Source: Nitrospira sp.
GTDB taxonomy: Bacteria; Nitrospirota; Nitrospiria; Nitrospirales; Nitrospiraceae
Direction: 5' to 3'
Assembly: GCA_005116835.1 (NCBI GenBank)
Contig: SWDM01000018.1
Location: 365,993-429,992, forward strand
DNA: 64,000 nucleotides
Shown piece after piece: positions 1 through 64,000 of this stretch. The position numbers and the translations under genes are program-made. How positions within the stretch are numbered: position 1 is the stretch's first letter; each line of letters begins with the position of its first letter. The notes under the pieces were generated by a model. It was given only the letters and a program-made list of their open reading frames with translations. It was not told the origin of the DNA and did no database searches.

Positions 1-98
1 ATTTCATAGAGCGTCACTTTCGCTCCACGATTGGCGGCCTGCCAGGCCGCCTCAGACCCTGCCAGACCGCCACCGATAATGACAATGTCATCGCGCAT
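1..98 (-). CDS. trmFO: Methylenetetrahydrofolate-tRNA (uracil-5-)-methyltransferase TrmFO, N-terminal fragment
   Basis: The first 32 codons of a minus-strand gene run off the left edge of the window. The fragment begins [20 protein letters not shown] and ends near VTLYE. The GxGxAGSEAAW Rossmann FAD-binding motif followed by VTLYE is typical of TrmFO, which uses FAD and methylenetetrahydrofolate to make ribothymidine at tRNA position 54. The related MnmG/GidA family usually has AGxEAA followed by a different strand (LLT rather than TLYE), so TrmFO is preferred. Only the dinucleotide-binding fold is visible, so the call rests on that motif. Confidence 0.75.
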
Positions 99-200
99 GG
101 ACAACAACTCCGAGAAAAAAGCTTGAAAGCGGTGGCATTGTAGGAACCGCATTTTGGGGATGTCAAGGCAACAACGCGCTGTAAGACCCACGCGTTACGG

Positions 201-230
201 TTGATCCGATTTACAGCCTCGTGCTAGACT
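201..230 (+). promoter_or_regulatory. Sigma-70-type promoter of tRNA-Val
   Basis: A -35 box TTGATC (201-206) and a -10 box TAGACT (225-230) are separated by 18 bp. The predicted start is near 237, about five bases before the mature tRNA, as expected for a single tRNA transcript. Confidence 0.5.
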
Positions 231-241
231 TTGCAGCCTGT

Positions 242-316
242 AGGCGATTAGCTCAGGGGTAGAGCGCTTCCTTCACACGGAAGAGGCCACTGGTTCGATA
301 CCAGTATCGCCTACCA
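242..316 (+). tRNA. tRNA-Val (anticodon CAC)
   Basis: A complete cloverleaf can be read. The acceptor stem AGGCGAT pairs with ATCGCCT, followed by discriminator A and an encoded CCA (314-316). The anticodon stem CTTCC/GGAAG encloses the loop TTCACAC, giving anticodon CAC for codon GUG. The T-loop GGTTCGATACC is canonical. Confidence 0.95.
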
Positions 317-478
317 TAATCCTCTCTCTTCCCAGTCTCTACACCTGGCTTAACCCGGCGTCTTTCATGATACTGCCGGAACCGCCCCTATTCTGGACAG
401 AATCCCAGACCTCGGCTACACTTCAGACTACCGAGAGAACATCGACTCTGAACTGTACAAGATTAAGTGAGGTCATCT

Positions 479-820
479 ATGCGGACTACAGCGCTTGCAT
501 TGGGAATAATCCTCCTGGCCACTGCAGCCGGTTGTGCCGGGAACCGCGAACAACAGGGCTTGGCCGATGCAGACGGAGGCTATACCGCCCCGGCCAGCAT
601 TTACAGTGTGATGGATCCCACGTCCTTGGTCTACACCGATGTGTCGGCCGGCTCATCCCCTGGTGATAACCCCTGGCGCTGGACTGGGTTTCTCTTGCAC
701 CCGCTCGGAGTGGCGGCAGATTTCGCCGTAAACCGACCGTTCTATACACTCACCAGCAAGATGCCCTACCTTTTCGGATACACATCTGAGGACGCAATGA
801 TAGATGGTCAGCGGCGATAA
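479..820 (+). CDS. Small lipoprotein of unknown function
   Basis: This 113-residue protein starts at the ATG at 479, which has a GAGGTC Shine-Dalgarno six bases upstream; an in-frame GTG at 467 lacks one. It opens with a short signal peptide (MRTTALALGIILLATAAGC) and a lipobox cysteine at residue 19, so it is predicted to be a lipid-anchored envelope protein. The mature part is rich in Gly, Pro and aromatic residues, with a WRWTGFLLHPLGVAADFAVNRPFY stretch around residues 66-89 that could associate with the membrane. No enzyme motif is recognised. It sits alone between tRNA-Val and the TPR lipoprotein on the same strand. Confidence 0.7.
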   Translation: MRTTALALGIILLATAAGCAGNREQQGLADADGGYTAPASIYSVMDPTSLVYTDVSAGSSPGDNPWRWTGFLLHPLGVAADFAVNRPFYTLTSKMPYLFGYTSEDAMIDGQRR

Positions 821-967
821 TTTCCGTAATAGCACCGCCCTAGATTGAACGCCCGCTGTCTTGACGAGAGCGGGCGTTGCCTTGTCACCCCTTGGCAAAC
901 CCTTTCACGTTTCGTGTATGCTCCCTTCGTGAGTGTGAATTCACATAATAAGCAGCTGCCTCAGGCT

Positions 968-2104
968 ATGCCCTTTCGACTGTGGGTGGTCTGTGGCCTG
1001 GGACTGGCCCTTTTGCTGAGCGGCTGCGACACTTCGCCTCGAAAACCGCTTCTCCCACCCTCTGAAAGCGACCTGGTCCTCCTAAAACCGGCGACTCTCT
1101 GCACGTCGAAGTCCGGCTTCCTCAAAACGCATCCCGCCACTACGCTCAAATCCCAAGACTGGGGGACGGGACAAGAGTTACTTCTCCCTGCCGGCAGAAG
1201 TCCTTCGCATGGCGACGAATCCTACTTTTTCGATGAGGATGGCCTGCTGATCGGAACCGTCTTTACCTTCCCGTCCGGGCTTGACTTGACGCCCTACTCA
1301 GTCCTTCGCCGCACTTTAACGCAACTCAAACCGACAATGGAGTTCTATCTCAGCGTGGCAAACCTGTCATCGAAGGCCAACATGGATTCTAGCGCCTTAT
1401 ATGAAACCGGCGACGAGAAGACCACGACACAGTACTTGGTCATCGGGCCACGCGAACAGCCGGTGTTGCTCCAGGCCACTATGACGATCGATCCCTATGT
1501 AAGGCTCTTCTCGCCTTATCGGCGGGAGTTCCTGGAGCGGCTGCGCCACCCGAAGGGCCAGAAGCCCGGGCAACCGATCGAGAATCAAGGCTCAGAGGAC
1601 AAGGAGCCCTTCATCTCGCTCCAGCAGTTTGCGCGCGGCCAAACCGCGCAGCTCTCTTACTGCGGGGCCCAGAACTACGATACCGCGGCCATGGCCTACC
1701 AGAAAGCGATCGCCAGCGGCTTTACAAACAAAGTATGGCTGGCAGAAGCTCATCACAAGTTAGGCCTGGCATGGGAAGGGAAGGGTGAGCACGAGAAGGC
1801 TAAGGCAGAGATGCTTCAGTCCTTGACCATCAGACCCAACACTCCTGAAATTCTGAATAATCTCGGCACGGTGTACCGCGAGCTGGGAGACAAGGCGAGC
1901 GCGCTCGCCTCATTCGAAAAGGCCGTTACGCTCCGTCCTAACTATGCCATTGCCCGCTACAACCTGGCTGAAGCGTACGAATCCACCAATCCTAAACGGG
2001 CTCTTTCGGAATACGAGACCTATCTTGCGCTGGTCCAAGGAATCCCCGATGAAGCCAGTCGCGTCGCTCTCGTCCAACAGCGCGTCAAGTCGTTAAAACA
2101 CTAG
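968..2104 (+). CDS. TPR-repeat lipoprotein
   Basis: The open frame reaches back to 845. The ATG at 968 is preferred because it begins directly with a lipoprotein signal peptide (MPFRLWVVCGLGLALLLSGC, lipobox LLSGC), giving 378 residues. The N-terminal two-thirds is an unrecognised globular region. From about residue 235 to the end there are three or four tetratricopeptide repeats: YDTAAMAYQKAI, AKAEMLQSLTIRPN, then ALASFEKAVTLRPNYAIARYNLAEAY. The TPR half suggests a scaffold for protein contacts in the envelope. No catalytic motif is seen. It converges with the DksA-like gene, and a hairpin-forming AT-rich spacer separates the two. Confidence 0.75.
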   Translation: MPFRLWVVCGLGLALLLSGCDTSPRKPLLPPSESDLVLLKPATLCTSKSGFLKTHPATTLKSQDWGTGQELLLPAGRSPSHGDESYFFDEDGLLIGTVFTFPSGLDLTPYSVLRRTLTQLKPTMEFYLSVANLSSKANMDSSALYETGDEKTTTQYLVIGPREQPVLLQATMTIDPYVRLFSPYRREFLERLRHPKGQKPGQPIENQGSEDKEPFISLQQFARGQTAQLSYCGAQNYDTAAMAYQKAIASGFTNKVWLAEAHHKLGLAWEGKGEHEKAKAEMLQSLTIRPNTPEILNNLGTVYRELGDKASALASFEKAVTLRPNYAIARYNLAEAYESTNPKRALSEYETYLALVQGIPDEASRVALVQQRVKSLKH

Positions 2105-2132
2105 CAGGATACGACAAACCTACTTGAAGAAC

Positions 2133-2216
2133 AGTGAAAGGTAAGATGTGAAAGGTGAAGCGTAGGATTACCGAGCGCTCTTGCTCAAAACATTTTACGT
2201 TTCACTTCTCACGCGT
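2133..2216. repeat. AT-rich imperfect inverted repeat between convergent genes
   Basis: The left arm contains GTGAAAGGTAAGATGTGAAAGG and the right arm CATTTTACGTTTCACTTCTCAC, which are roughly complementary across about 84 bp. It lies between two convergent stop codons and is a plausible bidirectional transcription end. Its words recur near 32.2 kb and 39.35 kb. Confidence 0.55.
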
Positions 2217-2237
2217 CAGCAGATAGAGGTTGAGAAC

Positions 2238-2687
2238 TCAGCGCCGCGCTTTCTCTTCCTGTTCCTCGAGCGTTTTACAGTTGATGCAGAGGGTGGTAAC
2301 TGGTCGGGCTTTTAGCCTGGGATAGGGGATCTCTTCTTCGCAGCGTTCACAGATGCCATAAATATCTTGGTCCATCCGCTCAAGCGCTTCGTCGATTTTC
2401 TTGATCAACCGTTGCTCGCGCTCACGGATTTTCATTGAGAAATTTTGCTCGGCTTCTGCAGACGCCTGATCGCTGACGTCTGGGAATGCCTCCTGGCCAT
2501 TTCGGTTGGCAAGGCCCTCGACCGCCTCTTCCAACAATGCCTTGCGTTGCCGTTCAAGGTCACGTCGAATAGCCGCGTACTTTTTCCCCTGAGAGGATTT
2601 TTTAGCTTTGGGTTTGGGTTTGGCAGTGACAGATTTCGCCGCCGGTGGAGCGGGCGAAACGCGCTTAGCGGAAGAGGCTGCTTTCAT
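2238..2687 (-). CDS. DksA/TraR-type C4 zinc-finger protein
   Basis: This 149-residue protein starts at MKAASSAKR (an AGGTC Shine-Dalgarno precedes it). An upstream in-frame start would add 24 unlikely residues. A basic Lys/Pro/Ala-rich N-terminus (1-50) is followed by a coiled-coil helical pair (about 55-120) and a C-terminal zinc finger CERCEEEIPYPRLKARP...CINC, the C-x2-C-x17-C-x2-C pattern of the family. Such proteins bind the RNA polymerase secondary channel and modulate initiation, often with ppGpp. DksA itself has two acidic residues at the coiled-coil tip. Here the tip region reads QEAFPDVSDQASAE, which retains a DxxDxAS-like signature. The basic N-terminal tail is an addition over the short family form. 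Confidence 0.85.
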   Translation of the reverse strand: MKAASSAKRVSPAPPAAKSVTAKPKPKAKKSSQGKKYAAIRRDLERQRKALLEEAVEGLANRNGQEAFPDVSDQASAEAEQNFSMKIREREQRLIKKIDEALERMDQDIYGICERCEEEIPYPRLKARPVTTLCINCKTLEEQEEKARR

Positions 2688-2774
2688 ACGATGACCTGCT
2701 TGAAGAGTAAACCGGCTCGAAAGGAATAAAACTATAGCAGGGGCCTTGTGGGGGGTCAATGGGCAGCGCGAGCC

Positions 2775-2868
2775 CAGTCTACCTGGTTCATTTGGTTGGT
2801 TTTGTTTATTTGGTTAGTTTCGTTTCACCAAACAAACAAAACAAACCAAATAAACTAAATAACAGTTT
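2775..2868. repeat. AT-rich inverted repeat of AAACAAACC/GGTTTGTTT words
   Basis: The left arm (TTTGGTTGGTTTTGTTTATT, then TTGGTTAGTTTCG) is complementary to the right arm (AAACAAACAAAACAAACC, then AAATAAACTAAAT). It directly abuts the recR stop codon on the minus strand and probably serves as the 3' structure of that operon. The same words occur next to the PBP1A stop at 53.03-53.12 kb. Confidence 0.65.
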
Positions 2869-2870
2869 TA

Positions 2871-3473
2871 CTACAGATCCCGACGTCCTTCGATCGACTT
2901 CAACAACGTCACGTCGTCGGCATACTCGATATCCATCCCAACCGGGATGCCGTAGGCAATGCGCGAGACCCTGGCTCCCAGAGGTTTCAGTTGGTTCGTT
3001 AAATAGATAGCAGTTGCCTCACCCTCAATGGTCGGACTGGTTGCGAGGATCACTTCCTCGATTCCCCCAAGCTTCACCCGATCGACCAATTCTTCGGCTC
3101 TGATATCTGACGGTCCAACGCCGTCCAACGGAGATAAGGCGCCGAGTAACACATGATACAAGCCGCGGTAGGCTCCCGCCCGCTCGATAGCATAGGTCGT
3201 ACTTGGTTCTTCCACCACCAGGATTCTCGTCTGGTCCCGCTTCGGATCCAGGCAAAATTCGCAGAGCTCTCCTTCGGCAATATTTCGGCATTGCCGGCAA
3301 AATGAAAGCCCGTCCTTGACGGCACGAATCGCCTCGGCCAGGCGAAGCGCGTCTTCGCGCTCGGCCTTCAAAACATGAAAGGCCAATCGCTGAGCCGTTT
3401 TTTGGCCGATGCCTGGAAGACGGACTAACTCGCGCACTAGCCGTGAAAGTAACCCTTGTTGATCAACTGCCAT
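2871..3473 (-). CDS. recR: Recombination mediator protein RecR
   Basis: This 200-residue protein has the full RecR architecture. An N-terminal helix-hairpin-helix (LVRLPGIGQKTAQRLAFH) is followed by a Cys4 zinc finger (C59, C62, C71, C74), then a Toprim domain starting ILVVEEP and ending with the conserved GIPVGxDIEYADDVTL tail. With RecF/RecO it loads RecA onto SSB-coated single-stranded DNA. The length matches the family (about 200). It is the last gene of the dnaX-ybaB-recR order conserved across many bacteria, 26 bp downstream of ybaB. Confidence 0.97.
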   Translation of the reverse strand: MAVDQQGLLSRLVRELVRLPGIGQKTAQRLAFHVLKAEREDALRLAEAIRAVKDGLSFCRQCRNIAEGELCEFCLDPKRDQTRILVVEEPSTTYAIERAGAYRGLYHVLLGALSPLDGVGPSDIRAEELVDRVKLGGIEEVILATSPTIEGEATAIYLTNQLKPLGARVSRIAYGIPVGMDIEYADDVTLLKSIEGRRDL

Positions 3474-3499
3474 GACGTGATAACTTGTTCCGCATTCCG

Positions 3500-3820
3500 C
3501 TAAAACCCTGGGAGGTTCATCCCGCCTGTAACCGATTTCATGGCATCCGACATCATCTCGCGAGCCTTGCGAAGGGCGTCATTCGAAGCCGCCATGACCA
3601 GATCCTGAACCATCTCCACGTCGCCGCTCTTGACCACTTCGGGATCGATGACGATACCGACGATCTCCATGGCGCCATTGGCCGTAACCGTCACACTGCC
3701 GCCGCCGGCCGTCCCAATCACGGTCTTCGAGGATGTCTGTTCCTGTACCTTTGCCATTTGCGTCTGCATCGCCTGCGCTTGTTTGAGCAGATTGCCCATG
3801 TTGCCCATCGGATTCTTCAT
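3500..3820 (-). CDS. ybaB: YbaB/EbfC nucleoid-associated protein
   Basis: This 106-residue protein reads MKNPMGNMGNLLKQAQAMQT, then KVQEQ and a conserved central segment GGGSVTVTANGAMEIVGIVI. The ends are helical and the middle is beta, typical of the homodimeric YbaB tweezer that binds DNA. Its start overlaps the dnaX stop by four bases (ATGA), implying translational coupling. Its position between dnaX and recR is diagnostic. Confidence 0.95.
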   Translation of the reverse strand: MKNPMGNMGNLLKQAQAMQTQMAKVQEQTSSKTVIGTAGGGSVTVTANGAMEIVGIVIDPEVVKSGDVEMVQDLVMAASNDALRKAREMMSDAMKSVTGGMNLPGF

Positions 3821-5658
3821 TCCTCAATCTCCTTCCTGCTCGATACCGGTCTGACCTCTGCAAGCTCCGCGGAAAAAATCTCCAGGGCCTGTTTGACAAC
3901 CGGGTGCGCCCGCGCCTGCTCAAAGAGAACCAGCCGTTGTTCTTTTTCTTTCGCCGCCCTGATCTGTGCCATCGTCGGTCCGGATGGGTCCGACTCCGAC
4001 AACTCCGCAACCCGCAACCGAACCGTTTGACCGCTCAATCGCTCACATATCGACGTGAGCACCGCTATATTCTCAGGATTCTCGATCATGCCTCGGGCGG
4101 CCGTCTCCTGTTTGGCAAACCCTATCGTCACAACATGGCCCTCCACACTCACAAAGCGCCCTCTTTCCAGAAAGGCGGCGATCCTGGAAGAAACATTGGC
4201 CACTTCCTCTTGTACTTGTTCCCAATTGAGTGTCAACGTACCAGACCTGTTCTCATCCGACGGCGATGCCACAGCGGTCAAAACCTTCACCTCGCCGACG
4301 GTGCCAGAGGACATCATATTTTGAGAATTCGTCGGGAAATTTCGCGGCGACATTGCATTCCCGACAGCAGAAGGCCTCGCCATCATCGGATCGGTCGGTG
4401 CAGGAGCCGCCGCTTGTTGAGACTTCGGTGCCGGTGAAGGAGTTGGGTTTCCCGATCGAGCAACCGCCGCCGGATTCCCTGTGGGGGATGGGCCCGACTG
4501 AGATGAGCGCGCAGTCTGGGCCGGCAACGCAGCTTGCTGAGCCGGTTTCCCACCTGACCGATGCAGCAACCGGGTCGCTCGCACAGCCGCCGTTTCGAGC
4601 ACGAACCGGGGATGGGCGCTAAGCCTGAGCGAATCCTCTGCTTGCGTGAAGATCCCAAACAGTTCTTGTAGCGACTCGGGCGACAACGAACGCGCATCGG
4701 CAGCCATCTGCGTAAGGTCTTCAACGGAGGCCTCGATCAACCCCTGCCATTCTTGAGGTGATGCCACCACCGAGACCACCAACATATTGCGCAAATACTC
4801 GACCACCTCTGCGCAGTAGGCCCGTAGATCATGTCCTTGGTCCAAGAGTTGAGCCAGCACGCGAAGGGCAGCAGCGCTCTCTTGAGCCGTAATCGCCTGA
4901 ATCATTCCACGAACGAGCTCTTGGGGAACGGCTCCCAGCATGGCTTCAAGATCGGCATGGACGATGGTCTTGCCGCCGAACGACACGGCCTGATCAAGCA
5001 GGCTCAGCCCATCGCGCATACTGCCTTCGCTGGCCCTTGCCAGCGCCATCAGACTCCGTTCCTCGATCACAATCTGGTCCTGTTTGACCACATGACGCAA
5101 GCGCTCGACGATTTCGGTTCGCGCAATCCGCCTGAAGTTGTAATGCTGGCAGCGGGAAAGGATCGTCGCTGGAATCTTGTGAATCTCGGTCGTGGCAAAG
5201 ATAAACACCACATGCGGCGGCGGCTCTTCCAGCGTCTTCAACAGCGCATTGAAGGCTGAGTTCGACAACATGTGGACTTCATCGATGATGTAGACCCGGT
5301 ACTTCCCTCGAAAAGCGGCAAACTTGACGTTTTCGCGAATCTCGCGCACGTCGTCCACGCTCGTATTGGACGCCCCGTCGATTTCCCTGACATCGACGGA
5401 AACTCCCTGCGCAATTTCCAGACAATTCGAACAGGCGCCGCAAGGGGTGCCGGTCGACCCACTCTCGCAATTGAGCGCTTTGGCAAGAATTCTTGCGACC
5501 GTAGTTTTTCCCACACCGCGGGTTCCCGAGAACAGATAGGCTTGAGCGATTCGATTCGTAGTAATGGAATTGACCAGCGTCTGAACCACATGGGACTGCC
5601 CGATCACGTCATCGAACGTGCCTGGCCGGTATTTGCGGGCGGAGACTTGATAATCCAA
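3817..5658 (-). CDS. dnaX: DNA polymerase III subunit gamma/tau
   Basis: This 613-residue clamp-loader ATPase shows Walker A GTRGVGKT (45-52), a zinc-binding set C64/C73/C76/C79, Walker B/DExx as IDEVHML, sensor-1 ATTEIHKIPATILSRCQ, and the domain III collar. The region from about residue 370 to 470 is a Pro/Ala/Ser-rich linker, followed by a tau-like C-terminal domain that ends RPVSSRKEIEE. No A-AAA-AAG slippery heptamer is visible; the nearest run is AAAGAAAAAG close to the 3' end. A separate short gamma form made by the E. coli mechanism is therefore not supported. It is the first gene of the dnaX-ybaB-recR operon and lies downstream of ffs. Confidence 0.97.
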   Translation of the reverse strand: MDYQVSARKYRPGTFDDVIGQSHVVQTLVNSITTNRIAQAYLFSGTRGVGKTTVARILAKALNCESGSTGTPCGACSNCLEIAQGVSVDVREIDGASNTSVDDVREIRENVKFAAFRGKYRVYIIDEVHMLSNSAFNALLKTLEEPPPHVVFIFATTEIHKIPATILSRCQHYNFRRIARTEIVERLRHVVKQDQIVIEERSLMALARASEGSMRDGLSLLDQAVSFGGKTIVHADLEAMLGAVPQELVRGMIQAITAQESAAALRVLAQLLDQGHDLRAYCAEVVEYLRNMLVVSVVASPQEWQGLIEASVEDLTQMAADARSLSPESLQELFGIFTQAEDSLRLSAHPRFVLETAAVRATRLLHRSGGKPAQQAALPAQTARSSQSGPSPTGNPAAVARSGNPTPSPAPKSQQAAAPAPTDPMMARPSAVGNAMSPRNFPTNSQNMMSSGTVGEVKVLTAVASPSDENRSGTLTLNWEQVQEEVANVSSRIAAFLERGRFVSVEGHVVTIGFAKQETAARGMIENPENIAVLTSICERLSGQTVRLRVAELSESDPSGPTMAQIRAAKEKEQRLVLFEQARAHPVVKQALEIFSAELAEVRPVSSRKEIEE

Positions 5659-5672
5659 CGTCGTTACACTCC

Positions 5673-5757
5673 GAATGTTGAATGAGGAATGTTAAATTTT
5701 GAATGAGAAGAGCCGACACAATTCAACATTGCACATTCATCATTCAAAATTCCTCGC
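5673..5757. repeat. AT-rich inverted repeat between dnaX and ffs
   Basis: The left arm (GAATGTTGAATGAGGAATG, then TTAAATTTTGAATGAG) pairs with the right arm (ATTCAACATTGCACATTCAT, then CATTCAAAATTCCTC). It lies 3' of the SRP RNA and 5' of dnaX. The right-arm word AACATTxCACATTCATCATT recurs at 60928-60948. Confidence 0.65.
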
Positions 5758-5769
5758 TTCGAGGAGAAG

Positions 5770-5873
5770 CGGGGCCAGGTGATCCTGGGGCACACAGAAC
5801 TGACCGCTTACCGTTGCTTCCTTCCGGACCTGGCGGGGTTCACAGGGTTCTGTCGCACAGGGCCCAGCCCCTT
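5770..5873 (-). ncRNA. ffs: Signal recognition particle RNA (bacterial 4.5S type)
   Basis: The reverse strand contains the SRP domain IV hallmark CAGGTCCGGAAGGAAGCA with the conserved GGAA tetraloop and asymmetric internal loop. Flanking arms GGGGCTGGGCC and GGCCCCGC close a long hairpin, giving an RNA of about 100 nt, the small bacterial form without an Alu domain. Ends are approximate. It lies in the common tRNA-Ser/ffs/dnaX order. Confidence 0.93.
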
Positions 5874-5886
5874 CTTCAAGGTCAAA

Positions 5887-5964
5887 GTGCTGAGAACTGA
5901 GTACTCAGCAAGCGAAAGACTGGTTTAACCTGCTCTCTGAGTCTCAGCACTCAGTTCTCAGCAC
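5887..5964. repeat. Perfect 16-bp inverted repeat between tRNA-Ser and ffs
   Basis: GTGCTGAGAACTGAGT (5887-5902) is the exact reverse complement of ACTCAGTTCTCAGCAC (5949-5964), with a 46-bp loop. A nested ACTGAGTACTCAG palindrome lies inside the left half. It sits between two minus-strand RNA genes and could form a transcript-end or processing structure. The word GTGCTGAGT is the unit of the tandem array at 60.84 kb. Confidence 0.75.
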
Positions 5965-5970
5965 TTCGGA

Positions 5971-6060
<90 letters not shown>

Positions 6061-6431
6061 GCACCGATTTTCGCGAGGCGGCATCTTAGCATGCGGTCCG
6101 GCGACCGGCAAGGTGACCGCCGGAGCTCTTTCCCATGACATTGACTCTCACATGGCATGCTGCGCGCCGCATCTTTCTTCCATTCCAAACCTATCCCGAT
6201 TCATTCGCTGTCTCGCCGTGGCGAAATTGCCCCCAGCACAGTCCATTCAGCCACAGAGATGTAGAACCATGGCTCCTCATAACCTGCCTGCGAGCCATGA
6301 ATCTGCAGCAATGTCTGGTGAAATGACTCCATCACGGTCAATGGCATTAGCTTTGCGTATTTCCGGCAACCATCGCATCCAGATGCGATAGCTGGGATCG
6401 CTCACATCAATATTGAGCCTGATAATTATAC
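6061..6431. other. Intergenic stretch without a recognisable gene
   Basis: About 370 bp follow tRNA-Ser in which only short open frames occur; none has a convincing ribosome site or recognisable product. It presumably holds the tRNA-Ser/ffs promoter on the minus strand, but no clear -35/-10 pair was identified. Confidence 0.4.
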
Positions 6432-6461
6432 TTGCCTCTCCAGAATGAATTGAGCTATACT
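6432..6461 (+). promoter_or_regulatory. Candidate promoter of the DUF481 gene
   Basis: TTGCCT (6432-6437) and TATACT (6456-6461) are separated by 18 bp, about 90 bp upstream of the ATG at 6551. The -10 box is strong and the -35 box moderate. Confidence 0.4.
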
Positions 6462-6550
6462 TCTACGTTTAGGATAAACACCACCGCGCCCACCTGTCCC
6501 AATGCAACATGGAGTCACGCACACTATATTCATCTGGTACGGAGGGGTTG

Positions 6551-7666
6551 ATGAAACAGATTCTCTGTGGGTTCGCAATCGCAATCGTTGGGTGTTGGAT
6601 GGGAGGACTGTCGTTCACGGAAGCCAACGCTCAAGATGCCTCTCCATCTGCATCCGCCGCACCAACCGCCCCTGATGTCGTGACGTTGAAAAATGGCAGC
6701 ATCATTTATGGAGAAGTCATCGAAATGGTCGGCGGCGTCTTGCAAATCAAGACGGCTGCCAGCCCCGACAACTTACTGAAAGTGAATTGGACCGACGTGG
6801 CCAAACTGTCTGTAAGTCACCCAATCCCCTTCCATCTGAAAGAAGGGTCCGTGATTATGGGCACCGCCACGGCAGGGGCGAATGGAACGTTGAATGTCCA
6901 GGCGGAACCCTTGAAAGGCATGATGGAAGTCCCGATGGGCTCCGTGACCTCCATGAATCCCGTCGTTCAACCCCCAGTCATCTACTCAGGCAGTTTAACC
7001 GGCGGCTACTCCCAAACGACAGGAAACAGTCAGCTGAAAAATGCCAGCTTGCTTGGAGATTTCGTGGCGCGGAGCGAACAGCTCCGATTGTCGATGAACG
7101 GCCGTTACGTCTACGGTGACAACTCCAATACGCTCATTGCTCGAAACGCGCGTGGGACGATCAAACTCGACTTCTTTCTGACTAAACGGTTTTACTGGTT
7201 CGCTTCTTCCTACTTCGAAAACGATCGCTTCCAAGACCTGAAGATGCGCACCGCCCTCTCAAGCGGTCCCGGCTATCAATTCATCGAGCGGGGAGACTTC
7301 TCCGGCCTTCTCAAAGATATGACCTTCTATACGGAAGCCGGCGTATCCTACTTCAATGAAGACTTCCGCACGGCAGAGGACAAGTCCAGTCTTCGCGCAC
7401 GTGTATCCATGAAGTGGAACTGGCCGCTCCTGGACGATCGCATCACGCTCTACCATTACAACGAAATCTACCCCTCTCTCCAGAATACGTCGAACTTCTT
7501 CCTCACGATGGATAACGGCATACGGTTCAAGATTTGGGAGGGATTCGCGAGTGGCTTCCAAGTAACCACACGCTATAACAACACGCCGGCGATCGGCACA
7601 GGGGATACGGACAATTTGTATCTCTGGACCATTGGATATAGCTTCGATACGACGAGAAAACGGTAG
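6551..7666 (+). CDS. DUF481-family outer-membrane protein
   Basis: The 371-residue form beginning MKQILCGFAIAIVG is chosen because GGAGGGG lies just upstream. A signal peptide ends near ANAQ. Residues about 35-130 form small beta repeats that read DVVTLKNGSIIYGEV and HLKEGSVIMGTA, typical of the region preceding DUF481. From about residue 145 onward there is the DUF481 (YdiY-like) barrel with alternating amphipathic strands, ending in a C-terminal aromatic pattern (LWTIGYSFDT). These proteins are predicted outer-membrane beta-barrels; E. coli YdiY is described as salt- or acid-induced. Followed by mscL, it suggests an envelope-stress grouping, which is inference. Confidence 0.85.
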   Translation: MKQILCGFAIAIVGCWMGGLSFTEANAQDASPSASAAPTAPDVVTLKNGSIIYGEVIEMVGGVLQIKTAASPDNLLKVNWTDVAKLSVSHPIPFHLKEGSVIMGTATAGANGTLNVQAEPLKGMMEVPMGSVTSMNPVVQPPVIYSGSLTGGYSQTTGNSQLKNASLLGDFVARSEQLRLSMNGRYVYGDNSNTLIARNARGTIKLDFFLTKRFYWFASSYFENDRFQDLKMRTALSSGPGYQFIERGDFSGLLKDMTFYTEAGVSYFNEDFRTAEDKSSLRARVSMKWNWPLLDDRITLYHYNEIYPSLQNTSNFFLTMDNGIRFKIWEGFASGFQVTTRYNNTPAIGTGDTDNLYLWTIGYSFDTTRKR

Positions 7667-7722
7667 TTCCCACGGTAACTGGCAACATTTGCAGTACACC
7701 CTAATCCTCGTGAGGAGGACCT

Positions 7723-8145
7723 ATGCTGAAAGAGTTTAAAGAGTTCGCCATGAAGGGCAACGTGCTCGACATGGCGATCGGTGTCATTATCGGCGGCGCG
7801 TTCGGAAAAATCGTCTCTTCGCTGGTCAGCGACGTGCTGATGCCGCCGATCGGCCTGCTCTTGGGAGGCGTCGACTTCACAGGCCTGTTTCTCACCCTCT
7901 CAGGCACCGCTCAGCCATCGCTCGTCGCCGCGAAAGCCGCGGGAGCCCCGACACTCAACTACGGGGTGTTTCTGCAAACCATCTTCGATTTCATTATTGT
8001 TGCGTTCGTGATCTTCATGTTTGTCAAGCAGATGAACCGGTTCAAGCGAGAAGCGCCTGCGGCGCCTCCTCCGCCACCACCAGGACCGACCAACGAGGAG
8101 AAACTATTGATGGAAATCCGGGACGCTCTGAAAAACCGCCAGTAG
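7723..8145 (+). CDS. mscL: Large-conductance mechanosensitive channel MscL
   Basis: This 140-residue protein starts [20 protein letters not shown] and continues [17 protein letters not shown], the highly conserved N-terminal helix and TM1 pore of MscL. TM2 follows at about residues 85-105 ([20 protein letters not shown]), then a proline-rich cytoplasmic linker and a C-terminal helix ending [10 protein letters not shown]. It releases solutes on hypo-osmotic shock from the inner membrane. A GGAGGACCT ribosome site precedes the ATG. The length is normal for the family. Confidence 0.97.
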
Positions 8146-8241
8146 GAGCCACCCCGACACTGCGATGAGACTTTCCACGATGCGGGAGTGGCAAGACTCA
8201 CAGGATAGATCACCCGCGCAATCCGGAAAGGGATCATCATC

Positions 8242-9174
8242 ATGAAAGCATTCAAAACCGCCATTCTGGCGACAAGCTTGGCCGCTCTGGCAGGCTGCGC
8301 AAGCTTGGATAAGAGCCCTATTTGTAATCCCAGTCACCAATGGGTGGCTTGGTCGGACGTCCGGTGCAATCCCAGCACGGCACCAACGGACATGACCGAC
8401 AACACAGCGAGGGATGCAGCCGCCCGAATCGCGGCTCTTGAAAAAGATCGTCAACGGTTGGCCGACGAACTGGCAGCGGCACAGAAACAGAACAGCGCGC
8501 TCAGCAGCCGCGTGAGCGATCTTGAGCGACAGCTCGCCGCCGCGAAGCAGCGCAATTCGGATCTCGAAGCGCAGCTGGCCGCGATGGGCGGCATGGCCGG
8601 CGACAAAAACAAACTCGCCGCCGAACTGGCCGCGGCCAGACAGCGGATCGCGGATCTCGAAAAGCAGTTGGCGGATTGTGAGGCCCGCGTGGCCGATCTG
8701 CGAAGCCAACTGGATCAGAACAAGGGCAGCCTCGCAAAGGCTGAAAAGGATTTGATCAAGGCCCTGCAACCAGAAATTTCCAAGGGGACGGTGTCGGTCC
8801 ACCAATCCGGCGATGCGCTCACAATCAGCCTGGCATCGAGCCTGCTGTACGATTCGGGGCAGGACCAGCTCAAGGCTGGCGGAACCGATGCGCTGAAGCG
8901 TGTAGGCGGAGTCCTCAAAGACTTCCCGGAAAAGCAGGTGCATGTCGCGGGATACACCGACAATGTGGCGATCAAAGGTGCGTTGCTGAAGAAGTTCCCC
9001 TCCAACAAGGAACTCTCGGACGCTCGTGCCAATAGTGCAGCTGAAGCACTGAAGGACGGTGGCGTCAGCAGCAACCTCTCGTCCGCAGGCCACGGGGACA
9101 GTAACCCGATCGCCAGCAACAACACCCCAGCAGGGCGTGCCAAGAACCGCCGTGTCGAGGTAATCGTTAAGTAA
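8242..9174 (+). CDS. OmpA-type peptidoglycan-binding lipoprotein with coiled coil
   Basis: This 310-residue lipoprotein has the signal MKAFKTAILATSLAALAGC and the lipobox cysteine at residue 19. Residues about 55-170 are a long Ala/Gln/Leu heptad coiled coil (LEKDRQRLADELAAAQ and similar). Residues about 190-310 form an OmpA C-terminal domain with LASSLLYDSGQDQLK, VAGYTDN and a terminal NRRVEVIV motif, which binds meso-diaminopimelate in peptidoglycan. The likely role is a periplasm-spanning tether. It follows mscL by 96 bp on the same strand. Confidence 0.88.
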   Translation: MKAFKTAILATSLAALAGCASLDKSPICNPSHQWVAWSDVRCNPSTAPTDMTDNTARDAAARIAALEKDRQRLADELAAAQKQNSALSSRVSDLERQLAAAKQRNSDLEAQLAAMGGMAGDKNKLAAELAAARQRIADLEKQLADCEARVADLRSQLDQNKGSLAKAEKDLIKALQPEISKGTVSVHQSGDALTISLASSLLYDSGQDQLKAGGTDALKRVGGVLKDFPEKQVHVAGYTDNVAIKGALLKKFPSNKELSDARANSAAEALKDGGVSSNLSSAGHGDSNPIASNNTPAGRAKNRRVEVIVK

Positions 9175-9193
9175 CGGAGCCATGCGCAGCGAA

Positions 9194-9220
9194 GGAGGCA
9201 GCGACAATGTCGCTGCCTCC
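9194..9220. other. Perfect 12-bp stem-loop
   Basis: GGAGGCAGCGAC and GTCGCTGCCTCC flank an AAT loop. No T-tract follows on either strand, so it is not a classical intrinsic terminator. It may stabilise the upstream lipoprotein mRNA or separate its expression from the next gene. Confidence 0.6.
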
Positions 9221-9263
9221 CCCAAGCTCAACGGTCTGTGATTCCAACTAAAGGGGGACATCA

Positions 9264-9521
9264 ATGAAGATGAAAGCAAGCATCGTAGGCACTGCCCTAT
9301 CGGTATTCGTGATCGGTCTCACCGCTTCAGCATGGGCCGTTGATATGGACGCCATGAAGAAAAAGGTTGAAACCGTGAAAGGCCAAGCTGAGAGCGTGAA
9401 GAAGGAAGGCGGTGAGGTCAAACAAGACGTCAAGGATATGAAGGCCCAGGATGCCATGAAAAACGCGGGAGAAACGAAGACTGAGGGGATGAAGCTAAAG
9501 GACACCGTCACGGGCAAGTAG
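9264..9521 (+). CDS. Small exported Lys/Glu-rich helical protein
   Basis: This 85-residue product has a signal peptide cleaved near ASAWA (residue 23) and a highly charged helical mature part rich in Lys, Glu and Val (MKKKVETVKGQAESVKKEGG). It resembles short periplasmic helical stress proteins but carries no named domain. A GGGGGA ribosome site precedes the ATG. No function is assigned. Confidence 0.65.
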   Translation: MKMKASIVGTALSVFVIGLTASAWAVDMDAMKKKVETVKGQAESVKKEGGEVKQDVKDMKAQDAMKNAGETKTEGMKLKDTVTGK

Positions 9522-10014
9522 CGCTTGATTTAGATTTTTTCCGTTCCAAGCCGACGCGTTACACACGCGCCGGATCTCCAGCTCAGGAAGTCATAGGTGG
9601 CAACCGCCTTCCCACCCGATTCTCCACCACAAAAGAGTCTCAAAAATGAGAAGAGATGGAAGAACACCCTCGTTGGTCCAGTGCTCCCGGAACGCGCGCC
9701 CCGAGAAGGGCCTCGTTTGACGACCGCACGAAGACCAACATGGGTGCCCTTCCAAGAAAGAGAAACAAGCAAGCTTGGAAGTTTCATTAATGCGCACAGT
9801 AAAAGGCAGCCTCGGCCACTCCCCCGAAGAAAGATATTAAGAATTGAACGACCCTCATTTGGTCGTTTCGCTCGTCTCGCCCATCCACCTGTCTCGCTTC
9901 ACAGTCACTGATCGATCTCATCCCAACATGCAGGGCAAGGTCCTGCTACAACCCCAGTAGCATGACCTCTGAAAATTCAAAATGTCTCCATTTTCTCCTC
10001 GATTAGGAGGAATT
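9522..10014. other. Intergenic stretch without a recognisable gene
   Basis: About 490 bp separate the last plus-strand gene from the convergent minus-strand operon. Only short unconvincing frames are present. Near its right end (9866-9905) there is a run of TCGTCTCGCC/CTGTCTCGC words, resembling a similar run at about 43246-43282. No tRNA or sRNA is recognised. Confidence 0.4.
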
Positions 10015-10494
10015 CTATAAGCCAAGTTCAGACAGCCCGGGGTGATTGTCGGGCCGGCGACCAATGGGCCAGAAATACTTTCGATCCTTCTCTGAGATTG
10101 GCGCGTCGTTGATGCTCGCAATACGTCGAAGCATGAGACCATTGTCGTCGAATTCCCAGTTTTCGTTCCCATAGGACCGAAACCAGTTTCCTGAATCATC
10201 GTGCCACTCATACGCAAATCGCACGGCGATTCGGTTACCGTGCCAGGCCCACAGTTCTTTGATGAGGCGGTAGTCCAGCTCTGTGTTCCACTTGCGAGAT
10301 AAGAACCGAACGATTGCCTCCCGGCCTGCCAGGAATTCCGAACGGTTTCTCCACAGGCTGTCAGGTGTGTACGCGAGCGAAATCCTATGAGGGTCACGAG
10401 TATTCCACACGTCCTCGGCCATTCGGACTTTCTGGGCCGAGGATTTAGCATCGAATGGGGGAAATGGAGGCCTAGGCTGTTCGAGTGTGTTCAC
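10015..10494 (-). CDS. NTF2-like protein, DUF1348 type
   Basis: This 159-residue protein contains [30 protein letters not shown] and [20 protein letters not shown], then [20 protein letters not shown]. This is the characteristic series of the DUF1348 branch of the NTF2/SnoaL fold, which forms a cone-shaped pocket for small organic molecules. No catalytic mechanism is established for the family. It is the last gene of the proposed sigma-54-dependent operon, 132 bp downstream of the alpha/beta hydrolase, so a weak internal signal may exist in that gap. Confidence 0.85.
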
Positions 10495-10627
10495 GATGAT
10501 GACCTCCTTACATTGTTCTCACATACGCGGTCGATAGAACATGACTTCACCGCGCACATCGAACTACCGCCCCTCTTCCCTCTTCTCCCTTGCAGGCAGA
10601 CTGGCATGAGAGACGTTCGTAGCCCAG

Positions 10628-11641
10628 TCAACCTTGTCCACCAGACTTCAGGTTGCGGCTGAGGAATTCGCGTATCAGCTTCGCGATCTCGTGGCCGTGT
10701 GTCTCCAAGGCGAAGTGCCCGGTATCGAACAGATGCACCTCTGCATTCGGAATGTCGCGCTTGTAGGGGGCGGCTCCGGCTGCAACAAAGATGGCGTCGT
10801 TTTTGCCCCATACGACCAGCGTCGCCGGCTTGTGCTCGCGGAAGTAGGCTTGCCATTGGGGGTACAGCGGGATGTTCGTACGATAGTCGTAGAACAAATC
10901 GAGCTGAATCTCCGCGTTACCCGGTCGGTCGAGGAATGTTTGGTCCATCGTCCATGTATCTGGGCTGACCAGCGATGCGTCCTTGACGCCGTTTGTGTAC
11001 TGCCACTTCGTGGCCGCAAGAGAAGTCAGCCATCGGATCGCTTCGCGCTCGGACGATTTCCCGGTACCCCAATAGGATTTGATGTGATCCCAGAACTGCT
11101 CGAGGCCTTCGTTATAGGCGTTACCGTTCTGCACGATAAGCGCGGTCACTCGCTCTGGATTCTTCGACGCTAGGCGGAAGCCGACAGGTGCCCCATAATC
11201 CATCACGTACAAGGCATAGCGGCTCACCCCAAGTTGACGGGTCAACTTGTCCACCACCTGGGCGTAGTTATCGAAGGTGTAGGCGAACTTCAACCGGTCG
11301 GGCATCCCACTCTGGCCAAAACCAGGGTAGTCGGGAGCAATGACACGGTACTTGTCGGCCAATTGAGGGATGAGATTTCGGAACATATGTGACGATGTCG
11401 GGAAACCGTGAAGCAGCACAACGACGGGAGCGTCCTTCGGCCCCGCCTCACGATAGAATACATCCACGCCATCAACCTTGACGGTGTTGTACGTCACGCG
11501 AGTCGGATTCGATTGTTCCGTCGTTTGCGCTGACACCGAGACTCCCGTTGTCAGCAGTATCAGACCCAACAACAGGAGTGACACAATTCGTCGGCCCTGC
11601 TTCGCCTGCGGATATCGATGTAATCGCCCTTGGATATTCAT
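10628..11641 (-). CDS. Exported alpha/beta hydrolase of the haloalkane dehalogenase/epoxide hydrolase clan
   Basis: The start [10 protein letters not shown] (337 residues) is preferred over an upstream in-frame ATG because it places the signal peptide ([23 protein letters not shown]) correctly. The oxyanion motif is [10 protein letters not shown]. The nucleophile elbow is [10 protein letters not shown], with an aspartate as in haloalkane dehalogenases and epoxide hydrolases. The acid lies in [10 protein letters not shown] and the histidine in [11 protein letters not shown]. An Asp nucleophile predicts hydrolysis through an ester intermediate, but the substrate (halide, epoxide or other) cannot be told. 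Periplasmic location is unusual for this clan. It lies within the sigma-54-type operon. Confidence 0.85.
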
Positions 11642-11743
11642 GATTTTCCACTCCGTATGATTGATCGGTCTTACTGCAGATTTGAGAATCAATGTGGGAG
11701 CGAATGGCATTGACCATCCACTCCCACGCGGCATCACGCGTGA

Positions 11744-12103
11744 TTAACCGTGGTAGTAGCGCTCTTTGACGATCTTGCCGTCCCGCCAATCAGTCTTGAC
11801 GACTTGTTCGAGACTGATGGTTTCCCCATTCTTCAATTTCAACGTCAGCACCGCGTCATAGAAACTGGTGTTTCCCACGACGGCCACATCGCCGATGGCA
11901 TAGCTGATAAACGCCGCCACTCCAATCGTCTCCCTGAATTTGTCCAGTCTTTCAATGGAGGCTTGCTTGCCCACGATGGGCGGCTGATTGCCTTCCTGTG
12001 TGACGACCGAATCCGCAAAGTAGATCTTCTGACCTTCGGTCATTTGACCCTCCTTCAGAATGCCCAACATTTCTTGCAATGTTTCGCTTACCTGCTTGCT
12101 CAT
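11744..12103 (-). CDS. SnoaL/NTF2-like protein
   Basis: This 119-residue cytoplasmic protein starts at MSKQVSETLQ, preceded by GAGGGAGGAA. It contains YFADSVVTQEGNQPPIVGKQ and FYDAVLTLKLKNGETISLEQ, ending WRDGKIVKERYYHG, a standard SnoaL-like cone fold. Such proteins act as isomerases, hydrolases or accessory binding domains. Being the second NTF2-fold member of the operon, it may process or bind the same compound as the hydrolase, which is inference. Confidence 0.8.
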   Translation of the reverse strand: MSKQVSETLQEMLGILKEGQMTEGQKIYFADSVVTQEGNQPPIVGKQASIERLDKFRETIGVAAFISYAIGDVAVVGNTSFYDAVLTLKLKNGETISLEQVVKTDWRDGKIVKERYYHG

Positions 12104-12189
12104 GATGATTCCTCCCTCTATGCCTTGCGGCGGTTTAAAGTGTGAAAGCCAGAAGCTCCCACACAAGTGATGGTAGAAAACTGGTCTCT

Positions 12190-12855
12190 CTAAGCGCGGG
12201 CAGCCTCGCATTCACGGTGCCGGGCTAGCTCAACTGTGTCGCCGACTCGAATGTCCCCGCCCCGGATCACAAAACAATTCAAGGCGAGCGTGCCCTCAAA
12301 TCTCCGCACGATGTCTGTGAGCACCTGACGATCTTGTTTCAATGTATCGGGGTCGAAGGTCGTCATGATGCAACGCCCACGGAGATCCTGGATTCCGATG
12401 ACGACGTTTCCGATGTGCAAACATTGCCCGGGCCATGAGCGTTCAGCCAGACCCTCGACCCCGCCGATCACTAGGTTAGGTCTGAGCCGCCGACCGTCAC
12501 GCCCGAATGATGCGATCGCTCCATCCGTTGCCACCAACAACGGCAGCACGTCAAAGCGATCGCTGGACTCATCACGAACCAGCTTGGCACCTGGGCCCAC
12601 GATATCCACAACATCTTTGCGGACCTTGGGATCGCCCCATAGCAGGCCATCGACCACAGGCTCGCCGGATTCATTGAGCGTGGCATGGTGACCGAGCAGC
12701 CGATGGTGCGTTCTGGACGTGATGACATGACCATCCTCATTCTCCACATGCACGACGCGATCTCCCTCGATGCCGAGTGGCCCGATACGCGCGTGATTCA
12801 ACGGTTCACCGGCCATCGACTTGACCGGATACCGCCATATCTGTGCAACTTTCAT
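12190..12855 (-). CDS. MOSC-domain protein
   Basis: This 221-residue protein begins MKVAQIWRYPVKSMAGEPL, the MOSC N-terminal beta-barrel signature, and continues through GIEGDRVVHVENEDGHVITS. The MOSC domain (about 95-215) has FGRDGRRLRPNLVIGG and GRCIMTTFDPDT, where the conserved cysteine of GRC is the proposed sulfur or molybdenum-cofactor ligand. Relatives (mARC, YcbX, YiiM) detoxify N-hydroxylated compounds using a molybdenum cofactor. It has no [2Fe-2S] domain, so it would need a separate reductase; the flavin-binding protein encoded 49 bp upstream is a candidate partner. Confidence 0.88.
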   Translation of the reverse strand: MKVAQIWRYPVKSMAGEPLNHARIGPLGIEGDRVVHVENEDGHVITSRTHHRLLGHHATLNESGEPVVDGLLWGDPKVRKDVVDIVGPGAKLVRDESSDRFDVLPLLVATDGAIASFGRDGRRLRPNLVIGGVEGLAERSWPGQCLHIGNVVIGIQDLRGRCIMTTFDPDTLKQDRQVLTDIVRRFEGTLALNCFVIRGGDIRVGDTVELARHRECEAARA

Positions 12856-12904
12856 GGCATGAACTCCTTCGATAGAAAGGGAGGCCTTCTCATGGCGAAA
12901 GCCT

Positions 12905-13504
12905 TTATGGTTTCACTGCACGCAGTTGTGTTTCGAGCTCAGCAATGCGTTGCTTCAACGGCTCCACATACTCCTCGACCTCTTCTGCCGAGTACCGTGG
13001 CGTGATGTACTTCGGACAATTCCAATCGAACGAGACGACGTCGATGAACACCAGCCGCTCCACCGCCTGCTGCATCTTTGGATCAGTGATCTGCGTAACA
13101 AGTTCCGGATGTTCGCGAGCATCCTCGACGCGGGCATGGCCAAGAATCTTCAAGCGCGCTCGGTTCTGGTAGTCCATGAGAAACAGTGCCACGCGGTCGT
13201 TCACCGAGACGTTGCCGGTGGTCAGCAGCTGGCGATTGCCCTTGTAGTCGGCGAAGGCGAGTGTTGTCTCGTTGACCACCCGTAAGAATCCCTGGGGTCC
13301 GCCGCGATGCTGAATATAGGGCCACCCGCTTTCGCTGATTGAACCTAAATAGAAACTGTCCCTGGCTGCAATAAACTCTGCCTCGTCTTGAGTCAGTGGG
13401 TCGCGCTCGGGGGCGCCTGCGATGTTCACAGCCCTTCCGTAGTACTGGTTCTGTGCTCGGCGTACAGATTCCGTCATCGCCAGCTCTAAGTATTTCAACG
13501 CCAT
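12905..13504 (-). CDS. Pyridoxamine 5'-phosphate oxidase-like flavin-binding protein
   Basis: This 199-residue protein starts at MALKYLELAM, preceded by CAGGGAGAA. The split-barrel FMN-binding fold is indicated by DSFYLGSISESGWPYIQHRG, LAFADYKGNRQLLTTGNV and RVALFLMDYQNRARLKILGH. A C-terminal helix ending ELETQLRAVKP could be a dimerisation coiled coil. Relatives reduce flavins or F420-type substrates, or act as redox stress proteins. Position inside the sigma-54-type operon next to the MOSC gene suggests it supplies electrons for that enzyme, which is inference. Confidence 0.85.
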   Translation of the reverse strand: MALKYLELAMTESVRRAQNQYYGRAVNIAGAPERDPLTQDEAEFIAARDSFYLGSISESGWPYIQHRGGPQGFLRVVNETTLAFADYKGNRQLLTTGNVSVNDRVALFLMDYQNRARLKILGHARVEDAREHPELVTQITDPKMQQAVERLVFIDVVSFDWNCPKYITPRYSAEEVEEYVEPLKQRIAELETQLRAVKP

Positions 13505-13570
13505 GATGTTGTTCTCCCTGCCGAGAGGACATGACGACGGGTCTCGTCGCATGCCCTCTCATGCTCAGTC

Positions 13571-13945
13571 TCAGAACACGATCGTGTTCCACCCCTCTGC
13601 TACGTACCGGCGCAGGCTCAAGAGCCCCGCGGTTCCGGCCAGCGCATGGTCTTTCACAATCGGCACGCCGCAGGCCTTGACGCTTTCTGTTGCTCCAAAG
13701 ACCTCTGCACAACCACACGAGGCCCCTTGCACAACGTCACGCACCGAATTGTAGAGGCCATTCGCTGGGTGTGAGAGCTTGGTCAACTCCGCTGGCCAAC
13801 GAGTGCCGGCCCCATTGAAGACCACGGCCACGTCGTCGCCCTTCTGCTTACATTCTGACGCCAATGCAAGCGCGTTAAAGACTCGTCCAAGCGCTTCTTC
13901 AGAACCACTCTTTGGATCGGACAGAATGATGATCGCTGTTTTCAT
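13571..13945 (-). CDS. DsrE-family protein
   Basis: This 124-residue protein reads MKTAIIILSDPKSGSEEALG, then DDVAVVFNGAGTRWPAEL and GASCGCAEVFGA, a DsrE/DsrF-like alpha/beta fold. The family handles sulfur transfer or serves as a small redox module. Here a CGC pair (about residues 77-79) plus a cysteine near 92 could be functional thiols. It is the first gene behind the sigma-54 promoter at 14040-14055 and is followed by the flavin-binding gene after 66 bp. Confidence 0.83.
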   Translation of the reverse strand: MKTAIIILSDPKSGSEEALGRVFNALALASECKQKGDDVAVVFNGAGTRWPAELTKLSHPANGLYNSVRDVVQGASCGCAEVFGATESVKACGVPIVKDHALAGTAGLLSLRRYVAEGWNTIVF

Positions 13946-14039
13946 GGGTTCTCCTTGGGTTAAAAGATTTCCACAACATTGTGGGGATCTGTTCAGCTCT
14001 ACTGACTACTTCGCTTCGGTCATTACACTTGCTCACTAT

Positions 14040-14055
14040 GGCAAGGCCGATGCCA
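14040..14055 (-). promoter_or_regulatory. Sigma-54 (-24/-12) promoter of the DsrE-MOSC-hydrolase operon
   Basis: Reading the minus strand gives TGGCATCGGCCTTGCC, that is TGGCAT-N5-TTGC, matching the TGGCAY-N5-TTGCW consensus with the invariant GG and GC correctly spaced. The expected start is near 14029, about 85 bp before the DsrE start codon. A sigma-54 activator gene lies just upstream. Confidence 0.8.
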
Positions 14056-14154
14056 TGTGCCACGACTATCAGTGACAGGAGATAAACTGTAGGCGAGACA
14101 AGGAGTTGTCGAACTATTTGCAGCAAGACGAATCAGAACGAAAGAGACTCGCCT

Positions 14155-14188
14155 CCACGAGATGTCGTGGCGCTACGATATATCGTGG
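14155..14188. promoter_or_regulatory. Twin palindromic enhancer sites for the sigma-54 activator
   Basis: Two dyads of the form CYACGA-N4-TCGTGG occur at 14155-14170 (CCACGAGATGTCGTGG) and 14173-14188 (CTACGATATATCGTGG). Their centres are 18 bp apart and lie 100-140 bp upstream of the sigma-54 promoter, typical of upstream activator sequences. They fall directly behind the activator gene's stop codon. Confidence 0.75.
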
Positions 14189-14210
14189 GAGTGGGACGTT
14201 GGATTGATTG

Positions 14211-15788
14211 CTATGAGGTGGAATGAGATTTCTTGATGCCAAGCTTCTGCATACGCGATCGGAGCGTGTTGGGGTGGAGGCCAAGCCGGGTGGCAGCGCC
14301 CTGTTTCCCTTCGATAACCCAACTCACATCGTGCAGAACGCGAAGGATATGCGCTCGCTCGACTTCTTCCAGGGAATCGGCGACCGGAATCAGCGGGGCG
14401 GAGTTCCCCTGGAGCAGCACGTCGTCAATCTGAAGCACTGGCCCCATTGCGAGGATCGTGGCTCGCTCGATGACATTTTCCAACTCTCGGATGTTGCCGG
14501 GCCAAGCATATTTCATGAGGCGGTCCATCGTCGCTTGTGATACCCCGTCGATCTTCTTGCCTATCTTGGTTGAGAACTTTGCGACAAATCGGTTGACCAA
14601 GTGGGGGATATCCGATGCACGAGCGGACAGAGGCGGCACCTCGATGGGAAACACATTCAGCCGGTACAGAAGATCGGCTCGGAAGGAGCCCGCCTTCACC
14701 GCCGCATGAAGGTCACGATTCGTCGCAGCCATGACCCGCACATTGACTTTGGTCGAATGGCCGCTGCCGACCCGCTCGACTTCCCGTTCCTGCAATACGC
14801 GCAGCAGCTTGACCTGCGCATCCAGTGGCAACTCTCCGACTTCGTCCAGGAAGATCGTCCCGCCATCCGCCAGCTCAAACCGTCCGATGCGCCGCTGTAA
14901 TGCCCCAGTGAACGATCCCTTCTCATGTCCGAAGAGTTCGCTCTCGACCAGATTCGCCGGGATCGCTCCGCAGTTGACCTTCACAAGCGAGCGAGCCCTG
15001 CGCGGGCTCAGGTTGTGAATGGCTCTCGCTATCAGTTCCTTGCCCGTCCCAGTGTCCCCTCGGATGAGGACTGTCGAATCGGTGGGCGCGACCTGTTCAA
15101 TCTGCCGGAGCACGGCCGTGATGCTCTGACTTTCGCCGATAATCTCTTCGAAATTGTGCTGGGACTTGATCTCTTCACGAAGGTAGAGGTTTTCAGCCTC
15201 GAGTCGACTCTTAAGCTGCTCGACTTCCGTAAAGAGCTGCGCGTTCTTGATCGCAATGGCTGCTTGATTCGCAAAGACCGCCAATCGCTCGAACTCCTCT
15301 TCGCTCAGCGGCCGACGCCCGAACATCGCAATGACGCCGAGCAACTCCCAGCGGAACTTCAGCGGGTAGGCGGCAAATGAGCGGAGCCCGTTGTCTTTCA
15401 TCCACTGTTTGTTCGGAAGTCGGTCGTCGCTGAGTATGTCGTTCGTGTACATCGACCCGAAGCCTTGGGCGATCTTGCCGATCTTGAGCGCCCCCAGCGG
15501 AATGCGGCGATACTCCCCGTCGAGATTGCTGTAGAGCCCCGCGCTTGCCTCAAGGTGCAGGCAGCGATTCCGATTCGTACAGTCTGCCGCTTTGTGACAA
15601 TCGGCGCAGAGGTCGCCGGGACCCAAGAGCCAGATACGGGCGAAGGCGCCATCGAGCTCGTCGACAAGTCCCTGTGTGATGGTGGTCAGAACAGTTTGCA
15701 GATCCAGACTCGACGCCATCTGAAGCGTGATCCGCTCCAACGCGTCACGAGATTGAGAGGAAGAAACTGAAAGAGGGGAACCGTCCAT
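14211..15788 (-). CDS. Sigma-54-dependent transcriptional activator with Cys-rich GAF sensor
   Basis: This 525-residue bacterial enhancer-binding protein has a GAF domain (about 25-190), a coiled-coil linker, an AAA+ domain and a Fis-type helix-turn-helix. In the AAA+ domain, Walker A is GDTGTGKE (244-251), the sigma-54 contact loop is GSFTGA (291-296, a permitted variant of GAFTGA), and Walker B is TIFLDE (311-316). The C-terminal helix-turn-helix contains ATRLGLHPNTLRSRMQKLG. The GAF region carries C61, C64, C70 and C76 in a C-x2-C-x5-C-x5-C pattern, which could bind a metal or Fe-S cluster and sense redox, NO or metals. It probably activates the operon at 10015-13945 through the palindromes immediately downstream of its own stop codon. 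Confidence 0.92.
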   Translation of the reverse strand: MDGSPLSVSSSQSRDALERITLQMASSLDLQTVLTTITQGLVDELDGAFARIWLLGPGDLCADCHKAADCTNRNRCLHLEASAGLYSNLDGEYRRIPLGALKIGKIAQGFGSMYTNDILSDDRLPNKQWMKDNGLRSFAAYPLKFRWELLGVIAMFGRRPLSEEEFERLAVFANQAAIAIKNAQLFTEVEQLKSRLEAENLYLREEIKSQHNFEEIIGESQSITAVLRQIEQVAPTDSTVLIRGDTGTGKELIARAIHNLSPRRARSLVKVNCGAIPANLVESELFGHEKGSFTGALQRRIGRFELADGGTIFLDEVGELPLDAQVKLLRVLQEREVERVGSGHSTKVNVRVMAATNRDLHAAVKAGSFRADLLYRLNVFPIEVPPLSARASDIPHLVNRFVAKFSTKIGKKIDGVSQATMDRLMKYAWPGNIRELENVIERATILAMGPVLQIDDVLLQGNSAPLIPVADSLEEVERAHILRVLHDVSWVIEGKQGAATRLGLHPNTLRSRMQKLGIKKSHSTS

Positions 15789-16020
15789 CGTGTGAGCTCC
15801 GCGCCGGCCCTCAGCCGAACTGGAGGACGATACGTCCCTGACAGAGGATTGTCAATCAACAGGCGGGAGGGATAAGAATGACTAGGTGACCTTCTTACTC
15901 GCAGAACAAAGAAAGGGATGGGGTCTGATTGATCTTCCACTGCGCGCATCGGACGAGCACATTCCTATCGTGCGCGTTCTGCGAGCAAGGAAGGCGCCTG
16001 GCCGCTCCCTATCCCCCTCT

Positions 16021-17100
16021 TCAGCTGAATTGGTCCCACGTATCGCACTGTTTGATCGCCCAGAATACCGCTTCTTTGAGTTTCTTCAACGTCATGTTCT
16101 CCGAATCGCGGATGGCTGCAAGTTTCTTGTCAAGATCGTAGAGCGGCTCGATCGATCGTTTATCAGGAATCTTGCCCAGCGCCCAGGCCACTTCTGTGAG
16201 CACGGACCAGTCGGTCTTCGCATCTTTTAGTTTAGCGAGCAACGGCAGAACCACGGATGCATCGCCATGCATTCCCCCCAATTGCCCTAAGCCTTTGGCC
16301 GCTGCAGTCTGCAATTCAAGCTGCGGCGACGTGTTCATGATATCGACGAGCAGCGGAATGCCTTCTTTGCCGAGATTGCTCATGGCCCCAATCGCTTGCT
16401 TCGCGAGGTCGCGATCCTTGAGCGCTTCTCTTAACTTCGGCAATGCCTCGTCTGCCTGCATCTCGCCTAAGAGAGAAAGAATTTTTATTTTTCTGTCCTG
16501 TGGCGTGTCCGAACGATCCAACAACTTCAACAGACGCTCAGGCTGACTCCATTCAGATGCCAGTAGCAGGGGAAACTCGTATTTCTCAAGCGCCTCCCTC
16601 AATTTGACCATGGCATAAACCCCAGGGTCTCCGGCATTGGCCAATTGCGCGGCTTGTTTTGCATCTTCAAACTCGGTTCGGACCTCTTTCTGCCATTTCA
16701 CCTTCATGTTACCGAGGAGATAGGTCAACTGACAGGCAGGGCCTTTCCACAGCCGAGACGGAGCATCGGGTAAATCGGCGTCGCCGCCGGCGGCTGTCGT
16801 GCCTTCCCATGTTTTCTGTTGTTCACATTTTATTTTGATCACCGCGTCATGGGACTTACCCGCCTCGCCCACAACGCTATATCCCAATTCGCCGATCCGG
16901 CGGGCGACAACTTCAGCTATCGGAGCAGCGTCACCGGCCCCCTTATCTGTGAGCACAATCGCCTCGATCCGGACTGTCTGAATCTTATCCAAAAGCGCTT
17001 TCTGCTCCGATGTGAAATGGTCCCGGTAGGCCCATGAGGAAGGAGTGGACGGCGCCACAACCATGAAAGCGAGAGTTGAGAGCAGTAGCGCAACGCGCAT
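16021..17100 (-). CDS. Exported HEAT-repeat protein
   Basis: This 359-residue protein has a signal peptide (MRVALLLSTLAFMVVAPSTP, cleaved near SSWA). The N-terminal half (about 25-170) has alternating beta and alpha elements of no known family, with two cysteines. From about residue 185 it contains HEAT-like helical repeats (ILSLLGEMQADEALPKLREA, LGKEGIPLLVDIM, AAAKGLGQLGG). HEAT arrays are protein-interaction scaffolds, so a periplasmic assembly or scaffold role is the cautious guess. It stands alone between the sigma-54 activator and tRNA-Leu. Confidence 0.75.
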   Translation of the reverse strand: MRVALLLSTLAFMVVAPSTPSSWAYRDHFTSEQKALLDKIQTVRIEAIVLTDKGAGDAAPIAEVVARRIGELGYSVVGEAGKSHDAVIKIKCEQQKTWEGTTAAGGDADLPDAPSRLWKGPACQLTYLLGNMKVKWQKEVRTEFEDAKQAAQLANAGDPGVYAMVKLREALEKYEFPLLLASEWSQPERLLKLLDRSDTPQDRKIKILSLLGEMQADEALPKLREALKDRDLAKQAIGAMSNLGKEGIPLLVDIMNTSPQLELQTAAAKGLGQLGGMHGDASVVLPLLAKLKDAKTDWSVLTEVAWALGKIPDKRSIEPLYDLDKKLAAIRDSENMTLKKLKEAVFWAIKQCDTWDQFS

Positions 17101-17406
17101 CGCGCACCTCCTGACCTATACGTTGCCAATAAGTACCGTATGCGAGGTGATTATAACCGCCATTAAGAGCCGCAGCTACCTTGCCCGCAGCATGCACGAA
17201 GGTTTCTACTGCACCACGGATATTCAGCCGAAAGGCGCGGGGCGGTGCTCAGAAGGGATCTCGTTCCTCTCGCCTCTTGCCCCTGGCCCCTCCCCTGGCT
17301 TGCAAGCGACTTCGTGACGGCTTTCAAGGAAAATTCAGGTGGAAATGAACACCAACCATCCCCTGTGCACGGAAGTGAACATAGTTCTACCCCGCGAGAG
17401 TAGAGG
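17101..17406. other. Intergenic stretch without a recognisable gene
   Basis: No convincing reading frame, RNA or repeat is seen between the HEAT gene start and the tRNA-Leu promoter. The left end should contain the HEAT gene promoter on the minus strand. Confidence 0.4.
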
Positions 17407-17436
17407 TTGACAGTAGGCTACATCCAACGGTACAAA
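17407..17436 (+). promoter_or_regulatory. Promoter of tRNA-Leu
   Basis: A consensus -35 TTGACA (17407-17412) and a -10 TACAAA (17431-17436) are spaced by 18 bp, about 70 bp upstream of the mature tRNA. Confidence 0.5.
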
Positions 17437-17507
17437 ATACACTCATAAATGTGAGTTTTCTTTTGTTAGTTTCATCCTCTGGAGTCGGCTCCAACAGACC
17501 CCACCCT

Positions 17508-17590
17508 GCGAGAGTGGCGGAACTGGCAGACGCGCGAGACTTAGGATCTCGTGGGTAACCGTGGGGGTTCAAGTCCCCCCTCTCGCACCA
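17508..17590 (+). tRNA. tRNA-Leu (anticodon TAG)
   Basis: A class II tRNA of 83 nt. The acceptor stem GCGAGAG pairs with CTCTCGC, followed by discriminator A and encoded CCA. The anticodon stem CGAGA/TCTCG holds the loop CTTAGGA, giving anticodon TAG (codon CUA and wobble). The variable arm GTGGGTAACCGT is leucine-like. Confidence 0.95.
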
Positions 17591-17666
17591 GACCACAACC
17601 GAGTGGCCTGCGACGGCTCGGCAGCCCTCGCAAGGCTTCTCCTAAGGAAAAGGGTCCGCGCCAACT

Positions 17667-18980
17667 ATGAAAATGGAAGTGACTGAACTGGGACCGATGA
17701 AACGGGCCCTCAAGATCGAGGTGCCGGCGGATGAGGTCACCCAACGGTTTACCCGCGCCTACAGCGATTTGAACCGGCAGGTCCATATCCCAGGATTTCG
17801 TCCTGGCAAGGTACCTTTGGCCTTGCTGGAAAAACGCTATGCCAAATCCGTGGAAGAGGATGTGATCCGAGCCATCGTGCCGGACTTCTACGAGAAGGCC
17901 GTCCGTCAAGCGGGAATTGTGCCGGTCCACGTTGAAATTCCCCCGTTGGACCGAGTCAAGATTAAGAAAAACGAACCGTTTACGTTTACCGCGACCGTCG
18001 AGATCAAGCCAAAAATCGAGTTGCGGGACTATAAGGCACCGAGTCCTATTTCACTCAAACCAGACAAACGCACCGTCACTGACGAACAGCTTGACCGAGG
18101 ACTTGAGGTCTTGCGAGAACAACAGGCTCGCCTGGAAGCCACCCCGGCAGGCCATACCATCGTCGATGGGGACTATATCGTCCTGGATCTGCAAGGCACG
18201 CTCGACGGAACACCACTGGAAGGGGCGAAAAAGGACGGTCAACTCCATAAGGTCGGCTCGCATGCGTCCGTCTTGGGTTTGGAAATCGATTCACATGTCG
18301 GAGGGAAAAAAGAGGGCGATGTGCTGGAGATTTCCCAGCCCTATCCCGCCGGCCATCCCGATCCTCGCGTCGCCGGGAAGACCGTTGTATTTTCACTGAC
18401 GATTAAATCCGTGAAGGAAAAAAAGCTGCCGACCTTGGATGATGAGTTTGCGAAAGATTGCGGTCCCTACACCTCACTGCAGGAAATCAAAGACAAACTC
18501 CGGGAAGGGATGGAGCAGGCGCTGAAACGGGAAATCGAAGATACCTATAAAGACACGATCATCAAACGGCTGATAGACACTCATCACTTCGACCTCCCGG
18601 AAACTCTGGTAGAGCGTGAGCTTGAAGCAATCATCCGCCAACAGGTGCAGCAACAACAGCAGCATAAAGGCGGCGCCAAAGAAGCGCCAGGCGCAGAAGA
18701 CCTCACAAAACTTCGCCAGGAGAATCGGGACGAAGCGGCGCGCCGCGTGAAGCTCAGCCTCGTGCTGGAAGAGATCGCCGAAAAAGAAGGCTTGACGGTG
18801 GTGCAGGATGATTTCAATAACGAAATCATGCGGCTGGCATCGGAACTCAAGATGCCGGCGGCTGACCTCGTCAAGATGATCAAAGCCGGAGGACAAGACT
18901 CGATCGATGAGTTGCGTACGAGGATTTTGGTTGATAAAGCCCTGGACTTCGTCTACCGGAATGCGGTGATTCAGGGATAG
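17667..18980 (+). CDS. tig: Trigger factor
   Basis: This 437-residue ribosome-associated chaperone has an N-terminal ribosome-binding domain containing the signature GFRPGKVPLALLEKRY (about 45-60, GFRxGKxP motif). An FKBP-type peptidyl-prolyl isomerase domain (about 155-240, DGDYIVLDLQGTLDG) and a helical C-terminal chaperone domain follow. The glutamine run QQVQQQQQ (about residues 325-332) is a local oddity in the C-terminal arm. It sits directly before clpP-clpX, the same tig-clpP-clpX order seen in E. coli, implying a shared proteostasis unit. Confidence 0.96.
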   Translation: MKMEVTELGPMKRALKIEVPADEVTQRFTRAYSDLNRQVHIPGFRPGKVPLALLEKRYAKSVEEDVIRAIVPDFYEKAVRQAGIVPVHVEIPPLDRVKIKKNEPFTFTATVEIKPKIELRDYKAPSPISLKPDKRTVTDEQLDRGLEVLREQQARLEATPAGHTIVDGDYIVLDLQGTLDGTPLEGAKKDGQLHKVGSHASVLGLEIDSHVGGKKEGDVLEISQPYPAGHPDPRVAGKTVVFSLTIKSVKEKKLPTLDDEFAKDCGPYTSLQEIKDKLREGMEQALKREIEDTYKDTIIKRLIDTHHFDLPETLVERELEAIIRQQVQQQQQHKGGAKEAPGAEDLTKLRQENRDEAARRVKLSLVLEEIAEKEGLTVVQDDFNNEIMRLASELKMPAADLVKMIKAGGQDSIDELRTRILVDKALDFVYRNAVIQG

Positions 18981-19048
18981 CGACGAGTGGTACGAGCTGG
19001 CCGAAGTTTCTATCGGTCAGAAGTTTGGAATAACAGGAGCATATTCAC

Positions 19049-19180
19049 GCAGGGTGCTCAAAAAGGCCGTCCAGCAAGACCGTAGCGAGTAAAGATGGGA
19101 GACGTACCATCGGGGTACGTTGAGGCTCTGAAGGACGCGAGAGCGAAGCTGGCGGATTTTTTCAGCACCCTGCCAAGAGG
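19049..19180. repeat. Dispersed inverted-repeat element, copy 1
   Basis: The left end GCAGGGTGCTCAAAAAGGCC and the right end (reverse complement GCAGGGTGCTGAAAAAATCC) form about 26-bp imperfect terminal inverted repeats around roughly 70 bp that include an ACGTACC/GGTACGT hairpin. The right boundary CCTGCCAAGAGG is shared with copy 2. It lies between tig and clpP, its right end 15 bp from the clpP start codon, so it forms part of the clpP leader. Related copies lie at 32185, 42433 and 60967. Confidence 0.8.
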
Positions 19181-19195
19181 AAAGGAACGACGTGC

Positions 19196-19831
19196 ATGCT
19201 AGTTCCCATTGTTATCGAAACGACGAACCGAGGCGAACGCGCCTACGACATCTACTCCCGGCTCCTCAAAGACCGGATCATCTTTCTCGGCGCGCCGATC
19301 GACGATATTTTTGCCAACCTGATTATCGCCCAGCTCTTGTTCCTCGAAGCGGAAGATCCTGAAAAGGACATCAATCTCTACGTCAATTCCCCTGGAGGAA
19401 GCGTCACGGCAGGGTTGGGTATCTATGACACCATGCAATATGTGAAACCCCCGATCAATACCATCTGTCTGGGCCAGGCAGCCAGCATGGGAGCCTTCCT
19501 GCTCACCGCCGGAACTAAAGGCAAGCGATTTGCCCTTCCGAACGCGAGAGTCATGATTCACCAGCCCATGGGAGGGTTTTCTGGGCAAGCGACTGAGATC
19601 GACATTCATGCCAGAGAGATCTTGAAAATCCGCGAACGGCTCAATGAAATCATGGCCAAACATACCGGCCAACCATTGGAGAAGATAGCCCTGGACACCG
19701 AACGGGACTACTTCATGTCGGCAGAGGAAGCCAAGCGGTATGGGCTCATCGACGAAGTCATCACCAGGCCGCCGAAAACTCTCAAGGCTGTCAGTGGCGA
19801 CGCAGGAAAAGACGCGACGAAGGACAAGTAA
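19196..19831 (+). CDS. clpP: ATP-dependent Clp protease proteolytic subunit ClpP
   Basis: This 211-residue serine peptidase has its catalytic triad at S97 ([11 protein letters not shown]), H122 ([10 protein letters not shown]) and D171 (DTERDYFM). The N-terminus [20 protein letters not shown] gives the axial loop typical of mature ClpP with almost no propeptide. It assembles as a tetradecamer with ClpX, encoded 13 bp downstream. The C-terminal tail is lysine-rich. The AGGAAAGGA ribosome site lies directly after the inverted-repeat element. Confidence 0.98.
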
Positions 19832-19844
19832 CAAAGGGGGGCGC

Positions 19845-21101
19845 ATGGCGAAGCCAGATAAGATGGATCGACATCTCCGTTGTTCGTTCTGTGGAAAGAG
19901 CCGCGACGAAGTCCGCAAATTGATTGCCGGGCCAACCGTCTATATTTGCGACGAATGCGTGAACCTCTGCAACGACATCATTGCCGAGGATTGGGAAGAA
20001 GCCAAAGAAGAGATTTCGTCGAAGCTCAAGAAGCCGGTGGAAATCAAACACCACCTGGACCAATATGTCGTGGGACAGGAACGGGCCAAGAAAATTCTCT
20101 CGGTGGCTGTCCACAACCACTACAAGCGAATCTCGTCCAAGGATAAAGACACCGACGATGTGCAGCTCCAGAAGGGTAATATCCTCATGCTGGGGCCGAC
20201 AGGCACAGGGAAAACGCTGTTGGCCCAGACCCTCGCAAAGTACTTGGACGTCCCCTTTACCCTAGCCGATGCGACGACGCTCACTGAGGCAGGGTACGTC
20301 GGTGAAGATGTTGAAAACATCATCCTCAAGCTTCTTCAGGCGGCGGACTACGATGTGGAACGGGCCGAGCGGGGCATCGTCTACATCGATGAAATCGACA
20401 AAATCAGCCGCAAGAGCGACAGCCCCTCGATTACCCGCGATGTCTCTGGCGAAGGGGTCCAGCAGGCGCTGCTGAAACTTATCGAAGGAACCGTAGCCAA
20501 TGTGCCGCCTCAAGGCGGGCGCAAGCATCCCCACCAAGAATTTATTCAAGTCAATACGAGCAACATTCTGTTCATCTGCGGCGGCGCCTTCGTTGGGCTC
20601 GAACACATTATCGAACAACGATTGAACCGGAAGGCGATGGGTTTCGGAGCCGAAGTTCGCGGACGGAGCGAGATACGGCTCGGCGAACTATTCGCGAGAG
20701 TTCAGCCCGAAGACTTCCTCAAGTATGGCTTGATTCCTGAGTTCGTCGGCCGGCTACCGGTCGTTGCCACGTTGGATGAGCTGGATGAACGAGCCCTCAT
20801 CCGGATCTTGACTGAGCCGAAAAACGCCCTGACGAAGCAGTATGAGAAATTGCTCTCCTTCGAAAAGGTAAAGCTCAAGTTCACGGAAGGTGCGCTCGGA
20901 GCGATCGCGCGGAAGGCATTCCTCCAGAAGACCGGAGCTCGAGGCTTACGTGCGATCCTTGAGGACGTGATGCTGGACGTGATGTATGATGCCCCATCCC
21001 AAAAACAGATCAAGGAAGTCCTCATCACCGAGGATGCCATCCTTGGTAAACATGCGCCTATCCGAATTTTTGAACAAGACAAGGATGTAAAAACAGCCTA
21101 G
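19845..21101 (+). CDS. clpX: ATP-dependent Clp protease ATP-binding subunit ClpX
   Basis: The 418-residue form starting [20 protein letters not shown] is used; a longer frame reads back into clpP. The zinc-binding domain has C13, C16, C35 and C38. The AAA+ core has Walker A GPTGTGKT, Walker [10 protein letters not shown], the pore loop GYVGED and sensor 2 TGARGLRAI. The ClpP-binding IGF-type loop is represented by MGFGAEV. It unfolds tagged substrates for ClpP. The GGGGGGCGC ribosome site lies 13 bp after clpP, so the pair is co-transcribed, ending at the hairpin at 21152. Confidence 0.98.
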
Positions 21102-21151
21102 GTCATTGTAAACTTAGACTTTTATGGCCCTATAGACCTTCTGTTCAACCT

Positions 21152-21185
21152 TACCGGGCCAGGATCATCCTGGCCCGGTATTTCA
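21152..21185 (+). terminator. Transcription terminator after clpX
   Basis: A perfect 13-bp stem TACCGGGCCAGGA / TCCTGGCCCGGTA with a TCA loop is followed by TTTCATTC. It lies about 50 bp after the clpX stop. The U-tract is short, but the stem is very stable. Confidence 0.75.
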
Positions 21186-21259
21186 TTCATACCTTCCATT
21201 TTCGGAACAGTCCTTGCCTCTTTCCTAGCCTTACTCATCATATAACTCTGCATTTTTCC

Positions 21260-21287
21260 TCGACAGGTGGAAATGCTACGCTATACT
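21260..21287 (+). promoter_or_regulatory. Candidate promoter of the first PilZ gene
   Basis: TCGACA (21260-21265) and TATACT (21282-21287) are 16 bp apart, about 30 bp upstream of the GTG start, giving a short leader carrying the CTGGAGGG ribosome site. Confidence 0.4.
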
Positions 21288-21315
21288 TACGCTACGGATT
21301 GAACCTGGAGGGTCT

Positions 21316-21834
21316 GTGAAATATCCCGTGTCTTCTAGTCTTCGCCACAAGGGGAAAGCCCTAGATCTTGATGCCAACCGTGAGTTGATCACCCTTTTGG
21401 GGATTAACGGCGAACCCATGGGTAACCTGTCCTGGGACTTCGTCATCGATCAGATCCTGGCCTATCGTAAACCCCAAGCGAGCCGAGAAACGAGAAATGA
21501 GCCGCGTGTCACGCTCACCTTCCATGTCAAATACACAACCCCAGAAGGTCAGCAGCTTGAAAGTCGCGCTGGTGGTATCGGTGGGGGCGGGCTCTTTATT
21601 GAAAGTTTGAGCCCACTCCCTGTCGGCACCAAGCTTGCTCTTGAATTTTCGCTGCCGGAGGATCCATCAACATGGTTACCAGCGAAGGGCCTCGTCGCAT
21701 GGGTCTGTCCTAAAGCAGACCAATATACCTTTAGCCCCGGCATGGGGGTGCGCTTTACGGAGATTGACCAGGAAATCCGTAACCGCGTGCTGGAACTGGT
21801 GAAATCTATCCAGACCGTCGGACCCCAGGCCTAG
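21316..21834 (+). CDS. PilZ-domain protein 1
   Basis: This 172-residue protein starts at a GTG preceded by TGGAGGGTCT. The N-terminal part (1-50) is a small beta module with LLGINGEPMGNLSWDFVIDQ. A PilZ domain follows from about residue 57, carrying the RxxxR motif as RNEPR. The second c-di-GMP motif (D/N)xSxxG is replaced by GIGGGG in AGGIGGGGLFIES, so nucleotide binding is uncertain. The domain ends GMGVRFTEIDQEIRNRVLEL. A near-identical-length paralogue follows 217 bp downstream. Confidence 0.85.
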   Translation: MKYPVSSSLRHKGKALDLDANRELITLLGINGEPMGNLSWDFVIDQILAYRKPQASRETRNEPRVTLTFHVKYTTPEGQQLESRAGGIGGGGLFIESLSPLPVGTKLALEFSLPEDPSTWLPAKGLVAWVCPKADQYTFSPGMGVRFTEIDQEIRNRVLELVKSIQTVGPQA

Positions 21835-22051
21835 CGGAACTAACAATGCCTGGTTGGCTCCAGCGAGCCTGCAGGTTGGCTGTCAGCAAAGTCACAGCTG
21901 GCGCAATGAGTTGAGTGAAAACCGGGCCATTTTCTCTCTGTCTAGACCTAGTCGCAATCCTCTCAATGCCGGCGATTTTTATTAGCAGCCTACAAATGAC
22001 TACGCCTTGGCTGCTGGCCCACGCCACATGCAATCCTCCAAGGATCTGACC

Positions 22052-22570
22052 ATGAAATTTCCTGTAACCACGACGGATGGACATGAAGGCAACATCCTGG
22101 AGATGAATGCCGATCAGGAAGTCGTCACGCTGTATGGTCCCGATGGAGATCAGCTGGGCACCCTTTCGTGGAAAGACGTCATTGAGCAGATTCGCGCCAA
22201 TAATGACGACGTGCGATTCGCCCATGCGCGCTCGTATCCAAGAGCCCCGCTTGCCATGAAGGTTCGCTACACCACCCCGGAAGGCAAACAGTTCGATAGC
22301 TTAACCGGCGGCATCGGCGCTGGCGGGCTGTTCATTGAAAGCAGCGCCCCTCTGGCGCCGGGGACCGAGCTATCCGTCGAGTTTGCGTTGCCTGACCGTC
22401 CGTGGGAAAGGTTGAAGGCTAAAGCGAAGGTTGCCTGGACCCGCAACAAGCCCGAGCGCCATATTCTCTTCCCTGGGATGGGAGTCCGATTTACCGATAT
22501 CGACGAAAAATCCCGTGTAGAGCTGATAGAACTTGTCGATGCATTAAATCGTTCACGCGAGACGGCTTAA
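22052..22570 (+). CDS. PilZ-domain protein 2, tandem paralogue
   Basis: Starting at MKFPVTTTDG (AAGGATC upstream) it is also 172 residues, the same as its neighbour, and shares the layout: LYGPDGDQLGTLSWKDVIEQ, RSYPR (RxxxR motif), TGGIGAGGLFIES and GMGVRFTDIDEKSRVELIEL. As in paralogue 1, the second ligand-binding motif lacks the usual Asp and Ser. The pair arose by duplication. It overlaps the convergent HEAT lipoprotein gene by four bases at the 3' end. Confidence 0.85.
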   Translation: MKFPVTTTDGHEGNILEMNADQEVVTLYGPDGDQLGTLSWKDVIEQIRANNDDVRFAHARSYPRAPLAMKVRYTTPEGKQFDSLTGGIGAGGLFIESSAPLAPGTELSVEFALPDRPWERLKAKAKVAWTRNKPERHILFPGMGVRFTDIDEKSRVELIELVDALNRSRETA

Positions 22571-23325
22571 CTTCTCTGTTTCGCCCAACGGCGCACAACA
22601 CTGTCCGGATCCTTTGCGATCGTCGATTCAAGCGCGGCCCTGACATCAGGGCCGCTAAGCAACCCCAGACGATAGGCCGCCTCTGCGCGTACCCCGGGCG
22701 AGGGGTCTTCGGCTAAACGCTCTCTAATCCAAGAAGAGGCCGCGGCGCCTCCCCATTCAGCCACCGCCGCCAGAACTCCCTGCCGAACCTCTGCATCAGA
22801 GTCACGCCCCGCTGCGATGAGCGTGGAAACCCCTTGGCTTGAGTCGATTTGAATCAACGCCTGCGCTGCCGCTCTCCTAATCAATACATCCGGAGAGCGC
22901 AGTAACCCCACGACAGGCTGCAGCAATCGAGCGCCTGGCTCAATCTCGCCGATCGCTACAACCGCCGCAGTCCGGACCGATTCGGCAGGATCTTCCAGTG
23001 ACTGAGTCAACAGGGCCAGCACCCCATCTGTGGCTGTGGGTTTCAAACGTCCCATCGCCTGTACCGATGCTTCGCGGACGATGGCCTCAGGATCATGTCC
23101 AAGGGAGAGAATGGCGTCCACGACCCGTGGGTCGCCGATCTTGCCTAGAGATTCTGCAGCAGTCCGCCGCACCTCCGGAGCCTCATCCTTGAGCGACTCC
23201 AGCAATTGTGAAATCGTACGTTCCTTCAGCGAAGGGGGAGAGTCCTGGACACAGCCGGCAAACCACAGGAATGACAGGAGGACTGAATACCAGATGGCGC
23301 GAGAGGACGTCACATCCCGGTTCAC
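22567..23325 (-). CDS. HEAT-repeat lipoprotein
   Basis: This 252-residue protein has the lipoprotein signal (SVLLSFLWFAGC, cysteine at about residue 25). The remainder is a regular array of five or six HEAT/PBS-lyase-like repeats (EVRRTAAESLGKIGDPRVVD, SVRTAAVVAIGEI, IRRAAAQALIQI, GVRAEAAYRLGLL). Such arrays bind protein partners. Its start overlaps the stop of the TatA-like gene by four bases, so the two are translationally coupled and may work together at the membrane. Confidence 0.82.
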   Translation of the reverse strand: MNRDVTSSRAIWYSVLLSFLWFAGCVQDSPPSLKERTISQLLESLKDEAPEVRRTAAESLGKIGDPRVVDAILSLGHDPEAIVREASVQAMGRLKPTATDGVLALLTQSLEDPAESVRTAAVVAIGEIEPGARLLQPVVGLLRSPDVLIRRAAAQALIQIDSSQGVSTLIAAGRDSDAEVRQGVLAAVAEWGGAAASSWIRERLAEDPSPGVRAEAAYRLGLLSGPDVRAALESTIAKDPDSVVRRWAKQRS

Positions 23326-24137
23326 GCTTGTTTCGGGGGCTCTTCGTACAAGGCAGGCTGTTCTTTGACTGCTTCGATGGATTGCTGAAATTCCTTCTGG
23401 GCAGAATCCATCTCAGCTTGGATGGTCCGTATCTCAGGTTCGACTGAACTGCGAACATCGGCAACCGCGTGCTTGAACGTCCGCAATGCATCCCCCAATC
23501 CCTCTCCCAAGCTCTGCATATCTCCAGGGGAAATGCCGGCCTGCTGCGCAGCCTTCGCCTTCAACGCCGCCTGCTGCGACTGCACACGGGCCACGGCATC
23601 CTTATTCACAATGGCTGACGGGCGTTTTGCAGCTGGTTTTGCCTGAGCGCCGGCCGGAAGTGGTGGATACTGCGCCTTCATCATCGGCGTGGGAGCAGCC
23701 GCGCGTTCCTCCATAGTGGGAGGCTGCTGCCCCTGCCCCGTCGATTGGGATGAAGCTGACGGGCCTGCCATAGATCCCGCCGGCTGAACTCGCTGCGGCT
23801 GAGCCGCCATTTTATGCATCAAGGCGGCGGTAGTGCCGGGAGTCGCCTCCGGCCCAGGGATATAGGGAGTCCCAGGCTTCGGAGCGGCAGAGGCCTGGCC
23901 GGGTGCCACCGCCGGCGCTGGTGATGCGTGGATCGTTGATTGGGCCTGCATAGGCGCCGGTTGATTTGTTTCTGGCTCTGCCGCATCCGGCGGGGGAATG
24001 TCGTTGACTTCTTTCTTGAACCCTCTGAGCGCTTTGCCGACTCCTTCACCGATTTGCGGCAGCTTCCCCGCCCCGAAAATGATGAGGACAATGACGAGGA
24101 TAATGATGAGTTCCGAGATCCCCATGGTACCGAACAT
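23322..24137 (-). CDS. TatA/TatB-like protein with long C-terminal extension and second TatA-like helix
   Basis: The start MFGTMGISELIIILVIVLII is preferred over one 12 codons upstream and gives 271 residues, three to four times a normal TatA. Residues 7-22 are the single transmembrane helix ending in the FG hinge (FGAGKLP). The amphipathic helix LPQIGEGVGKALRGFKKEV (26-44) follows. A long Pro/Ala/Gln-rich linker runs to about residue 200. Then MQSLGEGLGDALRTFKHAV (about 207-225) closely repeats the amphipathic helix without a transmembrane segment, followed by a coiled coil. TatA pores transport folded twin-arginine substrates, but the extension suggests a specialised form. Confidence 0.85.
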   Translation of the reverse strand: MFGTMGISELIIILVIVLIIFGAGKLPQIGEGVGKALRGFKKEVNDIPPPDAAEPETNQPAPMQAQSTIHASPAPAVAPGQASAAPKPGTPYIPGPEATPGTTAALMHKMAAQPQRVQPAGSMAGPSASSQSTGQGQQPPTMEERAAAPTPMMKAQYPPLPAGAQAKPAAKRPSAIVNKDAVARVQSQQAALKAKAAQQAGISPGDMQSLGEGLGDALRTFKHAVADVRSSVEPEIRTIQAEMDSAQKEFQQSIEAVKEQPALYEEPPKQA

Positions 24138-24251
24138 GGCGTGAATCCTCTTCCGTAGGAAACGGCCCGGCAAGCGCTATGGGCTTGCCTCATTAAGAGT
24201 CGAGTCAACTTTATAGGCCACCGGGAGGCACTGTCAAGGAAAGGGGGACCG

Positions 24252-25460
24252 CTAGAAAAGAGCGACGATCTCCGTCTGCAACGGCAAGCCGAACACCAGC
24301 GCTTCACGTTCAGCGAGGTACACATCCAGTTCACTCCTGATTCCAAATTCACCGGGCAGATAGATTCCCGGCTCAATCGAAAAGCAGGTTCGCGGCATCA
24401 AACGTCGGGTGTCCTGTGTCTCCAACCCATCGATATTGGCGCCGTTGCCATGAACTTCTTCGCCGATCGAATGGCCAGTGCGATGGACGAATTGATCGCC
24501 ATAGCCGCCACGTTGGATGACCTGCCGGCAAGCGTCGTCGGCTTCCCAGCCGAAGGGGCGATGGCCTGAGGCAAATTCTGTTTTTACGAAAGTCAGGGCC
24601 GCGTCTCGCCCCTGCCGGACCAAGTCGAAGATCTCGCGATGTTTCGCCGGCACCGTCTTGCCGACATAACAAGTCCAGGTGATATCGGCGTAGACCGAGC
24701 CTGCCTCTGCTCGTTTGGCCCAGAGATCGATCAAGAGCAAGGCATCGCGGGTGACTTCGGCTGCCCCAGTCTCTGTCGGACCATAATGGGGATCGGCGCT
24801 ATGGGCATCGACTGCAGCGATCGGCGCGCTCGACGTAACCATCCCTGCCTCGCCGATACGAGCCAGAATAAATTGCTGCACTCCATACTCCGTGAGGTTC
24901 CGCCCTTGCGTGACCGCCTCATGAACATGGCTGAATGTTTCGTCCACGATGCGCCGAAGCGCCGCCGCGGCAAACTGATGGGACTCCAGTTGGCGGTCGG
25001 TCCAGCGCGCTTCAAATGTCTGAATCAAATCCGCCGAACTCACCACGTCCACGTTGTAACTTCTGATCAATTCGATCGTGCCGGCATCTACACGCGATAC
25101 ATAGGGAACTGCATTCAGAGGAGAATACTGCATTGCGACACGGAGGCCGCCGGCAAGCAGCCGTCCAAGAATCTGCCGCTGTTGCTCCCACGACACATAA
25201 CAGTCTGCCTGCCCCGGCAACGTATCCAGCACGTGCGGCTCAATACGATGCAGTAGTTTGACGGGCTCCCCCTGCGCCGGAACCCAGTAGTACCACCGTC
25301 TTGTCACATGCAGGCTCGGATCGAGCTGGAGTATGCGATAGGCAAGGGGATCGCTCCCGCGGAAATCATAGAAGAGCCAGCCATCGATCCCGGCTTCGCG
25401 CAGGGCTTGTTGAATTTCGCTGACACGCTGATCGATGGCCGTGGTCATGGTAGAGGGCAT
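24252..25460 (-). CDS. M24-family metallopeptidase (Xaa-Pro aminopeptidase-like)
   Basis: This protein is about 402 residues when started at MPSTMTTAID; starts 9 codons upstream or 4 downstream are also possible, and no clear ribosome site decides. The N-terminal domain (1-160) matches the creatinase/prolidase N-domain (QALREAGIDGWLFYDFRGSD). The C-terminal pita-bread domain has LLIDLWAK and ADITWTCYVG for the first metal ligands, then HRTGHSIGEEVHGNGANIDG, SIEPGIYLPGEFGIRSELDV. The usual D-D-H-E-E set appears largely present. It cleaves N-terminal residues preceding proline, or an analogous substrate. Confidence 0.82.
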   Translation of the reverse strand: MPSTMTTAIDQRVSEIQQALREAGIDGWLFYDFRGSDPLAYRILQLDPSLHVTRRWYYWVPAQGEPVKLLHRIEPHVLDTLPGQADCYVSWEQQRQILGRLLAGGLRVAMQYSPLNAVPYVSRVDAGTIELIRSYNVDVVSSADLIQTFEARWTDRQLESHQFAAAALRRIVDETFSHVHEAVTQGRNLTEYGVQQFILARIGEAGMVTSSAPIAAVDAHSADPHYGPTETGAAEVTRDALLLIDLWAKRAEAGSVYADITWTCYVGKTVPAKHREIFDLVRQGRDAALTFVKTEFASGHRPFGWEADDACRQVIQRGGYGDQFVHRTGHSIGEEVHGNGANIDGLETQDTRRLMPRTCFSIEPGIYLPGEFGIRSELDVYLAEREALVFGLPLQTEIVALF

Positions 25461-25530
25461 CTTATCGTCGCGCTTCCGAGCCGTCAATGAGGCGACTGTT
25501 GTGATCGGTGGTCATGCTACAATGCCCGCC

Positions 25531-25995
25531 ATGGCGCTTGAGCATGCACCAGAGCCTTCCCAGTTCCGTGTTACCCTGTTCGTCGGACCGCAAACAGTGA
25601 AGGGAAGCCCCTTCACCTGCGCCTGTGTCTTTAACGTCAAGAAACGGAGCTGGAAGGGCGGAATCCAGGTTGCCGTCGATATCACTCAGAGCCAGATCGA
25701 TCGGCTCAATACTGCTGTTGGTTTCTCCCGCTGGGTAGCCCTGGCCCTAGGCGACATGACAGAGGAAGATCGTGCCTTTCACGAGAAACGAGCCCATGAG
25801 CTGTTCATACAGGCAGTCTGTTGGTGTAAGCTAGACTTGGCTCTGCAAGCCGGCATCACCCAAGAAAGTCAATGTCTCGCAGAGGACAGATGGGTGGCTG
25901 AGCTCAGGGACTCCGTGCTCAAGCGGACAAATTTCATCACGTCATACATTGCCACTGAACTAGACCTGGTACCGGGAGACACCACTGCTCTATAA
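25531..25995 (+). CDS. Hypothetical cytoplasmic protein
   Basis: About 154 residues from MALEHAPEPSQFRVTLFVGP (a start three codons earlier is equally possible). No named domain is recognised. It has a beta-rich first half (FTCACVFNVKKRSWKGGIQV) and a helical second half with DRAFHEKRAHELFIQAVCWC. A TACAAT hexamer ends seven bases before the ATG, which would make the transcript nearly leaderless if used. It lies divergent from the M24 peptidase gene. Confidence 0.55.
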   Translation: MALEHAPEPSQFRVTLFVGPQTVKGSPFTCACVFNVKKRSWKGGIQVAVDITQSQIDRLNTAVGFSRWVALALGDMTEEDRAFHEKRAHELFIQAVCWCKLDLALQAGITQESQCLAEDRWVAELRDSVLKRTNFITSYIATELDLVPGDTTAL

Positions 25996-26131
25996 GACAC
26001 TACATGCCGGCGCGGCAGGGGGTTTGCATTCATAGTTGAATTTGTTATAACCGCACTACGAGTGAATTGTGGGTGAGCCTACGGATCGATCACTACCGCC
26101 GGCTCATTCTGCCCAAGAAGGAGGATTACCT

Positions 26132-26572
26132 GTGAACAGCTGCTCGGCATTATCTAATCGCTATAGCCAGGCTATCAGTTTCAAATTGGTCTTGGGCTTC
26201 CTGCTCCTGGCCCTCTGCACCTTCACTGTGGCGCCGGCTGCATGGAGTCAAGAAAATACGGGCTCCCCTTCAAGCATGAACACTGAGGGGGGAGACACCT
26301 CGAGCGCTGGCATGCAGGTCGCTGCAGGCGCCTCCACCCTGTTATATTTTCCGCTGAAAGCGGCATTTGCCATCAGCGGCGGCATTGTCGGAGGACTCGC
26401 CTATGTGTTTTCTGGCGGGAACGAACAGGCCGCAAAGAGCATTTGGACCACTAGCCTTTACGGTACCTACATCATTACTCCCGATCACTTGCAGGGCAAT
26501 AAGCCCATCCGTTTCCTGGGGGTCGCTGACTCGAACGATGCGCCAGCTCATGCTCCGGAACCTGTCCGCTAA
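26132..26572 (+). CDS. Exported or membrane protein of unknown function
   Basis: The GTG start at 26132 has an excellent GAAGGAGGATTACCT site; the frame extends further upstream without support. The 146-residue product has a signal peptide cleaved near AAWSQ, a glycine-rich hydrophobic helix (about 85-105, LKAAFAISGGIVGGLAYVF) and a C-terminal IWTTSLYGTYIITPDHLQGN motif. It is likely an envelope protein. Its stop is 3 bp before the C26 amidotransferase start, suggesting an operon. Confidence 0.65.
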   Translation: MNSCSALSNRYSQAISFKLVLGFLLLALCTFTVAPAAWSQENTGSPSSMNTEGGDTSSAGMQVAAGASTLLYFPLKAAFAISGGIVGGLAYVFSGGNEQAAKSIWTTSLYGTYIITPDHLQGNKPIRFLGVADSNDAPAHAPEPVR

Positions 26573-26575
26573 CTG

Positions 26576-27322
26576 ATGAAACCAATCATCGGCGTCACGC
26601 CAGACTTCAATGCCGGCGATCGGAAAGAATGGGGTGGGCGCGAGCCCACCTTTTTTTTGAACGCGCGCTACATTCGTGCCGTCGAAGAACTCGGCGGCAT
26701 CCCGTTGGTGCTTCCGCTCCATGCAGATCGAGCGACGAGACGTCGGCTTTTACAACAGCTCGATGGCCTTCTCCTGACCGGAAGCGGGCCGGACCTTCCC
26801 CCGTCGCTCTACGGTGAACGGCAACGTTATCCCTTCAGAACCGTAAGCGAACGCCGCAGGAATTTTGAGCTGGACATTCTCCACCTGGCACAACAAGCCG
26901 ATCTCCCGCTACTCGGCATCTGCGGAGGGATGCAGGCCATGAATGTCGCCTTCGGCGGCAGCCTGATTCAGGACATTGAGTCTCAAGTCTCGAAACCGCT
27001 TCAACATCGGCAACAGAATCGAGCGACCAATCTCAGCCACACCGTGGCCGTCGCATCGGGCAGCCTGCTCCGTCGCATCGTACGGTCGATATCGATGAAA
27101 GTGAATAGCTCCCACCATCAGTCGGTCAAGGCGGTCGCCCCATCACTGGTCGCCAGCGCCCTGGCACCCGATGGTATCGTGGAGGCAATCGAGTCTCCGG
27201 CCAACCGTTTCTTCCTTGGCATCCAATGGCACCCGGAATACCTCTTCGATCGGCATCCCCTTCACCGGAAAATATTCGAAGCCTTTCTGCGCGCCGCCCG
27301 CGCTACAGATCGCGGCCTGTGA
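26576..27322 (+). CDS. Gamma-glutamyl-GABA hydrolase-like peptidase C26
   Basis: This 248-residue class I glutamine amidotransferase starts MKPIIGVTPDF. The catalytic cysteine is in LLGICGGMQAMNVAFGG (about residue 116), and the catalytic His and Glu are in IQWHPEYL (about 219-221). The LLLTGSGPDLPPSLYG loop and HTVAVASGSLLRRIV are typical of the PuuD branch, which hydrolyses gamma-glutamyl bonds (for example gamma-Glu-GABA in putrescine catabolism). An amino-acid permease gene lies 190 bp downstream on the same strand, consistent with amine or amino-acid use. The exact substrate is not shown. Confidence 0.88.
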   Translation: MKPIIGVTPDFNAGDRKEWGGREPTFFLNARYIRAVEELGGIPLVLPLHADRATRRRLLQQLDGLLLTGSGPDLPPSLYGERQRYPFRTVSERRRNFELDILHLAQQADLPLLGICGGMQAMNVAFGGSLIQDIESQVSKPLQHRQQNRATNLSHTVAVASGSLLRRIVRSISMKVNSSHHQSVKAVAPSLVASALAPDGIVEAIESPANRFFLGIQWHPEYLFDRHPLHRKIFEAFLRAARATDRGL

Positions 27323-27513
27323 CTCGGATGGTCTCGCTTATTTATCTAGACTGAATAGTTTGTTTGGTTGTACAAGATAGCCCAGACAAACCAGATGGAC
27401 GCGCCCGGTTCGGAGCTCCAATTGAGTAGGCCTGCTATACTTGCCACCATGTGGCATAGAAGCTCCTCGATCGCATTACGCCATTTGCCCTCCACGCGGC
27501 CTGAGGATATACG

Positions 27514-28959
27514 GTGATCAGCCGACTTTTCCGAACTAAGTCCATCGAACAGATCCTCGCCGACACAGATCGTCCCGAGCATCGTTTAAAAAGAACCCTT
27601 ACGGCCTGGGATTTGACCGCGCTCGGCATCGGCGCGATCATCGGCACCGGCATCTTCGTCCTGATCGGCACCGCCATCGTCGGCGATGCGCACAGGCCTG
27701 GGGCAGGGCCTGGAATCATTCTGTCCTTCGTACTCTCCGGTCTGACCTGCGCCCTCGCAGCGCTCTGCTATGCAGAGTTTTCCACCATGATTCCCGCAGC
27801 CGGATCCGCCTATACCTACTCGTACGCCACATTGGGGGAATTCCTGGCCTGGATTACCGGATGGAACCTCATTCTCGAATACGGTGTGGCCTGTGTCGCC
27901 GTCGCCATCGGGTGGTCCGGCTATTTCAATAAGTTGCTCGGGCTGGCCGGGATTGAATTACCTCACTGGGCCACACATCCACCCGGAGGACCAGACGGAG
28001 GTGTGGCAAACTTTCCCGCCGCCATTATCGTACTGCTCGTGACAGCTATTCTGGTCGTTGGGATCAAAGAAAGCGCCCGCGCAACCGGCATTATTGTCTG
28101 CTTGAAGCTCGCGGTGATCCTCTTTTTCATTGCTGTTGGGACACCGGCCGTGAATGCCGACAACTGGACGCCCTTCATGCCGCAGGGATTCGCCGGCGTC
28201 GGTGCTGCCGCGGCAATCGTGTTTTTCGCCTATATTGGATTCGATGCAATCTCAACTACCGCAGAAGAAGCAAAAAATCCTCAACGAGATCTGCCGATCG
28301 GGATCATTGCCTCACTTAGCGTCTGCACCGTGCTCTACATTGCCGTGGCTGCTATCCTGACCGGTTTGGTCCCTGTGGCACAGATCGACATTCATGCGCC
28401 GGTGGCCGACGCACTGAGTAAGGTAGGTTTCAAGTGGGGAGCAGCACTTGTGGCGATTGGAGCCGTAGCAGGCATTACCAGCGTGCTGGTCGTCATGATG
28501 TTGGGTCAGATCAGGGTCTTCTTTGCCATGTCACGAGACCATCTCTTGAGCCCCTGGCTGGCGACTGTGCATCCTCGCTATGGCACGCCTCACCACGCCA
28601 CCATTCTCACCGGCATCGGTGTGGCCACGCTCGCCGCCCTTATTCCTATCGGCGATGCAGCGGATATGACAAACATCGGCACTCTCTTTGCTTTTGTCCT
28701 CGTCTGTATCGGTGTCGTGGTCCTGCGCTACACAAAACCCAATCAACCCCGCCCATTCCGGCTACCCTTCATGCCAGTCGTCCCCATTCTTGGCATGCTG
28801 GCCTGCCTCGGCCTCATGAGCTTTCTCCCATGGGTAACCTGGATCAGATTCGGCATCTGGACTGTCATCGGCATTGTGGTCTACTTGGGGTATGGCCTAA
28901 AGCACAGCAAACTGGCCGGCCCATCCCCCGATGGCCACCTTCCGAAACGTTCGCTGTAA
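27514..28959 (+). CDS. APC-family amino-acid permease (cationic transporter-like)
   Basis: This 481-residue protein has about twelve transmembrane helices. The first conserved helix contains GIGAIIGTGIFVLIGTA, the unwound GxG substrate-binding segment of APC transporters. FAYIGFDAISTTAEEAKNPQ (about 245-265) is the signature of the cationic-amino-acid/YfnA branch. The N-terminal RTKSIEQILADTDRPEHRLKR is also typical of that branch. It probably imports amino acids by proton symport. The length and both ends match the family. Confidence 0.9.
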   Translation: MISRLFRTKSIEQILADTDRPEHRLKRTLTAWDLTALGIGAIIGTGIFVLIGTAIVGDAHRPGAGPGIILSFVLSGLTCALAALCYAEFSTMIPAAGSAYTYSYATLGEFLAWITGWNLILEYGVACVAVAIGWSGYFNKLLGLAGIELPHWATHPPGGPDGGVANFPAAIIVLLVTAILVVGIKESARATGIIVCLKLAVILFFIAVGTPAVNADNWTPFMPQGFAGVGAAAAIVFFAYIGFDAISTTAEEAKNPQRDLPIGIIASLSVCTVLYIAVAAILTGLVPVAQIDIHAPVADALSKVGFKWGAALVAIGAVAGITSVLVVMMLGQIRVFFAMSRDHLLSPWLATVHPRYGTPHHATILTGIGVATLAALIPIGDAADMTNIGTLFAFVLVCIGVVVLRYTKPNQPRPFRLPFMPVVPILGMLACLGLMSFLPWVTWIRFGIWTVIGIVVYLGYGLKHSKLAGPSPDGHLPKRSL

Positions 28960-28969
28960 ATAGAGTGCG

Positions 28970-29662
28970 TTAGCTCGACGTATCTGCAGGCTGAGCCGTT
29001 AAGGCTGGAGCAGCGGCCGGTGTGGTGTCAGGAGGAACCGACGGAGAGGCGGCAGGCTGACCCGTCGGTGCTGGGGCCGCAGCTGGCACGGTAGGCTTAG
29101 GAGCGGCCGGCGGCTTGGGAGGGGCCGGCTTCTCTGGCTTGATGCCCCCTTCCCATGAGGGACCGGAGTATATATCTGCCGAGAGACCCTTGGCTTTCCA
29201 TTTCTCCTCGAAATCCGCAGCCGCCTTGTTCGGGGTTTCACCACTGCCTACCACGTCATTCCATGGATAGGCCTTCGGACCAATCTGACACCCTGTCGCT
29301 GTTCTCTTCAAATACAAGGAGATCGGATTCCCACGGTAGGGTCCAAGATAAATGTGTACGGAACCGACATATTCGAGCAAATGTGCCATCCCAGTTCCCA
29401 AAGTGGCGCATGATGCCATAAGAAGTGAGAAGAGGGCAAGGAGGTTGCGGGGATGGATCAGCTCGCTGCGCGTTGGTGCCTCTCGGAGCGACCCTTTCGG
29501 AATTTGCCGAACGGAATCCTTCGGAAATTCCTTCGCGGATTCAGTCAGTTTCCGCTTTCCTCTTCGGCAAATTCTCGAAGGGTCCCCGCTCCTTCGGCAA
29601 AACGCTCCGCGAGCTGATCCATCCCCTAATGGAAACCGGAGAGTTCTGTACTCGTTGGGCAC
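28970..29662 (-). CDS. Lipoprotein with displaced 5' end and Pro/Ala-rich tail
   Basis: The core is NLLALFSLLMASC, a lipobox cysteine at residue 85 of the open frame, followed by AHLLEYVGSVHIYLGPYRGN and LYLKRTATGCQIGP, then a long Pro/Ala-rich tail. No ATG, GTG or TTG lies between the signal peptide and residue 1 of the frame at 29662. The first 68 codons run through a large inverted repeat (29449-29626), so the natural start was probably replaced or moved when that element arrived. CTG at about 29464 is the nearest noncanonical candidate. Expression is uncertain and no function is recognised. Confidence 0.5.
   Translation of the reverse strand: MPNEYRTLRFPLGDGSARGAFCRRSGDPSRICRRGKRKLTESAKEFPKDSVRQIPKGSLREAPTRSELIHPRNLLALFSLLMASCATLGTGMAHLLEYVGSVHIYLGPYRGNPISLYLKRTATGCQIGPKAYPWNDVVGSGETPNKAAADFEEKWKAKGLSADIYSGPSWEGGIKPEKPAPPKPPAAPKPTVPAAAPAPTGQPAASPSVPPDTTPAAAPALTAQPADTSS
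29449..29626. repeat. Large imperfect inverted repeat across the lipoprotein 5' end
   Basis: The left arm begins GGGGATGGATCAGCTCGC at 29449, and the right arm ends with its exact complement GCGAGCTGATCCATCCCC at 29626. Each arm is about 65 bp, with clear but diverged complementarity (internal CGGAATTTGCCGAA and TTCGGCAAATTC). The roughly 178 bp would form a long hairpin. It looks like a nonautonomous inserted element. No transposase is present. Confidence 0.75.
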
Positions 29663-29743
29663 ACAGCCAGAGGCATACCCTCCCCGACACCCCGCTGCCC
29701 GTTAGATTGACAGGCTTTTGAGCCGTCCCGTAGACTGCCTTCT

Positions 29744-31123
29744 ATGCCATCACAGTTGATCACCCCTACTCGCCCTAACCGCAAGAAAACCACCATTGGT
29801 TTCGTCAACCTAGGTTGTTCGAAAAACCAGGTCGATTCCGAAGTCATGTTGGGCACGTTAGTAGCGGACGGGTTTGCCTTGACCGATGACCCGAAGAAAG
29901 CTGAAGTCGTCATCATTAATACCTGCGGCTTTATCGAAGAGGCCAAGCAGGAATCGATCGATACGATCATTGCGCACGGCAAGCTCAAAGACACAGGCTC
30001 CTGTCGAGTGTTGATTGCCGCAGGCTGCCTGGCTCAACGGTATCAAGGAGACCTCCTCAAGCAATTGCCGGAACTCGACGGTGTGGTGGGAACCGGCGAA
30101 TTTGGAAAGATCGCGGAAATTTGCCGGGATCTGCTGGCGCCGAAGAAGCGGCAGCAACGGCTCTGGATCAGCGAGCCGCCCTATTTGTACGACGCAGATG
30201 CGCCACGCCTCCGGCTCGGGAAAGCCCATAGCGCCTACGTCAAGATTGCCGAAGGCTGCAACCGAAACTGTGCCTTCTGTGCAATCCCCCTGATGCGGGG
30301 CAAGCAACGAAGCCGCCCGGTGGAATCGATCGTCGCTGAAGCCACACGTCTCGCCGCTGAAGGGGTGAAAGAGATCAACCTCATTTCCCAGGATACGGTG
30401 AATTATGGCGTGGACCTTGGCATACGCCACGGCCTCGTCTCGCTGCTTCGCGAGTTGGTGAAGGTAAAGGACTTGCGCTGGATCAGGCCGTTCTATCTGT
30501 ACCCGCAACAGGTATCGGACGAGTTGTTAGATCTGTACGCAGGAGAAGAAAAGATTACCAAGTATATCGACATGCCGCTGCAACATATCAACGATCGGAT
30601 GCTCAAGCGGATGCATCGGCTGGGCGATCGGGCTGCTATCACCTCCCTGGTCGATCGGATCAGGACTCGCATTCCAGGCGTTACCTTTCGCACCGCCTTC
30701 ATCGTGGGATTCCCTGGCGAGACGGAAGAAGCGTTCGACGAGCTGAGAGGCTACGTGGAAGAGGCCGAGTTCGATCGGGTGGCAGTATTTTTGTACTCGG
30801 ATGAAGAAGACACGCCGGCTGTCGAGCTTGACGACAAAGTCGAGCGATCGGTCATGGACGAACGACGGAATAACATCTTGGCTCTGCAGGAAGAAATTGC
30901 AGCAGCACGAGGCCAGGCCCGTATCGGCTCCGTGATGGAGGTGTTAGTCGAAGGGGTGTCCGAAGAGACGGAACTCCTGCTCGAGGGGCGCCATGAAGGG
31001 TTGGCTCCGGAAATCGACGGCGTCGTCTATATCAATGATGGATCAGCCACCGCGGGGGAGCTCGTTAAGGTCGAGATCACCGATGCGGCGCTGTATGATC
31101 TGGTCGGTCACATCGTCTCTTAA
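29744..31123 (+). CDS. rimO: Ribosomal protein S12 methylthiotransferase RimO
   Basis: This 459-residue radical-SAM enzyme thiomethylates an aspartate of ribosomal protein S12. The N-terminal MTTase domain has VNLGCSKNQVDSE, NTCGFIEEA and AAGCLAQRY, which together hold the second 4Fe-4S cluster. The radical-SAM motif is EGCNRNCAFCAIP (C-x3-C-x2-C). A C-terminal TRAM domain follows. The residue order and length match RimO rather than MiaB, whose N-terminal motif reads differently (CQMN). Confidence 0.95.
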   Translation: MPSQLITPTRPNRKKTTIGFVNLGCSKNQVDSEVMLGTLVADGFALTDDPKKAEVVIINTCGFIEEAKQESIDTIIAHGKLKDTGSCRVLIAAGCLAQRYQGDLLKQLPELDGVVGTGEFGKIAEICRDLLAPKKRQQRLWISEPPYLYDADAPRLRLGKAHSAYVKIAEGCNRNCAFCAIPLMRGKQRSRPVESIVAEATRLAAEGVKEINLISQDTVNYGVDLGIRHGLVSLLRELVKVKDLRWIRPFYLYPQQVSDELLDLYAGEEKITKYIDMPLQHINDRMLKRMHRLGDRAAITSLVDRIRTRIPGVTFRTAFIVGFPGETEEAFDELRGYVEEAEFDRVAVFLYSDEEDTPAVELDDKVERSVMDERRNNILALQEEIAAARGQARIGSVMEVLVEGVSEETELLLEGRHEGLAPEIDGVVYINDGSATAGELVKVEITDAALYDLVGHIVS

Positions 31124-31318
31124 CCCGCATGGCTCACGAGAGTTCGTGACGACACCGCCGAGACACCACTCCCGTGAGGCCTATCTCATTCCAGCATTTC
31201 AGGTTTTCCCGCAACCTACTAGAACCTTCAGACGTAAAATTGCGCCATTTCTACCGTAAGCCTTACCTGCCTGCTATACTGCAAGAAACTATTTTTACCG
31301 GAAAGGCAGGCCTGCGAG

Positions 31319-32182
31319 ATGACCCATCAAAAAGAATCGGTCGTCCTCTTGATTCACTGCAAGGATCGCCGGGGGATTGTGGCCCGGGTCTCGGGCTTCA
31401 TCCACGACTTCGGCGGGAACATTCTCGATTCCGATCACCATACCGACGAAGAATCGAACGAGTTCCTCATGCGCATGGAATGCGCCACCGCGGGGTTGCA
31501 AATTCCGCCCGATGAGATCGGCGCCGCCTTCGCCCCGGTCGCCAAGACCTTCGACATGCGCTACGAGGTCCACCTGTCCAGTCGCCGCACGCGGGTCGCC
31601 ATGTTGGTCTCGAAACAGGACCACTGTCTGGCGGATCTGCTCCAACGGCACAAGCGCGACGAGCTGCACATTGAGATCCCCGTGATTATTTCCAATCACG
31701 ACACCTGCGCCGTCTGGGCCGAGCTGTTCAAGATTCCCTTTACCGTGTATCCCGTGACCAAGGAGACCAAGCCGCAGCAGGAGCAGCAAGTCCTGGCCCT
31801 GCTACAAGAGAACCGGATCGAGCTGGTAGTCATGACCCGGTACATGCAGATTCTGAGCGGGACGTTTCTGTCGCAGGTCGGCTGTCCGGTCATCAATATC
31901 CATCACTCCTTCCTGCCGGCGTTCATCGGCGCCAATCCCTACCGCCAAGCCTATGACCGGGGCGTGAAGATCATCGGGGCCACGGCCCACTATGCGACGG
32001 AAGATCTGGATGAAGGTCCGATCATTGAGCAGGACGTCATGCGAGTAGGCCACCGGGATACGGTCGAGGATCTGGTGAGAAAGGGCCGGGACTTGGAAGA
32101 GATTGTGCTGGCCCGCGCCGTGCGCCGCCATGTCGAGCGGCGCGTGTTGGTGTATGGCAGAAAAACCGTGGTGTTCGATTAG
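31319..32182 (+). CDS. purU: Formyltetrahydrofolate deformylase
   Basis: This 287-residue protein has an N-terminal ACT domain (LIHCKDRRGIVARVSGFIHD, about 8-80) and a formyl-transferase-like hydrolase domain with MTRYMQILSG, NIHHSFLPAFIGANPY and ATAHYATEDLDEGPIIEQD, including the catalytic Asn/His/Asp set. It hydrolyses 10-formyl-THF to formate and THF, balancing one-carbon pools and feeding formate to purine synthesis. GcvP, another one-carbon enzyme, lies 7 kb away. Confidence 0.96.
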   Translation: MTHQKESVVLLIHCKDRRGIVARVSGFIHDFGGNILDSDHHTDEESNEFLMRMECATAGLQIPPDEIGAAFAPVAKTFDMRYEVHLSSRRTRVAMLVSKQDHCLADLLQRHKRDELHIEIPVIISNHDTCAVWAELFKIPFTVYPVTKETKPQQEQQVLALLQENRIELVVMTRYMQILSGTFLSQVGCPVINIHHSFLPAFIGANPYRQAYDRGVKIIGATAHYATEDLDEGPIIEQDVMRVGHRDTVEDLVRKGRDLEEIVLARAVRRHVERRVLVYGRKTVVFD

Positions 32183-32184
32183 CC

Positions 32185-32324
32185 GGATGCTCAAAAAGGC
32201 CGGCTCTGTCTTCGTGAAAAGTGATACGTAAAAGGCAAAAGTTTCGAAAGAAGAGTACTCGACAGTCCTATGTTTCACCTTTCACAGTGCTTGAGAGCGA
32301 CTTTTTCAGCGTCCTGCCAAGAGG
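32185..32324. repeat. Dispersed inverted-repeat element, copy 2
   Basis: The left end GGATGCTCAAAAAGGCCGGC and the right end (complement GGCAGGACGCTGAAAAAGTC) match the element family, including the right-boundary word CCTGCCAAGAGG. The middle differs from copy 1 and contains GTGAAAAGTGATACG/TTTCACCTTTCAC words of the other intergenic-repeat class. It lies between convergent purU and the histidine kinase and provides the last codons of the kinase frame. Confidence 0.75.
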
Positions 32325-33737
32325 TTGCTTAGCCGCTGCGGGAGCAGGGGCCAGAGGCAGTATCGCCGTAAAAGTTGAACCTTCTCCGACCTTGCTCTGA
32401 ACCTCGATACGCCCGCGATGGGATTCGGCAATCCAGGCGCAGATGGCCAGCCCAAGGCCCGTGCCCTTCTTGGTATGGGCTCGCGCATTATCGGTGCGAT
32501 AGAACCGGTCGAAGATTCGCGATTGATCCTCTTGCGCAATCCCAATGCCGCGATCGGTCACGGCCACTCGTGCATGGGCCTGTTCGATCGTCAGGCCGAT
32601 ATCGACTGTGCCGCCAGGGCGAGAGTATTTGACCGCGTTGTCGAGCAGATTCAAGAATAATTCGCGCAACCGTAGTTCATCTCCCAATACCGCTGCCGGG
32701 TCAGCTATCAGCAATGCCACCTGGATATTCCGCTCCTGGCCCAACAGCGAGGCTTGCCTGTGAAGATCCTCAAGGAGAGTGTCCAGTGAAACCGGCAGGT
32801 GTTCCATCTTCACCTCGCCCATGTCGGCACGGGAGAGAAAGAGCAACTCATCCACAATGCGCGTCATCCGGTCGATTTCCTCGAGATTGCTCTCCAGGAC
32901 GACCTTGTAGTCATCGGTTTGGCGAGGCCGCCGAAGCGCAAGTTCGGTTTCCCCCTTCATAACCGTCAACGGCGTTCGCAGTTCGTGCGAGGCATCGCTG
33001 CTGAACTGGCGGATCTGCCGAAAAGAGGTTTCAAGCCGGTCGATCATGTCATTGAACGTGTTGGTCAGACGCCCGATTTCATCGGCCGAGGCCGGAACAG
33101 TCAGTCGTTGGGTGAGATCGCCTCCAGCGATGCGTTGGGCCGCCAGAGTGATCGCATCGACCGGGCGAAGGGCTCGGCCTGCCATGAACCAACCGCCGGC
33201 AAGCGACACGGCCAGCGCAATGGGGATACTGACCAGCAGTACGAGCAGAAGACGGTTCAGGGTCTGCTCAACGGAATCCATCGAAGTGCCGACCTGGATG
33301 ATGTAGAGCAGGTTTCCTTGATAGATGATGGGAACTGAAATGATGCGTAACGGCGGCTCTTTAGGGTATTTTGCAAATTCGAGCAGCCTGCGGCCCGTGT
33401 AGGCGACTTCCAGCGCCTGGCGACTCAGGGGCATCTCATGCTGTTTCATGTTCGGCGAGCGAATGGTGATGGTGCCGGAGGGGCTGAATATCTGGAAGAA
33501 TTTATCGATGCGCGCCAGTTCGGGGAACTGCGACATGAGTTCGTCTTCGTCGATAAGAGGAAGGAACCCACGTTCTTCCAGCGACCGAACGGCTGCCTCG
33601 GCAGTGTCCACCAACGACTCATCGACCGCATCGCGGAGGCTCCGAGCCGTGACCACATACAGGATGGTTGAAAAGATGATGAGAATGAGCGCGAGGGCTG
33701 TGCCGTACCAAAGAGTCAGCCGGAGGCGAAGCGGCAT
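32268..33737 (-). CDS. Sensor histidine kinase
   Basis: This 489-residue membrane kinase has TM1 at about 10-30 and TM2 at about 163-185, which enclose a periplasmic sensor domain. A HAMP domain (about 186-238, RPVDAITLAAQRIAGGD), HisKA with phospho-accepting H251 (DASHELRTPLT) and an ATPase domain (NLLDNAVKYSRPGG, VTDRGIGIA, GTGLGLAI) follow. The final 17 residues (LGRTLKKSLSSTVKGET) are encoded by the neighbouring repeat element. It overlaps the response regulator gene by one base, so the two form one system; stimulus unknown. Confidence 0.93.
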   Translation of the reverse strand: MPLRLRLTLWYGTALALILIIFSTILYVVTARSLRDAVDESLVDTAEAAVRSLEERGFLPLIDEDELMSQFPELARIDKFFQIFSPSGTITIRSPNMKQHEMPLSRQALEVAYTGRRLLEFAKYPKEPPLRIISVPIIYQGNLLYIIQVGTSMDSVEQTLNRLLLVLLVSIPIALAVSLAGGWFMAGRALRPVDAITLAAQRIAGGDLTQRLTVPASADEIGRLTNTFNDMIDRLETSFRQIRQFSSDASHELRTPLTVMKGETELALRRPRQTDDYKVVLESNLEEIDRMTRIVDELLFLSRADMGEVKMEHLPVSLDTLLEDLHRQASLLGQERNIQVALLIADPAAVLGDELRLRELFLNLLDNAVKYSRPGGTVDIGLTIEQAHARVAVTDRGIGIAQEDQSRIFDRFYRTDNARAHTKKGTGLGLAICAWIAESHRGRIEVQSKVGEGSTFTAILPLAPAPAAAKQPLGRTLKKSLSSTVKGET

Positions 33738-34408
33738 CAGTCGACCTTCAGCATATATCCGCTTCCGCGAATAGTGTGAATCAGTTTCTTTGAGTGCCCC
33801 CGATCGATCTTGTTGCGGAGATAGTTCACGTAGACATCAATGACATTGGTAAACGTGTCGAAGTCCTGATTCCACACATGCTCTGAAATCATTGGACGGG
33901 TTAAGACGCGTCCCGTGTGGCGCATCAGATATTCGAGCAGGGCATACTCCTTCAAGGTGAGATCGATCCGCTGTCCGCCTCTGGTCACTTCGCGCGTGGC
34001 AGGGGTCAAGGTCAGATCGTCGATCTGAAGCACACCGGGGCTCTCTGTGGAGCCGCGGCGAAGCAGGGCGCGAATGCGGGCGAGCAATTCGTCGATGGCA
34101 AAGGGTTTGGTGAGGTAATCATCCGCTCCCGCATCCAGGCCCTTAACCCGCTGATCGACCTGCGATTGGGCGGTCAGAATGAGGATGGGGGTTTGGATCC
34201 GCGCCTGGCGGACACCCCTGAGAATTTCCAATCCCGGCAACGACGGCAGCATCAAGTCGACGATCAGGATGTCGTAGTTGGTGTGGAGGGCCATCTCAAG
34301 GCCCTTCGCGCCGTCTTCGCAGAGGTCGACGGCGTAGCTCTCCTCTTCAAGCGCGCGCCTGATAAAGCAGCCGACCTTGGTTTCGTCTTCAATGACCAGA
34401 ATGCGCAT
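33737..34408 (-). CDS. OmpR-family response regulator
   Basis: This 223-residue protein has a receiver domain with the phosphorylated D51 (YDILIVDLMLP), the conserved Lys in YLTKPF, and an OmpR-type winged-helix DNA-binding domain ending YVNYLRNKIDRGHSKKLIHT and IRGSGYML. It is the partner of the adjacent histidine kinase and resembles the CusR/MprA class. The Cus pump genes lie 12 kb away, so a link is possible but unsupported here. Confidence 0.94.
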   Translation of the reverse strand: MRILVIEDETKVGCFIRRALEEESYAVDLCEDGAKGLEMALHTNYDILIVDLMLPSLPGLEILRGVRQARIQTPILILTAQSQVDQRVKGLDAGADDYLTKPFAIDELLARIRALLRRGSTESPGVLQIDDLTLTPATREVTRGGQRIDLTLKEYALLEYLMRHTGRVLTRPMISEHVWNQDFDTFTNVIDVYVNYLRNKIDRGHSKKLIHTIRGSGYMLKVD

Positions 34409-34464
34409 AGTTGCCGATGCAGATTATAGCAAACCTGCACGAAGCAATCTTGTGAAGAAATATC

Positions 34465-35607
34465 CTACGGGGCTGTGTCCGTAGGGATCTGAGATGTTGC
34501 CGCCACTGGCCGGCGGCACAAGGAGCGAAGGTCCTTCCAGGCTTCCTGAGAAAAGAGTTTAACCGGATGCGGCGGCGGCGGTCCAGCCAGCGCAATCAAT
34601 GTCTCAATGCGCTCATTGGTATCGGGATGGGTGGATAAAGAGGATGGGGTAACGGCCTCATGGGGATGTTGCGCCTCCATGATTCGGTAAAAAGCGATCA
34701 TCTCTGCCGGGTCGATACCCACGGCCTGGAGTAATCGCAATCCCTCGCGGTCAGCTTCATCTTCGTGAAGGCGACTGTAACGTAAGACCCCCAACAGGCG
34801 CGCTCCTTCGATTCCGTAGGCCAGAGCCCCGGTGAAATCCCCGGATACAGCAGCGATGAGGAGACTGGTCGAGGCCTGCTCGATAATGGCGCGAGTCGGA
34901 TGCTGTTTGTAGATATGCTGGAGTTCGTGAGCAAGCACACCGGCAAGCTGCTCCGACGTCTCAGTCGCTTCAAGAAGGCCTCGGAACACCACCACTTGCC
35001 CTCCGGGCAATGCAAACGCATTCATCACAGGATTGTCAACCACGGTAAGTTGAATGCGATAGGGGGAGTCAGGCATGGCACGAGACAATCTGGCCACAAC
35101 GGTCTCAAGGGCAGGAAAACGATTTAGATCGACGCAGCGGGTATCGGAAGGGGCAAGCTGTGCAAGCACGGAGGCGCCGAGCTGTTCTTCCCACGAAACG
35201 GGAATGCGGGGGGCGAGGAATGTCGCCAACCCAGGGATGCCCCAGACATAGAAACAGGCAGTCACGCCCAATAAGGCAATGCCAGCCAGAATCGTCAATC
35301 GTAGCCGCAGAGGCCGCTGCTGAGGGTTATGGAAGTGTGCGGCGTTCGATGCGGCAGCCTGTTGCAGCGCGGTGAGAAAGGCAAGATCCTCGACAATGAC
35401 AGTCTGCGGCAGTGGCCCTCCATATTCGAGGCGGATTTGTTCGCCCTCGTAGGCCCCCTGTGTTTGCGTTATCTTACCGTAGGGCCAATCGATGGTATTA
35501 CCATCCGCCTTCACGATGTGCAGAGCGGTCGTGGCGAACTGAATCGTGACGGGATGTCGTATCGCGGTATGGCCGTCAAGATAATACCCCTGCCAGAGTG
35601 ACGGCAT
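34465..35607 (-). CDS. Membrane M48-family metallopeptidase
   Basis: This 380-residue protein has an N-terminal domain (1-95) with beta-rich segments typical of zinc-ribbon-associated M48 proteins, a transmembrane helix at about 102-125, and a peptidase domain with HELQH (H227, E228, H231) followed by the distal glutamate in LHEDEADREGL. It probably cleaves membrane or periplasmic proteins. It lies 6 bp downstream of the DUF898 gene, on the same strand, so an operon is likely. Confidence 0.85.
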   Translation of the reverse strand: MPSLWQGYYLDGHTAIRHPVTIQFATTALHIVKADGNTIDWPYGKITQTQGAYEGEQIRLEYGGPLPQTVIVEDLAFLTALQQAAASNAAHFHNPQQRPLRLRLTILAGIALLGVTACFYVWGIPGLATFLAPRIPVSWEEQLGASVLAQLAPSDTRCVDLNRFPALETVVARLSRAMPDSPYRIQLTVVDNPVMNAFALPGGQVVVFRGLLEATETSEQLAGVLAHELQHIYKQHPTRAIIEQASTSLLIAAVSGDFTGALAYGIEGARLLGVLRYSRLHEDEADREGLRLLQAVGIDPAEMIAFYRIMEAQHPHEAVTPSSLSTHPDTNERIETLIALAGPPPPHPVKLFSQEAWKDLRSLCRRPVAATSQIPTDTAP

Positions 35608-35613
35608 AGCGGG

Positions 35614-36948
35614 TTAGCCTAGATCGAATCCGGTATCGAGGAAGCCGTCCAACCCTTCTCCGATCGGCGGGGCTCCATCATACGCCTGAACAGTCTCATC
35701 GAAATTGTCTTTGCCGACGAGCGCCAACTGATCCGTGATGAATTGAATGTTCCGAATGGTGATCCAAGGCCAGGCAAGCCCAAGGGTGCATAGCATGAAG
35801 AGCAGATTGCCGAGTTTCAGTTTGAGGTACGGCCAGATGGTGATAGGCAGCCGAAATCTCGCAGAACCGATCGATGTCTGTTCCCAAAAGAAACGCTGCT
35901 CGATAACTGAATAGGGCAACCAGAGAAGACGAAAGCCCAGCACAGCGATAAACAGACCGGCTACTGCTCCGATCACGAGGGAACCCATCGTTTCAAGATC
36001 TCCGACATTCTTCAGTGGGAAATCCACGAAGAAGTAGAGAGCCAATCCGGCGATGAGCGCAGTCATCACTACAGGAATATACATCATCAAGAACGGACGG
36101 AACAGGGTTGCCCCATCGCCTGAAAACTTGAACGGCTCACTGCCAAAGTAACTGTGTGTGGTCAGGAACGCATGCTTCTTGGTTGAAAAATATGGATAGT
36201 AGAGTCCGAGGGTTGCAGCGGTCAGAACATAGCCTGAAAGCCACAACTTGATAAAGTCCAACGCCTTGCCTTGGAATGAGAACCGGATGCCGCGCCAAGC
36301 AGTGCGGCTCAGCCGGTAACGCCTTGCGCTGACGATGGCGACCGGAATAAAAATGGCCAACAACAGCCATGCGGCAATTTGGAGCGTGACCCGAATAGCC
36401 ATATTCGCTTCAAGAAAATGGCCGATGTTCTCCAGAAAATAATAGGGAATGCCGAAGATCAAACTGGCTTTCATGGTTCCGTTCAAGAGTTCCCGGGCGC
36501 TTCCGTGATACGAGAACCGGTCTCCTGCAAATTCTGTTTGGCTGAATAGGAACGTCCGAACCCGCACTTTGGCCCAGTAGTAATAAAAACCGAGTGTGAC
36601 GATCGTGAGCAACGTGTTGACCAGATGGATACCGAACAGGGTTCCGCCGGTCCCGTGGAAGACCGCCCTCTCTACCTTTGAGCCGAGTCGCTGAGCTCTT
36701 TCTACTTGAGCCACTTCTTGATCGACAGATTCTTGGTCTTGCTGAGGAATCTCCTGAACGGCGTGAGAAGGTACGATTTCGTCCAATGAAGCGTCCGGCA
36801 TTGCGACAACGGCGAAAGGCGCCCCACAACTGGTACAAGCAGCCTTCATCCCTGACTTGAGGATATAAATGTCCCGCACCCGATGGGATGTGGAGCAGCG
36901 CGCACAGGACAGCCTCACGAAGGTGTCCATCGCTACAGCAGTATTCAC
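35614..36948 (-). CDS. DUF898 (YjgN-like) membrane protein with N-terminal zinc ribbon
   Basis: A GTG start at 36948 with an AAGGGA site gives 444 residues. The N-terminal CxxC pair (C15, C18, C38, C41) matches an MJ0042-type zinc ribbon. From about residue 105 a repeated hydrophobic module (TLGFYYYWAKVRVRTFLFSQ and TLGLYYPYFSTKKHAFLTTH) marks the DUF898 family, multi-pass inner-membrane proteins of unknown biochemical role. The M48 peptidase follows 6 bp downstream. Confidence 0.85.
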   Translation of the reverse strand: MNTAVAMDTFVRLSCARCSTSHRVRDIYILKSGMKAACTSCGAPFAVVAMPDASLDEIVPSHAVQEIPQQDQESVDQEVAQVERAQRLGSKVERAVFHGTGGTLFGIHLVNTLLTIVTLGFYYYWAKVRVRTFLFSQTEFAGDRFSYHGSARELLNGTMKASLIFGIPYYFLENIGHFLEANMAIRVTLQIAAWLLLAIFIPVAIVSARRYRLSRTAWRGIRFSFQGKALDFIKLWLSGYVLTAATLGLYYPYFSTKKHAFLTTHSYFGSEPFKFSGDGATLFRPFLMMYIPVVMTALIAGLALYFFVDFPLKNVGDLETMGSLVIGAVAGLFIAVLGFRLLWLPYSVIEQRFFWEQTSIGSARFRLPITIWPYLKLKLGNLLFMLCTLGLAWPWITIRNIQFITDQLALVGKDNFDETVQAYDGAPPIGEGLDGFLDTGFDLG

Positions 36949-37067
36949 AGCATGTCCCTTTCTCGCACGACCCGCATAGGTTGAAATGTGCTTTCGTGCG
37001 GGAACATCGCGCGGGCATTTTTCCTTTGCGCTGTATAGGCAAGGGGAACCGACATCACGTCCACTCC

Positions 37068-37490
37068 TTATTTCGTTACGGACTCGTTGGCGATCGGTAG
37101 AGAAGGTTGAGCGCCGGCTTGCGATCGGCCCGGCGAAGTGACCATCGTGGTAGCAGCCGAGGGCGGACTCGGTTCTATCAATGTCAGATAGTCCGAAAAG
37201 AGTTCCGTTTCCAAAGCCAGGTATCCGAATACTCCAAGCGCAAGTGCCGTTGCGGCAGCGATGAGAAAAAGACGGGAACGGACGATCCCTGTGTGCTGTG
37301 TTGTTTCGGATGACGGTGGCATCAGCTTAATAGCCGATTTCAGGGACCGCCGGGGAGTTTGTGACGATGATTCCCGCACCAAAACCAGGTTGGCCTCGCA
37401 GGAGGAGCAGGCGACCTGCTTCCAGCTGGTAGAGGAAGGTTGCGCAAGCAACTCATTTATGTTCGCACAGAGGGGACAGGTAATCGTCAT
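37068..37490 (-). CDS. Zinc-ribbon membrane protein of unknown function
   Basis: Starting at MTITCPLCAN (GAGGAGC upstream) it is 140 residues. C5, C8, C28 and C31 form an MJ0042-like ribbon (CPLC...CSSC), followed by a linker, one transmembrane helix at about 68-90 (LFLIAAATALALGVFGYLAL) and a Pro/Ser-rich periplasmic tail. It lies 120 bp upstream of the DUF898/M48 pair and shares the ribbon-plus-membrane layout, so the three may act together. Confidence 0.7.
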   Translation of the reverse strand: MTITCPLCANINELLAQPSSTSWKQVACSSCEANLVLVRESSSQTPRRSLKSAIKLMPPSSETTQHTGIVRSRLFLIAAATALALGVFGYLALETELFSDYLTLIEPSPPSAATTMVTSPGRSQAGAQPSLPIANESVTK

Positions 37491-37677
37491 AATGAACCGG
37501 TGCTCCTCTGCATGAGGTTCCTTACCAACCAGTTGCGTGAACTGAAAAGCTTGCTCGCGGGTGGAACCACTCAACCATAGCGCAAAATGCCAGGAGCGCA
37601 ACTCCACCTTGCCTGCGCAGAAGATGGAGGATACAGATCAAGTAATAGAAACAAATCAATATGTTGCGGACAGATGT

Positions 37678-39333
37678 TTACTGGGGTTGGAAGCGGGTGA
37701 TCGTGACCGGCTCATAGGTCAAGGCCGCTCCTTGGGGAGTTCGCCTGGCCACCGTGTGCTTGATCCATTGAGCATCATCTCGCTTTGGGAAGTCCGACCG
37801 GTAATGGGCTCCACGGCTTTCCTCCCTGGCGAGGGCGCTGGCAACGATAGTTTCCGCGACATCGAGGAGAGACTGCAACTCGAAGGTTTGGAGGAGATCC
37901 GTATTAAACACCCGTCCCTTGTCCTGCACCATGACAGAGGCGGCACGACGGGTCAGGGCCGAGAGTGACGTGAGCGCCGTAGACATGGACTCGCGAGTCC
38001 GGACAAGGCCGAGGTTGAGGCTCATCAACTGGCCGAGCTCTTCCCGAACTTGCCAGGCTCGAATCGACCCCTCTCGTGCCAGCAATAGCCGGACGCGCTC
38101 CTGCTCGATGGCGAGCTGATCGGTTGTGAGCGCTCGTGGCGAGACGGTTCGAGCATATTCCCCCGCTCGAATTCCGGAGCGCCGACCAAATACTATTGTG
38201 TCAAGGAGTGAATTGCCTCCAAGTCGATTGGCGCCATGCACACTGACGCAGGCGCATTCACCTGCCGCATAAAGTCCTGGGATATCTGTCTCCCCCCATT
38301 GATTGGTCCGGACGCCACCCATCTGATAGTGCGCGCCGGGACGGACAGGAATGGGTGTCTCGATCGGATCCAGTCCGGCGAACTCGATGGCGAGTTCTCG
38401 GATCTGAGGGAGCCGTTCGAGAATGCGCTGACGCCCAAGGTGTCGCAGGTCCAGCAACACACACCCGTCTACCCCGCGGCCTTCGAGGATTTCTTGCCCG
38501 ATGGCCAAGGAAACAGTGGAGCGGGTGGCCAATTCCATCTGCTGCGGGGCATAAGTTTTCATAAACCGCTCCCCTAGTGTATTGAGGAGGTAGCCTCCTT
38601 CTCCGCGAGCGCCCTCTGTGATGAGGATGCCGGTGCCCTTGAGTGTGGTGGGGTGAAACTGAACAAACTCCATATCCGCCAATGGAGCGCCAGCGCGATA
38701 CGCGAGCGCCATGCCGTCACCGGTGTTGATTACGGCGTTCGTACTTGTCAGGAAGACACGCCCGCTTCCTCCTGTGGCCAAAATGACCGCTTTCGCTCCG
38801 ATCGCGTGCAATCCCCCATGGATCAGATCCCACGCGACCACACCACGACAAGCCCCGTCTTCCATGATCAACGCCGTGACATACCATTCTTCGTACACGG
38901 CGATGCGCCGCTTGAGCAGTTGCTCATACATGGCGTGGAGGATGGCGTGGCCGGTACGGTCGGCAGCATAACAGGTACGAGGGAAACCAGCTCCACCGAA
39001 CGGACGTTGGGCAATCCGTCCCTGTTCGTCTCGGCTGAAGATGACACCCAGACGTTCTAATTCAAGAATGTCCTCAGGCGCCTCACGGCACATGGCCTCA
39101 ATCGCATCCTGATCGCCCAGATAGAGCCCGCCCTTCGCCGTGTCGAAAGCATGGGCTTCCCAGGAATCGTCTTCTCCCAATGCCGCATTGATACCTCCCT
39201 GCGCAGCGACAGAATGGCTGCGAACCGGGTGGACCTTGGATATCACGGCGACGTCGAGATCCGGCGGTGCAGCGATCGCCGCCCTCATCCCAGCCAGACC
39301 GGCTCCGACGATCAGAATATCGTGTAGTTTCAT
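37678..39333 (-). CDS. sdhA: Succinate dehydrogenase/fumarate reductase flavoprotein subunit
   Basis: This 551-residue flavoprotein has the FAD-binding [10 protein letters not shown], the covalent flavin histidine H40 in [15 protein letters not shown], the active-site HPTTL segment, EGARGEGG and [13 protein letters not shown]. The SHSVAAQGG context separates it from L-aspartate oxidase. It lacks adjacent iron-sulfur and membrane-anchor genes in this window, so partners must be encoded elsewhere. It oxidises succinate or reduces fumarate in the TCA cycle, oxidative or reductive. Confidence 0.9.
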
Positions 39334-39549
39334 GGAAGGTTTCGGGCAATCCTACGTTTCACGTCTTACTTTTTACGTCTTTAATGTCCGCACTCATACG
39401 TGACTCTCCGTCCGAAGGCAAGCCCAGAAAGCTTCTGATGGCCCTGGAGAATAGGAAACGGGCATGATATTCTCCTAGCCACAAGTAGGTTATCTGGATC
39501 TCAAGGCTCTCAACCAACCGAATAAATCCAAGAGGACTAGACGAACGCC

Positions 39550-42432
39550 ATGGCCACACCGGACTTTCTGAGCCCGACAGACACCTTTATCCATCGTCAC
39601 ATCGGTCCATCCGACGCCGAAACTCACGAGATGCTGGCCACACTCGGCATGCAATCGCTAGAGGAGCTAAGCAAGGCCACGGTACCGGCCGACATTCGTC
39701 TGCGAAAGGAATTGGACCTCCCCCTTCATCGCGGCGAGAGCGCTGTGCTGGAAGAGATCCGCTCCATTGCCGCAGAAAACAAGATCTACCGCTCATTGAT
39801 CGGCATGGGCTACTACGATTGCCTGACACCCGGTGTGATTCAACGTAATATTTTTGAAAACCCATCTTGGTATACCCAATACACGCCCTACCAAGCTGAG
39901 ATCGCTCAAGGCCGCTTGGAAGCCCTCGTGAATTTTCAAACGGTCGTCACCGACCTGACAGGCTTGCCCCTCGCCAACGCATCCCTCCTGGATGAAGCTA
40001 CCGCGGCGGCAGAGGCGATGGCTATGTGCCTCGCTATCTCCCGCTCGTCCGGCCACGAACGGACAGAGTTCTTCGCCTCACAGGACTGTCATCCCCAGAC
40101 TCTTTCCGTGATGCAGACGAGGGCGGAACCGCTCGGCATGACGCTGCGCATAGGGAGGACGGGCGCCATCGATTTTTCCAACCCTCAGCTGGCCGGCATT
40201 CTTCTTCAATATCCGGCAACCGACGGGCATGTGTGGGACTACAGCACGCTGGTAACGCAGGCCCATGCGGCCGGTGTTCTGGTGGTGGTCGCCACCGATC
40301 TCCTGGCCTTGACTCTCTTGCGCCCACCGGGAGAATTCGGAGCCGATATCGCCGTAGGTTCTACTCAGCGATTCGGTGTTCCTCTCGGATTCGGCGGCCC
40401 CCATGCCGCGTTTCTTGCAACCGCTGAATCATTCAAGCGTCAGGTGCCGGGACGCATCGTCGGCCTGTCCAAAGATGTCACAGGCAAACCTGCCTCCCGA
40501 CTCTCCTTGCAGACGCGGGAGCAACACATCAGGCGTGAAAAGGCCACGAGCAATATCTGTACGGCCCAAGTGCTCTTGGCCATCATGGCAAGCATGTATG
40601 CGGTCTACCACGGCCCCGAGGGCCTGCGGAAGATTGCCGAGCGTGTGCATGGGTTAACCGTGGTGCTGGCAGCGGGGTTGCGGCAGCTCGGATTCGATGT
40701 CCCCATGGAATCGTATTTCGATACGATTCTGGTTCGCCCGACGAAGGGCCAATCCGAGGCCATCCTGTTACGGGCCAACGAAGCAGGATTCAATCTTCGC
40801 CTGCACGAGGACCACTCCATCGGAATTGCATTGGATGAGGTGAGCACAGAAGCCGAAATTCGCCGCCTGATGGAGATCTTCGCCGGCCACGATCGGCTGC
40901 CCTTTCAGATACAGGACTTGAGCCGGACCATCACCACAAGCTTCCCTGCGAATCTCACCCGCACGGGCAAGTACCTAACCCACGAGGTCTTCAATCGCTA
41001 TCACTCGGAACATGAGATGCTGCGGTACATCCACCGCCTCGGAGCAAAGGATCTGTCGCTCGTCCATTCGATGATCCCATTGGGATCCTGCACCATGAAG
41101 CTGAATGCCACGTCCGAAATGTTGCCGGTCACCTGGCCCGAGTTCTCACGGCTCCATCCCTTTGCGCCGACCGAACAGACCAAAGGATATCAAGAGTTAT
41201 TCCATCAGCTGGAAGCCTGGCTGGCCGAGATTACCGGACTCCCCGCCGTGACCCTGCAACCGAACGCCGGTTCTCAAGGTGAATATACAGGATTGATGGT
41301 GATTCGAGCCTATCATCGGGGCCAAGGAGAAGGCCATCGGGATGTCTGTTTAATTCCCCTGTCCGCCCACGGCACAAATCCAGCCACGGCATCCATGGTG
41401 GGGATGACAGTGGTGACAGTCGCCTGCGATCGGCAGGGGAATGTAGATCTCGCTGATCTGGAAGCCAAGGCCTCTCAGCATCGCGATCGGCTTTCCGCGC
41501 TCATGTTGACCTATCCCTCGACCCACGGTGTCTTCGAGGCGGACGTGCGGCGCATCTGCCAGATCGTCCATACGCACGGAGGGCAGGTCTATATGGATGG
41601 CGCCAACTTGAATGCGCAGGTAGGGCTCTGCCGTCCTGGTGACATCGGCGCGGACATCTGCCATCTGAATCTTCACAAGACATTCTGCATTCCCCATGGA
41701 GGCGGAGGGCCTGGAATGGGGCCGGTCGTGGCGGCGCGGCATCTGGCACCCTTTCTTCCCGGCCATCCCGTGATGCAACTGGGTGGGGATCGGTCCATCG
41801 GGGCAGTATCGGCTGCGCCATACGGCAGTCCCAGCATCGTGACGATCTCCTGGGTCTATATCGCCCTCATGGGACGCGACGGCTTAACCAAGGCCACACA
41901 GGTGGCGATTCTGAGCGCCAACTACATGGCCAAGAGGCTGGAGAAATACTATCCCGTCCTCTATACGGGAACATCCGGCTTTGTCGCGCACGAATTTATT
42001 CTCGACCTCCGTCCCTTCAAGGAAACGACGGGAGTCGAAGCAATGGATGTAGCCAAGCGATTGATGGACTATGGGTTTCATGCTCCGACCGTCTCGTTCC
42101 CGGTTGCCGGAACACTCATGATCGAACCGACAGAGAGCGAAACGAGGGCCGAATTAGACCGATTCTGTGAGGCGCTGATCTCAATTCATGCAGAAATACA
42201 GGACATCGCCGAAGGCCGCCAGCCGCGCACGAATAATCTGCTGAAAAATGCGCCCCACACCGCACAGGTCGTAACAGCCGACGAATGGACTCGGCCCTAC
42301 AGCCGTGAACGGGCAGCCTTTCCTGCCCCCTGGGTGCGGGACCATAAATTCTGGCCCAGCGTCAGCCGCATCGACGAAGCCTATGGGGATCGGCATCTCG
42401 TCTGCACGTGCCCCCCAACCGACACCTACTAA
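39550..42432 (+). CDS. gcvP: Glycine dehydrogenase (decarboxylating), single-chain P-protein
   Basis: This 960-residue enzyme has both the N- and C-halves of P-protein. The pyridoxal-phosphate lysine is at about residue 710 in [20 protein letters not shown]. The N-terminal [10 protein letters not shown] and the mid-region [10 protein letters not shown] and [20 protein letters not shown] are conserved. It decarboxylates glycine with lipoyl-H-protein as acceptor. H and T proteins are not encoded nearby. The inverted-repeat element starts right after the stop codon. Confidence 0.97.
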
Positions 42433-42605
42433 TCGGCTGCTGAAAAAGGCCACCAGCATCGTTCTCAGTCGTGCGTCTCCCTGCGACGTACCGGACACGG
42501 GAAAAGAGCTGTTCCGACAGCTCGGGGTTGGGAGGGTGAGAAGGTTCGCCTCGGCGTTCAAACTCCCTGCGGCCTTGTCATAGAGCCTTTTTGAGCAGCC
42601 CTGAA
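42433..42605. repeat. Dispersed inverted-repeat element, copy 3
   Basis: The left end GGCTGCTGAAAAAGGCCACC directly follows gcvP, and the right end AGAGCCTTTTTGAGCAGCCC is its imperfect complement. Internal words (CGTCTCCCTGCGACGTACC) resemble copy 1 (GGGAGACGTACC). Together this gives an element of about 173 bp. Confidence 0.75.
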
Positions 42606-42712
42606 GAGAGGGGCTCACGACATAATCCCGATTGCTCAGCCAGGCACCTTTTCTTCTCTTCAACAGTCAGTGCCTCGTCATCGCAGACACGCGGACGGAA
42701 CATCCTTAAAAA

Positions 42713-43024
42713 CTAATTCCATATAATAAATGGCTCATCTTTCCGTTTGAGAACCATCGCTTCTGGCCCGTTATATTCTGCGTCTTCCATACTAACTGAT
42801 AAAATTGCTCCTTTTTGGAACTTGAACGAAATCTTATCCCCTAATTCATTAACAGCCAGCAATTGCTCCCCTTGAATTGAAGATATTGAACCCGCACCGT
42901 ACTGATAGTTATTGAAGATGCTCAGGATTGCGTCACCGGAAAACTCAAGCTGAAGATGGTCGTGCACCTTTTCCACTCTAATGACGCTGCGGCCAATTAG
43001 TTGTTTCAATGCGTCTGTGCTCAT
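42713..43024 (-). CDS. Small AT-rich orphan protein
   Basis: This protein is 103 residues from MSTDALKQLIGRSVIRVEKV (ATG; a GTG two codons upstream is alternative). The mostly beta pattern reads HDHLQLEFSGDAILSIFNNY and KGAILSVSMEDAEYNGPEAM. The local base composition is clearly lower in GC than the flanks, suggesting recent acquisition. No family is recognised. Similar small beta proteins occur as toxin-immunity partners, but no toxin gene is adjacent. Confidence 0.55.
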   Translation of the reverse strand: MSTDALKQLIGRSVIRVEKVHDHLQLEFSGDAILSIFNNYQYGAGSISSIQGEQLLAVNELGDKISFKFQKGAILSVSMEDAEYNGPEAMVLKRKDEPFIIWN

Positions 43025-43278
43025 AATCACCTACTTATTTGGGAAATGGCTCTGGCTGTTTGGGGACAAGAAAAGTGGACAGGCTGAGCTACCTCCGATT
43101 CCGTAGATACCCCCGAATCGGGATAGGGTTCTGGGGTTCGAAGTTTCGAAAACCTCGAACTTCGGAAGGGAGAAACGCTTCCAGAGAGGGAAACGGTGCC
43201 TGGAGCCGATTCATTCATTGATCTCTGCTCCAGATAGACCACTCGCGCTTGTCTCGCCAGTCCCGCCCGTCTCGCGCC

Positions 43279-43857
43279 TCAGTACGCCTCCGCGTTCATG
43301 CTGCCGCGCACACACCAGGTGTGGCCTGTGTGGGTCTTACTGTCGTGGTCTACGAAGCCCCTGCCAAAGAAGACGAACCAGGCGTCGGAGGCATCCTCGG
43401 CATTCGTCGTCGCCGACCAATAACCGGCCGATTGAATGTTGTGAAAGGGATGGCCTGACGGGAGAGTTGGGCCCGGAGGGGCAACGGATGGATCGATCAA
43501 ACTTGCCAAATCTGTGATGGACGGCAGACGCCATCCTTTCTGACCGCCGATGTTCTTATTGATGCACGCGAAACGGGCGCCGTTCCACGTAGCGGGCGCG
43601 GTCTGCGGGGACTTCTCCCAGACCAGCCCAGTGTTGTCGTCCCGAACCGCGTCGTTGTTGAAAGAAGCCAACAGCACAAACCGCTGCCCCGCCGGCCATA
43701 CCTTGTCCCAGTTTGTCGGGATACCGCTCAGGTCGATCACCCCTGCTCCCTGTTGGAAGGTGGACGGATCGCCCATCGACACACAACCTCCCGTGACCAA
43801 TCCACCCAGCATTAACAGGCCAATCGTGACGTTGGGAAGCCATTGTCTCTTCATCAT
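43279..43857 (-). CDS. DUF1566-domain lipoprotein
   Basis: This protein is 192 residues from MMKRQWLPNVTI (AAGGGAGAAA upstream), with lipobox LVTGGC at about residue 25. The C-terminal domain contains VRDDNTGLVWEKSP, NGARFACINKNIGGQKGWRL, PSITDLASLIDP and GYWSATTNAEDASDAWFVFF, ending HTWCVRG: a DUF1566 (Lcl C-terminal type) fold, found in bacterial cell-surface proteins. The cysteines C109-like and C195-like probably form a disulfide. Function is unknown. Confidence 0.85.
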   Translation of the reverse strand: MMKRQWLPNVTIGLLMLGGLVTGGCVSMGDPSTFQQGAGVIDLSGIPTNWDKVWPAGQRFVLLASFNNDAVRDDNTGLVWEKSPQTAPATWNGARFACINKNIGGQKGWRLPSITDLASLIDPSVAPPGPTLPSGHPFHNIQSAGYWSATTNAEDASDAWFVFFGRGFVDHDSKTHTGHTWCVRGSMNAEAY

Positions 43858-44019
43858 TTTCTCCCTTGGACAAGAGAAAGGAGTTAACACATGTGGTCTC
43901 GATCAGAGCATCTGGATGCATCATCTAACGCTGCTGGATAAAATACAAGACTGGAATGACGGTCAGCCTCTTTGCTGTTTCTGGTCGAAATGCCGATGGT
44001 CGGGTATGGTTGATCTACC

Positions 44020-46095
44020 ATGGCCATCTTTTCATCCACGAAGACACCGATACCGCTCTCCAACCGCGCGCTCTGGATGATCCGGCTGCTCTGCCTGGTC
44101 TCACTGGTCCTGATCGCCGTCTGGACCCGTACCGGCCTGGAGAAGGAATTGTCGCCGGCGGCGATCCGTACCTTGTATCAGGCCAGTCTGCTCCCCGCAC
44201 TTCCTTTTCTCATCAGCTTGATTCTGCTCTTCACGCCGCGAAAAGACCTGGGATTGGCCCTCGTCGCGGGCTTCGGATCGGCAATGCTTATCGGGCTGGT
44301 GCCTGTTACCGGCCTCATGGTCGCGCTCGCCGGATTCATGTCCCACCGTTCAGAGTTTTTCGGTTTACTGATGATGGTCCTGATGATTCCGGTGCAGATC
44401 GCCCTGGTTACCCTCTCTGGGCGGGCGCTATATCGCCTGCCACCGGAGATGCGGCACCCGCTTGCGTGGACTTCAGGTCTCGCCACCGGAGTGATCTATG
44501 CAGGCCTGGCAGTTTCGCTGTTCTATGGCCTGCAATCTCGCTATCAGCAACATGGGCACGACGTCTCGCAGAATGACCGCTCGGCGGAGCAGGCGATCGC
44601 GGAGATCACGCGTTGTGCGCAGGCCTACCGTGCCAACCATCCTGAGAAGGGATTTCCAGCAAATCTAACGGTGTTGGGTCCCGGTCAAGATAGCTGCCTC
44701 TCCATCGACATTGCCTCGGGAGAGAATCAGGGATACCGATTCACCTATGCGCCGGGTTTGCCGGATGCGAATGGACAAATTCGGATCTATTCAGTCGTCG
44801 CGCAACCGGCAGGCTATATGGAAACTGGCTCCAGCTTTTTCGCGAGCGACGAGAGCGGACGGATCGCCGGAGCTGCTGGCACGCTCTCAGGCCCGGCCAT
44901 GACTGCGTCGGAGACCTGGTGGAATCACAGCTCGGGGCTCGTGATGGGGGTCAGGCACTGCGCGCTGCTGGCCGCCGCGCAACAGCCTGCGCGAGGCTAC
45001 CCAGTTGCCCTGGCCGACCTCGGCCCGTTTGGCACCGGTTGCCTGGCATCGGGATTGATTGTCAAACAGGTGGATGTGAACGAACTCCGGACTGATTACC
45101 AAACCGTTTCGTACCTGGGCGGCCTGCCCGACGAACAGGGACGGGTCGCCACGTTTTCCATCTACAGCCGGTCCAACCATGAACCAGTCTCATTTTTCAC
45201 GGATGAGTCCGGCGCAGTGCATATCCATCAAGGTTCCTGGTGGGCGTCGATCCACGATCCGCTCTGGCAGCCGAAACCGATAGATGGCGCGATCGCCCAG
45301 CCACTCCCTCCGCCTCCGCCCAGCGATGCCGACCTTGAGCGAAGCTGCTCGGACGGCCGGGCAGCCGATTGCGTGGAACGCGGCACCCGCCTCATGGATC
45401 AGACTCGTTACGAAGAGGTGCAGAACCAGGAATTCGGCCGATCCGGATTTAGCAGACCCGAAGCCATTGTACAGCGCTACCGCCGTGCGGAGGAGTGGCT
45501 CGCAAAAGGTTGCGCTGGCGGCCTGATGCCAGCCTGCCATACTTTGGCCCAGTCATATGACGACCGGCGGGGGGCCGATCGCAATCCGTTGGCCGCTGCA
45601 CCGCTGTTTCGCAGGGCGTGCGAAGCCGGCGAGGCGCTGAGTTGTTACAGCCTTGGGCAGATTTACGAGTCGGGACGCGCCCCACAAAAACAGAAGACAT
45701 TTATGTTGGCCATGACGCCCTCGGGCGACAATGCGCAGAAGATCACCACCTGGGAAGATGACTGGTCGGATCCCTCCAGAACCATCCTGCGGGATCCGGT
45801 CCAAGCAGTGGCTTATTACGCCAAGGGATGCGAGCTGAACAGCGACGATGCCTGCGAATCCGCCGGATCGTTGCTGCTCCGTGGCGAGAAGCTTCCGAAG
45901 AATACGGCAAAGGCCGCGGAAATGTTCCAGCGGCTGTGCGATCTCAGCCGCCCCATGGGCTGCGCCCAGCTGAGCACACTCTATGCTGAGGGAGACGGCG
46001 TGCCGCGTGATGCTTCTCAAGCCGCCTACCTAACTCGCAAAGCCTGCGTGCTAGGCGGCGGCTCCCTGTGCGAGCAAGCAAAGAAAATGGGCTAG
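44020..46095 (+). CDS. Membrane protein with pseudopilin-like modules and Sel1 repeats
   Basis: This 691-residue protein has four or five transmembrane helices in residues 18-180. A periplasmic part follows with two similar modules (about 190-300: ITRCAQAYRANHPEKGFPAN...LGPGQDSC; about 305-425: VRHCALLAAAQQPARGYPVA...LGPFGTGC). Both resemble the globular domain of type II pseudopilins. After a Pro-rich linker, Cys-containing Sel1-like repeats (about 440-691; AEEWLAKGCAGGLMPACHTL, SLGQIYESG) end the protein. Cys pairs per repeat are typical of secreted Sel1 proteins (Helicobacter Hcp). No function is established. Confidence 0.75.
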   Translation: MAIFSSTKTPIPLSNRALWMIRLLCLVSLVLIAVWTRTGLEKELSPAAIRTLYQASLLPALPFLISLILLFTPRKDLGLALVAGFGSAMLIGLVPVTGLMVALAGFMSHRSEFFGLLMMVLMIPVQIALVTLSGRALYRLPPEMRHPLAWTSGLATGVIYAGLAVSLFYGLQSRYQQHGHDVSQNDRSAEQAIAEITRCAQAYRANHPEKGFPANLTVLGPGQDSCLSIDIASGENQGYRFTYAPGLPDANGQIRIYSVVAQPAGYMETGSSFFASDESGRIAGAAGTLSGPAMTASETWWNHSSGLVMGVRHCALLAAAQQPARGYPVALADLGPFGTGCLASGLIVKQVDVNELRTDYQTVSYLGGLPDEQGRVATFSIYSRSNHEPVSFFTDESGAVHIHQGSWWASIHDPLWQPKPIDGAIAQPLPPPPPSDADLERSCSDGRAADCVERGTRLMDQTRYEEVQNQEFGRSGFSRPEAIVQRYRRAEEWLAKGCAGGLMPACHTLAQSYDDRRGADRNPLAAAPLFRRACEAGEALSCYSLGQIYESGRAPQKQKTFMLAMTPSGDNAQKITTWEDDWSDPSRTILRDPVQAVAYYAKGCELNSDDACESAGSLLLRGEKLPKNTAKAAEMFQRLCDLSRPMGCAQLSTLYAEGDGVPRDASQAAYLTRKACVLGGGSLCEQAKKMG

Positions 46096-46130
46096 ACTTG
46101 AGCTTGTCTGTTTGCGTGGACGCTTTCCCC

Positions 46131-49100
46131 TCATCCTGGTTCGGGCGATGTGGGGTTGGCGAAGGTCCTGTCGATCTGAGCGTCTGAACTCAGACTCCTG
46201 CTCTTCCAGATAAAGTATAAGGCTGGAATGACGATCAGCGTCAGGATCGTTGAACTCGCCATGCCCCCGATCATGGGCGCGGCAATTCGTTTCATGACAT
46301 CGGCGCCTGTGCCGGTGGTCCACATGATCGGGAGTAAGCCCCCCATGATCGCGGCAACCGTCATCATCTTCGGCCGCACTCGCTGAACGGCACCTTCCAC
46401 AATGGCTTCTTGGAGATCCTGTGCCGTCGCCATGCGGCCTTCTCGTACCCGACGCTCATAGGCCTCGTCGAGATAGACGAGCATGACCACGCCAGTCTCT
46501 GCCGCCACACCGGCCAGGGCGATGATGCCCACCCAGACCGCCACGCTCATGTTGTAGTTCAGATAGTTGAGATACCAGATGGCTCCGATCGCGGCGAAAG
46601 GGACAGACAAAAGCACGATCAGCGATTTCGCCATCGAACGGAAGTTGAGATAGAGCAAAAAAAGAATGATCATAATCGTGACTGGGACGACCAGCTTTAA
46701 CCGTTCTTCGGCCCGCACCAGATGCTCATATTGGCCGGCCCAAACCAGCCGATAGCCGGCAGGTAGAACGACTCGTTCTCGCACCGCTCGTTGGGCGTCT
46801 TCGACATAACCGCGGAGATCGCGGCCGCCGACCGCGACTGAAACCAACCCGGCCAGGGTTCCCGCTTCATCCGCGATCGACGTCGGCCCCTGCGTAATCA
46901 CGAGATCGGCAATTTGTCCGAGCGGAATCTGCGCCCCGTTCGGCGCAGGAATCAGCACCCTCTTGAGCCGGTCCGGGTCATCGCGCAGTTCACGCTTATA
47001 GCGCACATTGACCGGGTACCGCTCCCGCCCCTCAACCGTGGTTGTGACGGTCTCGCCCCCGATGGCAGAGGTAATCACCGCTTGCACATCTCCCACCGTC
47101 AGGCCGTAACGGGCGGCTTCGCGTCGATTGACGGTCAGATCCAGGTAATAGCCTTCATTCAACCGCTCCGCAAAGGCGCTCTGAGTGCCAGGCACATTGG
47201 CCAAGACCTGCTCGATCTCCAAGCCGATTTTCTCAATGGTCTTCAGATCCGGCCCCAGGACTTTGATCCCGACGGGGCTTCGCACACCGGTCGTGATCAT
47301 CTCCGTGCGAGTCTGGATCGGCATCCACCAGATGTTTGGAAAGCCGGGAATGCGCAGCTTGGCATCCATTTCATCCAGCAACCGGTCCCAGGTCATGCCG
47401 GGGCGCCATTCTGCTTCCGGCTTGAGAGTAACCGTGATCTCGGCCATGCCGACAAAGGCCGGATCTGTGGCAGTCGGCGCCTTGCCCATTTTTCCGAACA
47501 CCCGTTCTACTTCCGGGAAGGTCGTGAGCAACTGATCTTGAATCTGTAGTACCTTGGCCGATTCAGGAATGGAAAGGCCTGGCACGGTGGTCGGCATGTA
47601 GAGGATGGTTCCCTCATTCAGCGGCGGCATGAATTCCGCGCCGAGCCGGGAAAAGATGGGCGCCGTGAGTCCCACGATCACGACCGCGAGTCCAAGCGTC
47701 AGCCATCGGAGGCGTAATGCGCCGGAGAGGATGGGCCGATACAAAGCGACCATCAGCCGATTCAATGGATTTGTGGTTTCTGATCGAATGTGCCCACGGA
47801 TCAGGAGCACCATCAACACAGGAGCCAATGTGACCGAAAGCGCAGTGGCAAAGAGCATCGAGAAGGTCTTGGTATAGGCCAAGGGTGTGAATAACCGTCC
47901 CTCCTGAGCCTCCAGTGCAAAGATCGGCAGGAACGACACGGCAATCACTAAGAGCGAGAAAAACAACGGACGGCCGACTTCTTTCGCCGCCGCGATGATC
48001 GTCTCGATCCGGTCTGCATGTGGAGATTGCTCCAACCGCTTGTGGGCGTTTTCCACCATGACGATGGCTGCGTCCACCATCGCGCCGATGGCAATGGCGA
48101 TGCCACCGAGCGACATGATACTGGACGTGATGTTCAGGTACGCCATAGGGATGAAGGCAAGCAGGACTGCCACAGGCAGGATGAGAATCGCCACGAGTGC
48201 GCTGCGCAAGTGAAATAGAAAGACGACCGCAACCAGGCTGACGATGATGCTTTCCTCCACCAGCTTCTCGCGGAGCACGGCAATGGCCCGATGAATCAGG
48301 TCGGACCGGTCATAGGTGGGAACGATATGGACGCCGTTGGGTAGAGCCGGGGTAATCTCTGCCAACCTGGCTTTAACCCGCTCGATCACAGCGAGAGCGT
48401 TCTCGCCGGCCCGCATGATAACGATGCCGCCGACTGTCTGGCCCTTGCCGTCCAATTCGGCAATACCGCGCCGCTGATCCGGCCCAATCTGGACATGGGC
48501 GATGTCCCGGATCAAGATGGGTGTACCGTGGCCATCTGTCCCGACCGGGATCAGCTCAATATCCTCTATTGAACGCAAGTATCCGCGTCCCCGAATCACA
48601 TATTCCGTGCCGGCCATTTCCAAGACACGACCGCTGACTTCTGCGTTACTGTTCCTGACCGCTTCGATAATCGTCTTGATCGGCAACCGGTAGGCAGCCA
48701 GCGTGTTCGGGTCCACTTCGATTTGGTACTGCTTGACGAACCCGCCGACCGCCGACACTTCTGCCACGCCAGGCACACTCTCCAGTTGATAGCGCAGATA
48801 CCAATCTTGAAGACTACGGAGTTGTGCTAGATCGTGCGCGCCTGATTCATCCACCAGTGCGTACTGATAGACCCACCCAACGCCGGTCGCGTCAGGACCG
48901 AGAGTCGGTGCAACGCCGGCGGGTAATTTCCCGCTCAACTTCTGCATGTATTCCAGCACACGGCTGCGCGCCCAGTACAAGTCCGTTTTATCTTCGAAAA
49001 TCACGTAGACGTAGGAGACCCCATATTCTGAGACCCCCCGGACTCGTTTCACTTTTGGCCCAGCCAGCAGGGACGTAACGATCGGATAGGTGACCTGGTC

Positions 49101-49286
49101 TTCGATCAACGTGGGGCTGCGACCCTGCCACTCGGTGTAAATCGTCACCTGGACATCGGACAGGTCCGGCACCGCATCCAGCGGGACTCGAAATCCTGCC
49201 CACAGGCCCCAGGCGCCCAAGAGCAAGACGACAAGGATGACTAAAACCGGATTGCGGGCGCTGCCGTCGATGAGTCGCGCGATCAT
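46131..49286 (-). CDS. Heavy-metal efflux RND transporter, CusA/CzcA type
   Basis: This 1051-residue protein is a full-length RND permease with twelve transmembrane helices. TM1 is NPVLVILVVLLLGAWGLWAG. The porter domain includes DLSDVQVTIYTEWQGRSPTL, and the TM4 region GGIAIAIGAMVDAAIVMVEN carries the proton-relay Asp residues. IQTRTEMITTGVRSPVGIKV corresponds to the CusA region with a copper/silver-binding methionine. It exports metal ions across both membranes with its adaptor and outer-membrane partner, whose genes lie directly upstream. The Met-rich adaptor supports Cu(I)/Ag(I) over Co/Zn/Cd. Confidence 0.93.
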   Translation of the reverse strand: MIARLIDGSARNPVLVILVVLLLGAWGLWAGFRVPLDAVPDLSDVQVTIYTEWQGRSPTLIEDQVTYPIVTSLLAGPKVKRVRGVSEYGVSYVYVIFEDKTDLYWARSRVLEYMQKLSGKLPAGVAPTLGPDATGVGWVYQYALVDESGAHDLAQLRSLQDWYLRYQLESVPGVAEVSAVGGFVKQYQIEVDPNTLAAYRLPIKTIIEAVRNSNAEVSGRVLEMAGTEYVIRGRGYLRSIEDIELIPVGTDGHGTPILIRDIAHVQIGPDQRRGIAELDGKGQTVGGIVIMRAGENALAVIERVKARLAEITPALPNGVHIVPTYDRSDLIHRAIAVLREKLVEESIIVSLVAVVFLFHLRSALVAILILPVAVLLAFIPMAYLNITSSIMSLGGIAIAIGAMVDAAIVMVENAHKRLEQSPHADRIETIIAAAKEVGRPLFFSLLVIAVSFLPIFALEAQEGRLFTPLAYTKTFSMLFATALSVTLAPVLMVLLIRGHIRSETTNPLNRLMVALYRPILSGALRLRWLTLGLAVVIVGLTAPIFSRLGAEFMPPLNEGTILYMPTTVPGLSIPESAKVLQIQDQLLTTFPEVERVFGKMGKAPTATDPAFVGMAEITVTLKPEAEWRPGMTWDRLLDEMDAKLRIPGFPNIWWMPIQTRTEMITTGVRSPVGIKVLGPDLKTIEKIGLEIEQVLANVPGTQSAFAERLNEGYYLDLTVNRREAARYGLTVGDVQAVITSAIGGETVTTTVEGRERYPVNVRYKRELRDDPDRLKRVLIPAPNGAQIPLGQIADLVITQGPTSIADEAGTLAGLVSVAVGGRDLRGYVEDAQRAVRERVVLPAGYRLVWAGQYEHLVRAEERLKLVVPVTIMIILFLLYLNFRSMAKSLIVLLSVPFAAIGAIWYLNYLNYNMSVAVWVGIIALAGVAAETGVVMLVYLDEAYERRVREGRMATAQDLQEAIVEGAVQRVRPKMMTVAAIMGGLLPIMWTTGTGADVMKRIAAPMIGGMASSTILTLIVIPALYFIWKSRSLSSDAQIDRTFANPTSPEPG

Positions 49287-49292
49287 GAAAGA

Positions 49293-51110
49293 TTACATCC
49301 CTCCGCCGGCGACTGAGAATTGAAACGTTTCGGCAATAGGCGGTCGCCCCGGTACCGTCACGTTCACTGTCACCACCCAGGTGCCACCCATGCCGAACAA
49401 CACTGTCCCCTCGTAGAGTCCATCTTTCGTGTGGCGAGCCGCCGCTTTGGAATCGGTCATGCCAGGCATCGGCATCGTATAGACAAACACCACTTGGGCA
49501 TTGGTCACAGGCTTCCCAGCTTGATCGTTCAGCTTGAGTTTGAGCAGCACGTTGCCGGCTGAGGGTTTTTCCGGCGAAGTATTCAACGTGAGGGAAAGCC
49601 CGGCGGCCTGACGAGGCTCTGTAACGGATGGTCCCTTCATCCCCTCCATGCCCTTCATGTCCCCCATTTGCATTCCCTGCATGCCAACTTTCTCACCCGC
49701 CCGCCCTGGGGGCGCCGAGACGCCCCCTTCGCCCATGCCTTCCATCTTGCCCTCATGCGCGCCGCGCATCTGCCAATCGCCCATGCCGATCCGGCCCATC
49801 ATGGACTGCATGCTCGAGGCCGAGGCCAGCTTGCTCTCCGCATCCAACAGGAAATTGGCTGACGTGACGATCCGATCTCCTTCTTTGAGTCCTTCCATCA
49901 CTTCCACATGATCCTGATTCCGGCGCCCCAGTTTGACCAAGGTCTGCTCATACTTGCCTTGCCCCCGATCCACGAACACGAGTTGACGAAGCCCCGTCTC
50001 CAAGACTGCCTCCTTGGGCACGACCAAGGCCTTGGCTGCATCTGTCTGGATAATCACGTTCCCATACATACCGGGCTTGAGTTTCTGGCCAGGATTCGGC
50101 AATTCAAACCGCACGCGCACTGTGCGGGCTTCCTGGTTCAACGAGGGGTAGATATAGGCCATGTTTCCGTGAAAGGTTTCTCCCGGATAGGCGGCGAAGG
50201 AGACTGAAATCGGTTGGTCCAGCTTCACCGCTGCGACCTCGGACTCATAGATCTCGGCAGAGATCCAGACCCTGGAAAGATCTGCTACTTCATACAGTGT
50301 CGTGCCTGGTTCCACATATTTCCCAGGCAAGGCCTCTCGCTTGAGGACGATCCCAGATGAGGGGGCATAGACCGTGAGCACCGGCTCTGCCTTGCCTCGA
50401 CGCTCCAGAGCCGTGATTTGCCCATCGGTCAGATCCCACAGCCGCAAACGCTCCCGCGCACTGGCCACAAGAGCCGCCGCGTTGGCTTTGGCTTCGTCGA
50501 GCGGGCTCGTGGTCAGTTGAGCCTGCATCTTCAAGGCGAGGAGATACTCGTCCTGCGTAGCCAATAGGTCCGGCGAGTAGAACGTGAAGAGCGGTTCGCC
50601 TTTGCGTACCGCCCTTCCCACCGAATTGACAAAGACCTCGCGGACCCACCCGGAGATTTTCAGAGTGACCTGAGTCAAGCCACGTTCGTCGTAGCCGACC
50701 GTGCCGACCGTACGAATCTCTTGCGTCAATGTTGTATAGGCAGCTGAGGTACTCCGCACACCGATCAACTGCCTCGCCACAGCCGGAATAGCCACAGCCC
50801 CTGGTTGCGCTGCAGACATGCCTGGCATGCCTGCCATTCCTTCCATAGATTTCTCACCTGCCGTAGCCATCTCTTTCATGTCCATCTGTTCCATGGACAT
50901 TCCCTTCATATCTTCTTTCTCACCCGATGTTTTCACCCGCCCGCCCCCGGCCTGCTCAGACAGGCCGTTTCCCCCGTGGCCCGTGGGCGCCGAGACGCTC
51001 CCTGCCCCCTTCATCCCGTTAGCGGTAAAAAAGCCGACGGCGACTCCGGCGATCGCACCGATCGCCACGACGCCGATTACGAAATTCATTCTGTACGATT
51101 GCTGGTCCAT
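49293..51110 (-). CDS. Efflux RND periplasmic adaptor with Met-rich segments and a FixH-like C-terminus
   Basis: The start MDQQSYRMNF (GGAAGGAGA upstream) gives 605 residues. A membrane anchor (about 8-30) is followed by a Met/Gly-rich metal-binding stretch (KGMSMEQMDMKEMA, about 70-105), the CusB-type barrel-sandwich core (DYERGLTQVTLKISGWVREV to DAESKLASASSM), and a second Met-rich stretch (MEGMGEGG, MQGMQMGDMKGMEGMKG, about 460-510). A C-terminal beta domain (about 515-605) resembles FixH/YtkA-like copper-associated domains (FVYTMPMPGMTDSKAA). Methionine clusters bind Cu(I). It is 6 bp upstream of the pump gene. Confidence 0.88.
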   Translation of the reverse strand: MDQQSYRMNFVIGVVAIGAIAGVAVGFFTANGMKGAGSVSAPTGHGGNGLSEQAGGGRVKTSGEKEDMKGMSMEQMDMKEMATAGEKSMEGMAGMPGMSAAQPGAVAIPAVARQLIGVRSTSAAYTTLTQEIRTVGTVGYDERGLTQVTLKISGWVREVFVNSVGRAVRKGEPLFTFYSPDLLATQDEYLLALKMQAQLTTSPLDEAKANAAALVASARERLRLWDLTDGQITALERRGKAEPVLTVYAPSSGIVLKREALPGKYVEPGTTLYEVADLSRVWISAEIYESEVAAVKLDQPISVSFAAYPGETFHGNMAYIYPSLNQEARTVRVRFELPNPGQKLKPGMYGNVIIQTDAAKALVVPKEAVLETGLRQLVFVDRGQGKYEQTLVKLGRRNQDHVEVMEGLKEGDRIVTSANFLLDAESKLASASSMQSMMGRIGMGDWQMRGAHEGKMEGMGEGGVSAPPGRAGEKVGMQGMQMGDMKGMEGMKGPSVTEPRQAAGLSLTLNTSPEKPSAGNVLLKLKLNDQAGKPVTNAQVVFVYTMPMPGMTDSKAAARHTKDGLYEGTVLFGMGGTWVVTVNVTVPGRPPIAETFQFSVAGGGM

Positions 51111-51134
51111 CGCTGTGTCTCCTTCCTGTCCCAA

Positions 51135-52424
51135 TTAGCCCTGACGGTCGAGCGTAACCCCTACCACCTGTTCGAGTTCAGCCAGCCGATGTTGACGGTC
51201 CACGATCGCCTTGAAATACTCATGCTGAAACCCTCGCCAGGTCCGTTGCGCATCGATAAGATCCAACAAACTTCCCTTCCCTACACGATACCCAACCCTT
51301 GCCGATTCCAGGCTCTGCTCGGCCTGTGGCAGGATGGTGGTGCGGTACAACGTGGCCACCTGGTCGGTCGCCCGAAACTTGGCCAGAAGATCATCGACCT
51401 GAAACCTCGTCATGTTTTCCAAGGTATGTTGCTGTGCCTGCGCCACCGCGACCGATGCAGCCGCCTCCTGCACGCCTGCGTCGTACTTCGGTTTGGTCCA
51501 AAACGCGAAGGGGATGCTCATTGCCACGTAGGCGCCGAATCCGTCAGTGGCCTGATAGTTCTGGAAGCGCTGAACCGCTACATTGAAGTCCGGGTAATAT
51601 TGCCGTTGAGCCAGCGCCCGAGACTGCTCGCTCCGCTGCACATCCAGCTCGGCGGCTTTGAGTTCGGGCCTGTCGTTGAGCGCGAGACTGCTCAGGTCAT
51701 CGAGGGGCTGCTCGATCGGCAATAGTGAGGGCTCTTGCGCGAGGCCCAAGGGTGATGAGGGCCCCCGATCGAGCAGCATATTCAGCATGGCTGCAGCAGT
51801 CTTGCGACGCTGCCCCAGAACAGGAAGCTGCTGCTGAAGCAGAGACAGCTCGACTTGAGCCTTCAGGACATCGGCTTGGCTTCCTTTCCCCGCACGGAAC
51901 TTGGTATTCGCAATCTCAAAAAACTGTCTGAGCAGCTCTACCTGTTCATGATGAATCTGGATCGTCTTTTGGGAAAGAAACAGATCGTAGTAGGCCTGCT
52001 TCAGGCGGGCGACCAGTTCCCGTTCCTTCGCGCGAACCGCTTGCTCGGTCATGTCGGCAGAACGGCTGGCAACTTCGCCTTTGAGTCCGAGTTTCCCTGG
52101 AAAGGGGAGATTCTGCGAGAAACCGAAGATATGGTTTTCCGTTCGCGCAATATTGAGGGGTTGGGGGACGTTCCACAATTGGAGCGACAGGATGGGGTCG
52201 TCCAACGACCGCGCCTGCGCAATCCGATTTGTCGCGGCTTCCCATTGCTTACGAGTCGCTGCCAACTCAGGATTTCGAGCCAGAACTTCTTGAATCAATT
52301 CCGGCAGCGCCAACCTGTCGCGCAGCGCAGAATCGGTACCCTGTGCCTTCGACTGCGTGCCACTCAATAAGATGACACTTAGAATCGCGACGGTCAGACT
52401 ATAGAGTCGTCCATGCCATCTCAT
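51135..52424 (-). CDS. TolC-family outer-membrane efflux channel
   Basis: The start MRWHGRLYSLTV has GGGAGGGG upstream and gives 429 residues; a start nine codons earlier is weaker. A signal peptide ends near SKAQ. Two repeated TolC-type coiled-coil halves follow (LIQEVLARNPELAATRKQ and ERELVARLKQAYYDLFLSQK; LNDRPELKAAELDVQRSEQS), ending AIVDRQHRLAELEQVVGVTL. With the adaptor and pump it completes a CusCBA-like tripartite exporter. Confidence 0.9.
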   Translation of the reverse strand: MRWHGRLYSLTVAILSVILLSGTQSKAQGTDSALRDRLALPELIQEVLARNPELAATRKQWEAATNRIAQARSLDDPILSLQLWNVPQPLNIARTENHIFGFSQNLPFPGKLGLKGEVASRSADMTEQAVRAKERELVARLKQAYYDLFLSQKTIQIHHEQVELLRQFFEIANTKFRAGKGSQADVLKAQVELSLLQQQLPVLGQRRKTAAAMLNMLLDRGPSSPLGLAQEPSLLPIEQPLDDLSSLALNDRPELKAAELDVQRSEQSRALAQRQYYPDFNVAVQRFQNYQATDGFGAYVAMSIPFAFWTKPKYDAGVQEAAASVAVAQAQQHTLENMTRFQVDDLLAKFRATDQVATLYRTTILPQAEQSLESARVGYRVGKGSLLDLIDAQRTWRGFQHEYFKAIVDRQHRLAELEQVVGVTLDRQG

Positions 52425-52582
52425 GAGAAGCCCCTCCCACTGTTCCCTCATGCTCGAAGCTCTGTCTCGGTTCCGGCCTTATCGACTGGAAACACAGAGA
52501 CGATGAACTGGTCCGCCAAGACCAGGCTTCAAACAATAGACGTTGTGACTGTGAAACGAGGACGAACTACGGGGGAGGAAGA

Positions 52583-52954
52583 TCAGATGCGAAGCACGGA
52601 AATCTTGAGCAGAAGATCCTGTGGAGGACCGATTATCGGATGGTCGGACAACCGATTGCTGGGAGAGGTAGCGACGGCTGAAAGCGCGAGTGAGGCAGTG
52701 TCTTCGGGACAGAGGGCCTGACAGTCGCTGTTGAGATGGATCTTATCGACAGACTGTACGCCGAGCGTCTTAAACGTATCGCAGAACTGATAGACAGGTT
52801 GTTCATCCGGGGTCGAGCAGCCATCCCCCATTGCGCCAGCCGTGACGCCATTCACCGGCAGAAGGCAGGCATAGGCGTTAAAGCTCAACGCAAAAAACAG
52901 CACGATGAGTGTGCCTGCTAATACTGCGGTAGCCCGATGAGCACGTATTCGCAT
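52583..52954 (-). CDS. Small exported protein with disulfide-type cysteines, leader of the efflux operon
   Basis: This 123-residue product begins MRIRAHRATAVLAGTLIVLF with a signal peptide cleaved near NAYA. The mature part has cysteines near the cleavage site (ACLLP), in DGCSTPDEQ, in YQFCDTFK, and in DCQALCPED, spaced for two or three disulfides. No family is recognised. It lies 158 bp upstream of the TolC-family gene on the same strand, and its periplasmic thiols may chelate metal, which is inference from context. Confidence 0.6.
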   Translation of the reverse strand: MRIRAHRATAVLAGTLIVLFFALSFNAYACLLPVNGVTAGAMGDGCSTPDEQPVYQFCDTFKTLGVQSVDKIHLNSDCQALCPEDTASLALSAVATSPSNRLSDHPIIGPPQDLLLKISVLRI

Positions 52955-53029
52955 GGCGTAAGTCTATTCCTCGTTCATCCCGTCCGTCAATGCTATAGCC
53001 AATAGCTTCAGGCCGCGGGAAAACACCGT

Positions 53030-53117
53030 TGTGTGGTTTGTTTAGTTTGTCTCGTTTGTTTGGTTCGACAAGACTGGCTAAATGAACAAAACAAACCAAA
53101 TCAACCAAACAAACCGG
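53030..53117. repeat. AT-rich inverted repeat of GTTTGTTT/AAACAAAC words
   Basis: The left arm GGTTTGTTTAGTTTG...GTTTGTTTGG complements the right arm AACAAAACAAACCAAAT and CAACCAAACAAACC. It directly abuts the PBP1A stop codon on the minus strand, as the 2775-2868 repeat does for recR. Confidence 0.65.
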
Positions 53118-53118
53118 G

Positions 53119-55503
53119 TTAGAGCGCCCCTTCTGGAATTTGATCCAACTTATAGAAGTCGATCGGGTCCAGCCTTCGCTGAGTGGCTTGAGTCGGCTCA
53201 TTGCCTTTGGTAAAGATTTCGACGGTACTCGCCTGCCCATCTTCACCCTCAAGCAGTCCCGTCACCGGATCGACCTTGACGAAGGTGATACCTTCTGGAA
53301 TGGTGAAGGCCACGACCGGTAGCGGCTTGAGCGCGGCCTGCATGAAATTGATCCAAATGGGCAACGCGGCATGCGCCCCCGACTCCGTCTCGCCGAGTGA
53401 GCGTCGGTCGTCGAATCCGACATAGATGCCTGCAACCAAATTCGGCGCGCCACCGATAAACCACGCATTGATAAACTCGTCCGTGGTCCCTGTTTTCCCC
53501 GCAATCGGACGTCCGATCACTTTGGCCGCCTGACCGGTTCCCTTTTGGATCACATCTTCCATCATATTCGTAATCAAATAGGCTGTTTCTTTGGAGATCA
53601 CAGGTAGGGCTTGCGGTTCTGTCTGTTCAAGGACATTGCCTGCATTGTCCTTGACGGACATGATGGCATAGGGTTCCGCGCGGTTCCCTTGGTTGAGCAA
53701 CACACCATAGGCGGAGGTCAGTTCCGACAACCTGACAGAAGATGAGCCCAACCCCAGCGACAGATCTGCCGCCAGCGGACTGGTTACCCCGACCGTTTTC
53801 GCAAACTCAATGACATCTTTCACGCCAATCTTATCCAACAACCGAACCGTCGCCAGGTTGTGCGAGTGAGCCAGGGCATCCCGCAAACTCACCATGCCAT
53901 GGATTTTTCTTCCATAGTTCTCCGGCTTCCATGTCTTCTCATCCTGATCCTGTTCATAGACCACCGGCGCATCGAGGATCACCGAGGCGGGACTCATCCC
54001 TTGACTTAAGGCCGTCGCATAGATGAGCGGCTTGAAGGCGGACCCGGGCTGACGGTGCGCCTGTATAGCCCGATTGTACTCACTGCGGGCGAAATCGTAG
54101 CCCCCGACCATCGCCCGAATGGCGCCCTTGCCTGGCTCCAACGCAATCAACCCTCCCTCGACGAGTGGAGTCTGTTCCAACTGGACATTGGCGATGCCGT
54201 GTTCGAGTTTCCTCACGATCACCTCGATGACATCGCCGGGCTTCAGCGCTTGTTTGAGATTCGGATTGACGATGACATCTTTCGCCGTATCCAATCCGGT
54301 CAGCCGGCGCTTTGCCCAGGCCATATCGTCAAAGGCCAGCTTGGTCACGACCGTGCCGATCTGCACCAGATAATGGTCCTTCGCCACTTTGATCACGACC
54401 CCCTCACGAACATCTCCTACCTTCAAGGCCTGATCGATCACCGCGGTCACGACGGGAGGAGTCGGCGCATTCACATCGACCGTGCGAAGAGGGCCACGCC
54501 ACCCTTGGCGCTTATCCAGTTCGCGCAGGCCTGCTGCAAATGCCGCTTCAGCAGCCTTCTGCATGTCCATGTTCAACGTCGTGATGACTTTAAGCCCGCC
54601 CTTGTACACCATCGACTCGCCATACTTGGCCACCAGCAACTGCCGGACATATTCCACAAAATAGGGCGCAGCCTGTTCACTCCCGGGACGGTGGAAATTG
54701 AGTATCTCCGCCACAGCCTGATCCCGTTCTTCCATGGTGATGAACTTGGCATCCTCCATGCGGGCCAATACATGCTCCTGCCGTTTTTTTGCGCGATCGT
54801 AGGCCTTGAAGGGCGAATAGTGATTTGGGGATTTCGGAAGTCCGGCCAGAAACGCCGCCTCTCCAGTCGTGAGGGCGGAGAGGTCTTTCCCGAAATATGT
54901 TTGAGCTGCCGAGGCGACTCCATAGGCGCCCTGTCCGAAGTAAATCTGATTTAAATACAGCTCCAGAATCTGCTCTTTCGTCAACACCAGTTCCATTTTG
55001 TAGGCAAGAATCAATTCACGCACTTTGCGGTCGAATGTACGTTCGGATGAGAGGAATAGGGAGCGAGCCAATTGCTGGGTAATTGTGCTGGCCCCCTCGA
55101 CCTTGCCCCCCCGACGCACATTGGTCCAAGCGGCGCGGAGCATACCGATATAGTCAAGGCCGGGATGTTCGAAGAACCGGACATCCTCGACCGCAATGAC
55201 AGCGCGCCTCAATCGTTCGGGAATTAGCGCCACCGGGGTCAGGATGCGGCGCTCGATGAAAAATTGACCGATGAGTTGTTGATCGGCCGAATAGACTTGG
55301 GTCACCAGGCTTGGCTGATAGGTGCCCAACTGATCCAAGGCAGGAAGATCTTTCGAGAAATACCAAAGCGCCCCACCCGTTGACAGGGCCCCTAACAGAA
55401 CTACAGTCCCCAAGCTGATAAGCAGAATCTGCCACCAGCGCCATGGCCGATGGGGCGATGGCGGGCGAAAGGGATCCTGAAAACGTATCGGACGATCCAT
55501 CAT
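53119..55503 (-). CDS. Class A penicillin-binding protein 1A
   Basis: This 794-residue bifunctional peptidoglycan synthase has a cytoplasmic tail and transmembrane helix (about 20-45). The GT51 domain has the catalytic glutamate in VEDVRFFEHPGLDYIGMLR, the conserved GASTITQQLARSLFLS, and EILELYLNQIYFGQGAYGV. An OB-like insert follows. The transpeptidase domain has SxxK as QPGSAFKPLIYA, SHN and KTG as GKTGTTDEF. It polymerises and crosslinks glycan strands. It is divergently oriented to typA. Confidence 0.93.
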   Translation of the reverse strand: MMDRPIRFQDPFRPPSPHRPWRWWQILLISLGTVVLLGALSTGGALWYFSKDLPALDQLGTYQPSLVTQVYSADQQLIGQFFIERRILTPVALIPERLRRAVIAVEDVRFFEHPGLDYIGMLRAAWTNVRRGGKVEGASTITQQLARSLFLSSERTFDRKVRELILAYKMELVLTKEQILELYLNQIYFGQGAYGVASAAQTYFGKDLSALTTGEAAFLAGLPKSPNHYSPFKAYDRAKKRQEHVLARMEDAKFITMEERDQAVAEILNFHRPGSEQAAPYFVEYVRQLLVAKYGESMVYKGGLKVITTLNMDMQKAAEAAFAAGLRELDKRQGWRGPLRTVDVNAPTPPVVTAVIDQALKVGDVREGVVIKVAKDHYLVQIGTVVTKLAFDDMAWAKRRLTGLDTAKDVIVNPNLKQALKPGDVIEVIVRKLEHGIANVQLEQTPLVEGGLIALEPGKGAIRAMVGGYDFARSEYNRAIQAHRQPGSAFKPLIYATALSQGMSPASVILDAPVVYEQDQDEKTWKPENYGRKIHGMVSLRDALAHSHNLATVRLLDKIGVKDVIEFAKTVGVTSPLAADLSLGLGSSSVRLSELTSAYGVLLNQGNRAEPYAIMSVKDNAGNVLEQTEPQALPVISKETAYLITNMMEDVIQKGTGQAAKVIGRPIAGKTGTTDEFINAWFIGGAPNLVAGIYVGFDDRRSLGETESGAHAALPIWINFMQAALKPLPVVAFTIPEGITFVKVDPVTGLLEGEDGQASTVEIFTKGNEPTQATQRRLDPIDFYKLDQIPEGAL

Positions 55504-55639
55504 TGTTACGCGGGGTTACCCTCGAATGAGGCTTGATGTCTTGAGAAGAATACCACGGTCACCATACCGTGGAGGCCCTCAAAACTCAAGACTCATGCTG
55601 GTATCGGCAGCATATCCCCTAATCTACCACCGACATCGC

Positions 55640-55669
55640 TTGTACCGGGCCTCATGATTCAGGTATACT
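55640..55669 (+). promoter_or_regulatory. Promoter of typA
   Basis: A TTGTAC (55640-55645) and a TATACT (55664-55669) are 18 bp apart. The predicted start is at about 55676, immediately before the hairpin at 55677. Confidence 0.5.
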
Positions 55670-55676
55670 CCTGCAC

Positions 55677-55706
55677 GACGCCTGGATGCCTGGGCGTCTT
55701 TTTTTT
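55677..55706 (+). promoter_or_regulatory. 5'-terminal hairpin plus U8 tract in the typA leader
   Basis: GACGCCTGG pairs with CTGGGCGTC (nine pairs, two of them G-U) around an ATGC loop, then eight T residues, then the GGAG ribosome site and ATG at 55719. It has intrinsic-terminator form, but no plus-strand gene lies upstream, so it belongs to the typA leader. Confidence 0.7.
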
Positions 55707-55718
55707 GGAGCATGCAGC

Positions 55719-57611
55719 ATGTCTATGGATCAGATCGCCACAACAGAATCTCCCGTCGCAGCCGATATCGCTCCTAAGGGGCGTCGCAGCGACATTCGCA
55801 ATATCGCCATTATCGCCCACGTCGACCATGGCAAAACGACGCTCGTCGATGCCGTGCTCCGACAGACCCATGTCCATCGCAAGATCGACGATATGGGCGA
55901 ACGGATCATGGACTCGATGGACCAGGAACGTGAACGCGGGATCACCATCCGAGCCAAGAACGCCAGCGTGACTTACAAAGGTGTGAAGATCAACATCGTC
56001 GACACACCGGGCCACGCCGACTTCGGCGGCGAAGTCGAACGGACCCTGCGCATGGTGGACGGCGTCCTCATCTTGATCGACGCAAAAGAAGGCCCCATGC
56101 CACAAACAACCTTTGTGCTGAGGAAGGCGTTAGCGCTCGGCCACAAAGCCATCGTCGTCATCAACAAGATCGACCGTCCGGACGCGGTGATCGATGACGT
56201 GGTGAATCGAACCTTCGACTTGTTTGTCCATCTTGGCGCCACAGACGAGCAACTCGATTTCCCGATCGTCTACACCGCCGCGATCAAGGGGACTGCAACA
56301 CTCGACATCAATAAGCCCGGTACGGACATTCAGCCGCTCCTCGACACCGTCCTGGAAAAGATCCCAGCACCGGCCATCGACGCCGACGCGCCACTCCAGA
56401 TCCTGGTCCTCTCTCTGATCCAGGACCTCTACAAAGGCAAGATGGGAGTAGGAAAAATCCAATCCGGTTCGATCGCCCGCCGACAGAATGTGGTCGTACT
56501 CGGGAAGGACGGCGCCAAATTCCCTGGAAAAGTGTCAGACCTCGCAGTCTATTCAGGGCTCGAGCGGACGGATATCGAACGCGCGGAGGCAGGTGAAATC
56601 GTTGCGGTGGCAGGCCTGGACGAAGTGAGCATCGGCGATACGATCGCTGACGCAGAGAACCCGGTCGCACTGACCCGTGTGACAGTCGACGAGCCGACCG
56701 TCCAAATGACCTTCTCCGTGAACAATAGTCCGTTCGCCGGACGAGAAGGCAAGTACTTGACCTCCCGGCATTTGCGCGATCGACTCTTCAAAGAACTCGA
56801 AACCAACGTGTCGTTACGCGCGCAAGAGACGGATAGTGCGGATAAGTTCCTCGTCGCTGGTCGTGGAGAGTTGCATCTCGGCGTCTTGATCGAACAGATG
56901 AGGCGGGAAGGATACGAGCTGCAAGTCTCGCAACCGGAAGTGATTATCCACCGTGATGGGGAGAAGGTCCTCGAACCCTATGAAGAGCTGACGATCCAGG
57001 TGCCGGAAACCTATCAAGGCGCCGTGATTGAAGAACTCGGCAAGCGCCGCGGCGAGTTGCGCCATATGCGACTCATCCATTCCGACGCAGGACCGAGTGA
57101 AATGCATCTGGAGTACCATATCCCCACCCGCGGCATCATGGGGCTCAAGAACCTCTTGGTGGCTAAGACGCGCGGCACCATCATCATGCACCATGTCTTC
57201 GTCGCCTACGAACCGGTGGAGCAGCGCGACCTCACGGTGGCGACACACGGGTCGCTCGTCGCATGCGAAGACGGAGCCAGCACCGGCTATGCCATCTTCA
57301 TGACTCAGGATCGAGGGACCATGTTCATCGGCCCTGTCGTGGATGTCTATCGCGGGATGGTTGTCGGCGAGAACAGCCGGGATGAAGACATGGACGTGAA
57401 CGTCTGTAAAGAAAAGCAGCTGTCCAACATGCGGGCATCTGGCACCGATGAGGCCTTGGTCCTCACACCGCCACGGGAAATGGGTTTGGAGCTCGCGCTC
57501 GAATATATCGGCCCGGATGAACTGATTGAAGTCACACCGAAGAGTCTGCGTATTCGCAAACGGATACTCAACTCCGATGAACGCCGCAGGGCCAAGAAAT
57601 CGAGCAAATAG
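55719..57611 (+). CDS. typA: GTP-binding protein TypA/BipA
   Basis: Starting at [10 protein letters not shown] it is 630 residues. The translational GTPase domain has [53 protein letters not shown] and [12 protein letters not shown]. Domain II/III and the BipA-specific C-terminal region follow ([36 protein letters not shown]). TypA binds 70S ribosomes and helps 50S assembly and stress responses. The leader hairpin and U-tract immediately precede it. The length matches the family (about 605-615) with a short N-terminal extension. Confidence 0.95.
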
Positions 57612-57624
57612 TCTCCTTGCAGCG

Positions 57625-58380
57625 ATGAGAATCAGGAAGAAAATCCCCAAACCTTCCGCCCGCAGGCCCCCGCTCTACTTCATCGGCTATCGGGGAACTG
57701 TGCCGGCGACTGAGGAACTCACCAGCTGGTATGACCGTGAATACGGCGGACCGCTGGTGCTGCGTGTCAACGAGCAGGAAACGGAATCCTGGCATGCGAC
57801 CCATGGCCCCTGGACGGCTCACATCGTAATCCCGCTTCCAGCCTCCCATATCGCGGGCCTCAAGCAGCAACTCGCCTGGGAGCACGAACATGTCGGCGCC
57901 GTCGCGCCATCCCTGATGCCCCCGCGCGATATGCCGGACAGCATTCTCTTTGCCGCTCGGCTCGCGCGGGGCCTGACACTCCTTTCGCAAGGCACAGCCT
58001 ATGACATCACCACCAACCAATACGTCAACCCGTCGGATTGGCAGGATCGCCCCTTGACCCAGTTCCTCGTCAGCGATCATATTCCGGTCCTACGGAACGA
58101 CGATGAGCAAAACAGCCGGACCTGGTGCTATACCCTTGGTCTGAGCAAGTTCGGAGTGGATGAGATCGAAATGTTCCTTCCGCCCGGTCTCCCGGACCAG
58201 CCGGTGCGCGAGACGCTCACAGACACAGCAGACGAATTGACCAGGACCGGACAGTCCCCAAAGGTTGGAAGCCAGATCCTGATTGGATCCTCGGGGCAAA
58301 ACGTGGTCATCGCCAATCACCGCACCGCTGCACCGGCCGGACGCATGTTGGGGTTTCGAGAAATTCGTCAGACTCAATAA
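57625..58380 (+). CDS. Hypothetical protein of unknown family
   Basis: This 251-residue protein starts at [20 protein letters not shown], 13 bp after typA stops, so it is co-transcribed. The basic N-terminus is followed by [20 protein letters not shown] and [20 protein letters not shown], and the C-terminal half includes [20 protein letters not shown]. It looks like a single globular alpha/beta domain resembling uncharacterised proteins with a suspected stress or immunity role. No catalytic residues can be named. Confidence 0.6.
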
Positions 58381-58523
58381 TCATCAAGTTTTATCAAGTA
58401 CTTACATGTCAGTTGAATCCTGCTAGGCCTTCAGGACTGTTGACAAGGTTTCTAGCGGCACGGTACAAAATTACAGGTGACAGTGTCAGGGGCCGGACTA
58501 AACCCAGTGAAGGAGGTTCACAG

Positions 58524-58994
58524 ATGAGCGATGTAGCACCAGAAATCAAGGTAGGCGATACCGCACCGGATTTTAATTTAAAGGATCAGGACCAGAAGGA
58601 TGTGAAACTGAGCGACTACAAGGGCAAGAAGAATGTCGTGCTCTGCTTCTATCCGCTGGACTGGAGCCCGGTCTGTCAAGGCGAGAACAAGTGCTTGACC
58701 GACGACTTCCCCAAGTTCCAAACGGCGAATGCTGAACTGTTCGGCATCAGCTGCGACAGCTTCTTCTCGCACAAGGCGTGGGCAGACTCGATGGACCTCA
58801 AGCATCGGCTGCTGTCGGACGTGCATCGGACCACGGCAAAAGGCTATGGTCTCTATTTCGAGCCGTTGAACTGCTCGAAGCGCGCCACCGTCATCGTCGA
58901 CAAGAACGGCAAGGTCGCCTACGCGAAGGTCCAAGAGATCAAAGTCGCGCGGGAAGACAAAGAAATCCTCGAAGCGCTCGCGAAACTGAGCTAA
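58524..58994 (+). CDS. Peroxiredoxin
   Basis: This protein is 156 residues from [20 protein letters not shown] (GAAGGAGGTTC upstream). The peroxidatic cysteine is in [20 protein letters not shown] (about residue 47), followed by [11 protein letters not shown] and [17 protein letters not shown]. It reduces hydrogen peroxide or organic peroxides. A further cysteine in the NKC segment may resolve it. A thioredoxin-like protein with a CEPC motif is encoded 88 bp downstream and may be its reductant. Confidence 0.9.
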
Positions 58995-59006
58995 ACCTCG
59001 GTCTTA

Positions 59007-59082
59007 AAGTCCGAAAGTCGAATGTCTTCAAGTCGAAGGCGTTCAGACTTTCGGACTTTTGACTTTACGACTTTGTGACTTT
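59007..59082. repeat. AT-rich inverted repeat of AAGTCCGAAAGTC words
   Basis: AAGTCCGAAAGTC (59009-59021 region) has an exact complement GACTTTCGGACTT (59047-59059), with further AGTCGAA/TTTGACTTTACGACTTT words. It fills the gap between the peroxiredoxin stop and the thioredoxin-like start, so the start codon sits at the foot of the structure. Confidence 0.7.
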
Positions 59083-59415
59083 ATGAGCGGGATCGTCGAA
59101 GACGTCAGAGACGAAAACTACAAAGAGTTCACTGATGCGCCCGCATCGATCGTCGCTTACGGTTTAGCGACCTGTGAACCCTGCCTGGCCTACGACCCCA
59201 TCCTGGTAGAGACCGCCGCGAAGTTTCCCGATGTCAAAATCGGCAAGGCCAAGATGCACGTCCCTGGCCGCTGCCGCGAGATTAAGAAGGCTCACACCTT
59301 CGAAACCTATCCCACGACCCATTTCTTTTCCAACGGTAAGCTACTCCTCACCCGCGAAGGGGTGGTAGAGCCGGCCGAGCTCGCCGCGCTGATTTCGGAT
59401 CATTTACTGAAATAA
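59083..59415 (+). CDS. Thioredoxin-like protein with CEPC motif
   Basis: This protein is 110 residues from MSGIVEDVRDENYKEFTDAP. The thioredoxin fold is indicated by ASIVAYGLATCEPCLAYDPI (CxxC as CEPC), KIGKAKMHV, and a cis-proline region FETYPTTHFFSNGKLLL. The WCGPC tryptophan is absent (ATCEPC), suggesting a specialised reductase. The peroxiredoxin upstream is a plausible partner. Its translation start has no obvious purine-rich ribosome site because the repeat lies directly upstream. Confidence 0.82.
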   Translation: MSGIVEDVRDENYKEFTDAPASIVAYGLATCEPCLAYDPILVETAAKFPDVKIGKAKMHVPGRCREIKKAHTFETYPTTHFFSNGKLLLTREGVVEPAELAALISDHLLK

Positions 59416-59566
59416 TTGCAGACAGGCTCGGTGAGGTGTGTGCGGGACTCAACCGCACCTGCGCCTTCCGCGACACCCTGCCACGGCGCTCTGAAGCGGA
59501 ACCCGTGAAGGTCGCTCCGGAGGCACGGGAGCGAGGGGACACGGGCCACCGGCTCAGAGGCAGGAT

Positions 59567-60046
59567 CTATTTCATCATTCGCGGCTTGGAGCAATGTTCA
59601 TGCTGAATCAGCCAAGCTGAACCTTCTTTACGCAGGATCGTGGTGCATTGCCCGGAGTCCTGCCCTTCGAGTTCGCCTTTCCTGAGCGACTGAAAGACAT
59701 AGTCGTAGGTGGCCCAAGCCATTGGGCCAAGCATGTGAGCATGCAGGTTCGATACGACACTGATAAAGCGGAGGGTGCTTCCCTTGTTGAGTTCTGATTC
59801 ATAATCCGACAACCACTTCTCGATCGACTCCCGCGTTTCCGTCTCGCCGTCCTGAATACCGACATAGTCGGGGGTGTAGAGCTTCAGCACCGCCTGTTTG
59901 TCTTTGGTTTCAGAGAAGGTTGCGGATGCCATGGCAGCATCCTTGATGGTCTTCTCAATGATTCCCTTTTCCTCTGCAGGCCAAGCTGTGGCTGCCCATG
60001 AGAGACAGGCTATCATCATCACACAAGCAAGTTGGCTTTTCTTCAT
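59567..60046 (-). CDS. Exported SnoaL/NTF2-like protein
   Basis: This protein is 159 residues from MKKSQLACVMMIACLSWAAT (GGAGCGGT upstream). A signal peptide ends near AWPA. The mature part (KDKQAVLKLYTPDYVGIQDG, ETRESIEKWLSDYESEL, AHMLGPMAWATYDYVFQSLR, TTILRKEGSAWLIQHEHCSK) is a SnoaL/DUF4440-like ketosteroid-isomerase fold. The ligand is unknown. It lies 29 bp downstream of the PTPS-like gene. Confidence 0.82.
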   Translation of the reverse strand: MKKSQLACVMMIACLSWAATAWPAEEKGIIEKTIKDAAMASATFSETKDKQAVLKLYTPDYVGIQDGETETRESIEKWLSDYESELNKGSTLRFISVVSNLHAHMLGPMAWATYDYVFQSLRKGELEGQDSGQCTTILRKEGSAWLIQHEHCSKPRMMK

Positions 60047-60075
60047 ACCGCTCCAAAAGGACGGTTTCCGACCGA

Positions 60076-60828
60076 TCAACCGGAATACTCGAACGAGAGA
60101 TCGCGAGACTGGATGACGCGAACGTTGGCGAGCTGACCCGACAAGATACCGGACACGAGCGACTTCCAAACCCATTCGGCAAGTTGCCCGCCCGTGACAG
60201 ACTCAGCGCCCAGAACTTGGCGCAGATCCTGGCGGTCCAATACCTTCACAACTTTTTCTTGCACCAAGCGATCCAGCGCCCCGATATCGGTCACCATCCC
60301 CGTCACCGGATCGATCGCGCCGTGAACCGTGACGAAACAATCCCATTCGCGGCCTTGATTGCCATCTTGCAGAGCCATGAACGAATAACGGCGCGTGACG
60401 CTGGCCACGTCGATCCCTGCTGCCGCCGTCACCTCGGCATACAGATCCTCATCCTCATATAACCGGATCGCGTGGAGAGTACCGATGTCCTTCTGCCGAT
60501 CAAGCTTGCTCCAGAGGACCCGAGCCAGGTTTTCTGACGTGGGAATCTTCTTCTTGAAGTAGGGCATATCCAGATTCAAATTCTTGTGGTCGAATTCTTC
60601 AAGCACATTGAGCAAGATGAGCTTCAAGTCGAAGAGGTTCACGACCATGCCGGTCTTCGGATCCACTTCGCCTAAGACCGTCACCTCGACCATATAATTG
60701 TGCCCGTGCGCCGGCGGGTTGTAGCAGAGGCCGAACACCGCGCGGTTCTTCGCCTCATCCCATTCGGGCTTGATATAGCGGTGCGCTGCAGCAAATTCGA
60801 TGCGCTTTGTGAGAAGAACGGTAGACAT
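60076..60828 (-). CDS. Fused two-domain 6-pyruvoyl-tetrahydropterin synthase/QueD-like protein
   Basis: The start MSTVLLTKRIEFAAAHRYIK gives 250 residues, twice a normal QueD. Domain 1 (about 1-130) has the zinc histidines in AAHRY and HGHNY, the conserved Cys in GLCYNPPAHGH, the DH of EEFDHKNLNL and PTSENLA. Domain 2 (about 135-250) follows the same secondary-structure order (RRYSFMALQD, GMVTDIGALDRLVQEKVVKV) but lacks the HGH, the DH and the SEN equivalents, so it is probably non-catalytic. The product would be a pterin intermediate, for queuosine or another pterin, from dihydroneopterin triphosphate. Confidence 0.85.
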   Translation of the reverse strand: MSTVLLTKRIEFAAAHRYIKPEWDEAKNRAVFGLCYNPPAHGHNYMVEVTVLGEVDPKTGMVVNLFDLKLILLNVLEEFDHKNLNLDMPYFKKKIPTSENLARVLWSKLDRQKDIGTLHAIRLYEDEDLYAEVTAAAGIDVASVTRRYSFMALQDGNQGREWDCFVTVHGAIDPVTGMVTDIGALDRLVQEKVVKVLDRQDLRQVLGAESVTGGQLAEWVWKSLVSGILSGQLANVRVIQSRDLSFEYSG

Positions 60829-60837
60829 AGTTTCTCG

Positions 60838-60889
60838 TGCTGAGTGCTGAGTGCTGAGTGCTGAGTGCTGAGTGCTGAGTGCTGAGTGC
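60838..60889. repeat. 7-bp tandem repeat (GTGCTGA, about 7 copies)
   Basis: The unit GCTGAGT repeats about seven times without interruption just upstream of the PTPS-like gene's start codon, in its 5' leader on the minus strand. Such arrays can vary in length between strains by slippage. The word matches the perfect inverted repeat at 5887-5964. Confidence 0.85.
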
Positions 60890-60966
60890 AAGACTTCGTC
60901 CAGACGGACAACTCAAAACTCAGAATTCAACATTACACATTCATCATTGACTTGGGCGCTTACGCG

Positions 60967-61008
60967 CCCAGCAGGATGCTCAAAAAGGCCGTCCAGCAAG
61001 GCCGCAGC
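60967..61008. repeat. Dispersed inverted-repeat element, partial copy 4
   Basis: The word AGGATGCTCAAAAAGGCC and the following CCAGCAAGGCCGCAGCG match the left end of copy 1. No matching right end is found nearby, so only one terminus remains. It supplies the final codons and the stop of the truncated cytochrome gene. Confidence 0.75.
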
Positions 61009-61228
61009 GATCCTTGTTCCCATCGATACCATGACAGTAATGACACACGCCCTTCCCGTTGAAGACTGATCTGCCTCGCTCGGCATCGCCTGCCGGCATT
61101 GTGCTCTTGGGCGACGGCGAGGGACCAGCCAAGGCATTCATTTGAGAGATGTCTGTGATCTGGATCCCCACCAGAAGAAAGCAGGCAAGAATAAGTCCTC
61201 GGAGAGGTTTATGCGTCGAGCCACTCAT
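60980..61228 (-). pseudogene. Truncated c-type cytochrome
   Basis: The start MSGSTHKPLRGLILACFLLV (AAGGGTAATGTG upstream) begins a signal peptide. The mature part ends shortly after the heme motif: GDAERGRSVFNGKG, VCHYCH, GIDGNKD, then RCGLAGRPF stop. The last nine residues are encoded by the repeat element. A working class I cytochrome c needs about 60 more residues and an axial methionine after CxxCH, all missing. It is probably a remnant cut by insertion or deletion at the element. Confidence 0.75.
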
Positions 61229-61420
61229 CACATTACCCTTCCAATCGATCATAATCTTGTCCATAGAGCTCGCTGATGGTGTGCTGCTCACTCGTGAGAC
61301 TCCTTGTTCATGCAAGCGAAGAACATATAGCTGATAGGGTATGGTTCAGAATAAAAACAGAAGGTCCGTACCATCAGCTATAAGCCATCGGCCATACGCT
61401 CTTATCCCTTAAGAAGCGTT

Positions 61421-61927
61421 TCACGAACCGCTTTTGACTTTAAACTCCAAATGACAGGCGACACAGGCCTTCAGAACCTTGTTGAACTTCGGCAAGATCT
61501 GCTTCAGATCTTTCGTGGAGATAATGCGCGCCAACTCTTCCGCCGCCGCATTATGCGCCTGAGCTAATTCGATATAGGCTAGAGGAAATTGTCCCAGCTG
61601 TTGATGCGCCTCGGGGAGAGGCGCGTCTTGGCGCGCCTGGGGCTGGGTGGGTGAGATAAGATGCCGGTGCATGAAAAAACCCAGGTGGGATTCGGTCAGC
61701 CCCTTCGCCAACTCATAGTCCTCTTCGACCAGCGCGTTCACGATCACCTGAATAGATTCCAGGTGCTGCAACATCACCGCACGATGTTCTTTCCCTGCCG
61801 GTGACGACAATGGAATGGGGTGCCTGGTATCGGAGATGGCATAGGGATTGGGGCGCTGTTCCCCATGGAAAGGATATACCTGGCTGCATCCCGTTGATAA
61901 CACGAGACAAAGGGCCCCCAGAGCCAT
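61421..61927 (-). CDS. Lipoprotein with C-terminal CxxCH heme motif (cytochrome c'-like)
   Basis: The start MALGALCLVLSTGC gives about 168 residues with lipobox cysteine at residue 14; the frame can be extended 19 codons upstream without a better ribosome site. The mature part is helical (EDYELAKGLTESHLGFFMHR, QLGQFPLAYIELAQAHNAAA) with CVACH near the C-terminus (KACVACHLEFKV), the placement typical of cytochrome c'/c-556. It probably carries one heme, high-spin or bis-liganded, at the membrane. Confidence 0.8.
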   Translation of the reverse strand: MALGALCLVLSTGCSQVYPFHGEQRPNPYAISDTRHPIPLSSPAGKEHRAVMLQHLESIQVIVNALVEEDYELAKGLTESHLGFFMHRHLISPTQPQARQDAPLPEAHQQLGQFPLAYIELAQAHNAAAEELARIISTKDLKQILPKFNKVLKACVACHLEFKVKSGS

Positions 61928-62099
61928 TCTTCCGATGAGGTCCTGGTTCTCTCTATATAATGGTAGGGACAAAACCAGTGGCATTATGAGTCTTTCTAAG
62001 ATAAATCAACGAGTTAGTGCGTCGGTATCGATTTTCAGCCCTTGACACGCAAGATCAGCGAATTCTCGATTGCACCAGCCCTCTCTGACTACGGCAACG

Positions 62100-62411
62100 T
62101 CAGTTGCAACATTTGTCCATTTTTTCCTTCATGGCCTCTCGCCCGGCTTTCACCGCCGCCTCGGCATCCGCCGTTTTCTCTGCGAGGAACCTTGTGCCAC
62201 GATCGATAGTCTCATCAAGGGAGGCTCGCACCTCCTTCGCCCTTTCAAGAACTTCTTCCTCCGTTTTTCTCGCATAGCCCTTCAAGGCTCGCCGCGCTTC
62301 TTCCCCGGACTTAGGCGCGAGAAGAAGGCCTGCCACCACTCCAGCCACAGCTCCCCCTAACAATGCGAGTACCACAGCCGGCGCCGAACATTGTGTCTCT
62401 CGATTGTCCAT
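62100..62411 (-). CDS. YtxH-like membrane-associated protein
   Basis: This protein is 103 residues from MDNRETQCSAPAVVLALLGG (CAAGGAGGGATT upstream). One glycine-rich transmembrane helix (GGAVAGVVAGLLLAPKSGEE) precedes a long amphipathic helix (KGYARKTEEEVLERAKEVRA) and ends with paired cysteines (DKCCN). This is the layout of YtxH general-stress proteins; the biochemical role is unknown. Confidence 0.8.
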   Translation of the reverse strand: MDNRETQCSAPAVVLALLGGAVAGVVAGLLLAPKSGEEARRALKGYARKTEEEVLERAKEVRASLDETIDRGTRFLAEKTADAEAAVKAGREAMKEKMDKCCN

Positions 62412-62642
62412 AGGAATCCCTCCTTGGATAAATTGTGTCTCGCTCATTTAAAAGCGAAGGACGTGCCAGAAAAGCAGAACCTGGAATGCACTCATTACTG
62501 TGATTTGACGAGGCATTGAGGGAACTCATGAGGAAGGGAGACCTGCTCCTGTGGCATTCCAGGTCTTAGGAGAACAGAGCGCTGTCGCAATAGGCAACAA
62601 CCAGCAACGCGGATGCGGCAGCCCATCCTTCACCCTGTCCCA

Positions 62643-63080
62643 TCATGCTGGCCCATGCTCACCGGTGAAGCTTCGGAGGTACTGGATGAGGGCCCAGATC
62701 TCTCCGTCCGTCAATTGATCTCCATATCCAACTAAGCCGGTACCGGGCGATCCGTTTTTAATCAACCAGAAGACTTCGCCTTCCGTACGCTGGCTCCAGA
62801 ATCCCTGGTCCTGGAAATTGCGCGGTGAGGGATTCAACCGGGTGGCCAAAGGCCCATTACCGTCCCCATCTTTCCCATGACACCTGAAGCAGGCGCCCTT
62901 GCCGTTATAGATCGTCTTCCCCTGCGCGGCGGTCTCAGGGGAATTCGGCAAGGGGCTCGTGAGCACGCGCGCCTCGGCCAGCTTGTCAGCCGGCACCAAC
63001 AACTGGACCCTCTGCCGTTCGGCAGCCCAGGAAGGGATGGTAAGAGAAACCACGAAGGCCAGTAATAGAAATATGCTCAT
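62643..63080 (-). CDS. Single-heme class I cytochrome c
   Basis: This 145-residue protein has a signal peptide (MSIFLLLAFVVSLTIPSWAA). The heme motif is CFRCH (about residue 87, in YNGKGACFRCHGKDGDGNG). The axial methionine region is not clear; candidate loops are NGSPGTGLVGYGDQLTDGEI, where a Met would be expected in the GTGM context but Leu (GTGL) is present. The absent canonical methionine is an oddity that would raise or lower redox potential or change ligation. It is periplasmic. Confidence 0.83.
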   Translation of the reverse strand: MSIFLLLAFVVSLTIPSWAAERQRVQLLVPADKLAEARVLTSPLPNSPETAAQGKTIYNGKGACFRCHGKDGDGNGPLATRLNPSPRNFQDQGFWSQRTEGEVFWLIKNGSPGTGLVGYGDQLTDGEIWALIQYLRSFTGEHGPA

Positions 63081-63168
63081 TCCATATCCGTACTTGAAAG
63101 AATATACGATGTGCTCTCGTTAGCATTGAAAGCCAGGAAGCCTTGGTCTGTCGGCCCTGTTTCTGACT

Positions 63169-63429
63169 TCATACGTTTCCCCCAAACAGTTTCATGCCGT
63201 TGTGAATCATCATGACAATGGCGACCAGGATTGCGATTCCGGCGAAACTCTTTGCCAATGTCGCCTGTGAGACCTGTTGAGCGCCCCACGATCCTCCGGT
63301 CATGCCGATGGCGCTACCAAGCAGCAAGAGACCAGCGAGAGGCCAATCCACCTGCCCCGATTGCAGATGGCCGACGAGTCCTCCGATGGCAACGAGGGCA
63401 ATAATCAGCAGTGAGGTGCTCACAGCCAT
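63169..63429 (-). CDS. TauE/SafE permease, C-terminal half
   Basis: These 86 residues start MAVSTSLLIIALVAIGGLVG and carry three transmembrane helices, ending MIHNGMKLFGGNV. They continue the upstream frame directly: the stop of the N-terminal half (TGA) is followed immediately by this ATG with no gap. In intact relatives the segment reads as one protein through this point (PMxxAVxTSLLII). Confidence 0.8.
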   Translation of the reverse strand: MAVSTSLLIIALVAIGGLVGHLQSGQVDWPLAGLLLLGSAIGMTGGSWGAQQVSQATLAKSFAGIAILVAIVMMIHNGMKLFGGNV

Positions 63430-63969
63430 TCACATGGGAAACCCCAGCACAAGGGCGAGTGCCGGCACGATCACGAAGCCGCCGCCGACGCCGAAGAATC
63501 CGGTCAACAGCCCGACGACCATGCCGATCAGCGAGACCTTGACCCAGCAGGAACGAGGAAAGCGTTCAGCACAGCTCTCGCCGGTAAATTGGCTGTCGCT
63601 TTGACTGCTGCTTCGCCACATCCGCCAGGCCGATACGATCATCACGACGCTGAACAGCAGGAGCACCGTTTCTCCCTGCACGAACCGATGGCCGAATGCG
63701 CCGACCCATGCGCCGGCTGCGCCGGTGATGCTGAAGATCAATCCTGGCTTCACCCTCACCTCATCGGACTTTCTCCGTTGAAACACGCCGATCAAGGCCG
63801 AAGCCGCGACCACCATCAACGACAGAACAGTGGCCGGCTGCACCTTCATGCCGAGCAGGTATACCAGCAGCGGAATTGCCAGGAGGGAACCACCTCCGCC
63901 GGTGGCCCCCAGCGCAAAGCCGATCAATCCTCCTGATAGAAGGGCCAATCCTGCATGGTCAATGGTCAT
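63430..63969 (-). CDS. TauE/SafE permease, N-terminal half
   Basis: This 179-residue frame has the first TauE/SafE repeat (GGLIGFALGATGGGGSLLAI, PLLVYLLGMKVQPATVLSLM) and begins the second (GLLTGFFGVGGGFVIVPALA, LVLGFPM stop). The family moves sulfite, sulfoacetate or related organic anions. It ends with TGA at 63432-63430 followed directly by ATG, so either an in-frame nonsense change split the gene, or the halves are made separately by UGA-AUG reinitiation and reassemble. Confidence 0.85.
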   Translation of the reverse strand: MTIDHAGLALLSGGLIGFALGATGGGGSLLAIPLLVYLLGMKVQPATVLSLMVVAASALIGVFQRRKSDEVRVKPGLIFSITGAAGAWVGAFGHRFVQGETVLLLFSVVMIVSAWRMWRSSSQSDSQFTGESCAERFPRSCWVKVSLIGMVVGLLTGFFGVGGGFVIVPALALVLGFPM

Positions 63970-64000
63970 TGGTCAATCGTCGTCCGTGAGGCGCTGCTCA

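Follow-up and report, generated by a model that had tools for sequence, protein, structure and literature searches.

The stretch of Nitrospira sp. DNA analyzed here (the window; 64,000 nucleotides of contig C10) carries near its right end a minus-strand open reading frame (60980–61315) for a secreted c-type cytochrome, which can be followed to 61315 with a TTG start and which, read from the ATG at 61228, ends with a stop at 60980. In order, the frame contains a signal-peptide-like start, the CxxCH heme motif of class I cytochromes c (CHYCH), the residues IDGNKD, the peptide RCGLAGRPF and a stop. As the original prediction had stated, and as the sequence confirms, it reads to CHYCHGIDGNKD and then directly into RCGLAGRPF and a stop that stem from a repeat element. 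The truncated gene (60980–61228, minus strand) thus consists of 73 native codons, with native end ...GRSVFNGKGVCHYCHGIDGNKD, followed by nine codons that fall within the left part of the repeat and an element-encoded TGA. A Pfam search with this frame gave zero matches, whereas the intact copy of the gene on contig C20 of the same genome matches PF00034 at residues 75–168 of 181; behind the heme the complete domain is absent, including the HPGTGMF-type motif, a segment that we take to be the site of the distal heme ligand (Met) in cytochrome c. On one side of the gene lies its cluster neighbor, a cytochrome c′ family gene (PF01322; 61421–61984, minus strand). On the other side lie the first 40 nt of a palindromic repeat element, of which the right two thirds are missing (60971–61010, plus strand), a GGGCGC-TTAC-GCGCCC palindrome (60954–60969), a short tandem repeat of TGCTGAG-type units (60838–60890), with similar low-complexity spacers seen upstream of PTPS in relatives, and a PTPS-family gene (PF01242; 60076–60828, minus strand) that stems from another locus.

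The cytochrome family is widespread in Nitrospira, with 62 loci found by contig search and 22 of the 32 genus genomes matched at E ≤ 1e-15. We examined 70 loci, these 62 and eight from a separate genome search, several of them partly from the same genomes. The heme motif is seen in 69 of the 70 loci read to the stop codon, each with 88–104 residues from the first heme cysteine onward versus 21 in the window copy, in line with the original view that a functional class I cytochrome needs far more sequence behind the heme; the one locus without the motif (L194) has a sequence that starts behind the heme. A short orthologue, which would have counted against the original prediction, was not found among these 70 loci, and a gene in G007 that seemed a second truncated case was rejected, as it ends at an N gap. 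The closest orthologue, that of Nitrospira sp. CG24C (L139; contig C22 of G041), is the full-length, element-free gene at a contiguous locus of a close relative that the original prediction had proposed to look for: it has 181 amino acids and is identical to the window copy in 96 of its first 102 residues, and the truncation is therefore derived. Judged by its sequence, the window gene is a truncated derivative of a full-length cytochrome c. That the short protein is itself functional, as a putative secreted heme-binding peptide, is hardly credible: its signal-peptide-like start and heme motif are intact and it ends in a proper stop, but it lacks the HPGTGMF-type segment found in 67 of the 70 orthologue loci, it has no short orthologue among them, and an intact paralogue exists. 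In relatives, the cluster comprises a cytochrome c′ gene, often a hemerythrin-domain gene, and this cytochrome c, with UspA-, SnoaL-, phosphoribosyltransferase- and Hsp20-like genes beyond (names without a Pfam call are given by resemblance). One relative, Rifle clade B (L134 and L135, also G014), carries two cytochrome c′–hemerythrin–cytochrome c copies, both near contig ends, which suggests repeated duplication of the cytochrome cluster.

The repeat into which the frame runs belongs to a dispersed family. A search of the 3.94-Mb genome at up to 2 mismatches finds its 26-nt terminus 55 times and the reversed control not at all, and the 39-mer at 60970–61008 occurs once in the window at up to 3 mismatches, with 0 expected. 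The complete element is an imperfect palindrome of about 127 bp (124–128 bp in the 24 copies aligned), and one example copy, when folded, gives a single long hairpin. A right end follows the left end after 107–195 nt in 29 of the 30 element loci listed, the exception being the window copy, so that the original prediction was right in stating that the other half of the element is missing. A profile scan over 400 kb of contig C10 gave 38 hits, 27 of them full and 11 partial, among which the window copy is the sole lone left half; elsewhere, lone left fragments occur once each in the scanned stretches of G012 and CG24C. No target duplication is obvious by eye in the flanks of the listed copies. 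Other copies or relatives of the element lie in the window at 19044–19175, 32183–32318 and 42432–42600, the last with a longer interior. Among the papers listed by our literature searches, none deals with this locus or with the repeat family, and the passages of PMC12542641, PMC12306157 and PMC6006769 that were consulted hold nothing relevant beyond an N. moscoviensis table row in a REP-sequence survey. A different repeat, of about 260 bp, is found at the ends of this genome's contigs C3, C6, C8, C13 and C22 and internally in contigs C5, C16, C17 and C20; halves of it, about 130 bp each, lie at several of the contig ends, and it may represent the joined ends of an insertion sequence.

The join between element and cytochrome can be placed at 61010/61011, as C20 matches the window up to 61011 and the element consensus stops at 61010. 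The cytochrome had been described as cut short at the element's terminus; the truncation does lie at the element, but the join sits 40 nt inside it, with the outer terminus (about 60971) turned toward the PTPS gene. At the join, cytochrome sequence ending in ...GGGAACAAGGA meets element sequence that starts TCGCTGCGG, with no microhomology visible, neither side having the adjoining base of the other parent, and with no element sequence on the cytochrome side. From this lack of microhomology we infer that the ends were joined illegitimately and not by recombination between element copies. The earlier proposal of recombination as the cause of the loss holds only broadly, as a rearrangement; recombination of two element copies finds no support. 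Similarity of the window DNA to CG24C passes from contig C5 to contig C22 of that genome between 60922 and 61011, that is, at the position of the element. The exact junction sequence was found in no other source searched.

The surroundings of the element half point to its origin. In G019 the spacer between PTPS and DUF3501 contains a complete element, oriented as in the window and immediately next to a GCGCTTACGCGC palindrome; the window element half adjoins the same palindrome and continues into the spacer upstream of PTPS. The palindrome is common to the PTPS spacers of G019 and G005, the latter without the element, and among the 30 listed element loci (L001–L030) only the window element has it nearby. 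Since G019 has the complete element and the same palindrome at the homologous place, the element is assigned to the PTPS spacer, of which it was most likely an original part, the break having fallen within it; its position in G019 would then reflect common descent. Independent insertion at the same spot may have occurred instead, because the spacers of 11 of the 12 relatives lack the element and that of CG24C lacks both element and palindrome. Read by eye, the DUF3501 frame of G019 (L101) seems to run into the element and to take its stop codon from the element's end.

These observations bear directly on the mechanism originally proposed, in which insertion of the element into the cytochrome gene was followed by a deletion, or by recombination of two copies, that took away what remained of the gene. 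In its favor, the frame runs out within the element, whose right part is missing. Against it, the element and the palindrome next to it can be aligned with the PTPS spacer of G019; past the outer element end the DNA continues to PTPS, which belongs to another locus; and in none of the relatives does the heme region show an element. Deletion alone, moreover, conflicts with the gene order in G012 and G007 (see below). We consider insertion followed by deletion or recombination improbable. The original prediction had also proposed a search for the missing right end elsewhere. A 19-nt match to it does occur on the minus strand of C20 (L061; about 8160–8180), where the 5′ part of the intact cytochrome gene encodes the signal peptide (19/19), but as a reciprocal element half it was set aside, since intact cytochromes of relatives carry the match at the same codons (19/19 in L133, of Rifle clade A, and 18/19 in L134) and more distant orthologues show graded resemblance, which makes the match look like an ancient trait of that signal peptide.

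The other partner of the join, the PTPS gene, is normally not a neighbor of the cytochrome: it has no match in the 15 relative stretches around the cytochrome, and it lies 127 kb (G007) or 143 kb (G012) from the cytochrome on the same contig, or on a different contig in CG24C. The join therefore unites loci that in relatives are on different contigs or 127–143 kb apart. PTPS was hit in 14 relatives, and with G014 and G002 left out, 12 stretches were fetched; in 11 of these, and in CG24C, DUF3501 precedes PTPS, the exception being G007 with an N gap at this place. In the present genome DUF3501 has no match (protein search, five of five candidates scored). DNA searches for the DUF3501 side, with 40 candidates scored out of 460, 162 and 103, returned nothing but repeats for the neighboring genes (40 of 162 and 40 of 103), so that the absence of the neighbors is less firm than that of DUF3501 itself. 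In G012, PTPS at 137 kb is followed by the equally oriented cytochrome cluster at 280 kb, and G007 agrees; CG24C would have the same order if the end of its contig C5 adjoins the start of its contig C22, as is suggested by C10, whose positions 465478 and 465708 match these two contig ends. A plain deletion between cytochrome and PTPS was rejected, because PTPS lies ahead of the cytochrome in both G012 and G007 and, by inference, in CG24C.

The genome contains a second copy of the cluster. Contig C20 (21 kb) starts inside a cytochrome c′ gene that is identical to the window over 120 nt and then diverges; after it come an intact hemerythrin-domain gene (PF01814), the intact 181-residue cytochrome and the UspA side of the cluster. 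The window copy and the C20 copy are the only cytochrome copies listed for this genome; the 3′ half of the window copy was not found elsewhere in the genome, and cytochrome function is presumably kept by the intact C20 copy. Contamination was considered as a source of C20 and is disfavored, 4.5 kb of the contig having no second copy in the genome, if repeats and the cytochrome match itself are set aside. Compared with C20 and CG24C, the window sequence beside the join falls into three tracts. The 3′ part of the cytochrome c′ gene (61437–61643) is C20-type (205/207, versus 150/173 aligned for CG24C), the following stretch of spacer, hemerythrin remnant and signal peptide (61096–61436) is CG24C-type (338/341, with C20 alignable over 58 nt only), and the heme tract (61011–61095) is again C20-type (85/85, versus 70/85 for CG24C). 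The 58 nt are the remnant of the start of the hemerythrin-domain gene (61240–61297), 76% identical to the intact C20 gene, and the same decayed remnant is present in CG24C. Over 3,419 overlapping 340-nt windows, C10 and CG24C share a mean identity of 85.6% (sd 5.2), and only windows overlapping the tract 61096–61436 reach at least 98%. The simplest reading is that one copy of the locus received the middle tract as a short piece of DNA imported from a CG24C-like species, with a chimera of strains as the alternative. The mosaic indicates a locus history more complex than a single event.

Such a mosaic also raises the question whether the contig combines different cells or strains, by assembly artifact or strain mixture, so that no single genome would carry the truncated gene. 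The identity of the cytochrome c′ end to C20 over exactly 120 nt followed by divergence resembles a branch in an assembly graph (120 nt may, as a suggestion, be the assembly word length), tracts of C20 type and of CG24C type follow one another in the window, the join coincides with a repeat, and a 100-N scaffold gap (C10 365893–365992) ends directly before window position 1. Against this, the join itself has no N and no long repeat, the 40 nt of element having nothing in common with the cytochrome side; where one tract type gives way to the other, there is no long identical overlap that could produce a chimera; the intact DUF3501–PTPS arrangement, the expected leftover of a misjoin, was not found in the assembly; and C20 is otherwise single-copy. 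An artifact or mixture is on balance unlikely, if well short of negligible, and we infer that the join exists in a living genome.

The orientation of the parts allows a more specific, tentative proposal. The window links the downstream end of the PTPS-to-cytochrome segment to its upstream start in direct orientation, which is the form of the joint of a tandem duplication or a circle. The join could thus be the novel joint of an about 150-kb tandem duplication, or of an excised circle, reaching from PTPS to the cytochrome cluster, with C20 as the exit of the second, intact copy and with the duplicated tracts reshuffled by the CG24C-like import, a scenario to which we give a minor share of the probability; translocation or a mixed population are possible alternatives to duplication. 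The block common to C10 and CG24C ends at C10 482477, and this block end, the 100-N gap and the missing DUF3501 side argue for further rearrangement in the genome; because of the gap, linkage across the left edge of the window is a scaffold join only. If a duplication of about 150 kb were true, it would place large-scale duplication and between-species tract exchange at a respiratory cytochrome locus of an environmental Nitrospira, and this duplication-and-mosaic reading is the only part of the present case of specialist interest.

Taken as a whole, the locus is probably best explained as a cytochrome c pseudogene that arose when the chromosome broke and was rejoined. The last gene of the conserved cytochrome c′–hemerythrin-domain protein–cytochrome c cluster would have been broken in its heme region, and the broken cytochrome end would have been joined, without homology, to the inside of an element already present in the spacer upstream of PTPS, with illegitimate end joining as the likely repair route. 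Such a join would remove the 3′ half of this cytochrome copy, part PTPS, across the join, from its usual DUF3501 neighbor, and leave the gene with a fortuitous tail, nine codons and a stop, contributed by the element. The gene decay and the event are of an ordinary kind. The case matters mostly as a warning: where a gene runs into a repeat it mimics an insertion, whereas here relatives suggest that the element came from the other side of the rearrangement.

In comparison with known systems, the window copy resembles class I cytochromes c (PF00034) in retaining a signal peptide and heme motif and differs in lacking about 70 residues behind the heme and any Pfam match. From its sequence, the repeat is like MITE or REPIN-like elements in being short and dispersed, with near-perfect inverted ends and a one-hairpin fold, but at the window join only an incomplete copy takes part. 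In insertional inactivation an element is flanked by two parts of the same gene or their remains, and here it is not. The closest parallel is with pseudogenes at rearrangement breakpoints, where a gene is likewise cut by the join of loci that lie apart in relatives while an intact copy persists elsewhere, the difference being that here the repeat is a bystander, broken on one side, and not a substrate for homologous recombination.
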